A stretch of 64,000 bases of DNA from Populus alba. Lineage: Eukaryota > Streptophyta > Magnoliopsida > Malpighiales > Salicaceae. Positions 1-64,000 of this stretch are shown here, piece by piece; within the stretch, counting starts at the first letter, position 1; every line of letters starts with the position of its first letter. The notes under the pieces were generated by a model, which saw nothing but the letters and a program-made list of their open reading frames with translations, was not told the DNA's origin and did not search any database. The DNA lies in contig NC_133289.1 of assembly GCF_005239225.2 (NCBI RefSeq), forward strand, positions 15,608,889 to 15,672,888. The letters run 5' to 3'. The translations under genes were made by a program, and so were the position numbers.

Positions 1-480
1 CACAACGTGCCATGCCTCAAATAAAAAGTCACCATTTAAGTCCCTCTATAGCCGTACACCACCAGCCCTAATTAGTTATACGATGGGATATTTTCTTCTA
101 ATGATGAGTTTGATATAGGATCGAGATGAGTTGATTAACGAGCTTAAGAGAAGCTTAGAACAAGCCAATAATTATATGAACTCCTACGCTGACCAACACC
201 ATCGGAAAGAACAGTACTTACTGGGCGATTGGGTCTATTTAAAACTCCAATCATACAGGAAGGAATCCCTTTCTCATAAGGCTTTATATAAGTTGAACTT
301 CCGCCACTATGAGCCTTATCGCATCACTCAGAAAATTGGGGAAGTGGCATGTAAGTTGGAGCTTCGCGAATAAGCATATATTCACCCGGTTTCCTATGTT
401 TCACAGCTTAAACGCCGTGGAGGAGATAGCCAAGTTAGGCGCATCTCAGTCTTACCAATCATGAACCAAGATTGGTAGCT
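1..480 (+). mobile_element. Ty3/gypsy chromovirus fragment, integrase C-terminus
   Basis: The frame at 131-373 reads as the C-terminal part of a chromovirus integrase. It has the hallmark GDWVYLKLQSYR block followed by a KL.FR.Y.PYRI..KIG segment. The same frame continues past a TAA at 371-373 into IHPVSYVSQLKR, the conserved tail that follows this domain in Reina-like chromoviruses. The reading frame is broken and the upstream pol lies outside the window, so this is a 3' remnant. No LTR is recognisable downstream. The family assignment rests on the motifs; the exact clade is inferred. Confidence 0.8.
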
Positions 481-3139
481 AATACTCAAGCCTTTTAAGC
501 CCTAGAATACCAAATAATTAGAAGATGATTTCGCATTAGATTAGTCCAATGAGAATCATTGGCGAGGGAAGAAGTTATATGGGAGGATACTGAGGGAATT
601 ACAGTAAGAAAAGATAAAATATAAATAAAAGTTAAGAAATATAAATTACTAATAAGAGTTTTTCTGGTGGATTATTTTTGTTTGTAAGTCTGTTGGTAAA
701 TTTTGCGTTGATAGACTATGAGTATAAATATCAACAAAAAATTACATCGGTAAATCTAAAATTTATTGTAGTGGTTATTTTAATGAAATTTTATTAATTA
801 ATTAAATTAAATCGTATGAGCAAGTGCTATCCTAAATGGCTAAAATGCCTTGATTTATGAATATAAAAAACAAAACAAACAGATTTTAAAATATTTTATT
901 TTGGAAAAAAAATCCAGACTTCGCCCTAAAACCCATGGCTACTATATGTATAGTACCATTTTTCTTTTCTCTTAATACTAAAAAGTTTTACTTTTTAAAG
1001 GGAAATCTTTACTCAAATTACGAGTATTGTAGAGGAGAAAACTACTCAGGTAATTTTTAGTGATTTATCAATATTGTTTTAAGTGCTCAAAAGTAAAAAA
1101 GAAAAAGAAAATATACATTATTGATAACAAATGCATTTCATATCTTAAGGATTTGAGCTCTTTTTTTCTCGAAACAAACATTAGGCCAACCAATACATAT
1201 AATTTATTATTTTTAATTATATTAAAATTAAATTTTGTTTTGAGCGATTTACTTTATATATAATAAGTCTTACATTTCCAGAATAAAATAATGCACAAAA
1301 ATCATATCAACTCGGATGAGTTAAATCCATATATAATATACATATAATTAACTAGATGTTGATTCATATATTTCAAAGCATCTTTAATTTTATTAGATAG
1401 AAATCATATAGCTTGATATCACTTGAATTCTCAAGTATTTCCATGTCTCTTGAGGCTATGACCCTTCTTTTCTTTTTCTTTTTTTTCTTTTTTGAAAAAT
1501 ATCAGATTTTAGAATACTTTTTATTTGTAAACAATTGAATATGGATGCTTTTAATTTTTAGATAGAAATAATTTATAAACCTTTTTTATTGACCTCTGGG
1601 TTGGTTGGAAGTGTTTAAATTCAGAGTGTTTGAAAAATGCGGTTATATTTGTGTTTTCAAAAAAATTAAAAACAATCCAAAACGATTAAAAAAAATAATT
1701 ATATGTTTTTGATCTATTTGATACGCTAATTTCAATTATGATATTTTTAAAAATAAAAAAAATATCATTTTAATGTATTTCAGTATAAAAAATATTTTAA
1801 AAAATAATCACAACTATACTTTTAAACAATCCAGATAACATCTTGTTTTTATATCCTCGTTGGTTAAAAGTATAAATCATTAAATTCAATAATCTTTTTC
1901 TTTCTTCGTTTACACCTTCAGAATAGTTGAGTTGAAAGTTGCAACCCTTCTTTTTTACAGCAAATTCAATGAAACAATTAATAAAACTAGCTTAATGTCA
2001 AAAGGTTCAATATTCATAAATATCTCTTTTAGCATGACGGCATCCAAATTTAGAACTTTTTTCTTTTGAAAACACACGATATACCAACAATTATTTTTAA
2101 TGATTTCAATTGATCTAATTCATCAAACGTGATTAGTACTGTGTGCTTAACTATTTTTTAAAAGTGTTTTCTAGTTTAAAAATATAAAATTTATAGGTTT
2201 TTTTCAGAGTGTTTTAGAATAATTTTAATATGAGATACGTAAAATTATTTACAAAATGCCAAAGAAAAAACCTTGAGTTGAGAAAGCACACAAACATATC
2301 ACCCGACAATAAAATAAAACTACTTTATGTTGTTTAGATAAACTCAAAAAAATCTTTAACAGTAAAAACTAATTAAAAGGAAAAAAAATATTTACTTATA
2401 GAAACAACGTATTTTGCAGATCTTATATGAAAAGAGTGTAGAGACTGTCCCATTTCATCTTCAAATGGATGTAGTTGGGTTATATTTGAATCTATAAATT
2501 ATAAATTTAATTTATTTAGAATTTTTTTTATTCAAGCGGGTTAAATATTTTAGATTGGGTTAAATTTTTTAAAATATTATAAATATTCACAAGTTAGGTT
2601 TATAATGCTATTTTTCATGGGTTAGACTTATTTAGAAGTAAGATTTGAGTTTAATGAATCAGCTCAAAACCTGTATAAACCATAACAAATAATTTAAACT
2701 TAATATATCAAGCCCAAGCAATTGAATAAACTAAATAAATGAAAAAAAAAACAAAACATATAACAACAAAAAAAATTAAGTTTGATCCTTTATTCAATCT
2801 TTGTTATCTATTTTTAAAATTTTAAAATTAATTATTATCTATAAAATCTATATTATAAAGTCAAATAAGCAAATATACAAGTTTTTTTTAACACCCTAGC
2901 GCCAACCCAACCCATTTGATGACCTGGAATTTTGCATCAAACTCTCTGTAACCTCATCACCATCGCCCTCCCCCACAATCTCAAATGGGTCCCTCGTCGG
3001 CACAGACATATGACAGCAACTACTCATAAACACCATTAAAATCCTCAAAAACCCAATAACATAATAACTAATATTATTTGTCTTCCTGATGAATGAATGA
3101 ATGAATAATAAGAAATCTTTTTTCTTGGTTATGATCTAT
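481..3139. other. AT-rich intergenic DNA, no gene seen
   Basis: This stretch is strongly AT-rich with many homopolymer runs and stop codons in all frames. The only structured part is a MITE-like block near 1610-1835. The last 200 bases before 3140 become less AT-rich and probably belong to the promoter of the CONSTANS-like gene. Confidence 0.5.
1610..1835. repeat. AT-rich MITE-like dispersed repeat, copy 1
   Basis: The block starts with a TGTTTGAAAAATGCGGTT-like segment, runs through A/T homopolymer tracts with a central ATTATGATATTTTTAAAA-type stretch, and ends AATAATCACAACTATACTTT. Similar blocks recur near 15600-15790, 19135-19345, 30570-30730 and 59235-59430. They share 'TTTTTAAAATAATCACAA' and 'GTTTTAA(T/C)ATG' pieces in either orientation. 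This looks like a non-autonomous dispersed family. Termini and target duplications were not resolved. Confidence 0.4.
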
Positions 3140-3140
3140 C

Positions 3141-3146
3141 CACGTG
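3141..3146. promoter_or_regulatory. G-box (CACGTG) upstream of the CONSTANS-like gene
   Basis: A perfect palindromic CACGTG inside CCACGTGTC lies about 250 bp upstream of the CONSTANS-like start codon. This core binds bZIP and bHLH factors, and the ACGTGTC context also fits an ABA-response element. A role in light, clock or ABA control of the gene is inference. Confidence 0.5.
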
Positions 3147-3395
3147 TCGTCTTCTTATTTATCAGCGCCTAGTTTTTCCTCTGACTAGACTTAGATGGAT
3201 AATAACAATCAACAGCCAAGCAATCAACACACCCAACTCTTCAGTCTTTACTCTTAGCCCCCGCATTCCACAAATACCAAAATCCTACAACTCTCTCTTT
3301 ACAGCATTTTAGAGAAACAGAAACCCGAGAGGAAAAACGTTTTCGGTTTCCTGTTTATTTCAGAAACTGACTGCGAGAACCAAAGAGAAAACGAA

Positions 3396-4633
3396 ATGGG
3401 AATTGAAGTTGAGAGCTTAAAGAACTTGACCGGAGGATGGAGTGTTGCGGCTAAACGTTGCGACTCGTGCAAAACGGCAGCTGCAGCTGCGTTTTGCCGG
3501 GCGGACTCTGCTTTTTTGTGTCTGAATTGTGACACCAAGATTCACCATAGTGGGGTGAACAGCAAGATCATGTCAAGGCACGAGCGTGTGTGGATGTGTG
3601 AAGTTTGCGAGCAAGCACCAGCTGCTGTTACCTGTAAGGCTGACGCAGCTGCTCTTTGTGTTACTTGTGATGCTGACATCCACTCTGCTAACCCTCTTGC
3701 TCGCCGTCATGAACGAGTCCCGGTGGAGCCTTTTTATGACTCTGCTGAATCAATTGTTAAGACTTCCTCGGCGTTTAATTTTCTAGTGCCTGGTGATCAA
3801 AATGGTGTGTCTGCATATGATCATAACGATGAGATCGAGGGTGTTTCGTGGTTGTTGCACGGTAATCACACGACACATGACCTTAATTCCAAGATCAACA
3901 TCGAGAATCCTGTTGTCAAGACTGGAGATATGTTTTTCTGTGAAATGGATCCCTTTCTTGATTTTGAGTATCAGAATTCCATGGATGGGAGGTATAAGCA
4001 GAGTCATGGTGGGGGTGCTGCTGGAGCTGATAGCGTTGTGCCTGTGCAAAACAAACCAGCTCCGCTTCCCGTGGTCGATCATAAAAACTGCTTTGATATT
4101 GATTTCTGTAGATCAAAACTCACCTCTTTCAGCAGCTACCCCTCTCAGTCCCTTAGCCACAGCGTAAGTACGAAAACCTGCGTAGTTGAAGCTCAAATAA
4201 CTATAACCCTAGTAGAGTTGCTGAAAAAGTTTCTTTGATTTTTCAGGTTTCTTCGTCTTCCCTCGATGTTGGTGTTGTTCCTGACGGGAATTCTATGTCC
4301 GATATTTCGTATCCCTTCGGCCGAAGCATGAATACTTATACCGATCCAAGCATGCCCATCTCAGGTTCCACTACAAATCAAGCAGCAGCTCAGTTAGCTG
4401 GGATTGACCGCGAAGCTAGAGTTTTGAGGTACAGAGAGAAAAGAAAGAACCGTAAATTCGAAAAAACCATACGGTATGCTTCACGTAAAGCTTACGCAGA
4501 AACCAGGCCAAGAATCAAAGGCCGATTCGCGAAGCGAACCGAAATGGAATCCGATATGGACACCCTGTATATCTCTCCGAGCTCTGTCCCTTTCCTGGCC
4601 GATGCTCATTACGGTGTCGTTCCCTCGTTTTGA
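3396..4633 (+). CDS. COL5: CONSTANS-LIKE 5-type zinc-finger transcription regulator, two exons
   Basis: Exon 1 is 3396-4163 and exon 2 is 4247-4633. They are joined across an 83-bp intron with GTAAGT donor and TTTTCAG acceptor, phase 0, giving 384 residues. Arabidopsis group I COL proteins are about 350-370. Two B-boxes lie near residues 20-65 and 66-110. The first opens [13 protein letters not shown]; the second is [21 protein letters not shown] with the usual distal histidines. A mid-protein LVPVQ-like acidic patch (SVVPVQ) and a [11 protein letters not shown] block are typical of COL3/4/5. The CCT domain sits near residues 300-345 ([20 protein letters not shown]), and the protein ends YGVVPSF, matching the conserved tail. 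It is a nuclear regulator acting with NF-Y-type partners in light and flowering responses. B-box 1 has a few extra residues before SRHERV compared with the Arabidopsis protein as I recall it. COL4 is the alternative name. The gene looks intact. Confidence 0.93.
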
Positions 4634-6480
4634 TTTGATTGTGGATGAGGGAGGGGTTAATCAGCTATTAATTACTATGAAGAAGAATATGTAATTTGTC
4701 AGCTATAATAACGGTGAGAAGTTGGTCTTACACCCCCCGACGTTGATTACCGTCACCTGTAAAGTTTAGACGAATCCTTAAATGAATCAGTTGAAGTGTA
4801 GCCTTTTGTTTTCTAAGCAGCTAGATTAGTGATGCTGCTGCTATGCTTTTGCTCTTGAAATTTGCTTTTCAGATCAAAAGTCCCATTTGCCTTTTCTTTT
4901 TAACTATCAGGGCTTCTGTAATTCCTTCTCTGTTAGTATAAAGTTTTTGGTCGTGGTCTTATTTCTAATCTGTTCCACAATTTTTATTTTTTTTGGGTGG
5001 GGGGGGCGCCTTCCTTCTCAAAAAAGATATCGAATCTCTTTCTCCATTTCTATTGGCTTCGAGAGCACTTGGTCAATCTAATAACTATACAATATAATAT
5101 CATTTCTGGCTAGAGTAAAGTTCAATAATTGAGTCCTGTTCTCTCCCCTGATGCCTTTATTAGTCGTATATAAATTTTCCTGACTAAAACATGGGAATTT
5201 TCAGGTTTTATGACAGCTATAGAAAAGGCAAAATACAGCGCTTCGACCAGATCTCTTACAGCTTCGCTCTCTAAGGAGATAGATTGAAGAATTTGGCCTT
5301 TCTCACTTTAAAATCTTGGGATATCAGATCCAGAACTTTTGCAGCTAATTGGGTATGAATGGGTAGATGGAATTATTATTTATTGTTGTTGTACGCTTGT
5401 ACTAATGGCTGCTTAGATACTTCCAATGTCCCTTTTACAAGATCAAAGCAAGATACCTTGGAAAAGTTATCCCTCATAATGCTTCATCAGATATTTATGC
5501 ATGGTCGCGTAGGGGAAAAAAATGTGCATCAGACTGTTGTGTTATCAGGATTTCTTCCATGTTTGAAACAAAGGGCTTCTTTGATTGACAGAGACATTCT
5601 CATTGTCCAGACCCTTGAAACCATCCCCACATCCTTTTTATTGAAAAGATGAGTGCATTTTCAATCATAAAAGTCATTTTTCGGACACAAAGAAACGACT
5701 TATTCAATTAAGTGAAAAGCTCGCTACCTTACTTTTTAATTACTGCCATGAAAGGCCTTTGGCTGTTTGGAATCAAGTTATTCATAGTTTGTTCTCAAAC
5801 ATAACATTCACAAGAAGACATGGATTGAGGACTTTTCACTCATGAAGAAAGTTGCCTTTATGCCAAGTCAATTAGATAAAAAAAAATGACCTTATATTTC
5901 TTTGTTATTTAAAAAAAATGATATATGCATCATTCTTTTAAATTACATTATGGTAACGGGAACGGTAACAATATGAATATGAATATGAATATGAATATGA
6001 ATATGATAATGTTTATAGACATAAGAGCCAAACATGGAATATTTATAAGAATTTAAGAAAAAAAATATCAACCAATTCCATTTTTTTAAGAGTGAAATGA
6101 CATTGCACTTTTGAATAACAGCTGTAATGGTCATTGCTGTGATGCAACAACTATGACAGCCATTATAAAAATAAATTCAAAACATCAATAACAAAATGGA
6201 TTATACCGCAATGTAAGGTAAATTTTCTATTACGTGATATTTATTTTTAAAACTATATTAATAATGTTTCAAAATTCAAGATCTTTAGGAATATGATTTT
6301 ATAGTGGTTGGATAATAGGCTTAATCAAATATTCATTTATTAGATCTATTCTCCATAACAAAGAAAGATGATAGCTTGATTTAAGAATAAATAAATGTAC
6401 AAAAGGTTGTCTATTTTTATTTTGGTATGTAATGAATGTTCTATAAAAGAAAATAGTGTTATGTGTGTATATTGAGAATG
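4634..6480. other. 3' flank of the CONSTANS-like gene, no further gene seen
   Basis: The first few hundred bases should be the 3' UTR of the CONSTANS-like gene. A moderately GC-richer stretch at 5190-5660 includes an open frame at 5359-5652 that encodes nothing I recognise and has no homologous motif. The rest is AT-rich. A hexanucleotide microsatellite lies near 5971. Confidence 0.4.
5971..6006. repeat. (ATATGA)n microsatellite
   Basis: About six tandem copies of the hexamer ATATGA. The surrounding sequence is unremarkable. Confidence 0.9.
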
Positions 6481-9400
6481 AAAAAAATAATGAACCTCTT
6501 ACCTAAGTGGTTTAGGGGGTCTTTATACCCCTGAACCTCATCTTTTTACCCGAGGGAAAGGAGTAGAAATCCTTTTCATCCTAGTAACACTATTGAGGGA
6601 TATATATTGCTTACACATGTATTTATGTGATGGAAATGTGGTATGTCATGGAAGACTGTTGCATATCAGGTGTGTAGATAGAGTAGGATTTCGATTAAAA
6701 AGGTTGGGCCAGACAAAAATCCCAAGAGACTAGGTATTAAGTCTAGGCCACAAGGCAAGGCCTAAGAGATTGAGGATGTATATTGGCCCATACGCGCAAC
6801 TTGGACCCAAGAGATGCTAAGTATATGGCCTAGGCCCAAGAGGCACCAAACATGTGTCTGACACCTGGTACCTATGGTCAGATGAACACTTGAGCCTACG
6901 CCCATTACGTGCATACCTGACACCTAGGTCCAAAGGCATAAGGCTCGTGCCAACAAGCTTAGGCCAACAAAACATTGTTTAATAAATACTGATAAATCTT
7001 GGTCCATTGGTAACCCCCAAATTTTAATGGTAAAAATATGTGAAGACTTTAAAGATACACTCAATTTTTTAAATGGGACCCTTGATTTTTCTCTGTATAA
7101 GAAAAGGAAAGTATATCTCAAGGCACATCAATGGAGTATTCATGTACAAAGGTGTGCACCACGATTAAAAGAATGTTTTTTTAGATGAAAAATACTTGGA
7201 GAAATACTTTATAGCGGTGTTGGCTCTAACTTTGTGGATCTATTAAAGGCAATGACATGTGTTGTCGATTTGATAGAGGATACAAGAAGCCTCCCACTAT
7301 ATAAAGGTCTCTCTTTTTATTCCATACCATAATAAGTTCCTTTCTCTAAACTTCTATATAAATCATTTTGCCAAGTAGTTCTTATGTGTGAAGTGTGTTC
7401 TTTATAGAGAGTAATTGCATGAAGCATTTGGTTTTTGTGTGGAATGTATGGGATGTACATGATGCTTGGTACAAATAGACTTATCTTGAGGTAACCACTC
7501 ATACTTAGTGTTTTATATAATTATGAAATTGGATATAAAAAGAGGTAAGAAAGTAGCTTTTAGTAATGACTTCATCATTAGGCTAGGGCCATCAGAAATC
7601 AAGGGGTCTAATAAAAGGTCTAGGTCAATCAGAATCAGCCTCGTGATTAGAAAGGTTAATGATTATCTGTTAGGGAACCTTAGATTACCAAGGGCTCTTA
7701 AAGATACAGAGAATAACACTATAACCATAAAGCAATTAGCAAGGGTCGAAGGTCAACAAAAAAGGGCATATATAACCATAATCTCTTACTAGTTTGAAAA
7801 GATAAGCAATTAAACAATGGGTGATTGTAATGGGAAGTTTGAAATTACAACTCTTTTATATATTTGAGTTGGGGTATTCCTTCCCCTTAAAGGGTTTGTA
7901 AGTGATGTCTTTTTTTACTATAATATATATGTGCCAGCCAACTACATGTAAATAAATAGATGGGTTTTCCTTAAAGTTTTTAATGAGTATTTTAAGCTTG
8001 TCGAGTTAAAGCTAACCATAGATATATTCAAGTAGTGTTACACCCTAAATAATTGCTTTAATGGTGGTCATAAATTGTATTAGTTCTTCACCTTTGTCAG
8101 CCAGCCAAAAAGCCAAATGAAGAACATATGGAAGGGTAAAACCACCTATGTGAAGAGGTGAAAAGAAAGGTGGTTAATTATAAGGTTTAATAAAGAGACT
8201 CTTTGAGATGGAGAGCATTAAGTCATATATGAATGTAAGGCCTCATCTAAATGACTTTGAAAGGGATGTTTGTATGAACTTAATGAAAGCCTAATCACTT
8301 CATCGTGAATGGGATGGCTAAAGGGCTATACTGGGAAAAAAGTAGGTAGGATATGTAAAGCTTTATACTTTATCCATTGTTTGATATATTTATCATTCTT
8401 TGACTTTGTTTTGATGCAGATTCACCTTCAAATAAGGAATTTGAGGAAGAAACCGATGCAAAGGAAACTCGAATATAACGAAGCCAGTGCTAAGGCTGAC
8501 GACACATCCAGTTTTTGGACTACTTAACATGTTTTTCAAGAGATGAAGAGTAACCCTATAACGAGCCCATATTAAAGCCCATTACTACGGGAGGAAGTCG
8601 ATCCTTAGTTACCATAATAAAGAAAGGCCCCTTTCCTTTGATATTTTAACCATGACATATAAAAGAGCCTCCAAAAAGAGAAGAGCAAAGCCTTTAAGTA
8701 AGGGCCTTATTCTACTAATAGGATACCACCCCCACCTTTATGACTATGTCCCCACCTATGGTCACCCCTCGTTAATTACAATTATCACTAGTGCTTTTGC
8801 TAGGATCTCTACACCCCAGACTGGATCATATAATCTTGGAGTAAGTTCTTCTGATACTAGGCTAAGAATTGGCTTTGTTTTCTCCCTACTCTTTCCTTGT
8901 CTGATAAGGAAATAAGCACCCTATGATACTTTATCAAGGAAAATGATACAATATTAAAGGAGATGGTTTGTATATTATAAACATCATAGCAAAGCTCTTA
9001 ATAATTCCATCAAACATTATGCAAATGTTTGATGATAGTTTTTCCCACCATCTTGGCCTCACTGAACAATTATTTCTTTAGATAAGGATTTGTTAGTATA
9101 TTTATTTTGAATTATTATTGCAAAAGACTTAATATGCCTTTGTTTTGTTTTAGGGCTTCCTGATGAACACCTACTCTTGGAGATGTTGAGTGGTCAAGAA
9201 GTCCCAAATAAGGGCAACTTTGGCCCAGTTAAAAAGGGATAATATGAAGTTTAAAGTTTGAGGAAAAAGAAGGTATAACAAGAGGCTCAATTAAGGGAGA
9301 CTAATGAAGCTCGTGATCTTTATATCCAAAACACCTAGTTGGCCTATAAAAAGCTAAAAAATGAGGAATTTGCCACACTTAGGCAATCCTTTGAAAAATT

Positions 9401-9734
9401 GATGGCATAATAGACAACTTTGAAGGTAGAACTAGTAATTGCCAAGGCAAGGCTAAGGCCTTCAAAGAATAATATGCTCGGCTAAGGATTTTTTTTTTAT
9501 TTGTATAAAGTACATTGATTTTTTTAAGGTCTTAATATATTAGTGTGATTTTCTTTTGTTAAGTGCTTTTAATCTCTCTTCACACTTGTTTGGTATAGTG
9601 TAAATTTAGAGGCGTCTAAAGTCTTAGGTATATTAAGGTTCAAAGCCTTCAAAGTGAGGGAGACGATGCCCTCCACTAAGCAACCCTCTAGTTTTAAGAG
9701 ATAAAATGGAAATCATAACTCTTGGAGAACCTAT

Positions 9735-10010
9735 ACTTAGAAAAATTTTAATTATCAAGACTGTGCTCTAGTCATGCGTAGGAATCCAAAGGTACCTAAT
9801 AGGCAATATAAGCTTAAGAGGCGGAAAGCATAGGTGGAACCCATACTTAAGGAAATTTTAATTGACATGTAGAAGTCCAAGGGTGTCCAATGCTACCTAG
9901 GCCCAAGACACACTAGGCTCATGGTTTAAACTTCAGGGGCGTTAGGCACACATGAAACCAGGGCCCTTAAGGCGATAGGTTGTACTTGGAAAAATTTTAA
10001 TTTTTTGGTT
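9735..10010. repeat. Degenerate tandem units with ATACTTAG-AAATTTTAATT core
   Basis: The phrase TACTT(A/G)..AAATTTTAATT recurs at about 9735, 9844 and 9982, each followed by a 'GAAATCCAAGGGTRCC'-like stretch. The units are 110-140 bp and well diverged. They lie within the unassigned repeat region. Confidence 0.45.
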
Positions 10011-10065
10011 CATATTAAAACCTTGTTGTTCTAAGGCTATAATCTCCCCCAACTAAAACCTAGAG

Positions 10066-10330
10066 TAAATTCTTAGTCATAGTTAACTTTTGAAGTAGCC
10101 TAGCGATAATGTAGAGTCTGAAAGCCCCACTCAAGAGTTATAATGATCTAAGATCACACTGGGAAGTGAAAGGTTTAGGGCTTCTCTATCAATAACATAG
10201 GGTCCAGGATCCCTACTAGAGAGTTATATCAATTTGAGATCACGCTGGCGAGTAGGAGACCTAAGGCCTTCATAGTGATAGCGTGGGGCAAAAAGCCCTA
10301 TTGTAGTGTTTTGCTTATTTGAGATCACAA
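10066..10330. repeat. Three degenerate tandem units of about 85 bp
   Basis: AGATCAC(A/G)(C/A)TGG occurs at about 10151, 10237 and 10322, a spacing of 85-86 bp. Each is flanked by matching 'GAGTTATAA..T' and 'GGGGC..AAAGCCC' pieces. No coding potential is seen. Confidence 0.55.
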
Positions 10331-10746
10331 TGGTTACGAGGAAATGGAATGTACAACAAAGATATAATACATTTTATTTCTTAAAGAAACTTACATTCCT
10401 ACCCATTTTAATACATTTTGAGATTATCTAAGTGTCAGTCATAAAGGAGGTTCATCCCTTTCTTTTTTTAAAAGTGGTAGGTGTTTTCTTTGATTACCAT
10501 ATCCATTTTAGGGCTAGTTTTCCCTTACTCTCCTATTGCTCATCGCTTTTAACTTTATGAGTACCAAGTCTCTAAACTTAAACCCTATATTTCTGACTTT
10601 GGCATTATAATGTTGAGTAGTTCTATACTGATAGGCTTTATTCTTTACTACTATAATTAGTCAGGAATTCTCTAGCAAATCTAGTTTAGTCATCAATATT
10701 TAATCATTGTCTTTCCAAGGAGTAATGGATGACTATTGGACTTGGT

Positions 10747-10942
10747 TGTAACATCCCCACGTCGAGCGAATAGTGTCAAGAGTCAGGGCATGTTATAGTG
10801 TCAAGAGCCAGGGCATATTATGTAAGAAGTGTTTTGGGGTCTGTGGGCTGTGTCAGGAACAAAAATGTAAGGCGTGGAAGCCGAGTTAGGTTAAGCCATA
10901 ACGAAGAATCTTCTGCAAGGAGGAGTAGGTTGAGCCTTACAT
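10747..10942 (+). repeat. Chromovirus LTR remnant
   Basis: It begins TGTAACATCCCCACGTCG, a start shared by many plant chromovirus LTRs, and ends just before a primer-binding-like site. Inside it, a 25-bp unit (TAGTGTCAAGAG(T/C)CAGGGCA) is duplicated in tandem at 10771 and 10796. The short length, about 195 bp, suggests an internally reduced LTR. Confidence 0.55.
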
Positions 10943-10943
10943 A

Positions 10944-10955
10944 CGGTATCAGAGT
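10944..10955 (+). other. Primer-binding site resembling initiator tRNA-Met complement
   Basis: CGGTATCAGAGT directly follows the LTR remnant. It differs at its ends from TGGTATCAGAGC, the standard site for initiator Met-tRNA in plant Copia and chromovirus elements. Confidence 0.6.
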
Positions 10956-10979
10956 TAAGGACGACTCATTCTTAAGGTG

Positions 10980-11880
10980 AGGGATTGTAACCAATGCTCC
11001 GGTCGTGTTTATGAATTTGATGAATCAGGTGTTTCGACCTTACCTAGACCAATATGTAGTTGTATTTATTGATGATATCTTAGTGTATTCCAACTCTTAG
11101 TTGAAGCATGAACAACATTTGAGGGTTGTGTTACAAACTTTGAGGGAGAATCAATTATATACAAAGCTGAATAAGTTGAGTTTTGGCTCAAAGAAGTAGT
11201 ATTTTTAGACCATGTAATTGTCGCAAAATGAATATTCATGGATCCAAGAAAGGTTGAGGTCGTGGTGAAATGGGAGAGGCCTACAAATGTGACAGAAATT
11301 CAGAATTTCTTGGGTCTTGTTAGGTATTACATGAGGTTTATTGAGGGGTTCTCCACCATAGCATATTTGATCAAGTTAACCCGCAAGGAAGTCAGGTTTG
11401 TTTGGTCAAAAGAGTATGAAGAGAGCTTCCGAGAATTAAAGGAAAGACTCTTTGCTTTTCCTGTGTTGGTCCTTCCATTAGGGATAGAAAGGTTTGTGGT
11501 ATATAAGGACACCTCAAAAAGGGGTCTGGGATGTGTATTGATGCAATATGGGCATGTGATTTACTTATGCATCGAGACAGCTAAATTCACATGAGGTGAA
11601 TTACCTAGTTTATGACCTAGAACTTGCAGCAACGGTGTTTGCCTTGAGAGTATGGAGGCATTATTTGTATGGGTTATAAGTTTAAACCTTTACAACCCAT
11701 AAAATTTTGGAGTATTTGATATCACATAAAGAGTTGAACATATGACAAAGGAGATGGGTAAAATTAATAAAAGATTATGATTGTGTAATTAACTATCATC
11801 CTGGCAAGGCTAATGTAGTAATCGAAGCCTTGAGTAGAAAGGGAAAAGCAGTAATGACTGATATGAAGGTTAAGGAACAA
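10980..11880 (+). pseudogene. Broken Ty3/gypsy pol: reverse transcriptase to RNase H
   Basis: From about 10985 the sequence enters the middle of a chromovirus reverse transcriptase ([17 protein letters not shown]), followed by the catalytic [12 protein letters not shown] box and then a stop. Frame 11238-11594 continues with VKWERPTNVTEIQNFLGL.RYY and an RNase H start. After another break the conserved [19 protein letters not shown] and [15 protein letters not shown] segments appear near 11600-11840. Gag, protease and the first half of RT are missing: the primer site at 10944 is followed almost directly by RT. Several stops and frameshifts make it non-functional. It may be the same clade as the fragment at 1-480. 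Confidence 0.85.
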
Positions 11881-11939
11881 TGAAGTATAGTGGAATTAAA
11901 AAAGATGAGTTTACGACTAAGTGTAGGACTCAAGGGAGC

Positions 11940-12528
11940 ATTGTTAGCTCACATGAGACTTAACCTGAACAATTTTTTTCAGATCAAAATGTCAAATTTC
12001 ACACCAAATATGTATCATTTTTATTAAATATTAGCAATTCATTTACAAAATCTTCTATATATACTCAATTACATAAGCAAACACAAATAAAATCTTATAT
12101 ATGTAATCAATTTGTTTTCTCTTCACTTTATACTTGATTCCTTTTATATTATCTACTGGAATTTTCTTCTCATTTGGAAGTTAGCAAAATTCAGGTACAA
12201 GATTCAACCTAAACAATTGTTTTTTCAAATCAAAATATTGAAATTAACACTAAGTGTGTTTTGTTTTTGTTAAATGTTTCCAATTCATTTACAAGATATA
12301 TTGTTTGTACTCAACTTCATAAAAAAAACACCTAATTTTTATACAATGATCTTGTCAATCTCAAAACAACATGACTTTAAAAAATGTTTTTTTTTTTTTT
12401 GTCAAATTGACAATATTTAGAATTTCCAACACTTTTTGCGATTTGTAAATGAATTATTGTTAATTTTTTAAAACGCTAAAAATACTTTAAATTTGTGAGT
12501 TACTCTTCATATGAACACAAAGTTTTTT
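11940..12528. other. AT-rich flank with a diverged ~130-bp direct repeat
   Basis: Segments near 11961-12090 and 12200-12330 align: AACCT.AACAATT, TTTTTGTTAAAT, CAATTCATTTACAA and TACTCAA.T.CATAA recur in order about 240 bp apart. This may be the subterminal region of the MuDR-like element that follows. No gene is seen. Confidence 0.4.
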
Positions 12529-13075
12529 TTAATTAGTAATCAACTTTGTTTAACCTCAACACATCCCCGAAATGACAGAAATTAAAAAAAATAACAAAGT
12601 GCCAAATTTTATTATGCACCATAGAAGTGAGACCTATATAAAAAATCTGTTGTAATAACTATATGTCATATAAAAACATATTGTTAATTTGTAAACAAGC
12701 TTTTAATGTTGATTGAAGGAGTTTTGAGTTCAAGATGACAGAGAAAATCAAGTTTTTTTTTTTTATGATGCTTCAACATTAAAGATGTTGACTTTGTATA
12801 GATGTTGACTTGTATGTTAGTGCAATTCCAAAAGGTAATCCTTTGAATTTCTAAATGCCCAAATGCTACTCAGGTAACCTAATTATAGTAGACTACCTGG
12901 TTCTACATGTTTTAATGATGATGATGATGATGCAAATAGGAGTAATAAAATAATTCCATTAATTAGTGAAAAAGAAATAGGTGAAGACAATGAAGATGTT
13001 GGCAGTGTTGGTGTTGAGTATCCTACTAATAAAAATAATTATGATGATGATATTGATGATATATGTGATTTATTT
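12529..13075 (+). repeat. MULE 5' region, direct-repeat copy 1
   Basis: This copy aligns almost end to end with 13111-13660, an offset of about 582 bp. Shared landmarks in order are TTAATTAGTAAT(C/T)AACTTTG, an ACTATATGTC segment, AAAATCAAG followed by a T-run, GATGTTGACTTGTATGTTA, a GATGAT tract, and GGCAGTGTTGGTGTTGAG. The copies differ by scattered substitutions, so the duplication is old. Confidence 0.85.
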
Positions 13076-13110
13076 ATCCTAGTTATTATTCATATAAACT
13101 TTAATTATTT

Positions 13111-13660
13111 TTAATTAGTAATTAACTTTGTTTAACCTCAGCACATCACTAAAGTAATAGAAATTATAAAAAATTGACAAAGTTCCAAATTTCATTATAC
13201 ACCACAGAAGTGAGAGCTACATAAAAAAAATTGTTATAATGACTATATGTCTTATATAAACATATTGTTCATTTGTAAACAAGATTTTAATGTTGACTTA
13301 AATGAGTTTCAAGTTCGAGATGATAGAGAAAATCAAGTTTTTTTTTTTTTATGATGCTTCGACCTTAAAAGATGTTGAGTTTGCATAGATGTTGACTTGT
13401 ATGTTAATGCAAATCCAAAAGGTAGTCCTTTAAATTTCTAAATGACCAAATGCTACTAAGGTAAATCTAATGATAGTAGGCCACCTGGTACTAAATATTT
13501 TTATGATGATGATGATGATGATGATGCGAATAGGAGTAATAAAATAGTTGTATTAATTGGTGAAGAAGGTATAGGTGAAGATGCTGGCAGTGTTGGTGTT
13601 GAGTGTCCTACTAATAAAAATAAGTGTGATAATGATAGTAATAATATATGTGATGATTAT
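13111..13660 (+). repeat. MULE 5' region, direct-repeat copy 2
   Basis: Second copy of the unit at 12529-13075. Its GAT tract is longer. It is the copy that leads directly into the transposase relic. Confidence 0.85.
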
Positions 13661-13899
13661 TTTTTTTTTCAGATAAAAAAAAAGGTTTGAATTTGCCAAT
13701 AAAAATAAGGATGAATGGATTGATGGCATTAATAGTGATTATATTATGGAGAATACTTTAGATGATGTCTTTGATTCTAAGAAAGAATGGAAACTAGGTA
13801 GTGAAGATGATGATATTGATATTGATTTGAGTGACAAATATAATACTAGTAAGGATAGAACTAGCAGGGGTAGGAAAATAATATAGATTTAACATCCAA

Positions 13900-14870
13900 A
13901 TTTAAATGCAAGAGATTTAAGGTTTCAGTTGATGGTTCAATAAATTTTAATGAGTGTAAGATTTTTAATAATGTCCATCACTTTAGGGATGTGTTAAAAG
14001 AATATAAAGTGAAGCATTATTATCATCTCAAAACAACAATTAGTAAAAAATAAAAAAAAGGTGATAGGGGTGGTAGGTAAACATGAAGGATATACGCTTC
14101 TTTAAAACTAGCAGTAAAGCATTTATGAATAAGTCATTGAGAGATAAATATAGTTGCATTAAACCATCCACTATCAAGGTACTTAACTCAACACGTATAG
14201 TTAAGAAATTGCTACTTATTATTAAAGTTGACCCAAATATATCTAATGAAGCTTTAGATATCATTTTAGATGATAAGTTTAGGATAAAATCATATTCAAT
14301 ACAGATATAGAAATCCATGATAAAAGTTAGAGTGTTTGTATAAGGGAGTCACAATGAGTATTATAAGAGGTTACTTAGATACATCAACTTTTAAAGAAAT
14401 TTCACCCAGGTTTAGATGTTTATTTAGGTTTGACTTTAATTTCAATACTTATGTTCATTTACCAAGAAAGTTTTAAAAAGCCTTCATTTTCTTAAAGGTA
14501 ATAAAGGATGGATTTTTTTATGATTGTAAATGTTTTTTTGGAATTAATGGTTGCTATTTGAAATGCTCATATAAAGAAGTGTTATTGGCAATAGTTTCTT
14601 TGGATGCAAATAATGGATTATTTATAGTTACATATATTATGGTGGAGGCTGAAAAATGACACATGGAGATGATTTTTGTATGCTCTGTATAGACCTATCG
14701 AAACAAGAATTAACTATAAGCCACTATACAGGGAGATGGATTTTGCCTGCTTTATATGGATCCATCAAAAGAAGAATAAACCATAAACCATTATACATAA
14801 TATCTAATAAGCAAAAGGTATTTTTAGTTTTATATTTTGTTTTGTGCAACTCTTGCTTATTTATATAACT
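13900..14870 (+). pseudogene. MULE transposase relic with mutated DDE residue
   Basis: Reading with frameshifts, 13915-14055 resembles the MuDR DNA-binding N-terminal domain (a KVSVDG.I.FNE...F.DVLKEY pattern). Frame 14083-14310 matches the following linker, with KYSC, N..RIVKKLL and DPNISNEAL pieces. The catalytic core near 14490-14655 reads CFFGINGCYLKC and then VSLDANNGLF and VEAE. The family norm is GIDGCHLKG, so the first catalytic Asp is Asn here (14546-14548). The downstream SNKQK near 14810 matches the conserved SDRQKG segment. A ~70-bp piece is duplicated at about 14660-14730 and 14735-14805. The enzyme cannot be active. Confidence 0.8.
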
Positions 14871-17778
14871 ACTAGTTTGTTTGTCTTTTTTTTTTTTCGT
14901 AAAGTTTACTTGAAAACAATATAGAGATTTTTCTAAAGGCAATACATAAAAACTGTGCAAGACATATTTATGCTAATTTATGAAATAAAGAATTTCATAA
15001 TTTAAAGCTTAAAATCAGGTTTTAGAGTGCATTTAGATTCTATACAAATCTCAACTACTATAATTAGTTTACATTAATCAATGAAGGTATTGCTACATGA
15101 TCTATCATTATATTTATAGAATAACTTGTTCTTACTAGTTTTTGTTTATGATATCTTAATAACTTTCCTTTTTCTACATTTGATAAATTTTTTATTCTTA
15201 AAATTTAGTTCATCCAAGATGATGCAACTTCATATACTATTAGCATTTAATGTAGAAGAATATATGTTGATAATTTTTAGTAAAGTTATAGGTCTTTATG
15301 TGTGTTTGAGACACAAGACTTTAATATTTACAAGTTTAAATTTCTTTTTTGTTTTGTTTTTAAAGAGGGAAACAAAAGAAAGAGAAATTAGTCAACAGAT
15401 ATAAATACTTTCTTTTACTTTTGGTTGTTCTACAAAAAAAGTATAAAAATAACATTTTAGAATAAGAAAGACATTTTAGCTATTCATATTCCTATCCTGT
15501 TGGAGTTGTGAAAACTTTAAAATAATATGTAAAAGTATAGTTTTTTGGTTTTGGCTACCATGTTGGCTCCTACGTTGGCTACTCTAATGGTGCCTAATTA
15601 AGGTGTTGTATTGGATTGTATTTTTTAAAATTTATGATTTTTTAAAAGATTTAAATTAATATTTTTTATGGTTTTAACATGATAATATTAAAAACATAAA
15701 AAAAAATTATAATTATAATTTATTTTTAGTTAAAAAAACTTTAAAAAATAAATTCTACCATATTTTCAAACAAGTACTAAATATAAAGCAATTTATGGTG
15801 CAAAGAAGTGAAATAGTTTTCGAAGCCGTTTTATGCTATAATTTTGATATTGTGTTAGTTTTATTTATTATAGTTTGGAAAAAATAAATTTAAGAAAAAA
15901 AATATAAATTATTTTTATCTAAAGTTTTAAGATGTAATTTTTAGTGAGATCCATACAAAATATATGATAAATAAGGTTTAACAAAAAAAATCTTAAATAT
16001 GTAATTGTGGCAAAACACAAGTTAGATCGCAATGTAAAACAAACTCTTAGTATTGAATTTATTTAACCCATGCCAAGGAGGTTTAACCAAATCTTAAAAG
16101 CCTATATTAATAATGGTTAAAATATCATATTAATTTACAATTATTTAATTATTACTGTTCAAATATCATATTAAAAAAACTATATCAAGCTAACAATCTA
16201 AATTATTATGAAAAAAAACTTAACAATAGCTTATCTAATATCCGAGTATTTTAAGAGTTTGAGTTAGGAAGGAACAAATAATTATTGAAATTATATATTC
16301 TAATATCATATTAAATGCTCTTTTTTTTCTTGATTTTTTTAATTATTTTATAGTCACCAATGAGAGGATTTACTTAATAGAGGGGACAACTGAAACATAC
16401 AGCAAACCCATAAGTAGAATTTTCCATCTTTTACTTGCCATGGATTTTGAAGCACGGTAAATATTATAGGAAGGTGCCTTCTCGGTTGCCCATAAGGCAG
16501 TATGTATTAATGTCGGAAGATTATAGGATCTCAAATTTGTGGATGCAATCGACCCGGGACCATTTCTTAGCTTCTCAGCACGATTCTCTTGAAAGCAACC
16601 AGCAATTTGTGTAGTGATGCCCAGATAGGGATTTGGGTGCTCTTAGGACACCAATTTATAATATTGGTCCAACCTCTATAATGGGTTTTTTTATTTGGAC
16701 TTCCTGTTAGATTTTCAATGCTAATGTTCAAAAAAATATCTTAAAAACCAGATTTATGATTTTCTCTTTTATGAATAATTCATTTTCAACTGCTTGAACT
16801 CTATCATACTTAAAGTTTAGTCCATGTAACATAATAGTCCTTCGAGGTTTTTATTGTTGCCTAGAAACAAAATTGAAAAATAGAGGATTAAAATAGAAAA
16901 CACACCATAAATAGGTGATGTTTCAAAGTTCAAATAACAAATTTAATTTAATCCCCAAACTTTACAAATTATACATGTTTGGCCCCTCAATAATTTTTAG
17001 TCTTTGTTTTGAGACGGGAGAGAGAAAGATCATCAGATTTAGATGCTAGAATGAGAAAAATATCGGTGCTAATTTTGATTGCTAAAACATTCACTTTTTG
17101 TGTCAAATGTTCCATCTCATGAAGATAGCTCATCTTAGGTTTTTTTTTTTTTTTTTTACACCTTTAGAGAGCTTAAAAAAATAGATCTGAATTTGAGAAA
17201 ATTTATTGTTTCAAAATGATTTTGGGTTTCACGATGATTTTTTAGGTTTTCTTAAGGCTATAGATAGGTTTATTAAGGTGCCTAGGGTTTTTAACTAGAT
17301 GTTTTTGGTCAAAATGATTTTTTGGATTTTTTTAAGGCCATGAATATTTTTTTTTATGTTTTATATAAATAAAATGTTTTATTTTTGGATAATATTTCTA
17401 ATATGTATAACCTTACATAATATTCTCTTCTCTTTTATTTTATTCAATTAATTTCATGTGTATCTATTTCTATTATTATTTTATTAAATAAAAAAAATTA
17501 TTTTGGTAAACAAAGTCATTCAACACCACCCCGTCAAAAGACCATTGTTACAATGTCAAATATATTGATCTATACATATTTATCATTTTTTTATTTTCAT
17601 CTTTATTTATTGTTAATGACTTTTTTTTTCTATTTTCTAAGACACATGGTTCTTGATTAATATGATTATATGTATGCATAAGTCTTTTTGATTTACATTT
17701 ATAATTTTTTTATATAAATACAAGTACGTGTCAAAAAATCCTGCATATACATTTATTTTATAGGAAAAAAATATTTGA
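14870..17778. other. AT-rich DNA, no gene seen
   Basis: It is mostly AT-rich with long A/T runs. An open frame at 15126-15404 is hydrophobic but looks like low-complexity AT sequence. A MITE-like block lies near 15600-15790. A less AT-rich patch near 16440-16680 shows no motif I recognise. The last part may be the body of a Helitron whose 3' end is at 17808. Confidence 0.4.
15600..15790. repeat. AT-rich MITE-like dispersed repeat, copy 2
   Basis: It shares the TTTTTAAAATTTATGATTTTTTAAAA, GGTTTTAACATG and ATATTAAAAACAT pieces with the block near 1610-1835. Boundaries are approximate. Confidence 0.35.
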
Positions 17779-17808
17779 CTTGCAGCATAACATGGGTCAA
17801 ATAACTAG
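17779..17808 (+). mobile_element. Degraded Helitron 3' terminus
   Basis: ACTTGCAGCATAACATGGGT followed by CAAATAACTAG and a T matches, with a few changes, the better preserved Helitron end at 38648-38678 (ACCCGC..GCGGGT hairpin, then CATGTAACTAG). It has the CTRR-T signature of Helitron 3' ends, but the hairpin stem has decayed. The 5' end was not found. Confidence 0.55.
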
Positions 17809-17809
17809 T

Positions 17810-19010
17810 AAGTAATACTAAAATGAGCATGAAATTCATTGTGTAAAATACATTGTGAATTTTCTCACAAAACATTATGAACACATTGTGTTTTCTTCCA
17901 TCTCTTTTTTTTTTAGCCCTTATTGGACCAAATTATAGGTAAATTTAGACTAATTTGTTAGGAGAAGGTGAAATTCAAAAATAAGGGACCAAAGTAACAG
18001 ATGGAAATAATGGATGATATTTTTAGATTTTAGAAAGAAATACCTATTTTGCCGTTGAAAAAAACAAACAATCCATTTTATTGGAGGTAATTTAGTAATT
18101 TCATAATTGCTTCAACAATAGAGATATGGAGATGGGTACTATAGTTAATTATGAATTAGTCCTGTAGTTTAGAAAAAAAATTTAGTTAATCCTGTTGATT
18201 TTAAAAACTGTATATTTAATTCTTATTTTCTTATTAAAGTTATATAGTAATCCTTCTGTTCAATTCATATTCCTTTTCTATTTTTTGTTATTTTTTAAGA
18301 AGTAGAAAAGGAGAAAGAGAAGTGGATAAGATGAACGTACTTGATAATAATACTAATAAAAAAAGGTATGATTAACGTTGGTCAATGGACTGTTTAATTA
18401 TGAACAAAAATATCTAGTTGTCCCAAGACAATAGGAGTTCCTCCAACCTAACACATGATAAATAACAATGCTAATTTTTTTTTTATATAATATTCTCATA
18501 TTTTATATTTTTTTTAAAGGGTAAGATTAATTCAGTTCAGGATTTATAACTGCCCCTTCTAATAAATATATTTTTTTGAAATCAAACTTATATTCTCATT
18601 ATTGTAGGGATATAGTAATACCTTAATCACTAGATCAATACTTTATTAATTAACAAATATTAGTATATATAAGATATAATTAATTATTTAGCCAACAAAA
18701 CAGGACGCCATGATTAAAAAAAAAAAGAAAACTTTTCATTGAAAAATAAAAAACTAAAAAAGATATTTAATAGCTTTAATTATTTTCTTAATAATTTATA
18801 TTTATTAACATTTTTTATACTGGGTTAGAGGAACTTACAATAAAAAAAATTATTATTTAATTATTTTAAGAATAATAATTTCCTGCTATCCAAAGCATGA
18901 GGTATTCCTCCTCCTCCCTGACACATGGCAATCCGTTGGATCAACCTATGTTAGAGAATATTTAATATTTTGCAAATACATTGGATATCTCAATCTTATT
19001 ACATAGTAAG

Positions 19011-19011
<1 letters not shown>
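17810..19011. other. AT-rich DNA, no gene seen
   Basis: Short stops occur in every frame and there are many homopolymer tracts. No recognisable coding or repeat structure is seen apart from generic AT-rich repeats. Confidence 0.4.

Positions 19012-19065
<54 letters not shown>
19012..19065. repeat. (AT)n microsatellite
   Basis: About 27 uninterrupted AT dinucleotides, likely hypervariable in length. Confidence 0.95.
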
Positions 19066-19069
<4 letters not shown>

Positions 19070-19789
19070 TCACTAAAATTTAAAAATAATTAACGCCATG
19101 CATTACAAGTTTAGAGACTTTCATGTGTTAATATAAGTCTGCTTTTGAAAATGCAGTTGAAATTATGATTTTTAAAATTTAATTTTTATTTTTTACTAAA
19201 AATTATTTTTTTTTGTTTTTAAATGGTTTTAATATGTTGATCTTAAAAATAATTTTTTAAAAATAAAAAAATATATTATTTTCATGCATTTCTAAATAAA
19301 AAATACTTTAAATTGCAACCACTATAAAAATCTCACACAGGCTAAAAAAAACTTCATTATCCAAACTAAACATTTACACTCCAAATCAAACAATTTTAAA
19401 ACTTTTGAGGCCCCAAACCCCACAAAGCAAGCCCTAATTTAAAATAATTAATAAGTAAGTATCATCAATAGAATAAAAATAATTAGTTTGTTTTTTCTTT
19501 TAGTTTTAACCTAGTTGATCTGCTCGAGGGACAGTAAATTTTGTGAAAAATGAAAAAGAAAATGATATAGAAGTGGCAAGAGGTTATGAATTTAAAATAT
19601 GTTTATTAAATTATTTTTTCTTGTTACAAAATGGATACATTAGATTTTTAAAGCTTTGCAAAGAGAAAAAAATGTTTGTGTTAAAAAAGACCCAACCTTT
19701 TTATAATTAAGTTTAAATAATTTCAATTGAGATTGTATGAAAAGAAAAATAAAAAAAAAATGAAGTCATTAAGATTGGGGCATATTGTC
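19066..19789. other. AT-rich DNA with MITE-like block (19135-19345)
   Basis: The block 19135-19345 opens CTGCTTTTGAAAATGCAGTTG and ends AATTGCAACCACTATAAAAAT. It shares GGTTTTAATATG and TTTTTAAAAATAAAAAAATAT pieces with the dispersed family described at 1610-1835. The remainder shows no gene. Confidence 0.4.
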
Positions 19790-20215
19790 CGAAAGCAAGG
19801 GGAAAAAAATCTCATGTTATCGTCCTTTTGGGAGGCAATGGATAGCGACGCCAGAAATGGAAAAGGTGTCGGTTTTGCATTTGGTGCTTAGGGGCATGTG
19901 AGTGAGGTAGTGGTTTGCTCAAAAAGTAGGCTCCATAAATGAAAACGTTGTGGTGGGCCCAACATCATGCCCTTCACGTGCGCCACCGGCCCACGCCATC
20001 TCCCCGTGGGCTCCGCCCTGTCGCACACCACCTTTCCATGGTGGTCCATCCCCACCACTTCTCTCCATTCATTTCAATGAAATTTATTTGTGGGACTACC
20101 ATGTTTATCCACTACTACGCGAAGAAGCACTCAATCAACTATGGACCCATGAGAAGTTGACGTACACACTCGGTTTCTGTAGACCAAGTCATGTATCCGT
20201 CCCAGTCCATTGAAC
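19790..20215. other. GC-rich island with a G-box, gene fragment or promoter
   Basis: Within AT-rich surroundings, 19930-20070 is strongly C-rich and carries a perfect CACGTG at 19975-19980. Two overlapping open frames (19939-20160 and 19950-20213) exist, but neither has a recognisable motif. This could be a captured promoter or 5' UTR fragment, or a decayed gene piece. I cannot assign it. Confidence 0.35.
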
Positions 20216-20574
20216 AAATGATTTTACAACAGAGTCTTTATAGTGCCAAGTTACCATCAAATCAAGGAGTTTTGAATCTTTTCTTTATATTATCTATGGC
20301 TAATTTGTACAAATATCTCATAATCTACGGACCATTTTATTTTGATTAACATTTTAAACCAAAATTTTTTTCTTGATTTCAACTCTTAAACTCTAAGGTG
20401 TTTTTATTAACATCCATTTCATTTTAATCCATTAATTTTTTTCTTAACGGTTTATTTAGGAAAAGGGATGAGAAATGAAGGAGAATGTGATTAGTTTACA
20501 TGGTTTGGGAAAACATTGTAATAGGTTTGAGAAGTGAGTAGTTTTAAAATCCAAGATATTTAGAAATAAAATTG

Positions 20575-20666
20575 ATGTGTTGAATAATTGATTAATCTTT
20601 TAATTTAAGGAATCTCATTCATGTGTTGAATAATTGATTAATCTTTTAATTTAAGGAATTTGATTC
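20575..20666. repeat. 46-bp tandem duplication
   Basis: ATGTGTTGAATAATTGATTA plus the following 26 bases is repeated immediately (20575-20620 and 20621-20666) with one or two mismatches. This indicates a recent local duplication. Confidence 0.9.
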
Positions 20667-20842
20667 ATTCCTCTTAGTTCAAGTAATCTCAAAATAACAT
20701 GTATCATATCAATATAAAATACTAAGGGATTCGTGTGAGGTTTCAAAAAAAATTATTTGACCAGTGTTGGACACTTAAAGACATTTGTCCGAGTCCAAAA
20801 CATAATTAGGTCTTGGCATAATGCCCGAACCCAATTACACAA

Positions 20843-20865
20843 GGGTGTTGGCGCCCCCAACACCC
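20843..20865. other. Strong hairpin, 9-bp perfect stem
   Basis: GGGTGTTGG / CCAACACCC pair across a 5-base loop. Outside this, CCAATTAC and GTAATTAGG form an imperfect continuation. It sits in an LTR-like, relatively GC-rich patch, and its role is unknown. Confidence 0.6.
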
Positions 20866-21779
20866 TAAGTAATTAGGTTCATGCACAACACGTGGACCTA
20901 GTAAAGGGTGTTAGAGCGCCTAGCACTCACAACTCTTGTTGGGCAACAGGGTGTCATGCCTAGCAAGGCTTGCTTGCAAGGCGTAACAGCATACGCAACA
21001 TGACTCAAGTCACTATGCTCAAGCTCATATATCTTGGTAGCAATTGGGTTTGAATGTGGTAACTCGAGCTTAAGGGGATGCTTTTTGGGATTTTTATGAT
21101 TTTTTGAAGGGTTTTTTTAAACCCATTTTATTTAGATCCATCAAGAACTATTTTAACCTTTATTCTCCTTCTTTCCTATTAAAACTTCTCCCTTCTAGAT
21201 CGAAGAGAAGGGTAATGGAGAGAAGGAAAATACTTAAAATATTTTGGACTTGAATTTATGATTATAATCTTATTTTACTTGAGATGATTTATATATAATA
21301 GAGAAAATTTTGATTTATAAAATTTTAAAAAAAATATTAAATTTATTGTCAATCTACACTAATGTTAACTTCTTTTGTTTAAATTGACTAGATTATTTAT
21401 ACATATGATATGACTTAATATTATACTTAAGAGAGAAGGTGCACATTAGATAAGGGGGAAATTGCACCCCTTGATTTTTTTAGTTCTCCTTTTTAATCCT
21501 TATATTTTTCTTATCTTGTTGCTTTTTTAATTTTGACCCTCAATATTTTATTTCATTTAATTTTTTATTCAATTTTGGTCTTCATTATTTTGATTGCTAT
21601 TTTTTTTTTTATCATTTTCTTAATTTATTTTGTTTTTCAATTTAGTCCATAATTGTTTTCTTTTATCTAGTTTTTATACCAGAAGTGGTTCTCATTGTTT
21701 TAATTTCTATTTGTTTTGTTTTAAAAAACATTTATGATTCAAAATTTTACTTCATGATTTTTTGCTTGTTTGCCTTTCT

Positions 21780-22090
21780 ATAGGATAACCTCGGTCTCAT
21801 AACTTGAACCCGGTTTAAGTTCAGTCTTTGTTTTAGGTCTGTTATTAAAAATTTATTTTTCATCATTCAATATTCGGTTATTGAGCATTGAGCTTTGTTA
21901 TTTGTTCCACTTGCTTTTTTATAGAGTAATCCTAATCTCATATCTCGAGTAGTGTGCTAGTTAAGTTAACATGAGTTGACTCAGATTTTATTAGTCACTG
22001 TTTTTCTTATGAAATTGATTTTTTTTTCAATTTCATCATTTGATATTAAATTATTGGTCTTTGAACTTTTTTTTTTTTTTTTATGCAACC
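21780..22090 (-). repeat. Satellite-like GTTAACYCG repeat family, reverse units
   Basis: It has pieces such as AACCCGG.TTAAGTTCAG, TTAAGTTAACATGAGTTGACT and TTTCATCATTTGATATTAAAT. These are the reverse complement of the monomer seen in the array at 33240-34520. About two diverged units. Confidence 0.55.
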
Positions 22091-22134
22091 ATAGTGTTCG
22101 ATAGTTTTACCCATATTTACAAAGTATTTTGCCC

Positions 22135-22137
<3 letters not shown>

Positions 22138-22175
<38 letters not shown>
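22138..22175. repeat. (AT)n microsatellite
   Basis: About 18 AT dinucleotides. A second run at 22306-22334 separates the two 105-bp direct repeats that follow. Confidence 0.9.
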
Positions 22176-22176
<1 letters not shown>

Positions 22177-22202
22177 ATAATATAATTTTATATATTTTTT
22201 AA

Positions 22203-22303
22203 TGTACTTTTGGATATAAGATTTGAAAATTGTAAATTAAAGATAAAATTCAGACCATGTTTGAACCCGTGTTGAATATTGGTAGATTTGATATCTAATC
22301 AAT

Positions 22304-22339
<36 letters not shown>

Positions 22340-22439
22340 TTTTGGATATAAGATTTGAAAATTATAAATTAGAGATAAAATTCAGACCATGTTTCAACCC
22401 GTGTTGAATATTGGTAGATTTGATATCTAATCAATGTTT
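22203..22439. repeat. 105-bp direct repeat around an (AT)n run
   Basis: Copies at 22203-22307 and 22335-22439 differ at only a few positions. Both begin TGTACTTTTGGATATAAGAT and end CTAATCAATGTTT. The AT run between them equals the AT run before copy 1, so the duplicated unit probably included the microsatellite. Confidence 0.9.
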
Positions 22440-22885
22440 TATGTAGAACTTTAGTTATAGAGGTCGAAATAAAGTGATTACAGTGGAATTAGAAAGATAA
22501 AATCCATACCTTTCTATATATATATGGAAAGAAAAAACAAAAAAGAAAGATCATGAAAATCACAGCCTTTAAAGACAAGTTTCACATTCATCAAGTTTTG
22601 ACCTTCAGTCATTCTCACTTAAATATCTTGAGTAAGAGAAGTTCATTTGATGCACACTCAATTTTGTTGGATTCACAACTCAAAGACCTATCCACTGGCC
22701 AAATTGTAGCAGAAAAAAAGCTTATATGGGAGATATATGAGTTTTCTAAGACAACCTATTAATTCTGCTAGCAAACAGGTTTAATGAAGAAACAAGTCCA
22801 ACTTACTTCTCAAGTATCCAAGCCAATATGACAATTATTTCTTCATATGGAAAAGATCTTTATTTGGGAAATTTAACTTCTCAAA
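22440..22885. other. No gene seen
   Basis: An open frame at 22553-22762 has no recognisable motif. Pieces such as GCCAAATTGTAGCAGAAAAA, ACAACCTATTAATTCTGC and AGTCCAACTTACTTCTCAAG suggest an exon-like or transposon-internal origin, but I cannot assign it. Confidence 0.3.
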
Positions 22886-23872
22886 GGCCATGTGTTTTTC
22901 CTGGAAAGTAGTTTTCAGGAAACCATTTTCCAAACTTTCTTGTATTTGTTTGTCATTAGAAAAGTTAGTCAATGAAAAACACTTTCCGGTCAATGGAAAA
23001 TATTTTCCGGTCAACGGAAAACACTTTTCAGTCAAAGAAAAATTTGGCTTGGTTTTCAAGAAAGTGTTTTCCCTAGCTGTGTTTGTTTTCCGGAAAGTGA
23101 TTTCTGGGAAATCACTTTCCAAACTTTCTTGTGTTTATTTCTCATTAGAAAAGTTGGTCAACGAAAAACACTTTCCAGTAAAAGAAAAATGTGGCTTGGT
23201 TTTCAGGAAAGTGTTTTCCTGAAAAATTTGGGTGGAAAACACTTTCCGGAAGTTGTGAAAAATTTAGAAATTTCATTATTTGCTAATTATATCAAATTTG
23301 ATCTTCAAACTTTTGATTGCTATGTATTTTGTTTTGAATATTTATTTTTCAATTTCATCTCTTAAAATTTTATTTTTATATTAACTTTGATCCTTATTTT
23401 TATAATTGTTATTTTGCTTTTTTCTTATCATTTTTTTATTGAAATTATTTATCTATCAAATTTGGTCCTCATTTTGTTTTATTGTTACTTATTTTATTTA
23501 AAATAATTTATGAAATGTTGATTATTATTATTTTAATTTCTTCATCTTTTATTATTTTTTTAATTTTCTAGATTTTATCTCTATTATTTTGATTATTATT
23601 TATTTTATTTGAGATAATTTATGAAATTATTTTTTTTTTTCAATTTCATTCTCATTCAACTTTTTAATTTGTAAGATTTGTTCCTTATTATTTTAATAAA
23701 CTTGAGAAAAATAAAATATTAATAAGTTATTTTCTAGCTCATTTTTCATGACATAACCAAATTCTGGAAAGTGTTTTCCAACTTATTTTCCATTACACTA
23801 CCAAATATCAGAAAATACTTTTTCAAAATTCACTTTCCAAAAGGAAACTATTTTCCAGCAAATAAACGGGCC
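22886..23872. mobile_element. Fold-back-type non-autonomous DNA element with GGAAA..TTTCC repeats
   Basis: The left end (GGCCATGTGTTTTTCCTGGAAA) and the reverse complement of the right end (GGCCCGTTTATTTGCTGGAAAA) align over about 35 bp, as terminal inverted repeats. The interior carries many GGAAAACACTTTCC-type palindromes. A ~200-bp unit is repeated in tandem, with AAACTTTCTTGT(A/G)TTT.TTT recurring at about 22930 and 23120. Open frames on both strands here are by-products of the palindromes. A target-site duplication was not found, and the superfamily (hAT or other) is undecided. Confidence 0.6.
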
Positions 23873-25296
23873 CTAAGTCCAAATTTGAAGCTTGAAGATT
23901 TTATGCAAGACTATTTTCTCTTCTTTTTACGAAAATAGTTATTGTACTACTTAAATGTAGATTGTCTACTTTGAAAATGACTATTATTATTTTGGAGGAT
24001 ACAAACGGATTGGAGGGATATAGGGATTAGGGTTTCTTATCAAATAAAAAAGAAAAAGAGAAAGAAAAATAGGGTGGCTAGAAAAAAGAAAGAAATTCCA
24101 ACTCTCTTTTCCTATACATGAAAGTATGTTTTCATCATTTCTCTTCTTTAGTTTTTTTTATAGACATGCAAGACTAAGTTATTTTTCTTGGTTGAAAGGA
24201 TACAGAAACCTTCGGATTTCAAAAACTGTGAGATCTATTTTATCTTTTCTTTTTAGTTTATAATATGAGTATAATAAATGTTTTCCTATGCTTATTTCCT
24301 ATGATTGTTTAGTTTGATTGTTAAAGCGAACTCTAAGTTATTATTCTAACCAATCTATTTCTGAGTTTGTTACCAAAACTGGAATTGTGATATTTAAACT
24401 TGTGAAGCCACTAAGTTTAAGAATTATGGTGGCTCTATATTGTTAATATTAGGGAAAACATTCAATTAAATCGAAAATAGACTATAGATAGTTATGTTGT
24501 CTATATTTATCAACCTATCTATTTCTTAAGGCTGCCATTGATTTAAATTAGTAGTGCAAACATTGTGGTTGTTTAATGATTAGGGTTAACTATACCGTAG
24601 ATCGATTAACTGACTAATTTTAAGAAAATATAAATATTCAGAATATAAATTGATATATCATTTCAATGATCAATTTTTATTTCTATAGGTGTACATTTAC
24701 TTAAGGCTATGATGTTTCTCTTAATAAATTTCAATTTATTTAATTTAGTTTGATTACTTTATTTTGTTTACCATAACATAACTTAGATAACCTCAAAACC
24801 CCTCAACTTTGAATCATTTAACATAAAGGCCTAAACTAGATCTTCCTCACATGATCGACTTCTTACTTGCTCTATACTATCTTATTTGTTTAAGTTAAGG
24901 TAATTATTTTTTGTGACCGCAACATCGCACAATTTTTTTTATGCCATTACCGAGCAAGTGATTCTAGTTGATTCTTATGCTATGATTGTTATTTATTTTG
25001 TTTTTAAAAAAACAGGAAAAAGGTATTGTTCAAAATAAATTTTTTAATGGAATTAGGCTTTAGCATTTAGTTTCCCGAAGGAAAATGATGTTTTGAGCAA
25101 GACTTGTTGCTTTAAGCTACTAACCCTACCCTTTCGAGGCTAAATTCCACAGTTTTCTAGGGTTTTAGGCATTTTTGTGTTTTAACAATGGATTTTCATT
25201 TACTTTCACTGCTTTAAATCTCTATTGTGATTGATTTATTTTTAGTTTATTCGAGTTTTCTTGAATATTTATGCCTGCAACCTGATTTACTAATCA
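23873..25296. other. No gene seen; possible LTR and primer site of the following relic
   Basis: It is AT-rich. ATGCCATTACCGAGCAAG at 24941-24958 is a plausible degraded form of the tRNA-Asp-type primer site (TGGCGCCGTTGCCGGGGA) used by Athila/Tat elements. It lies about 350 bp before a gag relic, so part of 23.9-24.9 kb may be a decayed LTR. I could not define its ends. Confidence 0.35.
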
Positions 25297-26230
25297 ATGA
25301 TAAGTGGAGGTATATCTCGAAATAGAAAATACTTTAGGCAGATTACAAAAGGAAGCTCACATAAACATCATGGTTGTTGGACGACAACAGACACTCAAGG
25401 AGCTCATTGCTCCCAACAAGGAGAATCAACCATTGTGCATAAACATCGACAACAACGCCAACTTCAAGCTCAAGTTTGGGTTTATACACCTACTAACAAT
25501 ATTTAATGGACTTACTAGAGAAGACCCTTATGCTCATCTTAAGGAGTTTTACATGGTTTGTGTTGGCATGAAACCACATAGAGTTGACGAAGAATAAATT
25601 AAGTTAAAAGCTATCCTTTTCTCTTTAAAAGGGGTAGCAAAAACATGTTTTTTTTTCTCTATTCTCTCTGGTTTCATTAGAACTTGGAATAGTATGAAGA
25701 AGATTTTTCTGGAGAAGTATTTTTCAGCCTTCGAGTTGCCATTATAAGAAAAGAAATATGTGGAATTCGATAATGCTAGCTTTAAAAGGGCTTTATATGA
25801 TTTGGGTGCATCTATTAATGTTATGCCTAAACATTATTTATGATTTTCTTAGTCTTGAGCCTTCAATTAAAACTAGTATTATAATGCAATTTATAGATCA
25901 TAGTTTTGTTTATCCATTTGGTGTGATAGAAAATTTCCTAGTTAAGATTCATAATTTGGTTATTCCATATGACTTTTATATTCTTGATATGGAACGTGAT
26001 TCCTCACATACCAACACTCCTATCTTATTTGGAAGACTATTCTTGAAAACTACCAACACTAAAATTGATCGTGGTAATGATATTTTGTCTATGAAAGTGG
26101 AAGATGAAGTAATTGAATTTAACTTTCATAATGCAATGAAATATCCTTATAACAATGCTTATTCTATCACATGTCATGACCAAATTGATGAGTGTGGGCA
26201 ATAAGTTCTTGATTTTGATTGCGAGGATAG
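25297..26230 (+). pseudogene. Ty3/gypsy (Athila/Tat-like) gag-protease relic
   Basis: Frame 25304-25597 carries a gag signature (FGFIHLLTIFNGLTREDPY, then HLKEF). After a stop it continues IKLKAI.FSLKGVAK and TWNSMKKIFLEKYF to about 25735, matching the Retrotrans_gag domain. Directly afterwards 25758-26204 reads as an aspartic protease. ALYDLGASINVMP (active-site Asp near 25799, partly in another frame) is followed by VIPYDFYILDM and PILFGRLFL. The gag-to-protease linker and zinc knuckle are deleted. The relic has frameshifts and is dead. Its gag differs clearly from that of the 12-kb element at 43.6-55.6 kb, so it is a separate lineage. Confidence 0.8.
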
Positions 26231-26816
26231 ATTAAGCGTGACATTAAGCCATGATGTTGATTTTATTGAGATAAAAGAGATGAAGAAGAAGATATATGTT
26301 CCCCAAAACATGCAAGAATCAACCTTAGTTTTTAATGTTATTAGTCTGATTTTTTTTTTTTTACATGATTTTACACAATAAATATATATTGACATGTAAA
26401 ATCATATAATTTTACAAGTAAACACATAATTATAATAATTTTATTCACACAATAGTTTTTTATGCACTCTAACTGTCATTGGCAAAGGATGTTTTGGTTC
26501 GACTAGCTCAATCAATCTGGAGATCTTTCTTTCTTATCCAAAAAATCAAAAAATTGATCCATGCTTCTATCTAAAGTTGAATTAATGGAAAAGTCGTACA
26601 GAAAAAAAGGATAATAAAGAGGCAAAAAGAAATTTCACTCCTGACAGCATTAATCCTAGCAACAGCACTAATAAAAAAATACATAAGTTACATAGAACGT
26701 GGAGAAAAACCTTTTTTTTTTCCTGTTATATATTAAACTATATTTGTTTCTTTCTTGTCACAAAAAAACCTAAGACAGTAAAAAAAAAAAAAAAAGGAAA
26801 TAAAATGAATGCCTGC
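26231..26816. other. 3' flank of the minus-strand kinase gene, no other gene
   Basis: AT-rich with A-runs. It contains the 3' UTR of the kinase gene on the minus strand. No motif is seen. Confidence 0.4.
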
Positions 26817-27060
26817 TTACAAATAATCCTCCAATGCAATATCGACTGGAACCTCATATCCAAAAATCATGGAGTAATCATCTAACTCATCAGATGTAAA
26901 CTTTGGCATCCTCCAGCTTCTTGCAACTTCAGAGTCATGCCCACTGGTTAGAAGCTCTAACACCTACTCAGAAAGCAAAGAAAACAAGAAATGGGCTCAA
27001 TCAGGTTAGTTGTTTGCCATTCTCAAATGGACTATGGACTTGTATGTGTGTGTGTGTGTG

Positions 27061-27133
<73 letters not shown>

Positions 27134-30082
27134 TCAGCCTAGCGCATAATAATGTTACGCGCACCTCACTCATTGATGGACGCCATGTAGAGGATTCTCT
27201 CACACAATATGAAGCTGTTAGAACCACTCTATGCACTTGGTCGGAATCAAATTTCCCTTCCAGTTCCGGATCAGCTAGTTCCGTGATGTTTCCAGATTCC
27301 ATTAGAGGCTTTGCCTGTACACATGCAAGCCATTTTAATGATATGAGAAGTTTCAGTTTAGTTTTTGAGACGGACTTAAAGAGAGAATCAAAAATCAAAA
27401 CTAGAAACTGGTTTTGTCTCTGGGTAACATATTGTTGCTGAGATTCAATTTATGATCGTTTAAATTGTTGGATTTTGAAGTAGCATAGGATTTGGTAATC
27501 GATCAAGATAAGAATCCAGTTATCTCTACATACCCATAAGAGAAGGTTTTGCTTCGACGAGTCCACAGGCCTCCGGCCCGTTATGATCTCCAAAAGAAGA
27601 ACTCCAAATGCAAAAACATCAGTTTTCTCATCCACAATTCCGTGCATGAAGTACTCTGGTGCTAAGTATCCAAATGTTCCCTCAATTGGAATCACAGCAT
27701 GGTGAGTCACCTTGTTAGGAAGCCATTTTGCAAGCCCAAAATCAGTTATCTACAGAGAAGAAAGAAATGCTTAGTATCCTTTGAACCCTTCATTGGCTTT
27801 AAAAATTAGAACAGTGATAGAGTTTGCTTGCAACAGTCACCTGCGGCTCATAATCAGGCCCTAGAAGAACATTAGAGGCTTTTATGTCTCGATGTATTAT
27901 TCGGTGCTTGCAGCATTTGTGCAGATAATGCAGACCTCTAGCCACTCCAAGGGCGATCTTGTATCGTGTTGGCCACTGAAGTGACTCACCTGTTTTACCT
28001 GATGATCATCCATAAAAAAAAAAAAAAAAAAAAAACTCTGTCAAGTAAACAGGCATCATTTATTTCATCATCCATAACTCTGCTTCAAATCATGAGCGAT
28101 TCCTGTACTCAGAAATCTCGAGAGCTATTCTATTACTGTAGAATTTTATTAACACATGCTTTGCTACGACCAGCATTTCCTTTATACCTGCATTTTTCAA
28201 TCCCTTTTTGAGTAGCATTCTAGAATTTATTGAGAAGAAAGTGCAGTAACTTATTACCGTGCAACGCAGATGCCAAATTTCCATTCTGAGAGAAATTGAA
28301 AATCAGGTAGAGTCCATTTTCAATACAGCACCCAAGTAATTTTGCTGTATTGGGATGGCAAACATGCCCAATAATGCCCAATTCCATGAGGAACTCTTTC
28401 TCTTTGGAAGCATCCTTGTTGTCCTTGGCTAGCATCTTTACCGCGATAGCTCTCCCGTCAGAAAGATCACCTCTATATACTTCTGAATACCCGCCTCTAC
28501 CGACTATATTGTCTGATGATGCTCAAAACAAAACAAAACAAACGAGCATTAGACTTGTTAGTTAATTTCATCCGTGAGTCACTAAATCAGATTGCCTAGC
28601 ATATGACCACATAAGATTAGTGGAAGTTTACCTGGGTGGAAGTTATTTGTTGCATTGGCAATCTCCTCAAAGGTGAAGCACTTTAACAAAGGCTGTTGCT
28701 TTTCTTTGTTCAAAAAGATCCTATTTCTTTTTCTCATTGGTGAAGCAAAAATTGAGGAGATAAGTTTACAGGTAGATATTTGCTTCTTTGTCTTTGATCG
28801 GCCATTGATATTGGTAGCCAGAGAAGGGGACTCTGTAGTGCTTGAGTCTCCGATACTGAAGGCATCATCTTCTGTACTGTGAGATTCTGCTTCAAGTTGA
28901 TATAATACAGTTCTTGGTGAAGAGTTATGTTTCTTTGTCTCCGAGTTGATGTGATTTTCAATGGTGGAGGAAGTGCTGCCACTACGAGTGTTACCATCAG
29001 CGTTCTTGCTCAACCACCACGAACTTGGTTTAAGATTTTCTGCTATAAATGGAACATTAGATAGGTGTTCTAGAGTAAGCTATACACTATCTACATGAAT
29101 TTTCTTTTAACGTAAAACCAACCTCTTATAGTTGCTGCATTCTTCTGTGGTTCACATTTTCCTAATGAAAGAACTGTGCAGGTTTCTGGGGCATGCTCAA
29201 AACAATACCTTATAACTTCATGCCAAGTTCTAATATAGGCAAAAAAAAAAGTGTTTTATCATTTATGAGCTATAATATCAAAGCATAAATGAGATTCTCT
29301 GATTACTAATCTGGTTTTCTCACCTATTTGATCGGTTTCTCGAGCCACGAAGAAGAAGATAATCAGCCGAAATGGATTTTGCTTCCTCGATCAGAACTCT
29401 AGCAATATCAGAGCTAAATCCTACTCTAGCCTCCAAATTTATCTGGAAAAATTTCAATCCACTATAAACTCTAATTTCAATGATATTTCAGTAGAAAAAT
29501 ATTGGAACATGCATTATTCAACATTTGACAAACACTCAGAAGGTTATAATTTTAAATACCTGCTTAGACTGGCATGTCCTGGCAAATTCTCCAAGAACAG
29601 ATATAACATGTGCTTTTGCTTGTCGAATCCGCCATTGTTTGTTCTTTATTAATTCGCGCTTCTTTGACTCCTCACCAACTGTTTTTAATCAAACATGCAG
29701 AACATTACTCAGCCAAGTATAAGTAGAAGCAACGTAGGCTACTGATCTATTTGATAAATTCAACTCATTTAAACAGGACTTGACTTGACCAAATTAAACC
29801 ATGCAACAATAGCGTTCACACTGGTAAACTACTCAGTTCATATTTGACTCAGCAGGAAATCGAGATGACAACGCATAGATATACAGTTGAAGTCACAATG
29901 CATGGAGATTTATTTATTTACTCGTAGAAGTAGCGCAAAAGATGCTGACCAAGAACATGAATGGCAACAATGGTGTCGTTTGATTGAGCTAGAACTCTAG
30001 TTGCCCATGAAAGGAGCTCAATGCTGTGATCTGGGTCTAACGAGATGCCAATGAGTATTTTGGAAGGAGCTGGAGGGATCAT
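26817..30082 (-). CDS. Receptor-like cytoplasmic kinase with N-terminal USP domain (RLCK-VI type), ten exons
   Basis: Ten exons join in frame: 30082-29950, 29678-29560, 29442-29324, 29229-29123, 29042-28632, 28512-28258, 27989-27841, 27749-27534, 27314-27165 and 26963-26817. All have GT-AG introns, giving 1806 nt or 601 residues. Residues 1-150 form a universal-stress-protein/adenine-nucleotide-hydrolase-like domain (start [16 protein letters not shown]). A Ser/Thr-rich linker then leads to [20 protein letters not shown]. The kinase has GRGGYSEV (P-loop), AIAVKML (Lys), [13 protein letters not shown] (catalytic loop), ITDFGLAKW (DFG), [11 protein letters not shown] (APE) and RPSMSEVLELL. It ends EDYL. 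The start is the only ATG downstream of an in-frame stop. This matches Arabidopsis USP-kinases such as At2g16750; RBK1/RBK2 are near relatives that interact with ROP GTPases. A cytosolic, soluble Ser/Thr kinase is expected. No disabling change is seen. Confidence 0.9.
27066..27127. repeat. (AT)n microsatellite in the last kinase intron
   Basis: About 30 AT dinucleotides, preceded by a (TG)n run near 27045. It lies in the 201-bp intron between the last two exons of the USP-kinase gene, so it does not affect the protein. Predicted Tyr-Ile repeats in overlapping frames are artefacts. Confidence 0.95.
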
Positions 30083-30569
30083 GTTGTCTCCAACAAGTTG
30101 GCCGACCAGACTGAAAGCTCTTAGAGCTGAGAAAGGAAGGGTATTCAGTTATTTGCTCTGTTGACGAGTTCTGTCCAAGATGGAAGCACAGGAAGCTTAA
30201 TAACATGTAGAAGGGAGCAACAGCATGATTAGGGTTAGTAGAGTGAGGTGAGGACACATTGGCAGGCTCTCATTCCATTATTCTTGTTTAAGAAGCATGG
30301 TATGCCCTTTACAGTGGCAAGAAGAGAAGTGATTAATCTCTCCAAAGAAATCTCTGTGATGGAGGAATTAAGTGGTATGGTTGGGTGCTTTGGGGTATAA
30401 GCAAAGGTGATGGAAAGTATTTGATATGTCTTGACATCTAAGCCAAAACTTCAAATTGGCAAAAAAAGAAGAGCTGCTTTGATGGGGTTTGGTAGGAGGC
30501 CGGGGGGACTCTTCGCCACTCAAAAAGAGACCTTACCCTTTATCAAAATGTTCAGAAGAAACTAAATTA

Positions 30570-30730
30570 ATGTTTGTTTTCTGTTTTTAAAAGTATTTTT
30601 TAAAAAATTTAATTTTTTTTATATTTTTATTAACTTTAAATTAATATATTTTTAGTCTTTTTAAATTATTTTGATGTATTGATACCAAAAATAATTTAAA
30701 AAATAATCACAATTTTAATGTCAAAAACAA
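30570..30730. repeat. AT-rich MITE-like dispersed repeat, copy 4
   Basis: It begins TGTTTGTTTTCTGTTTTTAA and ends AATAATCACAATTTTAATGT, sharing the A/T core and TTTTAAATTATTTTGATGTATTGA-like centre with the other blocks of this family. Boundaries are approximate. Confidence 0.45.
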
Positions 30731-31740
30731 TACCTAAGGGTTTCACTTTCCACATGGAAAGATGACAGAGAGATTCTATATGCTTGAAGGAGTGGGATAC
30801 TGCATGACATTGACATGGCGACATGATCTGGTCTTAATTGTATACGATGCTTGCATATTTACAAGTAGATGTTTGCAAATCATTAGGCTTAATCTATCAA
30901 TTATTACATTACTTTCAACATTTTTTTCTTCAATCAATTTCACACCTAAAAGAACAAAACTATTTGAATTTCATCCCTACTTCAACAAAAAAAAAAAATT
31001 CCCTCTTCTAATAGCATCTCTATGATTAAGAAACAATACCACCAAAATAGGATGAAATATCACTATGATTATCAAGACTATTTGAATCTTTTGCTAGAAC
31101 TGAAGAGCTAAGATAAATGCATTTTTTAATTTTTTCCACAAGCATCATATACAGTTAAGCTAAAACCAGGTATGCAACCTATTAATTCAATCCCTTACCT
31201 TGTCCATTAAGAAATTACGCACGATTATGTCCAAATTAATGATCGGTTTGTTAAAATTTAGTAAGGAAGCAAAACTCAATAAAAGAGGACAAAGTGTGAA
31301 AAAAAATAGAAATTTCATGGTAAATCTCAAATTCATCAGAAGAAATTCTGTTTAGTCCATCTACTTTTCTTTTCCTTACTTTGCAGTCTTTTTATTCTTT
31401 GCAATTTTAATTTTGATCAAATAATTTATTTTTTTAACATTTCAATCCCTAAATTTCAAAGAGGAAAGACAAAGTCGCCTACAAAAGAAGAAGGATAAAA
31501 AAAATTAGTAAATAACTACTTTTTGGTGATGAAACTTATCGTTCTTAGTGACAACAAGTTTCATTTAATGAGAGGATTTGAATTGTTAATATTTTTCTAT
31601 AAGCATGTTTGAAAAAACAGATTAGGTTCCACCATGATTTTTTGATTTGGTTGGTGTTGTTTTTATAAGTGATTTTTTTGTTGGTAAGTGATTTATAATG
31701 ATTTTTGTGATGCTTTTGAGTGTTTTCGGGGGAAAAAAAC

Positions 31741-31894
31741 TTAAAATTAGATTTTTAAATCAACAAACATAACTGAAAAACATAACACTAGCAACAAGTT
31801 GCCTGCTTTTGAGAAAAAAGATTTAAAATTAGATTTTTAAATCAACAAACATAATTAAAAAACATAACATTAGCAACAAGTTGCCTGCTACAAA
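31741..31894. repeat. 82-bp direct tandem repeat
   Basis: TTAAAATTAGATTTTTAAAT begins units at 31741 and 31823. Each unit ends AGCAACAAGTTGCCTGCT, with few differences between them. Confidence 0.85.
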
Positions 31895-32953
31895 CATAAC
31901 CTATTTAAAAACAAATGAGTGGGCCTCATCATTCTCGGGATTCTAGGCCCACACATGACCAAACTTTTTTAATAAGGTCTGGTACATGGGCCTATCTCTT
32001 TAACGTTTGGTTATTTATTTATTTATTTATATTAATTGTTTTAATTTATTTAGTTTATTTAGTTTTGTTTTTAAAATAGCAATTGATTTTTCTTTATATA
32101 TATATATATGTATGTATATATTTAGTTGAATGATATTTAGAAGGGATTAGTTCTATTTGTCTTAACTTTTTTCCTTTTATATTTTATAAGGAATAGTTGT
32201 ATTTGTATTAAGATTTTATAAAATGGAAATTATTTGTTATTTGAAATAACAATTAAACATTAAAATAAAATGAATGAAAACACTTTAAATAAAAAAAGAT
32301 AATTAATGTAAACCATATGCATGTACATGTATCTTTTTTTTACTATGAAGATTAGTTTTTTTGTTTAAATATTTAATTAGTGTTAACAATTCTTTTTTAT
32401 TTATCAATTCATATATATTTTTTAATTTATTTAATAAAGTATAAATAACATCTTTTTGTTTATCAGATAAAAAAAAAAATATGTTACAAATTAAGCTTTT
32501 TAATTTATTTTAATTTGCTTTGTAAAAAAGTTATCACTATCTTAAACAAATATTCCAATATTAGGTTGCTATTCAATTTTTTAAGCATCTTTTTTTATTA
32601 TTATTATATAATTAAATAAAACATAATTTAACAAAAATAAAATAAAATTGTCATACCTATTGGAGTTCATGACCGGAGCTGTTAGTTTGACTTGTTACCC
32701 TCTAAACTAATATTTACTTAAAATATTTTTCTAAAAAAATCATTTTAGTCTTTGTAATTTCTTAAAAAGTTATTTTGGTCCTTAAATGTTTTTGTTAATT
32801 TAGAAGTTTTTTTGTTTTCAAAGTATTTTTAAAAATGTATCCCTAAATTATAAAGTTTGTGCAATCAAATCTTCCTATTTTTTTTTTTTTTAAATAATTA
32901 GCAGGCATCAACCAAGTATAAAGAGAGTACCCATAAGTCATTTTAACAGGTAT

Positions 32954-33151
32954 TTATTTTATTACCTGATCGGCTTCATACCCGCCATGGCCGTCCCTGT
33001 GCAGGACTACGTGTGTAAGGATGCTCGTGTAACATGATGGCCACATAATCGAGGCTTCACGTTTGCTTACCCAACCAGCTGCCGCGAGTCCTATAACTTT
33101 AATTCGAAGCTTCATTGATGTAACTTTCCTTACACATAACCATGTACACAA
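32954..33151 (-). other. Unassigned exon-like fragment
   Basis: An open frame of 65 codons stands out in base composition from the AT-rich flanks. Its composition is protein-like (KVIGLAAAGWVSKREASIMW). The codon for Gln near 32969 is followed on the minus strand by GTAATA, a possible splice donor. I do not recognise the protein, and no neighbouring exon was found. It could be a captured exon in a transposon or a gene remnant. Confidence 0.3.
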
Positions 33152-33239
33152 ATTTAAATTGGTTGACTTTACAACCCTAGCAATTTATAAAAATATAGTT
33201 TAATAAAAATAGAATTTTTAGTAGTATTTTTTTTAATAT

Positions 33240-34520
33240 TAAAATAACAATATATTAAATTAATTTCAGTCAATCTAGGTTGAAATATGCAATTCGGGTT
33301 TTGAGATTATAATAAGCTAATAAAAAGCAAATCAAAATAATTAAGAAGCATAATACTCAATCAACTCAATGTTGAAAGATAAAATAAAATTAATTAAAAA
33401 AAATCTAAAACATTGACCCGAGTTAACCTATCAAACCCGTGACTTAGGTCATAAGACTAAGATAATCTCATGGAAAAAAAATTGAAATAAATTACAAATT
33501 TTAATCCCTTATTAGCCTAATATTGAAGGATTAAATTAAAAAAAAAACATAAAAACAATCTAAGTAAATCTGCAAAACTCATGACCTGGGTCATTAAACC
33601 AAAATAATTTCATTAAAAGAAAATAAAAACAAATGACTTGATTTAACCGGGGTTAACCTGCTAAATCCACAACTTTAATAGTGAGATTAAATTAATTTCA
33701 TAAAGAGTAAATTAAAACAAATTATGAAGCTCAATTTTTAATCATTCTTATTGGATCCAATATTGAATGATGAAATTTATAAAAATTCTAATTAAAAAAT
33801 TTACATGAAAAATAAGTCAAGTTAACTCGGGTTAACTCGTTAAGCACTATTATTAAGTCATGATGCCGGGATAACATAATAAAAAGTAAACCAAAATAAA
33901 TCTTGAAGCCTAATTCTAAATCGAAACCAAACACAATATTAAATTATGAAATTAGAAAAAAAAAGGAAAAATAATTGAGTCATTTGGATTAACCTATCAA
34001 CCCAATAAAAAGTAAATCCAATGTTGAAGGACTCGTGACCTAAGTTATGATATATAGATAATCTATTAGAAAAAAAAACAAAAAAAAAATAACTTGATTT
34101 AACTAGGGTTAAAATGCCGAAACCCATGATTTTGATCATGAGGCCAAGATATTCCCATAAAAAGCAAAAAAAAAAAAATTTATAAAACTCAATTTCTAAT
34201 TGACCTAGTGTTGAATGATGAAATTGAAAAAAAAAATTCAATTAAAAAAATATCCAAAAAAACAACTCAAGTCTACTTGGGTTAATCTATTAAACACTAT
34301 TTTCGGGTCATAAGGCTAAAATAACATAATAGAAAGAAAACAAACAAATCATGAAGTCTAATTTTCATTTAATTGAATATTAAATGATAAAATTAAAAAA
34401 AAATAATTAAAAAAAAACTTGAATTAATTGGGTTAACCCGCCAAATTCGCGATCCATGTCATGAGAGTATAATGACTCAATAAAAAACAAATCTTATATT
34501 AAATAATGAAACTAAGAACA
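33240..34520 (+). repeat. Satellite-like array of diverged ~110-175-bp units
   Basis: A monomer built from GGGTTAACC(T/C)G, CATGA..T.GGTCATGAGA, ATAATAAAAAGAAAA, CTAATATTGAATGATGAAATT and an A-run recurs about eight times. GTTAACC-type anchors lie near 33421, 33648, 33822, 33988, 34100, 34275 and 34430. Units are strongly diverged and spacing varies. The same family occurs inverted at 21780-22090 and inside the Helitron at 37960-38420. The open frame at 33939-34241 is an artefact of A-runs. Confidence 0.75.
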
Positions 34521-34616
34521 AAATCATTGATTGAAAAAAATAAAAAAAAAGAAGCAAAGCATTATAATGAATAATGTTTTGTAAAGATGAAGATAATAAA
34601 TCTATCTTTTTTAGTT

Positions 34617-35030
34617 TATAGTTAATTTGTTTTATTTGATTAGCAGGAAGTGAAAAATAATTAATAATTAAATGCTTTCACCACTTTTATTCTGACCCAA
34701 GTAGGATATCCATAAAAAATGAGATTTTATTTGGCCTCATCAATCTTCATTTTTTTACAAAAACATTAGTTTAATTTAAAAGAAATTTGATTGACCAACA
34801 TTTACCTAAATTAATTTATCTAACTCAAGTTTTATGTAGTGTCAATCACAAATCAGGTTTAATAACTATACTTTTATTTTATCATGTTATTCTATAAAAA
34901 TTAGTAATCCAGATGAGGAGATGAGAGGAGATTTTAACATCTTAACTCCATGCAATCCATCAATTTAGATTGTTTGAACTTCAATTGTTTGGTTATAAAT
35001 GAAAGCAAATAGAAATTCAACTATTTATCA
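34617..35030. repeat. 414-bp direct repeat, copy 1
   Basis: It matches 39005-39424 in the same orientation from TATAGTTAATTT to CAACTATTTATCA. Landmarks include TTAGCAGGAAGTGAAAAATA and CCAGATGAGGAGATGAGAGG. Copy 1 has a private insertion near 34970 and copy 2 another near 39140. Copy 2 abuts the truncated RLCK exon; copy 1 follows the satellite-like array. Confidence 0.9.
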
Positions 35031-36224
35031 TCAATTGAAATATAGAGCCGGGTCCAAGAAAGTCGGTTCAGTGGGCTAACCTACCGATCCACATAAACTG
35101 AAAAAAAGGTGTTAATCGATCACTGTTTGGAACCCCAGCAGGTCGACCCAGCAGCCTACCTTTTAAGCTTGGGCTGCGTGCTCTCTTGTATAAGCCTCTA
35201 GTCACTTTTAGTCGCTTTTATCAATGACAATAACTTCGTAGTTAGGACTGGCAGATGTATTCGTGTTACGATGCTGTTAGAATTTTCAGTTAATTTTGGA
35301 TGTGAAATGAAAGCATCTAGTATTATAAAATTCATTAATTAAATAATAAAAAAGATGATACTTATATTTAATATAATAAATTAATAAATATATTAATGAT
35401 AAATAAAAAAAATTATAAATGCTGATTAATGATTAAAGTGAGAAATTATTTTGAATACAAAGTCTGAATATCTTAAGAAATTGTATTTGAATATAATTTA
35501 TTTGTCAAAATGAGAATAATCATTAGTATGCATTGATGTAAAAACACAAAAATAAAATAAAATAATAAATTGTAATTGTTTTTTGAAAAAAGAAAGTGAA
35601 AGGGAAGATTAATTCAATTAAGATGAACAACTGGGAGTCTGGAACTGTTACTTTACAACAATGCATGGGAATATTTAATTGTTAAAAGTTTGATTAGTAC
35701 TAAACATGATGTTTCATGCTAAGTAAAAGAAAACCCCTTTAAGTTTCTCTTACATGATTATAAAATACACAATGTTGGCACTAACCTGGGAGGATTCACA
35801 CTAACTTCAAAGGAACTCACTCCGACAGAATCATATCATGTTAGGTTTTTGTTTTGGATTCTTGTCTAATTGTTGCGAAGAAAAAATAAAAAATAAAGAA
35901 TAAAAAAACCTCGTTTTGAAAGAGTTCAAAATCTTGACAGTGTCACGATTACAACAACTCAAGAATATGATATTCTGAAAGGGTATACAAAACAAGATGA
36001 AGAGGACAAGGATTAAAAGTGTCAATTATAAATATATTTTTACAGTAGCAACTTCACTACACCATTCCGTATCCCCTGCCATGGAATTTTGCTCGTTCAT
36101 TCTGACAAAGAGCATACATGTACTAACTCATTTCTCACATATTTTTCCCTATTTTCTTGCCATCTCCATGACGCATGTAAGGGTCTTGCATGTTTTGCAC
36201 CTCCATGGGACCAAAAACTCCACA
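35031..36224. other. No gene seen
   Basis: A short less AT-rich patch near 35045-35240 gives way to AT-rich DNA. Open frames at 35831-36025 and 35997-36314 have no recognisable motif, except that the end of the second overlaps a copied kinase tail (next entry). Confidence 0.4.
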
Positions 36225-36312
36225 CTCAGTACTTTCCTCAAGACCACCACCATCATTTTCACCGTCACTAGTCTGGTCAAGTTCCAGCAACTCTTCCTTG
36301 TACTTGACACTT
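36225..36312 (-). repeat. Duplicate of the RLCK C-terminal tail
   Basis: These 88 bases match 36709-36796 with about three differences. That segment encodes the tail KYKEELQELDQTSDGENDGG on the minus strand. The match stops abruptly at both ends. It records a second kinase copy now lost, or a local patch duplication. Confidence 0.85.
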
Positions 36313-37735
36313 AGTAAGTCATTTTATTTTTATTTAATGGTTTTTTTTGTTAACACTACTAAGCTCTATTCATTCTAAACTCTTAACTAGATTTTATTCA
36401 ATATATTTTAAAATCCCTCGTAAAATTTCAATTCGATCAGATGATCGAATTGAAAATTACATTCAATAACATAAATTAAATTGATCAAATTGTGATTTTT
36501 TATCAAATTTCTAAAATTTTTTAAAAATTTTGAAATTTTAACCCAAGTTAAAACATCATATTAAAGGGCTCCACGTAAATTTTCAGAATTTTTTAATAAC
36601 TTAATTGAGAATTATAATTTTTTTTTACATAAAACTAGTTAAAAAATATTGATAAAATCTTAACCTAGACTAAAACACACCCCAGCCTTCGCCCTGCCTC
36701 CACCTATGCTCAGTACCTTCATCAAGACCACCACCATCATTTTCACCGTCACTAGTCTGGTCAAGTTCCTGCAACTCTTCCTTGTACTTGACACTTTTAA
36801 TTCTTGTTTGCATCACCTTGCCTCTTGGATCATACCCTTTTAGCATGCTAACAACAACCTTCATGGTAGGCCTATTTTCAGGCTCACTTCGAACACACAA
36901 GGCAGCAACATTAATACTTTGCTTGAATTGGTTTTCATCAAAATTGCCTCTAAGTTTTGGATCAGCAAGTTCCTTGAACCTCCCTTTGGTTATCAAGAGA
37001 ATACCAAAGCTGTACACATCACAGCTCTCTGATACCTTACCCCAAATGGCATATTCAGGAGCTAGGTACCCTAAAGTTCCCTTGACAAGAGTGGTCATGT
37101 GGCTAACTCCTTCTGGGATTAGCTTCGCAAAACCAAAATCAGCAACAAGAGGCTCAAAATCTGAATCCAGAAGTACATTGCTTGCCTTTATGTCCCTATG
37201 AATGATGTGGGGTGTGACCTCATGGTGCAAGTACCTAATAAAATTGGAATGAATCATTTTGTAGAATTTTTTAATGGAACGGAATTTTATTTGGGTGCTC
37301 CAGCTAAAATGCTTCTATTTTTGGTGCAAAACAGAGAGGAGAGAATCTTGCTTTAAAATGAAAACTAGACTCGATTAAATCTTAATTAACATAGAAATCC
37401 TTGTCTTACTATTGTTACATGGGTCTAGTTCAAACAATATTTTACCAGGATTGATATATATGACAGGAATAAATATGAAACAATGTATTGCAAGCTTACG
37501 CGTACAGCAACCATTGACAAACATTTTTAATTTCTACAAAATCTGCACGTTATATCTGTGTAGAAATTCAATTCATTTGGCTATGTAAACGAGAGTCAGA
37601 TACAGGAACTTGGGAACTTACAGCAGGCCTTCTGCTGACCCAATGGCAATCTTCATCCTCTTCTTCCAATCTAGCTGAACGTCCCCAGCTAGATGACCAT
37701 GGAGATGAGACAGCAAGCTGAGGTTAGGCATGTAA

Positions 37736-38678
37736 TTATTATAGAATACTCTAAAAGGCATGGGGAAACTACTGTAGCTTCCCCTGGCCTTTTACATATA
37801 ACTAACTGTTTTTTTTTTTTTCATTTATGTTTTCCTATTTATTTTTTACGCCTAGGAGTTCTGTTTTTTTTTATTTCTTTTTTTTGTGTTTTTTTCTTTT
37901 AATGAATTTTTTTTATTTAATTTAGTTTGTTAATGTGATTTTTTTTTTATTTAGTTATCATATTTTCATGACACGGATCTCGGGTTTGACAAGTTAACTC
38001 GAATTTTTTTTTTCTTTTTAATCAATTTTTTTCATTTAGTTTAGTTTGTAAATTTTTTTTCATTTAACCCATCAATTTTTTTTTTCTATATAGTTATCAA
38101 ACTTTCATGACGCAAATCCCAAGTTTGACGGGTTAACCTGATTTGACGGGTTAACTCAGTTGATTCAGATTTTTTTTTTCTTTTTCCTCATTAGTAACAT
38201 GCTTATGTCTTTTGTTTGTTTTTGTTTTTTTATAATTAATTTTTTTTGTTTAGTAAGGTTGTTAATGTTTAATTTTTTTTCTATTTAGTTATCAAACTTT
38301 CACGACACGAATCCAAGGTTTAATGGGTTAATCCAGTTAATTCAGATTTTTTTTCTTCATTAGTTTTTTTCTTTCTATTGTTTTTTTTTCTTTTTAATTA
38401 ATTTATTTAATTATCACACTTTTATGACATGACCTTGCAGCTAGATTCACATTCAAGGCTATTGGGTCTGGTATTGGAGCTAGACCTACTAGGTCATGCA
38501 AGTTTAATATTATTATTAATATTATAAATATTATTTTTGGGTCAGGCGTTATAGCTAAACTCAAGATTCTTGGATATAGTTTTGCAGAAAGACCTAATAC
38601 TTTTAGATTTTAGTTTTTTTTTGATATTTTTTATACAAAAAAAATTAACCCGCAGCATCGCGCGGGTCATGTAACTAG
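37736..38678 (+). mobile_element. Non-autonomous Helitron inserted in a kinase exon
   Basis: The 3' end has a perfect 6-bp hairpin (ACCCGC 38648-38653, GCGGGT 38662-38667), then CATGTAA and the terminal CTAG, followed by host T. The 5' end begins TTATTATAGAATACTCTAAA, close to the usual TC..ATACTA-like start but with TT in place of TC. The flanking kinase codons rejoin as GA|T TAC with no base lost or duplicated: the site is host A/T with no target duplication, as expected for Helitrons. The 943-bp interior holds inverted satellite-like units and no protein. A degraded relative of the 3' end lies at 17808. Confidence 0.8.
37960..38420 (-). repeat. Satellite-like GTTAACYCG units inside the Helitron
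   Basis: Three units appear with ATTTAGTTATCA..(T/C)TTTCATGAC, CAAGTTTGACGGGTTAACC and T-runs. They are the reverse complement of the array at 33240-34520. The Helitron may have helped disperse this family. Confidence 0.65.
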
Positions 38679-39004
38679 TCATATACTATGAGCCGTTGAT
38701 TAGTGCCAGCACAATAGCCCCTAAGGCCTAACAAATTCTTGTGCCGAACCCTGCCAAGAACTTCAACTTCTACAGCAAATTCCATTTCGACTTTCGAATT
38801 CATTGCCTTCAACTTTTTCACCGCAATCTTCATTTTGAAGAGCAAAATTAGAATAGGTTCAAATAATGTCAGATCATTGTGACCAAAATAACATGTATAA
38901 ATGCTTATCCCACATAATTATGAGATAAAATGAAGAAAAGATAATTAATAATTACCTGAAGACCATCAGAAGTTCTACCCCAGTAGACACTTCCAAAGCC
39001 TTAA

Positions 39005-39424
39005 TATAGTTAATTTTTTTTTATTTAATTAGCAGGAAGTGAAAAATAATTAATAAATAAATGCTTTCACCACTTTTATTCTGACCCAAGTAGGATATCC
39101 TAAAAAATCAGATTTTATTTGACCTCATCGATCTTACGAGTCAACCGTTAATCTAGTCATTGATTTTTTTTACAAAAAAACATTGTTTTAATTTTAAAAA
39201 AAAAATGATTGACTCCCATTTACCCAAATTAATTTATCTAACTCAAGTTTTATGTAGCGTCAATCACAAATCAGGTTTAATAACTATACTTTTATTTTAT
39301 CATGTTTTTCTATAAACATTAGTAATCCAGATGAGGAGATGAGAGGAGATTTTAACATTTTAACTCCATGCAATCCATCAATTTAGTTATAAATGAAAGC
39401 AAATAGAAATTCAACTATTTATCA
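39005..39424. repeat. 414-bp direct repeat, copy 2
   Basis: Second copy of the unit at 34617-35030, same orientation, 4.39 kb away. It begins only a few bases after the truncated kinase exon and ends where CACTA-like subterminal repeats begin. Confidence 0.9.
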
Positions 39425-39426
39425 AC

Positions 39427-42010
39427 GGACTCATTTCATTGGTATATTCCACCAGACTCATTTCATTGGTATATATCGACTGAATTACAGACGAAATATA
39501 TAGAATTAAAAAAAAAAGTAGTTCAATAACATGGGAGTTTTTTTGAGTGATTTTATCGACGAACTTACCGAGGGATTCAATCTGAGATCTTTGTACAGTG
39601 ACATGATCAATTCACCGTTAGACTTACTGATAGAATGAGTTTGTCGGTATTTCCATCGATAAGAGTTAATATATAATCACTCTACCAACCCTCTCCTCTC
39701 TTATTTCTCCTTCTTCTTCTCCATCCCAACTCTCCCCTCCCAAATTGCAAACAACCACCCCACCCAAAATAAATCCCCCTCGTCTCAACACAAGTTATAT
39801 TTCTTTAAGTTTTGTGGTTAGAGCATCAGTGTTCTGATTTATTGTGGATTTTATCATTTTTATAAGTAAATCTATCTTTTTAATTTTAATATTTAAATGT
39901 CAATTTTTTTTAGTATACGTATTTTGTTAGTCTATGTGTATGTTTTATTGTTATTTCTCAAACAAAATTTTTGTATGAATGTATAATTTTGTACTTGTTA
40001 TGGTTTGTTTTAGATTTTGTAAAATTGTATTTGTTTGTAAATTATTGAAACTTTGTTGAATTACCGAATTACATGTGTTGTGGTGAAATAATTAATAGCT
40101 TGTTTAATGGGTCCGTTTTAATTTTTATAATGCTATTGTGGAGTTGTAATTTCCGTAAATTTATATGGACGTTGATAATTAATAACGAATATTTATGCGA
40201 AGTTTTAATTAGTTTGTTGGATAATCTAGAGGTAAACCAATATTTTTATAAATTTATTTACGTAACATAGTTAATTAATGCATGTTGTTGCTATGGTGTG
40301 AGAAAATCACGCGGAAACTAGGTAATATAAAAAACAATACAAGATTTTTTTGAAAAAAAATTATGTTTCAAAATATAATTTCTTGCTATGGAAGTAGGTT
40401 GCGTGATTTTTGGTATGAAGCACAAAAAAATGCAAAAAAAATGGCGAGAGATAATGGTCTTCAAGGCTGGAATGACGTGGTGGTTTAGAGGGATTTCAAA
40501 CCAATATACATCCCGGCAGATATATGGCCACTCTATCTTGAGCATGTGACGTTTGAATAGTTCACACGACGCTCACAGTTCGGTGCTGGCAACCAGAATC
40601 AGCCAATTCATGGCTCAGTCACAATGCACACCGGCAGCTCCGTTCCGTTTGCTACACATGCAAAACAGATAGTAAGATTAATTTAAATGAAATATATCGT
40701 TAAATTAATTTGTTGTTAATTAATTTTTTTTCATTATAGGCTACGTCTCTTGGACGTGAGCCGAGCCCAATGGAGCTGTTTGTTGAGACGCACGTGCAGA
40801 GTTAAGACCATCAAAAGTTGGCGCAATAGTTCATTGACAACCGTGCTCAACACTTTATGGTATATTTGTTCAACCATTTTATTTTGTAAGTTATTATTTT
40901 TATTGAATTGAATATGATGATTACATTTTTCATTTTCAGGAGACCTATAATAGCTGGTTGAGGGAGAGATATGGGGATAATCCTTCGACCCATCCATAAT
41001 TTGATCCGGATTTATGGATGGAGGTTGGATCGTTCGGTGGATCCGATAAAAATCAGGTTTACGGGCTCTCTAACACTACGGTCGAGAACTTGCGGGTGGC
41101 CCATAGTATCTCAACCATTGGGAGCTCTCAATCAGTATCGAGCACCCAAACTAAGGAGTTCGTGGCCTTGAAGCAACACACAGCTCAGCTCATCAAAAAA
41201 TACAACCACCTATCGGCGGAGTATACAGAACTCAAAGTGAATCATGAACAGCTTCGCGAAATAGTCATAAACATGGCATCACAGAGTAGTGATCCATGTG
41301 CGCCTCCTCTTTTTTGGTCGTATAACAACCAGCCTCCTCCTTATCCTTGTCCAGCTCCACCATTATGTTAATTTGTAATTAATATTTTTAATTTTAATAG
41401 TTAATTTAATATTTTTTTTAAAAAACACATTCAGTTTGTAATGAATATTATTTAACTTTTTTTTTGTTTTTGATGTTTAATAAAAAATTTATTTGCATAA
41501 TTGGTTTTTTTACTATTAATTTATATAATTTTATATTATGTATTCTAAATGATTTTTTTTTTTTAAAATTAAAAATACTCACCAAGGGTTTTACTGACGG
41601 ACTTTATCCGTCGGCATTTGACAAAGAGCAGGAAATGTCAATCTTAGCGAAGAATTTACATATGGAATTAATCCGTCGGTATTTTACAGTAGCTTGGTGG
41701 AAATTTTACAATCACCAAAGAGGTTACCGACGGAATAGTCTGTCTGTATTTCATACACTCACCGACAGAATAAATCCGTCGGTATATTTCAAGCAAGCAT
41801 TTTTTTTTTTGGCATGCAATTTCCGTCTGTAAAACCATCATAATTTTTTTTTGTTACCAACTAATGTAGTGATGAATAAGGTATTATCGACGAAAGGAAA
41901 GCCGACTGACGGTTTCCATCGGTGATGTCGTTGGTAAAAAAATTACCGACAAACTATGAATCACAAACCGATTGAATAGGTTCGTCGGTAAAACTGTGAA
42001 ATCTTGTAGT
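39427..42010 (+). mobile_element. CACTA (En/Spm) element A, partly degraded
   Basis: The right end reads AATCTTGTAGTG at 41999-42010, whose reverse complement is the CACTACAAGATT terminus of CACTA elements. Subterminal repeats of the form CCGACGGAATAA..CCGTCGGTA crowd 41580-42005 in both orientations, and weaker versions occupy 39427-39670. A pyrimidine-rich leader (39680-39760, CTCTCCTCTCTTATTTCTCC) precedes a Ptta-type protein relic. The left CACTA terminus and target duplication were not found, so the left boundary is approximate. Confidence 0.75.
40380..41371 (+). pseudogene. CACTA-encoded Ptta/En-Spm (Transposase_24-like) protein relic
   Basis: Segments read in shifting frames. GLQGWNDVVV is near 40460, and IYIPADIWPLYLEHVT near 40505. 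MELFVETHVQ at 40770 gives the E-F-x-x-TH signature. A 41018-41371 frame follows (YGLSNTTVENLRVAHSIS, a Gln/Lys-rich helix, and a Pro-rich end PPPYPCPAPP). This order is typical of plant Ptta/En-Spm proteins, which bind subterminal repeats. A spliced intron may separate 40660-40740 and 40880-40935 (both end in AG before coding). Stops such as TAG near 40558 show decay. The same protein appears again at 56640-57865. Confidence 0.7.
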
Positions 42011-42329
42011 GATAACCCATACAAAAAAATATTGTAAGGAGAAGATATTTAATAAAAATAGAATTCAGACAAGCACATAATTATATGTTATTTAACTGTG
42101 GTGAACTAAGACCTTTTATTTAGTAAATATAATACTTAACATGTCATTACTTTGATATCTCTTATACTATCATAAACTGATAGATTGTTGAATTTTTCAT
42201 AAGTAACATCATCAATTTTTACAGTTCCAAAACTTATAGCTAACTTAATCCCAAATCTTTCGATTACAAGATCAATAATTTTCTACGTGATATTTAGAAC
42301 ACATATAGGGATTGTTAAATTATTCTCAT
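42011..42329. other. Spacer between CACTA remnants, no gene seen
   Basis: AT-rich. It follows the GTAGTG terminus of element A and precedes the DUF4216-like relic. Confidence 0.35.
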
Positions 42330-42965
42330 CTCTTGGGATACTTAATTTCGTTACACATTTCTCATTAAATAAGTGTTACATTGAATTTACTAAGTCCGGG
42401 CCTTGAAAGAAAGGAGAAGTGCTATAATGGGTATTTTATTAATGAACATGTATTTCATACTAAAGAGTATGGTAAGGTAGAAAGATATATAATAGTAGGG
42501 TTTCTTTTAAGGGATCAAGTTTTAATGTGTTTGAAGTTGACTACCATGGAAAGTTAGAAGAGATCGTTGAATTGCAATATTATAAAGAGCAAAATAAAGT
42601 CTTTTTATTCAAATGTTATTAGTATGATACCATTGACAAATGAATCATAATAGATCTCTGTCATGGTTTGGTCGAAATTAATACAAAGGTTAGATTCAAC
42701 AACGTCGATGATGTCCTTATTTTCATCAAGCAATACCAAAAAATTTATTACACACCCACTCCTTCCTTTATAAAAGATAGTTCAAGAGTTGATTGGTTAT
42801 CCGTAGTGAAAACCAAACACAAGGGTCATGTCCAAATTGTTCAGGAAGGAAACAATAAATTAACTATAGGACATAATGTCTTTCAACTTGATGAGTTAAT
42901 TAATCTATATCGAGTTGTTTCGTCTAATGACTTAGAAGAAAATTCAATTTTTAAAGTTGCCTAGA
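42330..42965 (+). pseudogene. CACTA transposase C-terminal (DUF4216-like) relic
   Basis: Frame 42668-42964 (EINTKVRFNNVDDVLIFIKQ, then YYTPTPSFIKDSSRVDWLSV and a QLDELINLYRV..S.DLEENS tail) matches the C-terminal region of plant CACTA TNPD-type proteins. Upstream, out-of-frame pieces VDYHGKLEEIVELQYYKEQN-like and VFLFKCY are recognisable near 42535-42620. The gene upstream is absent. It marks an autonomous-type CACTA copy that once stood here. Confidence 0.7.
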
Positions 42966-43627
42966 ATAATTTTTTTTATTTTGATGTTGACGAGGTAAAT
43001 GATGTTAACCAGCAGACATATATAAGTTGATGAAAATGATAATAACAACAAAACCAACGTAAAAGATTGCAATTGAGATAACAAATATTAATTTTTCATT
43101 TTTTATTGAGAAAGTTGTCTGTAATATTTGGTGGGTTTCTAAAATTTTTTGATTAAATTAAAATTTTCAATTAGAATTAATAGACAAACACATCGATGAA
43201 AAAATATTGATATTTAATTTTTTGATGGGAAAGTCGTCAATAATTATTTGGGTATACTTAGGGGATCACAAACAAATTATGGTTGTCGGTATATTTCAGA
43301 GAGCATTGAAACTATTCACTTCTCCATGGCACTATTCATTGTATTCAATTCATATAGTATCACCAACAAATTAAGTTCATTAGTATATTCTAGAGAGCAA
43401 TGAAAATGTTAACTTTTCAATGTTACTTTTAATTATTATTCGTTACATATAGATTCACCGACATAATAAAAAATCATTAGTGCTATTTAGGGGCTGATGA
43501 AATTTTTCGATAAAATAAAATATTTCAACTAGATGTTACATATGGAAACACATATGAAAATATTAAAAAATATATTTAATAAAAGAATTGGAAAAAGCTC
43601 CAAATTAAAATAAAAGAATCCCTAAAA

Positions 43628-43632
43628 TCATA
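43628..43632. repeat. Target-site duplication TCATA, left
   Basis: TCATA directly precedes the 5' LTR and is repeated directly after the 3' LTR at 55587-55591. This proves a single insertion event for the LTR element. Confidence 0.95.
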
Positions 43633-45349
43633 TGATTAATACTTAAAAGTGCATGTTTATCAAGGTTTTATATCATCATTTTGCACTTGAAGTATCAATA
43701 ACTCCTTAACTAAAGCATGTTTTATAATAACAAGTTTGATATTATAAGATACCTTAATTTATGGTAAATGCTCATTTTAAATGCAGGACTATCACATAAA
43801 TAAAAGGATTGATTGATGAGTTTAAGCATTGAAAGTTAAAGGACAAAGAGATGGCCAAACTTAGAAAAGAGATGTCGGTGCAGTCCAAACCGGAACATTG
43901 CTCGGTAATTGGATCATATCTGGAGCTCTAGATTTCGGATTTAGGTCCACTTTATATGGATGGAAAGGTAAGACAAAGGCCTACAACTTTCATGAGGAGC
44001 CCAAGATTTGAAAAGGTCGTTTTGAAGTCCAAATTGAAGGAACAACGAAGAAGTCCGAAGCTGTCCTGCAGCCCAAACACTTTTAGTGTTCAGCCCATAT
44101 CTTGAGTTCTAGAAGTCCAAATGACCTCATCTTTTTTTTTGTTGGAAAGCTGAGACAATTTCCTAGAACATTCTTGAGGATTCTGGGCAAATTATGATGT
44201 TAGCAATGACGTCTTGATCAGACAAGAAGATAAGGATTGTTATCTAGTCAAGATGTGGCCACCCACTCATCAATTAGTCAACAAATCAATAGTTCCAAAT
44301 TTTGGCCTATAAAAGGAGGCACTTACCATGTATTGAGGCATCTTGGTGTTCAGATCAAGATCATGCTCTTGCTTTCTCTCTTTGTATTGCTTATGTCTTG
44401 CTTTCATTAATATCAAGTTTATGCACTTCATTTCCTTTCCTTTGTCTAGTTAACTTCTTTCTCATTTATGTTCTTGTCTTGCTCATTTATGTTTCTTTCT
44501 TTTATTATGTCTAGCTAAGTTAATTATGTCAAGGTGAAAAGGGTACACTAATGGTGTAAGAACAAGTATAATATAAACTTAACATGGACCTTAACGTTGG
44601 ATACTAACATGTTTTTATATTTGTTATCTTGTTCACTTTAATACTTTGCTTGTTAAATGGTTAATCTAGATTTATGTTGTATAACACTTGGTACAACAAA
44701 TACTTGGCACTTTCATAGCCCATACTGTATGGTTTAACCGACACCTGAGCTATGAAAGGAACTTGATTTGTTGTTAACATAAGTTATAATCATGAATGCC
44801 TGCCAACATTTACAAGTATTAGCTTTATTCGAATAAGATAATTAATGTAATCATGTTAACAATTTATAATCTGATTGGAACCTCCTTTATGTGTGGTTTC
44901 CAATTGAGTAATAAGAGTTTATATTATACTTGTTTGAAGTACCATTAGTGGATCCTCTAACCTTGACATTTGTTTTTATCATTGTTTAATCCTTACGTTA
45001 ATCTTTTATCTCAAAGTTCTCATTAATTTCTTCATCTTCTGTTATTATTATTATTATCATTGTTATTATTATTATTATTATTTACATTCTGTTTATATTA
45101 TATAATATATATCTTTGATCTTTTCATAAAGTCAGTATATAGGCTGGAAACCTGTGACCCGATCTTTAGATCATTCTCAGGTATAACAACGCCACGTACT
45201 GAGTATTATTATTGTTGTTGTTGTTGTTGTCTTGTTATTTATAATTTATACAATTAACCTCTCTGTGGTTCGACCCCGGTCTTGCCGGGTTATTTATTAC
45301 TTCGACACTCCTGCACTTGGGAAGAGACATCAAGCTTTTGGTCGTGTCA
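43633..45349 (+). repeat. 5' LTR of the Athila-type element
   Basis: It starts TGATTAATACTTAAAAGTGC and ends GGTCGTGTCA (TG...CA), 1717 bp. It is 70 bp shorter than the 3' LTR, almost entirely through one- to few-base deletions. It contains TATA and GTT-rich microsatellite segments. Confidence 0.95.
44308..44316 (+). promoter_or_regulatory. LTR TATA box (TATAAAAGG)
   Basis: TATAAAAGG within GGCCTATAAAAGGAGGC is the only strong TATA box in the LTR and recurs in the 3' LTR at 54486. It probably drives the genomic RNA, with the start about 30 bp downstream. Confidence 0.7.
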
Positions 45350-45354
45350 AGTTT

Positions 45355-45372
45355 TGGCGCCGTTGCCGGGAG
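45355..45372 (+). other. Primer-binding site, tRNA-Asp type
   Basis: TGGCGCCGTTGCCGGGAG lies 5 bp after the 5' LTR. It is nearly complementary to the 3' end of plant tRNA-Asp (site TGGCGCCGTTGCCGGGGA), the usual Athila primer, differing by one missing G or a swap at the end. Confidence 0.85.
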
Positions 45373-45577
45373 GTAAATTCTTGTATAAATTATAATATTT
45401 AATTTATTTTCTCTTTTCACTTTTCATTTTATCTATTTTTGTTTCCTTTGTTTTGTTTTGTTTCTTTTCTTCTATTTTCTTTTCTTGCTTTTATTCTCTT
45501 CTTACACGTGCATGAGAGTTTGGTCACGTACATTAAGTGGTAGACTTTGTAGGGTATCCTCATCATTTTCAGAAAAT

Positions 45578-47180
45578 ATGGCCGAAGAAGATAATCAATC
45601 ACTTCATAATGAGAATAATGAGAATAACCGTATGAGAACACTTAGAGACCACATGAATCCCACAAGAACAAGTGCACCCTCATGCATAGTTTTCCCTCCT
45701 GATGCATCTCATTTTAATTTTAAGCCAGGCATTATTCAACTTTTACCATCTTTTCATGGCTTAGACTTAGAAAATCCATACTTGCATTTAAGGGAATTTG
45801 AGGAGGTTTGTAATACCTATAATGACTCAAATTGTAGCATGAACACCATTCGATTAAAGCTTTTTCCTTTTTCATTAAAAGATAAAGCTAAAACATGGCT
45901 ACAAAATTTGAGACCGGGATCCATTCGTGCTTGGGATGAAATGCAACAACAATTTTTAAAGAAGTTTTTTCCATCTCACAGAACAAACTCTTTCAAAAGA
46001 CAAATCATCACTTTCACTCAAAAACCAGGAGAAACATTTTACCAATGTTGGGATAGGTATCGAGATTTGCTTAATACTTGCCCACATCATGGTTTTGAAA
46101 CATGGAGATTGGTTTCACATTTTTATGAAGGTTTAACACCTAGAGATAGGCAAATGGTTGAATTGATGTGCAATGAAACTTTTGAAGATAAAGACCCTAA
46201 TGAAGCAATGGAGTACCTAGACTTGCTAGCTGAAAATGCTCAAAATTGGGACACCACAGGTACTTATGAGGCACCAAGTAAAACTCAACCTCATACATCT
46301 AGTGGAGGTATGCACAACCTTAGGGAAGATCATGACCTCCAAGCAAAGTTTGCATCTTTAGCTAGAAAAGTCGAAGCACTTGAATTGAAAAAGAGTGGTC
46401 AATTAAAATTTGTTCAAGACATTGTGTGTCAAATCTGTGAAACCAAGGAACACTCAACAAATGATTGTCCAACTTTGCCTTCTTTCAAGGAATGCCTCCA
46501 TGAACAAGCCCATGCTTTAAACAGTTTCAAAGACCCAACCATAACCCATACTCACAAACATATAACCCTGGTTGGAGAAATCACCCAAATTTTAGTTGGA
46601 AGAGTGATAGCAACAATGCACAAACTTCACATCCACTGTTTCAAGCACACCATAATTTCCAAAATTCTCATGGATATGCACCTCCTTATGCTCCACCTCC
46701 TAGAAGAAATTTTGAGGAAACATTGCATGCATTCATTGAAAAGCAGGAGACAATCAACACTCAACTTGCTCAAAGCATGACAGATTTTAAAGATGCTCTT
46801 GCAAAATTAACATCTGCTCTCAGTTTCCAAGAGAAAGGTAAGTTTTCCATCTCAACCACAACAAAATCCAAAAGGGCAATACAATGCAAATGCAAGTGGT
46901 TCTGGAAGCCAAACACATGGATCAAGTCAAATCAGTCATAACTCTTCGTAGTGGTAAGGTTATTGAAAAACCCATTCTTGAACCTTGTGAGAAAGATGAT
47001 GAGTCTATCTCTGAGGGTAAGGAAGGGGTTGAACCTGAACATTGCAAAGAGAAGGCTGATTCCCCGCCAGCACTTCCATTTCCTCATGCCATGACCAAAC
47101 AAAGGAAAGTCAATCACAACTCTGAAATCTTTGAAACTTTCAAAACAGGTAAGGATCAATATACCTTTGTTGGATGCTAT
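45578..47180 (+). pseudogene. gag polyprotein with CCHC zinc knuckle (frameshifted)
   Basis: The open frame spans 45458-46780; ATG at 45578 (MAEEDNQ) is the likelier start because the upstream codons are hydrophobic leader-like translation. The Retrotrans_gag core covers about residues 45-215 of that start (LLPSFHGLDLENPYLHLREF, KTWLQNL, AWDEMQQQFLKKFFP, FETWRLVSHFYEGL). A zinc knuckle C-x2-C-x4-H-x4-C is at 46427-46468 (CQICETKEHSTNDC). Near 46530 the frame slips. The continuation (Pro-rich NHPNFSW region, then EKQETINTQLAQSM and VITLRSGKV) is found in the two other frames up to about 47180. It packages genomic RNA in virus-like particles. The slips are single-base and may be sequence errors. 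Confidence 0.9.
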
Positions 47181-47279
47181 TAAACAGGTTCCTTCCTATG
47201 CTAAATTTTTGAAAGATCTGTGCACTGTGAAGAGAAAATTGAATGTGAAAAAAGAAAGCCTTTTTAGCCGAACAAGTAA

Positions 47280-48164
47280 GTGCCATTTCTTCAGAACAAT
47301 AATGCTTTGAAATATAAAGACCCTGGTTGTCCTACAATTTCTTGCTTTATTGGAGAACATAAAATTGAAAGAGCCTTACTTGATCTTGGAGCTAGTGTGA
47401 ATTTACTTCCATATTCAGTTTTTCAGAGTCTCAATCTAGGTGAGTTAAAACCAACCTCTGTAACTCTTTTACTCGCCGATAGATCTGTAAAAGTGCCTAG
47501 AGGAATAATTGAAGATGTGTTGGTACAAGTTGATAAATTCATTTATCCTGTGGATTTTTTTGTCTTGGACACGCAACCTGTTGAAGCATGTAATTCAATT
47601 CCTGTCATTTTAGGACGTCCATTTCTTGCCACTTCTAATGCATTGATTAATTGTAGGAATGGACTGATGAAGCTATCATTTGGAAACATGACATTGGAGA
47701 TGAATATTTTCAACATTTACAAGCAACCTGAAGATGATAATGATTTACAGGAAGTGGACTTTATTGAAAAATTAGTTCATGATCAATTTCAAACCACTTC
47801 CAGTGAAACTGAGATTGATGAATCTGATGATTTGCAAATGGTCTACTTTCAGGAATCAAAGGCATGCAATTGGAGACCACAAATTGAAGAATTGCCACCA
47901 CGATCAATTGAGCCCATACCTTCAAGTGTTCAACCACCAAAACCTGAATTGAAGCCGTTACCATTTAATCTCAAATACTCATTTTTGGGAGAAAATGAAA
48001 CTTTTCCGGTAATAATCTCTTCCAAACTTAATGCACATCAAGAAGGTAAGTTATTACAGACTCTGAAAATGCACAAAAATGCATTAGGATGGACCATAGC
48101 TGACATAAAAGGAATTAGCCCTTTGATTTGCACACACAGGATTTATTTGGAGGAAAAATGCTAA
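47280..48164 (+). CDS. Aspartic protease and linker of pol (open segment)
   Basis: An uninterrupted 294-codon segment follows a conserved LCTVKRKLNV-type piece near 47220. It includes the retropepsin-like active site LLDLGASVNLLP (catalytic Asp codon 47382-47384), a flap-side LADRSVKVPRGI and the VILGRPFL motif near 47605. Then comes an acidic linker and the start of RT (LNAHQEGKLLQTLKMHKNAL..TI.DIKGISP). It ends with a frame slip near 48155 in an A-run, after which the RT frame resumes. It processes the polyprotein. Confidence 0.88.
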   Translation: MPFLQNNNALKYKDPGCPTISCFIGEHKIERALLDLGASVNLLPYSVFQSLNLGELKPTSVTLLLADRSVKVPRGIIEDVLVQVDKFIYPVDFFVLDTQPVEACNSIPVILGRPFLATSNALINCRNGLMKLSFGNMTLEMNIFNIYKQPEDDNDLQEVDFIEKLVHDQFQTTSSETEIDESDDLQMVYFQESKACNWRPQIEELPPRSIEPIPSSVQPPKPELKPLPFNLKYSFLGENETFPVIISSKLNAHQEGKLLQTLKMHKNALGWTIADIKGISPLICTHRIYLEEKC

Positions 48165-48910
48165 ACCCTCTAGAGAAATGCAACGAAGGCTTAATCCTAA
48201 TATGAAAGAAGTAGTGAAAAATGAAGTCATTAAGCTTCTAGATAATGGAATCATTTATCCTATTTCTGATAGCAAATGGGTAAGTCCTACCCAAGTTGTA
48301 CCCAAAAAGTCTGGAGTCCACTGTGATAACAAATGAGAAAAATGAGTTAATTCCAACTAGGACTGTTACGGGTTGGCGCATGTGCATTGACTATAGGAAA
48401 CTTAATTCAATGACTAGAAAAGATCATTTCCCTTTACCTTTCATGGACCAAATCCTAGAAAGAGTTGCAGGTCATGAATTTTATTGTTTCCTAGATGGTT
48501 ATTCAGGTTACAATCAAATTGAAATTGCATTGGAAGATCAAGAGAAGACTACTTTCACATGTCCATTTGGTACTTTTGCATATCGAAGGATGCCTTTTGG
48601 ATTATGTAATGCACCCAGCCACGTTTCAAAGATGCATGCTTAGCATATTCAGTGATATGGTTGAACGTTTTCTTGAAATTTTTATGGATGATTTTTCTGT
48701 TTTTGGTGATTCATTTGATGATTGTTTGACTAACTTAGAAAAGGTTTTGAGCAGGTGTGAAGAGAAGAATCTTGTACTGAATTGGGAAAAATGTCACTTT
48801 ATGGTAACAAACGGCATCGTACTTGGTCACATTGTGTTCATCGAAAGGAATGAGGTTGACAAATCTAAAATTGAGTTAATTGCCAAACTTACCAACACCA
48901 AAATCTGTTA
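48165..48910 (+). pseudogene. Reverse transcriptase (frameshifted)
   Basis: The first part reads in one frame from about 48165 (REMQRRLNPNMKEVVKNEV, PISDSKWVSPTQVVPKKSG). After a slip near 48320, frame 48296-48643 gives WRMCIDYRKLN, FPLPFMDQ, FLDGYSGYNQI and FGTFAYRRMPFGLCNAP. After another slip near 48620, frame 48495-48911 gives FMDDFSVFG (catalytic Asp pair at 48687-48692), NLEKVLSRCEEKNLVLNWEK and GIVLGHIV. All RT core motifs are present in order. Only frame slips and no missense loss of the catalytic residues were noted. Confidence 0.9.
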
Positions 48911-49520
48911 AAGATGTTAGATCATTCTTAGGACATGCTGGTTTTTACAGAAGGTTCATCAAAGATTTTAGTGTAATATCTAAGCCCTTGAGTAACCTTC
49001 TAACAAAGGATAATATTTTTGAATGGACTGAACATTGTGAGGAAGCCTTTGTTAAACTTAAAAACTTGCTTACTTCTGCCCCTGTCATTCAACCTCCTGA
49101 TTGGTCATTACCTTTTGAAATAATGTGTGAACGCTAGCGATTATGCCGTGGTGCTGTCTTGGGACAAAGGAAAGATAAGAAACCTTATGTGATTTACTAT
49201 GCAAGTAAAACTTTAAATAGTGCTCAAATGAATTTACACTACCACTGAAAAAGAATTACTTGCAGTAGTATTTGCATGTGACAAGTTCAGATCTTATCTT
49301 GTTGGCTCACCTGTTATTGTTTTTAGTGATCATGCAGCATTGAAATATCTTATCTCTAAGAAAGATTCTAAGGCTAGATTGTGCGGTGGATTTTGTTACT
49401 TCAAGAATTTGATATCACAATCAAAGACAAGAAAGGCACCGAAAATGTTGTCGCGGATCATTTGTCAAAGATTGACAACCGATTCGAGATCTGACATTAC
49501 ACCAATCGATGACTACTTTC
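48880..49520 (+). pseudogene. RNase H domain (frameshifted)
   Basis: Frame 48880-49137 reads SVKDVRSFLGHAGFYRRFIK, NIFEWTEHCEEAFVKLK and PDWSLPFEIMC. After slips it continues AVLGQRKDKKPYVIYYASKT near 49160, [20 protein letters not shown] near 49270 and VVADHLSKI near 49460. This is the connection plus RNase H, which removes RNA from the hybrid. There are at least three frame slips. Confidence 0.85.
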
Positions 49521-49560
49521 CTGATGAATCTTTATTTTTCTGTCTCTACGATGCCTTGGT

Positions 49561-50780
49561 TTGCTAATATTGTTTAATTTTCTTGTTTCAGGACAATTGC
49601 CAGCTCATTGGAGTACCCCAAGACAAAAAAAGTTCTTGAACGAAGTAAAGAACTTTTATTGGGATGACCCTTATTTATTCAAATATTGTCCTGATCAAAT
49701 ATTTCGAAGATGCATTCCTGACAATGAGGTAAGTAGTGTCATTAAATTTTGTCATTCTGAGGCATGTGGGGGTCATTTCTCATCAAGAAAGACAACTGCA
49801 AAAATCTTACAAAGTGGATTCTATTGGCCCACCATGTTCAAAAGACTCACATGCATTCTGTAAGATTTGTGAAAATTGTCAAAAGTTGGGATCTATTTCG
49901 AAACGTCACATGATGCCTTTAAATCCTATTCTTGTCATTGAGATCTTTGATTGTTGGGGTATAGATTTCATGGTCCATTTCCTCCATCATTTGGTTTCTT
50001 GTACATATTGGTCGCAGTAGATTATGTTTCAAAATGGATAGAGGCAATTCCAAGTCGAACCAATGATCACAAAATAGTGATAAAGTTTTTGAAAGAAAAA
50101 CATTTTAAGTCGATTTGGAAATCCCTCGAGCCATGATAAGTGACGGTGGAACACACTTTTGCAACAAGCCATTTGAGTCTTTAATGAAGAAATATGGAAT
50201 CACACATAAAGTTGCCACCCCTTATCACCCTCAGACAAGTGGACAAGTAGAGCTTGCTAATAGGGAGATCAAACAGATCTTGGAGAAAACAGTGAACCCT
50301 AATAGGAAAAGACTGGTCTTTTAAGACTTAATGATGCACTTTGGGCTTATCGAACTGCTTATAAAAACATCATTAGGGTATGTCACCTTATAGACTAGTC
50401 TATGGAAAACCTTGTCACTTGCCTGTGGAAATTGAACATAAAGCTTATTGGGCTATTAAAGCTTTCAATTTAAGCCTTGATGATGCTAGTCAACTGCGAA
50501 AATTGCAAAATAAATGAGCTTGAGGAAATTAGAAATGATGCATATGACAATTCAAGAATTCATAAAGCAAGATTCAAAGAGTTTCATGACAAGAAAATAC
50601 TAAGAAAAACATTCAATGTTGGTCAAAAAGTCTTGCTTTATAATTCTCGACTCCATTTATTTCCTGGAAAACTAAGATCAAGATGGAGCGGTCCTTTTAT
50701 TGTGAAACATGTGTATCCATTATGGGGCCTGTGATATCGAGAATCCAAAGAATGGCAATGTTTTCAAGGTAAATGGGCAA
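49561..50780 (+). pseudogene. Integrase (frameshifted)
   Basis: The zinc domain is split across frames: HSEACGGHFSSRKTTAKILQ (49750-49810) supplies the two His, and CKICENCQKLG (49863-49895) the two Cys. The catalytic core has GIDFM near 49960, [11 protein letters not shown] near 50135 and [20 protein letters not shown] near 50225-50280, giving D-D-E. The C-terminal part has [13 protein letters not shown] and [15 protein letters not shown] near 50615-50720. No chromodomain follows. The frames shift at least four times by single bases. Confidence 0.88.
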
Positions 50781-51073
50781 TCGGTTGAAAGTTTATTTTG
50801 ACAATTTTTCAGCTGAAAATGACTCTACTGAATTGGAGTGATCCTGTATATAAAGATTGATTCTTTTTCTCACATTGTTTTGTGTTTGTTTTGGTGTATC
50901 TTTTGTTTTGCTAGTTTCTCTCACCCCGGTTCAAATGGCGGATAACGGTACTCCGTGACTCTTAAGTCGGTTCTTTCAGTTTCCCATGATAAACTGATAT
51001 CTGTGTAATATAATTGTGCAATTCTCTGCTCTTTCTTCTTTCTTTGAATCTCCCATCCAATTCTCATTTAAAA
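50781..51073 (+). other. Spacer between integrase and accessory region
   Basis: It contains FKVNGQSVE..FDNFSAE-like end-of-pol codons to about 50840, then T-rich non-coding DNA with TCTCACCCCGGTTCAAATGG near 50920. This may be a splice or leader region for a subgenomic message, as seen before env-like ORFs in Athila. That role is inference. Confidence 0.35.
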
Positions 51074-51710
51074 ATGGACAGCACTCTTGAAAAGTTGAAA
51101 AGGTATTTTCCCGCTCTGCCTCAGAATGCGATTACAAAAATTTACCGTGCTAGGTGTGAAAGGTTACGGTTGTTAATGAATCATGGAATTCCTGAAGATA
51201 TTCGCTGGCTAATTGAAGCAAAGGTCCCGATTATCAGGTGAAGTCCTCCAATTCTTTCATTTCACACATGCCTGAAACAGGTAAAAGCACTTTTGCAAAA
51301 GAAACGTCGTGCAAAACGACTGAAAGTCTGTCACAGATGTGCCAGATGGACTTGTAATGCGACATGTCGTTCTTTAGGAATGGTATCTGTAAACCGTGAA
51401 GAAAAAGATACAATTCATTAAGGATGGCCTGAGTAAGGGGTCTTTTAGATAATCTTTTGTTGACCCTTGAGACGCATCCTAGTGGAGATGTGCATCGTGT
51501 AATTCATGATTTATGGCCACAATTCCATAAAGAACATGATCGACTTAGTCTTGGGAATCTGACTAAAAAAGACCCTGTTTGCCAGTTTTTAAGAAAACTG
51601 GATGGGAAGCCTATCCCCGACCCATAGAGGGCGTTTAAAGCCGTTCTTGGACGTAAAACCAAGGGAAGATGTGAGCCACAATCACAACTACCTGTACATA
51701 CATGCTTTTT
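51074..51710 (+). pseudogene. Accessory ORF 1: basic Cys-rich protein relic
   Basis: An ATG at 51074 starts MDSTLEKLKRYFPALPQ and a charged helix (ARCERLRLLMNHGIPEDIRW). After one in-frame TGA at 51239 the same frame continues KKRRAKRLK and the cysteine cluster C-x2-C-x4-C-x3-C (CHRCARWTCNATC, about 51348-51386). A one-base slip in an A-run near 51405 leads to IQFIKDGLSKGSF, and another slip to LETHPSGDVHRVIHDLWPQF and PVCQFLRKLDGKPIPDP near 51600. It is not the usual Athila env-like ORF. The Arg/Lys-rich arm followed by a compact Cys cluster and an FI.DG element recalls the short nucleic-acid-binding (NABP) proteins of carlaviruses and relatives, but that similarity is weak and unverified. 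No known function is claimed. Confidence 0.55.
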
Positions 51711-51872
51711 CAAAATAAATAATTAATAAAGAGAGAGAGAGTTTGTGAGACTACAGCTGGCCTACATATAGGTGGTATGATTGCATTTTCACTTTTTCAT
51801 CTATAAATTCTTCTCTTCCTTCCCTTCATTTCTACTCATCCCATATTATTCAAAATATAGAAGTGTGTAGAA

Positions 51873-52500
51873 ATGGCAGGTTCCTCAAGTCATCATATAA
51901 GAAATATTTGTGTTTTCGGTGGATCCAGTTCTGGGAAAGAAAAAGAGTTTTTAGAATCAGCAAATCATCTTGGCCGGTACTAGCTGAAGAGAAAGATTCA
52001 TTTAGTGTATGGGGGAGGTAGCCTTGGGTTAATGGGAGGTGTGTCAATGGCTGCATTTTTAGGAGGCAGTCAAGTTTTGGGGGTTGTCCCCAAAGCTTTA
52101 GCAAATGGGGACATCATTGGAAAAAACAATTGGAGAAAGAACTACAGGTCCCAAACAATGTCTGACCGACTGAATACCATGTTTAACCATGCTGATGCCT
52201 TCATTGCCTTACCAGGTGGTCTGGGCACATTGGAAGAGATCTTTCATATTTCATCTTGGGCCCAACTGCACATTCACCATAAACCCATAGGTTTGTTTTA
52301 AATATTAAATGGTTTTTATGATAAGTTGCTGTCTTTCCTTGATCAAGCTGTGGAACAGGAATTTCTAAACATCTTCGGCACGACGAATCATAATCTCTGC
52401 TGCTACTGCTGAACAATTGATTGACCAACTACAATCTTTCATCCCTGTCATTGATCCCTGCATGAGTCGTCTAGATTGGTCAACTAAGGAAAGCCGGTAA
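51873..52500 (+). pseudogene. Accessory ORF 2: LONELY GUY (LOG)-like phosphoribohydrolase, intronless
   Basis: The ATG at 51873 starts MAGSSSHHIRNICVFGGSSS, matching the N-terminus of LOG enzymes. These hydrolyse cytokinin riboside 5'-monophosphates to active bases. Then come LVYGGGSLGLMG, VLGVVPKAL, MSDRLNTMF (the conserved Arg) and DAFIALPGGLGTLEEI (PGGxGTxxE, nucleotide-binding and catalytic Glu). A C-terminal SSWAQLHIHHKPIGL and LLSFLDQAVEQEF follow. A one-base slip near 52370 leads to RRIIISAATAEQLIDQLQSF and a natural stop at 52498. Lesions: TAG near codon 38, TAA after GLF (52299-52301) and the slip. About 208 codons match LOG length. No introns are present, while plant LOG genes are multi-exon, so it came through an RNA intermediate. 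It lies in the sense orientation between pol and 3' LTR. Confidence 0.9.
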
Positions 52501-53083
52501 AAAGCTTAGATTAGATTTGAGCCTTCATCTGTGAAACCTTGTGTCTTTTGGTTTTATTAATAGCATATTATTTTGTTTTGTTACTTCTTAATGTTTGTTT
52601 AAGTGTGTTTCAGGTTTGTCATTGTTCGCTGTTTCAGGTGATGTCTTCTATACTCTATCTTTCTACCTTCGAACATTGAGGACAATGTCTTGTTTTGGTT
52701 GGGGGGAGAGGGTAGTAGTTTAAAAAAAAAAAAAAAAAAAAAATACTAACTTGCTAACTGTTTTTGCTATTATTAAAACCATTTGACAAATTGTTATTAG
52801 GATGGCAGAGTATGGAATCAATTTTATTGACTCTAGAGACACATCTTAGTAAGTTTCATTACCAAGGTCTATCATAATACTTCTTGAAATATTCAGGTTT
52901 ACAAACTCTCACATTGTTATCACTTGATTCTGCTTTTATACTCATTTAACAAGTATTATTAAACCTTCATTTTCACAACACACACACACTTTAACATATG
53001 ATTGTGGGTGCACATTGGATTATTACATTAATTATGTTCTTTGTTGAAGGTAACAACTAAGGGAAAAGGATAGTATATAATTT

Positions 53084-53119
<36 letters not shown>

Positions 53120-53799
53120 ATAGTATTGATTGATAATAAAAACGTGGATAAGTTTGGTTTTCGTAGCCTCCCTAACCTAAGCAATTAAGCCCGAAGGGGT
53201 GTTTTAACACCTAATACCCTAAAGTCAACTGACTTGGGAGCTATTGGCCCAAAGCTTGTTACATGGGTTAAGGAGAAAAGCTTAAGGGAATCAAAACATT
53301 GCACTATCTACGTATCAGTATCTGCAACCCGAGTTGTTAAGCTCGTAGGGGTGTCTCAACACCTAATGCCCTAAGATCAACTGGTCTGGGAGTCATTAGC
53401 CTAAAACTCGTTACACGGGTTAAAGATACATTGTGTTTTTAAGTTGTATGTGTATTAAATAAAAAGAAAAAAAAAAAAAAAAAAAAAAAAAAGAAGAAAG
53501 AAAAAAAATAATAATCCCAACCCAAGGAAGTTCACCTTAAACATTTGAACATAATATATGTTTTCTTCCAACAAAAGCCCCATCATCTATGTTTTCATGA
53601 GCACACAAAAAGAAGGTTTATTAATATCTTTGTTTACGAAGTATGAAGCAGGAATATAAATTTAATGAGAGTTTGTGTTTATCTGGATAGATTAATGGAA
53701 GTTGAATATGAATGCCTTTGCTTTGTGGAACTTGCAAATTGTTTCTCTATTTAACGCTTTAGATTACTAGGGACTAGTAATAAGCTGGTTGGGGGGTTG
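52501..53799 (+). other. 3' untranslated region of the Athila element, with A-tracts and tandem units
   Basis: It contains the Athila-typical CATTGAGGACAATGTCTTG and GGTTGGGGGGAGAGG near 52675-52710. Long A-runs lie near 52721, 53083 and 53469. A duplicated ~105-bp unit (53171-53276 and 53323-53427, both with AGGGGTGT..CAACACCTAAT.CCCTAA) is present. A purine-rich tract GGTTGGGGGGTTG (53787-53799) lies next to the 3' LTR as the second-strand primer. Confidence 0.7.
53171..53427 (+). repeat. Two tandem units, ~152-bp spacing
   Basis: The shared landmarks AAGC(C/T)CG.AGGGGTGT, ACACCTAAT(A/G)CCCTAA, CAACTG.(C/T)TGGGAG and GTTACA(T/C)GGGTTAA recur in the same order. They are separated by a short spacer in the 3' part of the LTR element. 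Confidence 0.8.
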
Positions 53800-55586
53800 T
53801 GATTAATACTTAAAAAGTGCATGTTATCAAGGTTTTATATCATCATTTTGCACTTGAAGTATCAATAACTCCTTAACTAAAGCATGTTTTATAATAACAA
53901 GTTTGATATTATAAGATACCTTTAATTTATGGTAAATGCTCATTTTAAAATGCAGGACTATCACATAAATAAAAGGATTGATTGATGAGTTTAAGCATTG
54001 AAAGTTAAAGGACAAAGAGATGGCCAAACTTAGAAAAGAGATGTCGGTGCAGTCCAAACCGGAACATTGCTCGAGGTAAATTGGATCATATCTGGAGCTC
54101 TAGATTTCGGATTTAGGTCCACTTTATATGGATGGAAAGGTAAGACCAAAGGCCTACAACTTTCATGAGGAGCCCAAGATTTGAAAAGGGTCGTTTTGAA
54201 GTCCAAATTTGAAAGAACAACGAAGAAGTCCGAAGCTGTCCTGCAGCCCAAACACTATTTAGTGTTCAGCCCATATCTTGAGTTCTAGAAGTCCAAATGA
54301 CCTCATCTTTTTTTTTTGTGGAAAGCTGAGACAATTTCCTAGAACATTCTTGAGGATTCTGGGCAAATTTATGATGTTAGCAATGACGTCTTGATCAGAC
54401 AAAAGATAAGGATTGTTATCTAGTCAAGATGTGGCCACCACACTCATCAATTAGTTCAACAAATCAATAGTTTCCAAATTTGGCCTATAAAAGGAGGCAC
54501 TTTACCATGTATTGAGGCATCTTGGTGTTCAGATCAAGATCATGCTCTTGCTTTCTCTCTTTGTATTGCTTATGTCTTTTGCTTTCATTAAATATCAAGT
54601 TTATATGCACTTTCATTTCCTTTCCTTTGTCTAGTTAACTTTCTTTTTCTCATTTATGTTCTTGTCTTGCTCATTTATGTTTCTTTCTTTTATTATGTCT
54701 AGCTAAGTTAATTATGTCAAGGTGAAAAAAGGGTACACTAATGGGTGTAAGAACAAGTATAATATATAAAACTTAACATGGACTTAACGGTTGGATACTA
54801 ACATGTTTTTATATTTGTTATCTTGTTCACTTTAAATACTTTGCTTGTTAAAATGGTTAATCTAGATTTATGTTGTATAAACACTTGGTACAACAAATAC
54901 TTGGCACTTTCATAAGCCCATACTGTATGTTTAACCGACACCTGAGCTATGAAAGGAAACTTGATTGTTGTTAACATAAGATTATAATCATGAATGCCTG
55001 CCAACATTTACAAGTATTAGCTTTAATTCGAATAAGATAATTAAATGTTTAAATCATGTTAACGAATTTATAATCTGATTTGGAACCTCCTTTATGTGTG
55101 GTTTCCAATTGAGTAATAAGAGTTTATATTATAACTGTATTTTGAAGTACCATTAGTGGATCCTCTAACCTTGACATTATTTGTTTTTAATCATTGTTTA
55201 AATCCTTACGTTAATCTTTTATCTCAAAGTTCTCATTAATTTCTTCATCTTCTGTTATTATTATTATTATCATTGTTATTAAATATTATTGTTATTTATT
55301 ATTATTGATTATTTACATCTCTGTATTATATATATAATATATATCTTTGATCTTTTCATAAAGTCAGTATATAGCTGGAAACCTGTGACCCGATCTTTAG
55401 ATCATTCTCAGGTATAACAGAAACGCCACGTACTGAGATATTATTATTGTTGTTGTTGTTGTTGTCTTGTTATTTATAATTTATTACAATTAACCTCTCT
55501 GTGGTTCGACCCCGGTCTTGCCGGGTTATTTATTACTTTTCGACACTCCTGCACTTGGAAGAGACATCAAGCTTTTGGTCGTGTCA
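53800..55586 (+). repeat. 3' LTR of the Athila-type element
   Basis: 1787 bp, TGATTAATACTT...GGTCGTGTCA. It aligns end to end with the 5' LTR. Nearly all differences are short indels, with the 3' copy usually longer. It carries a TATA box at 54486-54492. Confidence 0.95.
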
Positions 55587-55591
55587 TCATA
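55587..55591. repeat. Target-site duplication TCATA, right
   Basis: TCATA directly after the 3' LTR is identical to 43628-43632. Confidence 0.95.
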
Positions 55592-56639
55592 TCAAACATG
55601 TTTATCTATTCTTCTCTCTCTTCCTCCACATTTCTCTCCCTCCTTTCTCACCTCTTGAAGTCCCTCTCATCTCGTTTTTTTTCTCCTTTATGCATGCCAG
55701 ATATGTTCTTCTCTTTTCTCTTCTCATTTCTTTTTTAATTAACATCTCTTCTGGGCATATTTGTTTTTTGTTTTTTTTTCCTCTTCTTCAACTTGAAATT
55801 CACAATTAAATTAAAGGGTAATAATTTTTTTGTTACTTTTTATAAAAACTTTTATGCTCTTAATAATTGTATGAATGTTGTTGTTCGATTTTTGTTTTCA
55901 TATAAAAACAATTTTATTGAATTTTAGTTGTTTTGTTTTTCTATTTTTTGTTCAATTTTCAATTAATTGTATATGATTAATTTGAATTATTATTCATATT
56001 TTTTTAAATTAGGGTTCAATTGAATTAAATATAATTGTTTAATTTAGTGATTAATTTCATTGTTTGTTATAATTTATGGTTTAGGGTTTTGAGTTGTTGA
56101 GAATTAAGAGTTAATTGATATAATTTTGAGTTGTTGTAAATTAAGCATGAGGTGTGTATGAATGTTGAAATGTAGAATTAAGAAAAGTAAGTCAATAATA
56201 TTATTAGGGAGGAAAAACAAGATCCTTGGTTAAGTCAATAATATTTTTAGAATTAATCAAATTGTTTTAGAAAAAAAAACATTAACCAAATTTGTTGTCC
56301 ATCAATGGAAATAACTGATGAACACTAAAAATTTTAAAAATACCAATAATGTAAAAAACTTGGCTTGAGTACAAAGTGAGTTAACTCTTTCACTCAATGA
56401 CAAGGAAAAACAATTTATATAAATCAATTGGTTGTGGCAATTGAATTTAAATTATTTTTTATTTGTAGGTTTAAAAAAAATTGGGTAGTCTTCCTAATAT
56501 AAGGAAGGTTTTTGCAATTTTACTTTTTTTTAAAAAAATAGGAATGGTTTATGGTATTTCTTAATCCTTTAATTTTTGCCGTAGATATATGTTAGGAGAA
56601 AATCAATAGTGCATCGTAATGGATTATGATCACTCCTAG
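55592..56639 (+). other. CACTA element B leader, no ORF recognised
   Basis: It begins with a pyrimidine-rich leader (55610-55700, CTTCTCTCTCTTCCTCCACA) like that of element A. It then becomes AT-rich. The open frame at 55501-55809 straddles the LTR junction and is not a gene. Confidence 0.45.
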
Positions 56640-57865
56640 TTTTTTTAGCAGCACTTCTGATGATCATGATTCGTTATGTGCCGACTAAGAACAGACACCC
56701 GAGACACAGGCAACCACGCTCGACGCGAGCTTATCAAGTTCGATGCCATCATACCAGACCTTGTGGAAGAACAACCTTCCAATGTAAGTTTGTTTTCCCT
56801 TCACAATGACATCTTAATAAATTTTGAAATTTTAATTTCAATTAACGAATGCAATTTCAAGTTTGCAAAACATTGAAGTTGCTAGAACCATAACATTAGA
56901 GATGAAATCATCGATGGGAATTATATTGTTTTAATGGAGTCAAGTTTTCAAATATCCTGAATGGAAACCTATAATAAATGCATGTGGAAGGTTTAAGGTT
57001 TGTATTAACTTAATATTTTTTTATTATTATTATGTTAATTCAGTTAGTTTATTAATATTAATGAAATTTTTACTTATAAATTTTAATTACAAGGAAAATT
57101 TGAATGGGATAGAGCTGACAATGCTATTGCAATGAGGATTTAAGATAATCACGTTACAACTACGTAAGATTAGAATCAAGATAAAAAAATTTAATCCTTT
57201 TATTCAATTTTATTTTTCATTTACTAATAGATAATTTATTTGTACCATATAGGTTGCGTGATTTTTTTGTACGAAATGCAAAAAAAAAAAAAGAAGAAGA
57301 AAGAAAGAGTGCTTTTAGGCTGGGAGGATATGGTGGTTTTAGAGGATTTTAGACCACTATACATCTCGTAGGCTGTGTGGGTGAAATATATTCAGCATGT
57401 GACATCTGAAGTTTTTTTTAATTTGTTGTTTTTTTTTCAAGATAAATGTAAAACTCGGTTGAAGAAGAAATACATGAATGATTATTTGATCCATCTAGAT
57501 CTTGATTCGAATTTATGGTTAGAGGTAGGATTGTTTAGTAGACATGATATAAATTGGGTGTATAATCTGTCTAACACTACGACAAGGACTTGTGGATGGC
57601 CTATGATGTTTCAACTGTTAGATGCTTGCAATATGTTCTTAATACTCAAATTTCTAAGTTTGAGGAAATTTTAGACCACCAAATTCAAGCTCAAATGACT
57701 CATCTTATTACTGATTATGAACAACTTAGTGCTGAGACGACCAAACTCTGCCAATTGGTAATGGAGATGAGATCATAATTCGATGGTGCATGTGCTCTTC
57801 CTTATTGGCTCCACTATTCCAACGTGGACTTGCCTCCTCCTTCTCTTTCAACTAGCTCATATATT
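56640..57865 (+). pseudogene. Ptta/En-Spm-like protein relic of CACTA element B
   Basis: A basic N-terminal piece (TKNRHPRHRQPRSTRAYQ, 56680-56740) and a probable splice donor after CTTCCAATGTAAGT lie near 56775. Then RLRDFFVRNAKKKKKKK appears near 57255, a YKWIQHVT/YIQHVT-like piece near 57390, and DSNLWLEVGLF, YNLSNTTTRT and YDVSTVRC near 57505-57610. A C-terminal helix ends CQLVMEMRS (57590-57778). These pieces parallel, in the same order, the relic at 40380-41371 (SNTTVENLR..SIST). Frameshifts and stops show it is dead. Confidence 0.65.
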
Positions 57866-58391
57866 CTAGATTAATTGTATTTGCACTTATATATGCTTAA
57901 ATTTATAATAAATATTTTATTTTTATATTAATTGATTAATTTTAATTACTTTATACTTTTTGTTTAATATTTTTTTTAAATAAATTTTTTTAAAAATTAT
58001 TACTAATAGGATTACCGGCACACTTTAGTCCATCAATATATTTTAAGAGAGTTGAAAAAGAATTACTACAAATGTCATTGCCACTATGAAAAAAAATACA
58101 AATTATGTCTTTGACGATGATATGTCAAATTCATTAAGAGGAATACTGACGAACAAAAAAAAATCATCAATGAAATTAAATATGATTTTTTTGTCGATGA
58201 TATGTTATTATTCATCAAGAAAAATATTAAACAAAAATGAAACGGATAAATTTTTTTACCATGCTTTTGTCATCATAAATCCATCGATAAAATTATTATC
58301 TATTGATTCACCAACAGATCACATATTACTTGACAAGATTTTTTTTAATGAAGTATTATTGTTTGTTAGTAAAAATCGTGCTAATGTACTG
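57866..58391 (+). repeat. CACTA element B 3' subterminal region
   Basis: It holds AT-rich degraded versions of the CCGACGGAATAATTCCGTCGG-like subterminal repeats (ATTACCGGCACACTTTAGTC at 58011, TTGACGATGATATGTC and TTGTCGATGATATGTT) and ends GTGCTAATGTACTG. The open frame at 58086-58400 is a by-product. Confidence 0.5.
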
Positions 58392-58935
58392 AGAGTATAA
58401 ATACTAACAGAAAATTACATTCTAAAATCTAAAAATTCTTGTATTGCTTGCAATATATTTAAATCTAAAGTGATGATTACTTTCAAATGTGGGGTTGGAT
58501 TCCTGTTTTGCTTCTGTTTGTCTTCGTTGTCAAAATGTTGAATAATTGTATATAATGTTCAACAATGGGTAAGTGTGCGTCCAAACTTCGTCTTGTTGGT
58601 GATGATGATTTGGGGTACCTGTCATCGCAACAACCATTAAGGTTCAACAATGGATGATTTCTGGCCAGATAAATGAATCTATGAAATTGTGAATTGTAGT
58701 TTACAGGACTTTCTGTGAGGAAAGTTGGGTTCACTCAGCAACATTCGTTTTTTATATTTTTAATTGGAATGTTTTGATTTGACAGGTCCATCAAGGGATG
58801 GAAGCGAAATCCAATTATTGATTCGTCACCACAAATTTTCCCTTTTTCCAACAGGATAGAAGGTCACTTAATCTTCAACCACAAGAAACAATGAAATGGG
58901 AGCTTTTTTTTTTTTTTTTTTAAAGGGTGTATGCA
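58392..58935. other. No gene recognised
   Basis: A moderately mixed-composition segment near 58480-58860 includes an 83-codon minus-strand frame (58483-58734) without a known motif. A T-run lies near 58905. Confidence 0.35.
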
Positions 58936-58940
58936 AATAT
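58936..58940. repeat. Target-site duplication AATAT, left (TRIM)
   Basis: AATAT precedes the TRIM and is repeated directly after it at 59231-59235. Confidence 0.85.
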
Positions 58941-59230
58941 TGTTAGAGAATAATATAAATCATATCCTAGAATTTTATCTAACAGCTTAAGCTTTTGAGT
59001 TGAATTGATTCTTTGACATGGTATCAAAGTTTTGATGACCAAGTGGTCACGAGTTCAAATCTCACCATCCCCATTTATTTGATAAAATTAAGCATAGGGT
59101 AAAGTGGGTCTGTGCAAGTTTCAAGCCCAAAGAACTTTCACTTAAGGGGATGTGTTAGAGAATAATATAAATCATATCCTGGAACCTCACCTAACAGTTT
59201 AAACTTTTGGGTTGAATTGGTTCTTTGACA
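58941..59230 (+). mobile_element. Complete TRIM element (miniature LTR retrotransposon), 290 bp
   Basis: The 78-bp terminal repeats are 58941-59018 and 59153-59230. Both begin TGTTAGAGAATAATATAAAT and end TTCTTTGACA. A primer site TGGTATCAAAG (initiator tRNA-Met type TGGTATCAGAG) follows the first LTR at once. A purine-rich CTTAAGGGGATG precedes the second. Perfect 5-bp duplications flank it. The 134-bp interior has no coding capacity, so it depends on another element. The two LTRs differ at several positions (substitutions), giving a modest age. The interior GAGTTCAAATCTC resembles a tRNA B box. Confidence 0.93.
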
Positions 59231-59231
59231 A

Positions 59232-59440
59232 ATATAGTTATGGTTGTTTTGTAAAATGTTTTTACTTGAAAAATGTATTAAAATAATATTTTTTATTTTT
59301 TAAAAATTATTTTTAGTATCAATAATATTAAAATGATCTGAAAACATAAAAAAAAAAAATTGAAGCAAAAAAAAAATAAAAAATTTTTTAAAATTTTTCG
59401 AAAACGTTTTTGAAATATAAAAACAAACAAGACCGGACTA
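59232..59440. repeat. AT-rich MITE-like dispersed repeat, copy 5
   Basis: It starts ATATAGTTATGGTTGTTTTG and ends AAAACAAACAAGACCGG. The interior TTTTTAAAAATTATTTTTAGTATCAATAATATTAAAATGATCT-like part matches the reverse or forward core of the other copies. The TRIM inserted at its left edge. Confidence 0.45.
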
Positions 59441-62400
59441 ATTATATTGCAAAGTAGGTTCGCTTTAGATCATCAGATTGTAGTTTTTTTAGCAATGCCG
59501 ATCGCCCATGAGGTCTATAATCAGTCTTCATTTTCTAGTAGGCCAACCAAGAATACAGCATGCATGCATCAGTAAAATATTGATACAGATCTTAGTGGAT
59601 GTTGCTGTACTAATGGGACTTCCTCTTCACGCCTTCAGCAAATCAAACATGTATTTGCATAGTAGCATGGATTTAGATGGTTGCGCATGCCACACCAATG
59701 GTCGTTTTATTGTGACACCTTCGTGTATTGATTTGATCAACACAAGAAAATTATCACGCCAAGTTTAAGTGATTGATTTGGTTCCCATGTACTAATTCCA
59801 TAAAGCTGTAATGGTCTCTAACCTGCCACTGTGGATCTAACCTAAATCAAAGACGGGCATTAATTACAATTGTTTCCTACAGTTATTACAAAGAGATTTC
59901 TTTTGTAAGTAACAGTTCTACAATTAAAAGATTCATCATATTTTAGCTCGATATGGTAAGGGAGATAGAAGTTAAATATGGTTAATGGTGCATGGTTCAA
60001 TTTCTAATTAGCAAGCAAAGACAAGATTTCAAGTTGACCGAATTAAAGTTTTGAGAAAATTATGTTTGAAGAATAGTTTGTTTGTCTTTACAAACTTACT
60101 ATGTAAAGCATGCTAAATACTAGTTGGGGAGGACCAAAATTTACAAGGTTGGAAAAACTAGCAATCCAATATGGACTAGTAAAGGTCATTTGAATTGGAA
60201 AAATGAATTTGGGAAGTAAGATTCAAAATTGGATGTTTAAGGACTCAATTTGAGTTTTTTAGGTGTAATTGAATATATTAAGGGCTTAATTGCAAGAAAA
60301 ACAGGTTTTTGAGTTCAATGTGGGCTTTAATTGAAATACAATGAAGTTTAGGGTTAAATTGTAATTTTGAAAAGCTAAATTGGTCAAATCAGGGGCTTAA
60401 TTGCATAAATATTAAAGTCTGATGAGCAATTAGAGACTTGATTAAAGGAATTCAAAACCAAGGACCAATTTATAAAACACGCAACACTTCAGGGACTCAC
60501 ATTGGTTTAATCCAGGATCAAATTAAAGAAAATTAAAAGTTTGGTGGTCAATTAGGGGTTAAATGCATAAATTAATAATCAATGACCAAATTGGAAAAAA
60601 CATTGAACTTTGGGGATGATAATTGAGTTTGAAAGGGGTAAAATTGCATGAAATTAAAAGTTAAAATGAAATTACGAGTGAAATTAAAAGAAATCAAGAG
60701 ATTAAATTTAGTATTGACCAAATTCCAAATTAAAAACCATAATTTCTTGGTGGTTAATGTAGGCGAAACATTGTCTAGTTCATGTTCAAAACGCATTGTT
60801 TAGAATGGAGGGCAGATGACATCGTCTACCCACTATTCATCTTCTTCTTTGGGTAGTTCTGAGCTAATCAAGTTGACATCTTTAAACGAATGTATGATTT
60901 TTACATCAGAGTTACCTCGGCGAAGCATTGAAAGTGGTTAACTCAGTCAACCTCGATTGTGATACCTATTATGTAAAACCATTGAGTTTTTTAATGTGTG
61001 CACACTTCGAACCTTCTCAATGGGTATTTATTAAGATTTGGCCATATTTCTCAAAATACCAAAAGGCCAAAATAGTTCTTTGCCCTCCAAGTTTAGCAAA
61101 ACCACCAAAATCTCAAAACTCAAGTTTGTTGCGAAACCACCATGGAGAAACCAGCAAAGTATAGTGCTTCTAACTATTAAAATATACCTAAAAACCTTTA
61201 ATTTGGATTAGAGGATCAAGAATTGATCAATCATGATCAAACCTTAATCAAAATCTTAGCATGAAACCCTAAATACCCTTGAAAAGTCAGAGCAAAAGAG
61301 TGAAATAAGAGGAGAGAAAATATTGATAAAGAAATCACAATAACGAAGGTTCATGAACCTAGCACAAGGGTTTCTTTAGCTTTGAAATAGTAGAAATTTC
61401 AAAGGTTTATACCTTAGGTGATGTCCATGAGGCATACCTCTAGATTTTCCTTGCATGTTTTAATAATGTTTTAAACTTGTTTTGGGGTTACATGGTGTTG
61501 AGCTTGGATTTTGATTAATGCATAAAAAAATTATTTTTTCTTTGTTCAATCCTAATTTGAGTTTCTTATTGATGTTACTGGATACCAATAAGATATGCTT
61601 CTGATTGTTTTTTATGGAATGAAGTAGTTTTGGAATCTTTCAAAAGTGATAGGAGGCTTTTGATGTTTGTTTTGGTGCATGTTCTTGATTTCAAGGTTTG
61701 TGTGAGTCATATTGACTATTAAAGTGTCAATTTTAAATCTCATATTGTTGAATATACTTGCTATTTAGGTTTAACAATTTTGAAAATTGAAACCTCATAC
61801 ATGTTTTTTATAATTTGTTGTTTTTTATTGTTTGTTTTGATTTAAACATGTGTAACTATGGCAATGTGGTATATGAGAACAAAAAGCAATAGGTTGGGAA
61901 GCCTAAAAGGCAATTCTGGGTTGAATAACATTTTTGCATATTGAGGCAATGTTTTTTATATGAGCATTGCCTTTGCGACTTAATTTTGACCATTTTTGCT
62001 TCACTTATTTGCACCAACATCTTCATATGAGTTTGTTAATCAATAATCTAGAGTTAGTTTGCATCAATTATTGTTTTTTCCAAGTTCTAATTATAGAGTT
62101 TGGTTTTTGCATCGAAACCTATTTTGATCAAATTAAATTGTTATTATTTGTTGATAATCATTAATGTTTAATGATTGATTATGATTATTGTTCAGTGATT
62201 GATTCCTAACTTGTTTATGTCTTTGGTTTGTTCATATCTAATCTCGATCTTGATACATGTTGTCTGACATGTTCTTGTTGTTTGATATGTTCTTGAGTTT
62301 TCTTGGTTTTTATCCATTTTTGACAAAACATTTCATGTTTTTTTGTGTTTTTTGCAAGTTTGATTCATTTTAAGTTTTAATTTTGGGTTTGGTTTTTATT

Positions 62401-62469
62401 CGAATCAAATCAATGTTTTTTGATTGATTTATGGTTAAACCAAAAGATTTGGGCCTATATTTCAAAAAA
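59441..62469. other. No gene recognised; LTR-like low-divergence repeats
   Basis: Open frames at 59508-59768, 60928-61164 and 61967-62164 lack motifs. From about 60200 to 60700 short phrases such as GGGCTTAATTGCA(T/A), AATTAAAAGTTTGG and CAAATTGGAAAAA recur at irregular 40-60-bp spacing, as in LTRs of some Ty3/gypsy elements. I could not define LTR ends. Confidence 0.35.
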
Positions 62470-62715
62470 TATTACAAAAATATTATTGGAAAAAAAATAT
62501 ATTATTCACTTTTAATATAAGAATAAAAAACCTACAAAATGATTAATATCCAAAATATTATTAGAGATATTTATTATTCACTTTAAATATAAGGAAAAAA
62601 AAATTATATGGGAGTTAATATCCAAAATATTATTAGAAGTAATACAATTCATTCATTTCTAATATAAGGATAAAAACTGCAAAGAGTTTTATCTAAAATA
62701 TTATTAGAAATAATG
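62470..62715. repeat. Four tandem units of 71-75 bp
   Basis: AATATTATTAGA(A/G)-type anchors lie at 62481, 62556, 62628 and 62699, with ATTATTCACTTT.AATATAAGGA between them. Units are moderately diverged. Confidence 0.85.
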
Positions 62716-63124
62716 CAGTAGCCAAAACTTTCAAGTTTATCCCAAAAGAAGCCTTATTAAAATTGGTGATATTTAAACCCGTGTCTTATGGTACAAGAGT
62801 CATGGACATCTAAAATACCAAAGAGAAAAGAGAAAAAAAAAATCACTATGTTTTTAGACTTCTCACCATGGTTCATTTACAATGTATAAGTTGTGAATAA
62901 ACCTTTTTTCTTTAAACATCTTTTAGACCAAGTTCTTAACTTAAAAAATCAGGGTTTGATCATTGTGACAATCCCATAATTGATACACTAATAGAAATAG
63001 AAACACCATTAGATCATAGCAACCACAAACAAAGAAAAACAATGCAACTTACCTTAGGTAAGGTATACTAAGGGTGTTAATACATTTTTTTATACAATCA
63101 GTCTCTTGCCTAAAATCTCTAAAA
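62716..63124. other. No gene seen
   Basis: AT-rich, no motif. Confidence 0.4.
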
Positions 63125-63492
63125 CTCTATCCAACCAAAAACCTCTTAACCCATCTGGAAAAAGTTATCATGACATCACACTATCAAGTAGGGTACGAAA
63201 TATAGCGCCGATCCAATTCTAGATTTGTTTTCTATTACTCCAAGGATATAATTGAAAGCATATTCATCGTCCCATGTCCATTAAAAATGATATTATTATA
63301 TATGACGACTTTATCCGATCAAAAACCTCTTAACCTATCTGGAAAAAGTCATCGTGACGTCACACTATCATGTAGGGTACGAAATATAGCGACAATCCCA
63401 TTCTAGATTTTTTTTATCTATTTCTCCAAGGATATAATTGAAAGCATATTCACCGTACTTAGTCAATTGAGAATGATATTATTGTTTATGAA
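63125..63492. repeat. 184-bp tandem duplication
   Basis: Units 63125-63308 and 63309-63492 share AAAAACCTCTTAACC.ATCTGG, GTAGGGTACGAAATATAGCG and CTCCAAGGATATAATTGAAA in order. They have about ten percent differences. Confidence 0.9.
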
Positions 63493-64000
63493 CAGAGTTA
63501 ATGAAGGCATTAATTATGACTAAGACGTGATAATACATAGTATTAATGCTTTGTGGTCTCATTTCGAAATAGGGTCAAGGGTGATAATTGAGTTTATGTA
63601 ACTTAGCTTTAATGGGACTTTCAATTATTCCATAGGTGAAACTAATAGAACAAATTAATGACCCACTACAAAACGAAGGTGATGTAAAATATTATTGTTG
63701 ATCAATGTCTGTCTACATCTTTACACACACACACACACACACACTTGATCAGCTCGTTTTGTGAAATCTCAAAGACTACTTATATTGGTTAAATGTCATC
63801 GGATTATTAGACCGTGCAGGAATATGATACCGAACATACTACTTCTCAATATTTTGCTTTTTTACCATAAAAATCTAAATTTTTCTATGCATAATTTTAA
63901 AGGAGATGTTCCAAGAACAGAAACAAACCTCTTTAATTACCATATTAACGATTTTGCCAATATTTTACTCGTGTGGAGGTTAATTACTATGCATTCAAAT
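63493..64000. other. No gene seen; (AC)n microsatellite at 63723-63744
   Basis: Eleven AC dinucleotides lie at 63723-63744. The remainder is AT-rich without recognisable features to the window end. Confidence 0.5.

Follow-up and report, generated by a model that had tools for sequence, protein, structure and literature searches.

Accessory coding domains have been described before in gypsy-type retrotransposons of plants, and LOG domains in such elements are already in print: a domain screen published in 2022 (PMC9289625) reported a YgdH/LOG domain in gypsy elements of Citrus sinensis and C. clementina, with Populus trichocarpa below its filter, and cited Steinbauerova et al. (2011, Genetica). 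These elements resemble the one described here in carrying the LOG domain as an extra ORF, and probably belong to the same or a sister family. In the accessible part of that paper they occupy one sentence of the screen, which gives no position, copy number, state of the reading frames, selection, pocket residues, NABP-like partner or LOG-less copies. In Phalaenopsis, too, a gypsy family carries an extra enzyme domain, an RNA demethylase of the AlkB type (PMC9289625); enzyme, element and host are different, and activity was shown in vitro there, while that of the poplar LOG is a prediction. Athila elements, the clade to which we assign our family, have extra ORFs such as ORF-1 (pfam03078; PMC6317226), in place of which the present family has an NABP-like and a LOG-like ORF.

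The two accessory genes also have described relatives outside retrotransposons. Three of the element-borne LOG-like proteins (retro-LOGs) are 49–51% identical to the plant LONELY GUY protein AtLOG3 (2a33) and 44–47% identical to AtLOG8 (1ydh), and have the catalytic Arg and Glu and the PGGxGTxxE motif in common with them; in contrast to plant LOGs, they are intronless and mobile, form a long separate branch, and have the Lys, His and Glu of the pocket replaced. Carlavirus-type NABPs (PF01623 Carla_C4, PF05515 Viral_NABP) have two features in common with the NABP-like ORF, the basic stretch KKRRAKRL and, after it, a cluster of cysteines, but the ORF is encoded by an LTR retrotransposon, spaces its cysteines as C-x2-C-x4-C-x3-C, and has a C-terminal third that lies outside the Pfam matches. 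The carlavirus NABPs are thought to bind RNA or small RNAs, and we take the p12 protein of chrysanthemum virus B to belong to the same two Pfam families. That p12 protein is described as a nuclear transcriptional activator and a cytoplasmic suppressor of RNA silencing (PMC7588395).

The window analysed here is a stretch of 64,000 nucleotides of the Populus alba genome. Our overall explanation, to which we give a probability of about 0.6, is that its element belongs to a Populus family of the Athila clade that carries NABP-like and intronless LOG-like accessory genes between the integrase and the 3' LTR. As far as the literature covered shows, the NABP partner, the census of copies and frames, the pocket changes, the TATA-bearing leader and the LOG-less copies are new.

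Structure and clade of the element

The first-pass annotation of the window had described an Athila-type element, bounded by paired LTRs and a target duplication, whose env position is taken by a LOG homologue that is intronless, sense-oriented and nearly full-length; our analysis confirms this. Pfam matches and LTR alignment identify the element as a Ty3/gypsy LTR retrotransposon, with paired LTRs, a primer-binding site, the order gag-PR-RT-RH-IN, and the target-site duplication TCATA at both edges. Its features, with the evidence for each in parentheses, are as follows.

43628..43632, no strand: 5' target-site duplication TCATA (sequence at LTR edge)
43633..45349, plus strand: 5' LTR, 1717 bp (LTR pair alignment)
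45355..45371, plus strand: PBS-like sequence TGGCGCCGTTGCCGGGA (read from the sequence)
45389..46780, plus strand: gag-bearing ORF, Retrotrans_gag (Pfam)
47280..48164, plus strand: aspartyl protease piece (Pfam)
48284..48643, plus strand: reverse transcriptase piece, RVT_1 (Pfam)
49232..49567, plus strand: RNase H piece, RT_RNaseH (Pfam)
49528..50734, plus strand: integrase region (Pfam H2C2 zinc-binding match in 49528-49863)
51074..51627, plus strand: NABP-like accessory ORF, interrupted in the window copy and 182 aa long in open copies (family from unbroken sisters)
51720..52496, plus strand: segment absent from LOG-less sister copies (junction comparison, 6 of 10 sampled)
51802..51807, plus strand: TATAAA, about 71 bp upstream of the LOG start codon
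51873..52534, plus strand: LOG-like coding stretch, interrupted in the window copy by internal stops and frame slips and 217 aa long in open copies
52535..53786, plus strand: 3' non-coding region, containing A-tracts and two repeats of the 'GTTACAC/TGGGTTA' type (sequence reading)
53787..53799, plus strand: polypurine-tract-like GGTTGGGGGGTTG adjoining the 3' LTR (sequence reading)
53800..55586, plus strand: 3' LTR, 1787 bp (LTR pair alignment)
55587..55591, no strand: 3' target-site duplication TCATA (sequence at LTR edge)

The reverse transcriptase frame is broken in the window copy, and the Pfam scan here covers 48284..48643 and not the adjoining ORFs to 49137. Within the integrase region, 50474-50734 gave no Pfam match; the integrase core domain was matched in a sister copy (L010). 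Extra ORFs of Athila elements sit downstream of pol, as they do here, and the primer-binding type of TGGCGCCGTTGCCGGGA is presumably the one typical of the Athila/Tat group. Within that group, an additional archaeal-type RNase H (aRH) separates Tat (Ogre, Retand) from Athila, which is without it (PMC6317226). The stop-free frames scanned in L010 yielded reverse transcriptase, RNase H and integrase core and no second RNase H, and we therefore assign the family to Athila rather than Tat. The Athila ORF-1 domain (pfam03078) had no match in the scanned ORFs of the window and sister copies, but this is not decisive, because only a minority of Athila elements (16%; PMC6317226) have it.

In the LOG-like stretch, 51984-52298 matches PF03641 with 83.1 bits against a curated cut-off of 27 (E 2.5e-23), and Arabidopsis LOG3 with E 3.4e-26. 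Compared by tblastn, the 217-aa LOG protein P0200 aligns to 51873-52503 at 75% and 71% identity, the alignment being divided between two frames that contain internal stops. By our reading of the sequence, coding continues slightly past the end given in the first-pass annotation (51873..52500), as far as a stop at 52532-52534.

Once aligned, the two LTRs agree at 1703 positions and differ by 5 mismatches and 56 gaps; the 5' LTR row holds 47 of these gaps, and all are 1–3 bases long except one of 17. Such an imbalance, 5 substitutions against 56 gaps, suggests residual assembly error in the window copy, and the combination of few substitutions with many one-base gaps is what a recent insertion would show if some assembly errors remained in it. 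If poplar accumulates 2.5e-9 substitutions per site per year, 5 changes in 1708 LTR sites correspond to an insertion age of roughly 0.6 million years. The earlier suggestion that the lesions of the LOG frame are partly sequence error gains some ground from the gap-rich LTRs, although the lesions are real as written in the assembly.

Other observations concern the LTRs and the surroundings of the element. The Rfam family MIR2912 matches both LTRs on the minus strand (43959-44113, 108.9 bits; 54131-54289, 95.5 bits; gathering 54), and because this family overlaps the LTR of a retrotransposon, MIR2912 may be a small RNA that comes from the element and not a microRNA of the classic kind. Elsewhere in the genome, two family copies abut at their LTRs in opposite orientation (L015:1-2990). 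Similar peptides (DPDLWMEVGSF.. and DSNLWLEVGLF..NLSNTT) flank the element at 41000-41371 and 57372-57674; we take them to resemble pieces of plant transposases, and older DNA transposons may enclose or border the element. Short direct duplications of 78 to 108 bp, 84–89% identical, lie outside the element at 58941-59230 and 63124-63491.

Copies and origin of the LOG-like gene

A search of the 416-Mb P. alba assembly (96 contigs) found LOG DNA at 40 or more places including the window, all at 97% identity or higher (best 40 of 1185 candidates). In 40 of 40 fetched copies, which lie on many contigs, the element was present on both sides of LOG, a recurrence that excludes chance. The same context was found for 20 of 20 further copies, chosen from the P0200 protein-match list, at 91–97% DNA identity to the window, so that all 60 copies (L001-L060) have the same element beside LOG. 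Other elements do, then, carry LOG at the same position, as the first-pass annotation had asked, and two of the findings that it had named as refuting its reading, a lack of other LOG-bearing copies and the presence of host introns, were not made. The absence of introns follows from the uninterrupted frame of 217 codons in open copies. This full frame is open in 22 of the first 40 copies and not open in 18. A strict frame pattern, too strict for some divergent copies, scored 31 of the 60 frames as open, and beyond the first 40 it recognised fewer than are stop-free in the P0200 protein-match list; open frames occur in sequence groups A, B1 and B2. With P0200 as protein query, 136 of the best 150 matches (of 1750 candidates) were near full-length without an internal stop, a proportion that favours intact copies because the matches are ranked by score. 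The family thus comprises more than decayed remnants, many of its copies being open.

Some LOG-bearing copies have lost other parts. Among 20 long stretches, six (L009, L012, L016, L021, L023, L025) contained LOG without a match to the reverse transcriptase segment; the gap lies between protease and integrase, LOG and its flanks are in place, and the LOG frame is open in three of the six. These copies are probably non-autonomous, since no reverse transcriptase match was found between protease and integrase.

Database retro-LOG proteins come from P. alba, P. x canadensis and P. trichocarpa. In a small tree, retro-LOGs lie on a long branch apart from AtLOG3, AtLOG8 and two bacterial LOGs, and the LOG alignment found no relatives among bacterial and archaeal genome contigs. 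Queries of the P. alba genome with P0200 (from P. trichocarpa, named LOGL10), with a 103-aa piece of P0222 and with Arabidopsis LOG3 gave best-150 match sets with top identities of 85% and 88% for the first two, and with identities of 49–53% in single long frames for the third. These matches look like element copies, as judged from 20 on the P0200 list and those that fell among the first 40 copies. A 43-aa piece of LOG3 had one likely host exon (C2:865530-865622, 84%), and the other 149 matches listed were mostly of the element type. The exon match has an abrupt start inside the query, at its residue 13, and this single example therefore fits an intron-bearing host LOG, as host plant LOG genes are split by introns. 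The donor gene of the element-borne LOG was not found among the best 150 matches of each query; a host donor divided into exons could be hidden there, because these lists are filled by repeats.

The NABP-like companion ORF

A second accessory ORF of 182 aa, absent from the first-pass annotation, ends 235–255 bp upstream of the LOG start. It is open in 20 of 40 copies, and both it and LOG are open in 12 of 40. Three unbroken ORFs matched Viral_NABP (E 2.3e-7 to 2.1e-6) and Carla_C4 (E 4.5e-6 to 5.5e-6), above both curated cut-offs. A protein search found 539 relatives at E <= 0.01, and the named hosts among the best 120 are Populus alba, P. x canadensis, Xanthoceras sorbifolium and Acer yangbiense. 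From these 120 we hand-picked 31 for diversity and length, maple and Xanthoceras included, and aligned them; both Carla_C4 and Viral_NABP were matched by 31 of 31 at E <= 0.01, the comparison with the cut-off score applying to the first member only. In the protein P0237 the Pfam matches stop at residue 116 of 182, and a conserved C-terminal third lies beyond. The structure predicted from the 31 sequences had a pLDDT of 58, too low for a fold search. Neither the NABP alignment nor the LOG protein or LOG alignment had relatives among viral contigs (IMG/VR), and in the open-licence literature we found no NABP ORF in LTR elements.

For selection, we compared the 19 open copies from poplar whose length is exactly 182 aa. 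Variants shared among them comprise 15 synonymous and 6 nonsynonymous changes (p 1.7e-6 against neutral expectation), in contrast to 7 synonymous and 22 nonsynonymous singletons, and the difference between the two classes is significant (p 0.0014). Since nonsynonymous changes make up only 6 of the 21 shared variants and the contrast with singletons is significant, these sequences clearly point to purifying selection on the NABP-like gene.

Residues, selection and possible roles of the LOG-like gene

Structural work on LOG proteins (PMC4979012, CgLOG numbers) names Arg99 and Glu122 as catalytic and Met96, Lys100 and Glu121 as adenine-binding, and assigns Met96, His97, Lys100, Glu125 and Trp129, all five the same in AtLOG3, OsLOG and CpLOG, to the likely prenyl pocket. 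We took a census of these residues in 99 full-length retro-LOG proteins, those of 205–222 aa among 235 fetched. The catalytic Arg and the catalytic Glu are each present in 94 of 99, and the pocket Met and Trp occur in 98 and 93. The phosphate loop is mostly retained; the strict PGGxGTxxE motif is found in 67 of the 99, and in P. alba it is present in P0123, P0186, P0209 and copy L009. (P0186 and P0123 are annotated only as 'hypothetical protein'.) Three other pocket positions are replaced throughout: the Lys100 place has no Lys (Leu 64, Met 32, Ile 2, His 1), the Glu125 place no Glu (His 97, Arg 1, Tyr 1), and the His97 place no His (Ser 75, Phe 18, Tyr 5, Val 1). Genomic copies of P. alba agree, with the catalytic Arg in 57/59 and Glu in 57/60, Leu, Met or Cys in the Lys place in 59/59, and His in the Glu place in 60/60. 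Judged by these residues, the catalytic core stands and the cytokinin pocket does not match, and because three of the five prenyl-pocket residues are replaced, true cytokinin activation by retro-LOG is doubtful. The epithet 'cytokinin-activating' of the first-pass annotation is accordingly hard to keep, the adenine/prenyl pocket being altered in every copy read. Among plant enzymes, the wheat group III LOG TaLOG10-1B is listed as active on iPRMP (PMC11593424).

The dN/dS ratio among copies, which had been proposed as a check, was computed for the 40 copies of group A against the 13 of group B, leaving out 7 of the 60 (L048-L051, L055, L056, L058). Mean dN was 0.0465 and mean dS 0.1735, a ratio of 0.27 (codon bootstrap on random A-B pairs, 0.12–0.58). 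The p-distance of the non-coding flanks was 0.08–0.11, and the case for selection is weaker when this yardstick is used instead of dS, since it puts the LOG ratio nearer 0.5. Distances from a 330-bp window at the NABP end (A-B1 0.020, A-B2 0.105) were left unused; the window had probably slid into the leader, the value of 0.105 conflicting with the 95–96% identity there in most B2 copies. Among the 40 A copies, LOG variants common to several copies comprise 7 synonymous, 6 nonsynonymous and 1 stop; leaving out the stop, 6 of 13 are nonsynonymous against a neutral expectation of 77% (p 0.016). Singletons comprise 15 synonymous, 22 nonsynonymous and 1 stop, and the contrast between shared and singleton variants within A is not significant (Fisher p 0.52). 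Of 60 copies, 59 have a TATAAA in the 130 bp that precede the LOG start, 65–73 bp upstream and at -72 in 52 of them; homology alone suffices to explain this common position.

To ask how LOG is distributed, we turned to copies of the NABP-like gene. A genome search with P0237 gave NABP matches (best 150 of 1717 candidates), 20 places seemingly without LOG were picked among the matches listed, and 621 bases downstream were examined for 10. LOG was present in four and absent in six, all six with a stop-free NABP match and an identical junction (window 51719|52497) that removes the LOG leader and all but about the last dozen codons, so that the 3' end of the LOG frame stays. Because copies without LOG have spread, LOG is dispensable for transposition. 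In a short-flank tree of 65 copies, in which many supports are low, the LOG-less six are placed at two separate points among LOG bearers of group A. The divergent groups B1 and B2 have LOG too, although B copies were found through LOG and LOG-less ones would have been missed. The most economical account is that LOG was lost secondarily and that template switching perhaps spread the loss. Splicing was considered as the cause and rejected, the missing segment not being GT-AG. The opposite order, in which the LOG-less state is ancestral, LOG bearers are a younger branch that gained LOG by insertion between the two bases of the junction, and the last dozen LOG codons were element sequence from the beginning, would account for the one clean junction in six copies and for a missing segment that does not look spliced, but the nesting of these copies among bearers, the LOG of B1 and B2, and the retained 3' end of the frame make it improbable.

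The spread of the LOG-less sub-lineage also bears on whether LOG does anything for the element. It could be a neutral hitch-hiker amplified along with a successful element; the 18 of 40 copies that are not open, the flank distances not much above those of LOG, and the non-significant contrast within A are all consistent with this, but the ratio of 0.27 between subfamilies, the open frames in A, B1 and B2 and the retention of the TATA-bearing leader lead us to regard such a passenger as unlikely. If LOG is instead a working cytokinin riboside 5'-monophosphate phosphoribohydrolase that raises free cytokinin in cells where the element is active, its PF03641 match, its identity to AtLOG3, its catalytic Arg and Glu and the signs of purifying selection would be expected; the loss of the pocket Lys, His and Glu from all 99 proteins, and likewise from P. 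alba copies, makes this doubtful as well. Lys100 in particular is tied to adenine, and changes of AMP-binding or catalytic residues to alanine, S19A excepted, almost completely abolished activity (PMC4979012). A one-off later insertion or assembly artefact at the window locus might have been suspected from the broken frame and the gap-rich LTR pair of the window copy, but the element on both sides of LOG in 40 of 40 copies on many contigs, and the proteins from three kinds of poplar, leave practically no room for it.

The reading that we prefer remains an Athila-clade family with two accessory genes, and it suggests the following course. LOG would have been taken from a plant LOG gene by read-through transcription, splicing and template switching, and capture by read-through would bring a promoter and a spliced frame together. 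The element is predicted to express LOG from this TATA promoter of its own, and the product would act as a phosphoribohydrolase on a nucleotide 5'-monophosphate, not necessarily that of an isoprenoid cytokinin. By analogy with what is thought of carlavirus NABPs, the NABP-like protein would bind element RNA or small RNAs. Together the two would favour expression of the element in dividing cells, with LOG helpful and not essential. More speculatively, and held only tentatively, Athila elements of rosid trees may carry a cassette in which an NABP sharing descent with carlavirus-type proteins, in either direction, is joined in Populus by a LOG with its own promoter, re-tuned away from the cytokinin pocket, both being selected for the element against RNA silencing and to shift nucleotide or hormone pools.

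If the enzyme works, a gene of a hormone pathway or of nucleotide metabolism resides in selfish DNA, with more than 100 stop-free copies in one tree genome, and mobile DNA here travels with what resembles a small host-manipulation kit. Manipulation of host cell state by a retrotransposon would then be directly testable, the natural LOG-bearing and LOG-less copies providing the comparison. The NABP neighbour connects plant retroelements with the accessory genes of RNA viruses, and element copies may swell the number of LOG genes counted in annotations of poplar genomes.

The C-terminus of the retro-LOGs has a feature of its own. Most of 19 aligned proteins end in a tail resembling KKLRLDLSLxL, the LDLSL of which we take to resemble the LxLxL (EAR-type) motif, and the codons of this tail remain in the LOG-less copies.
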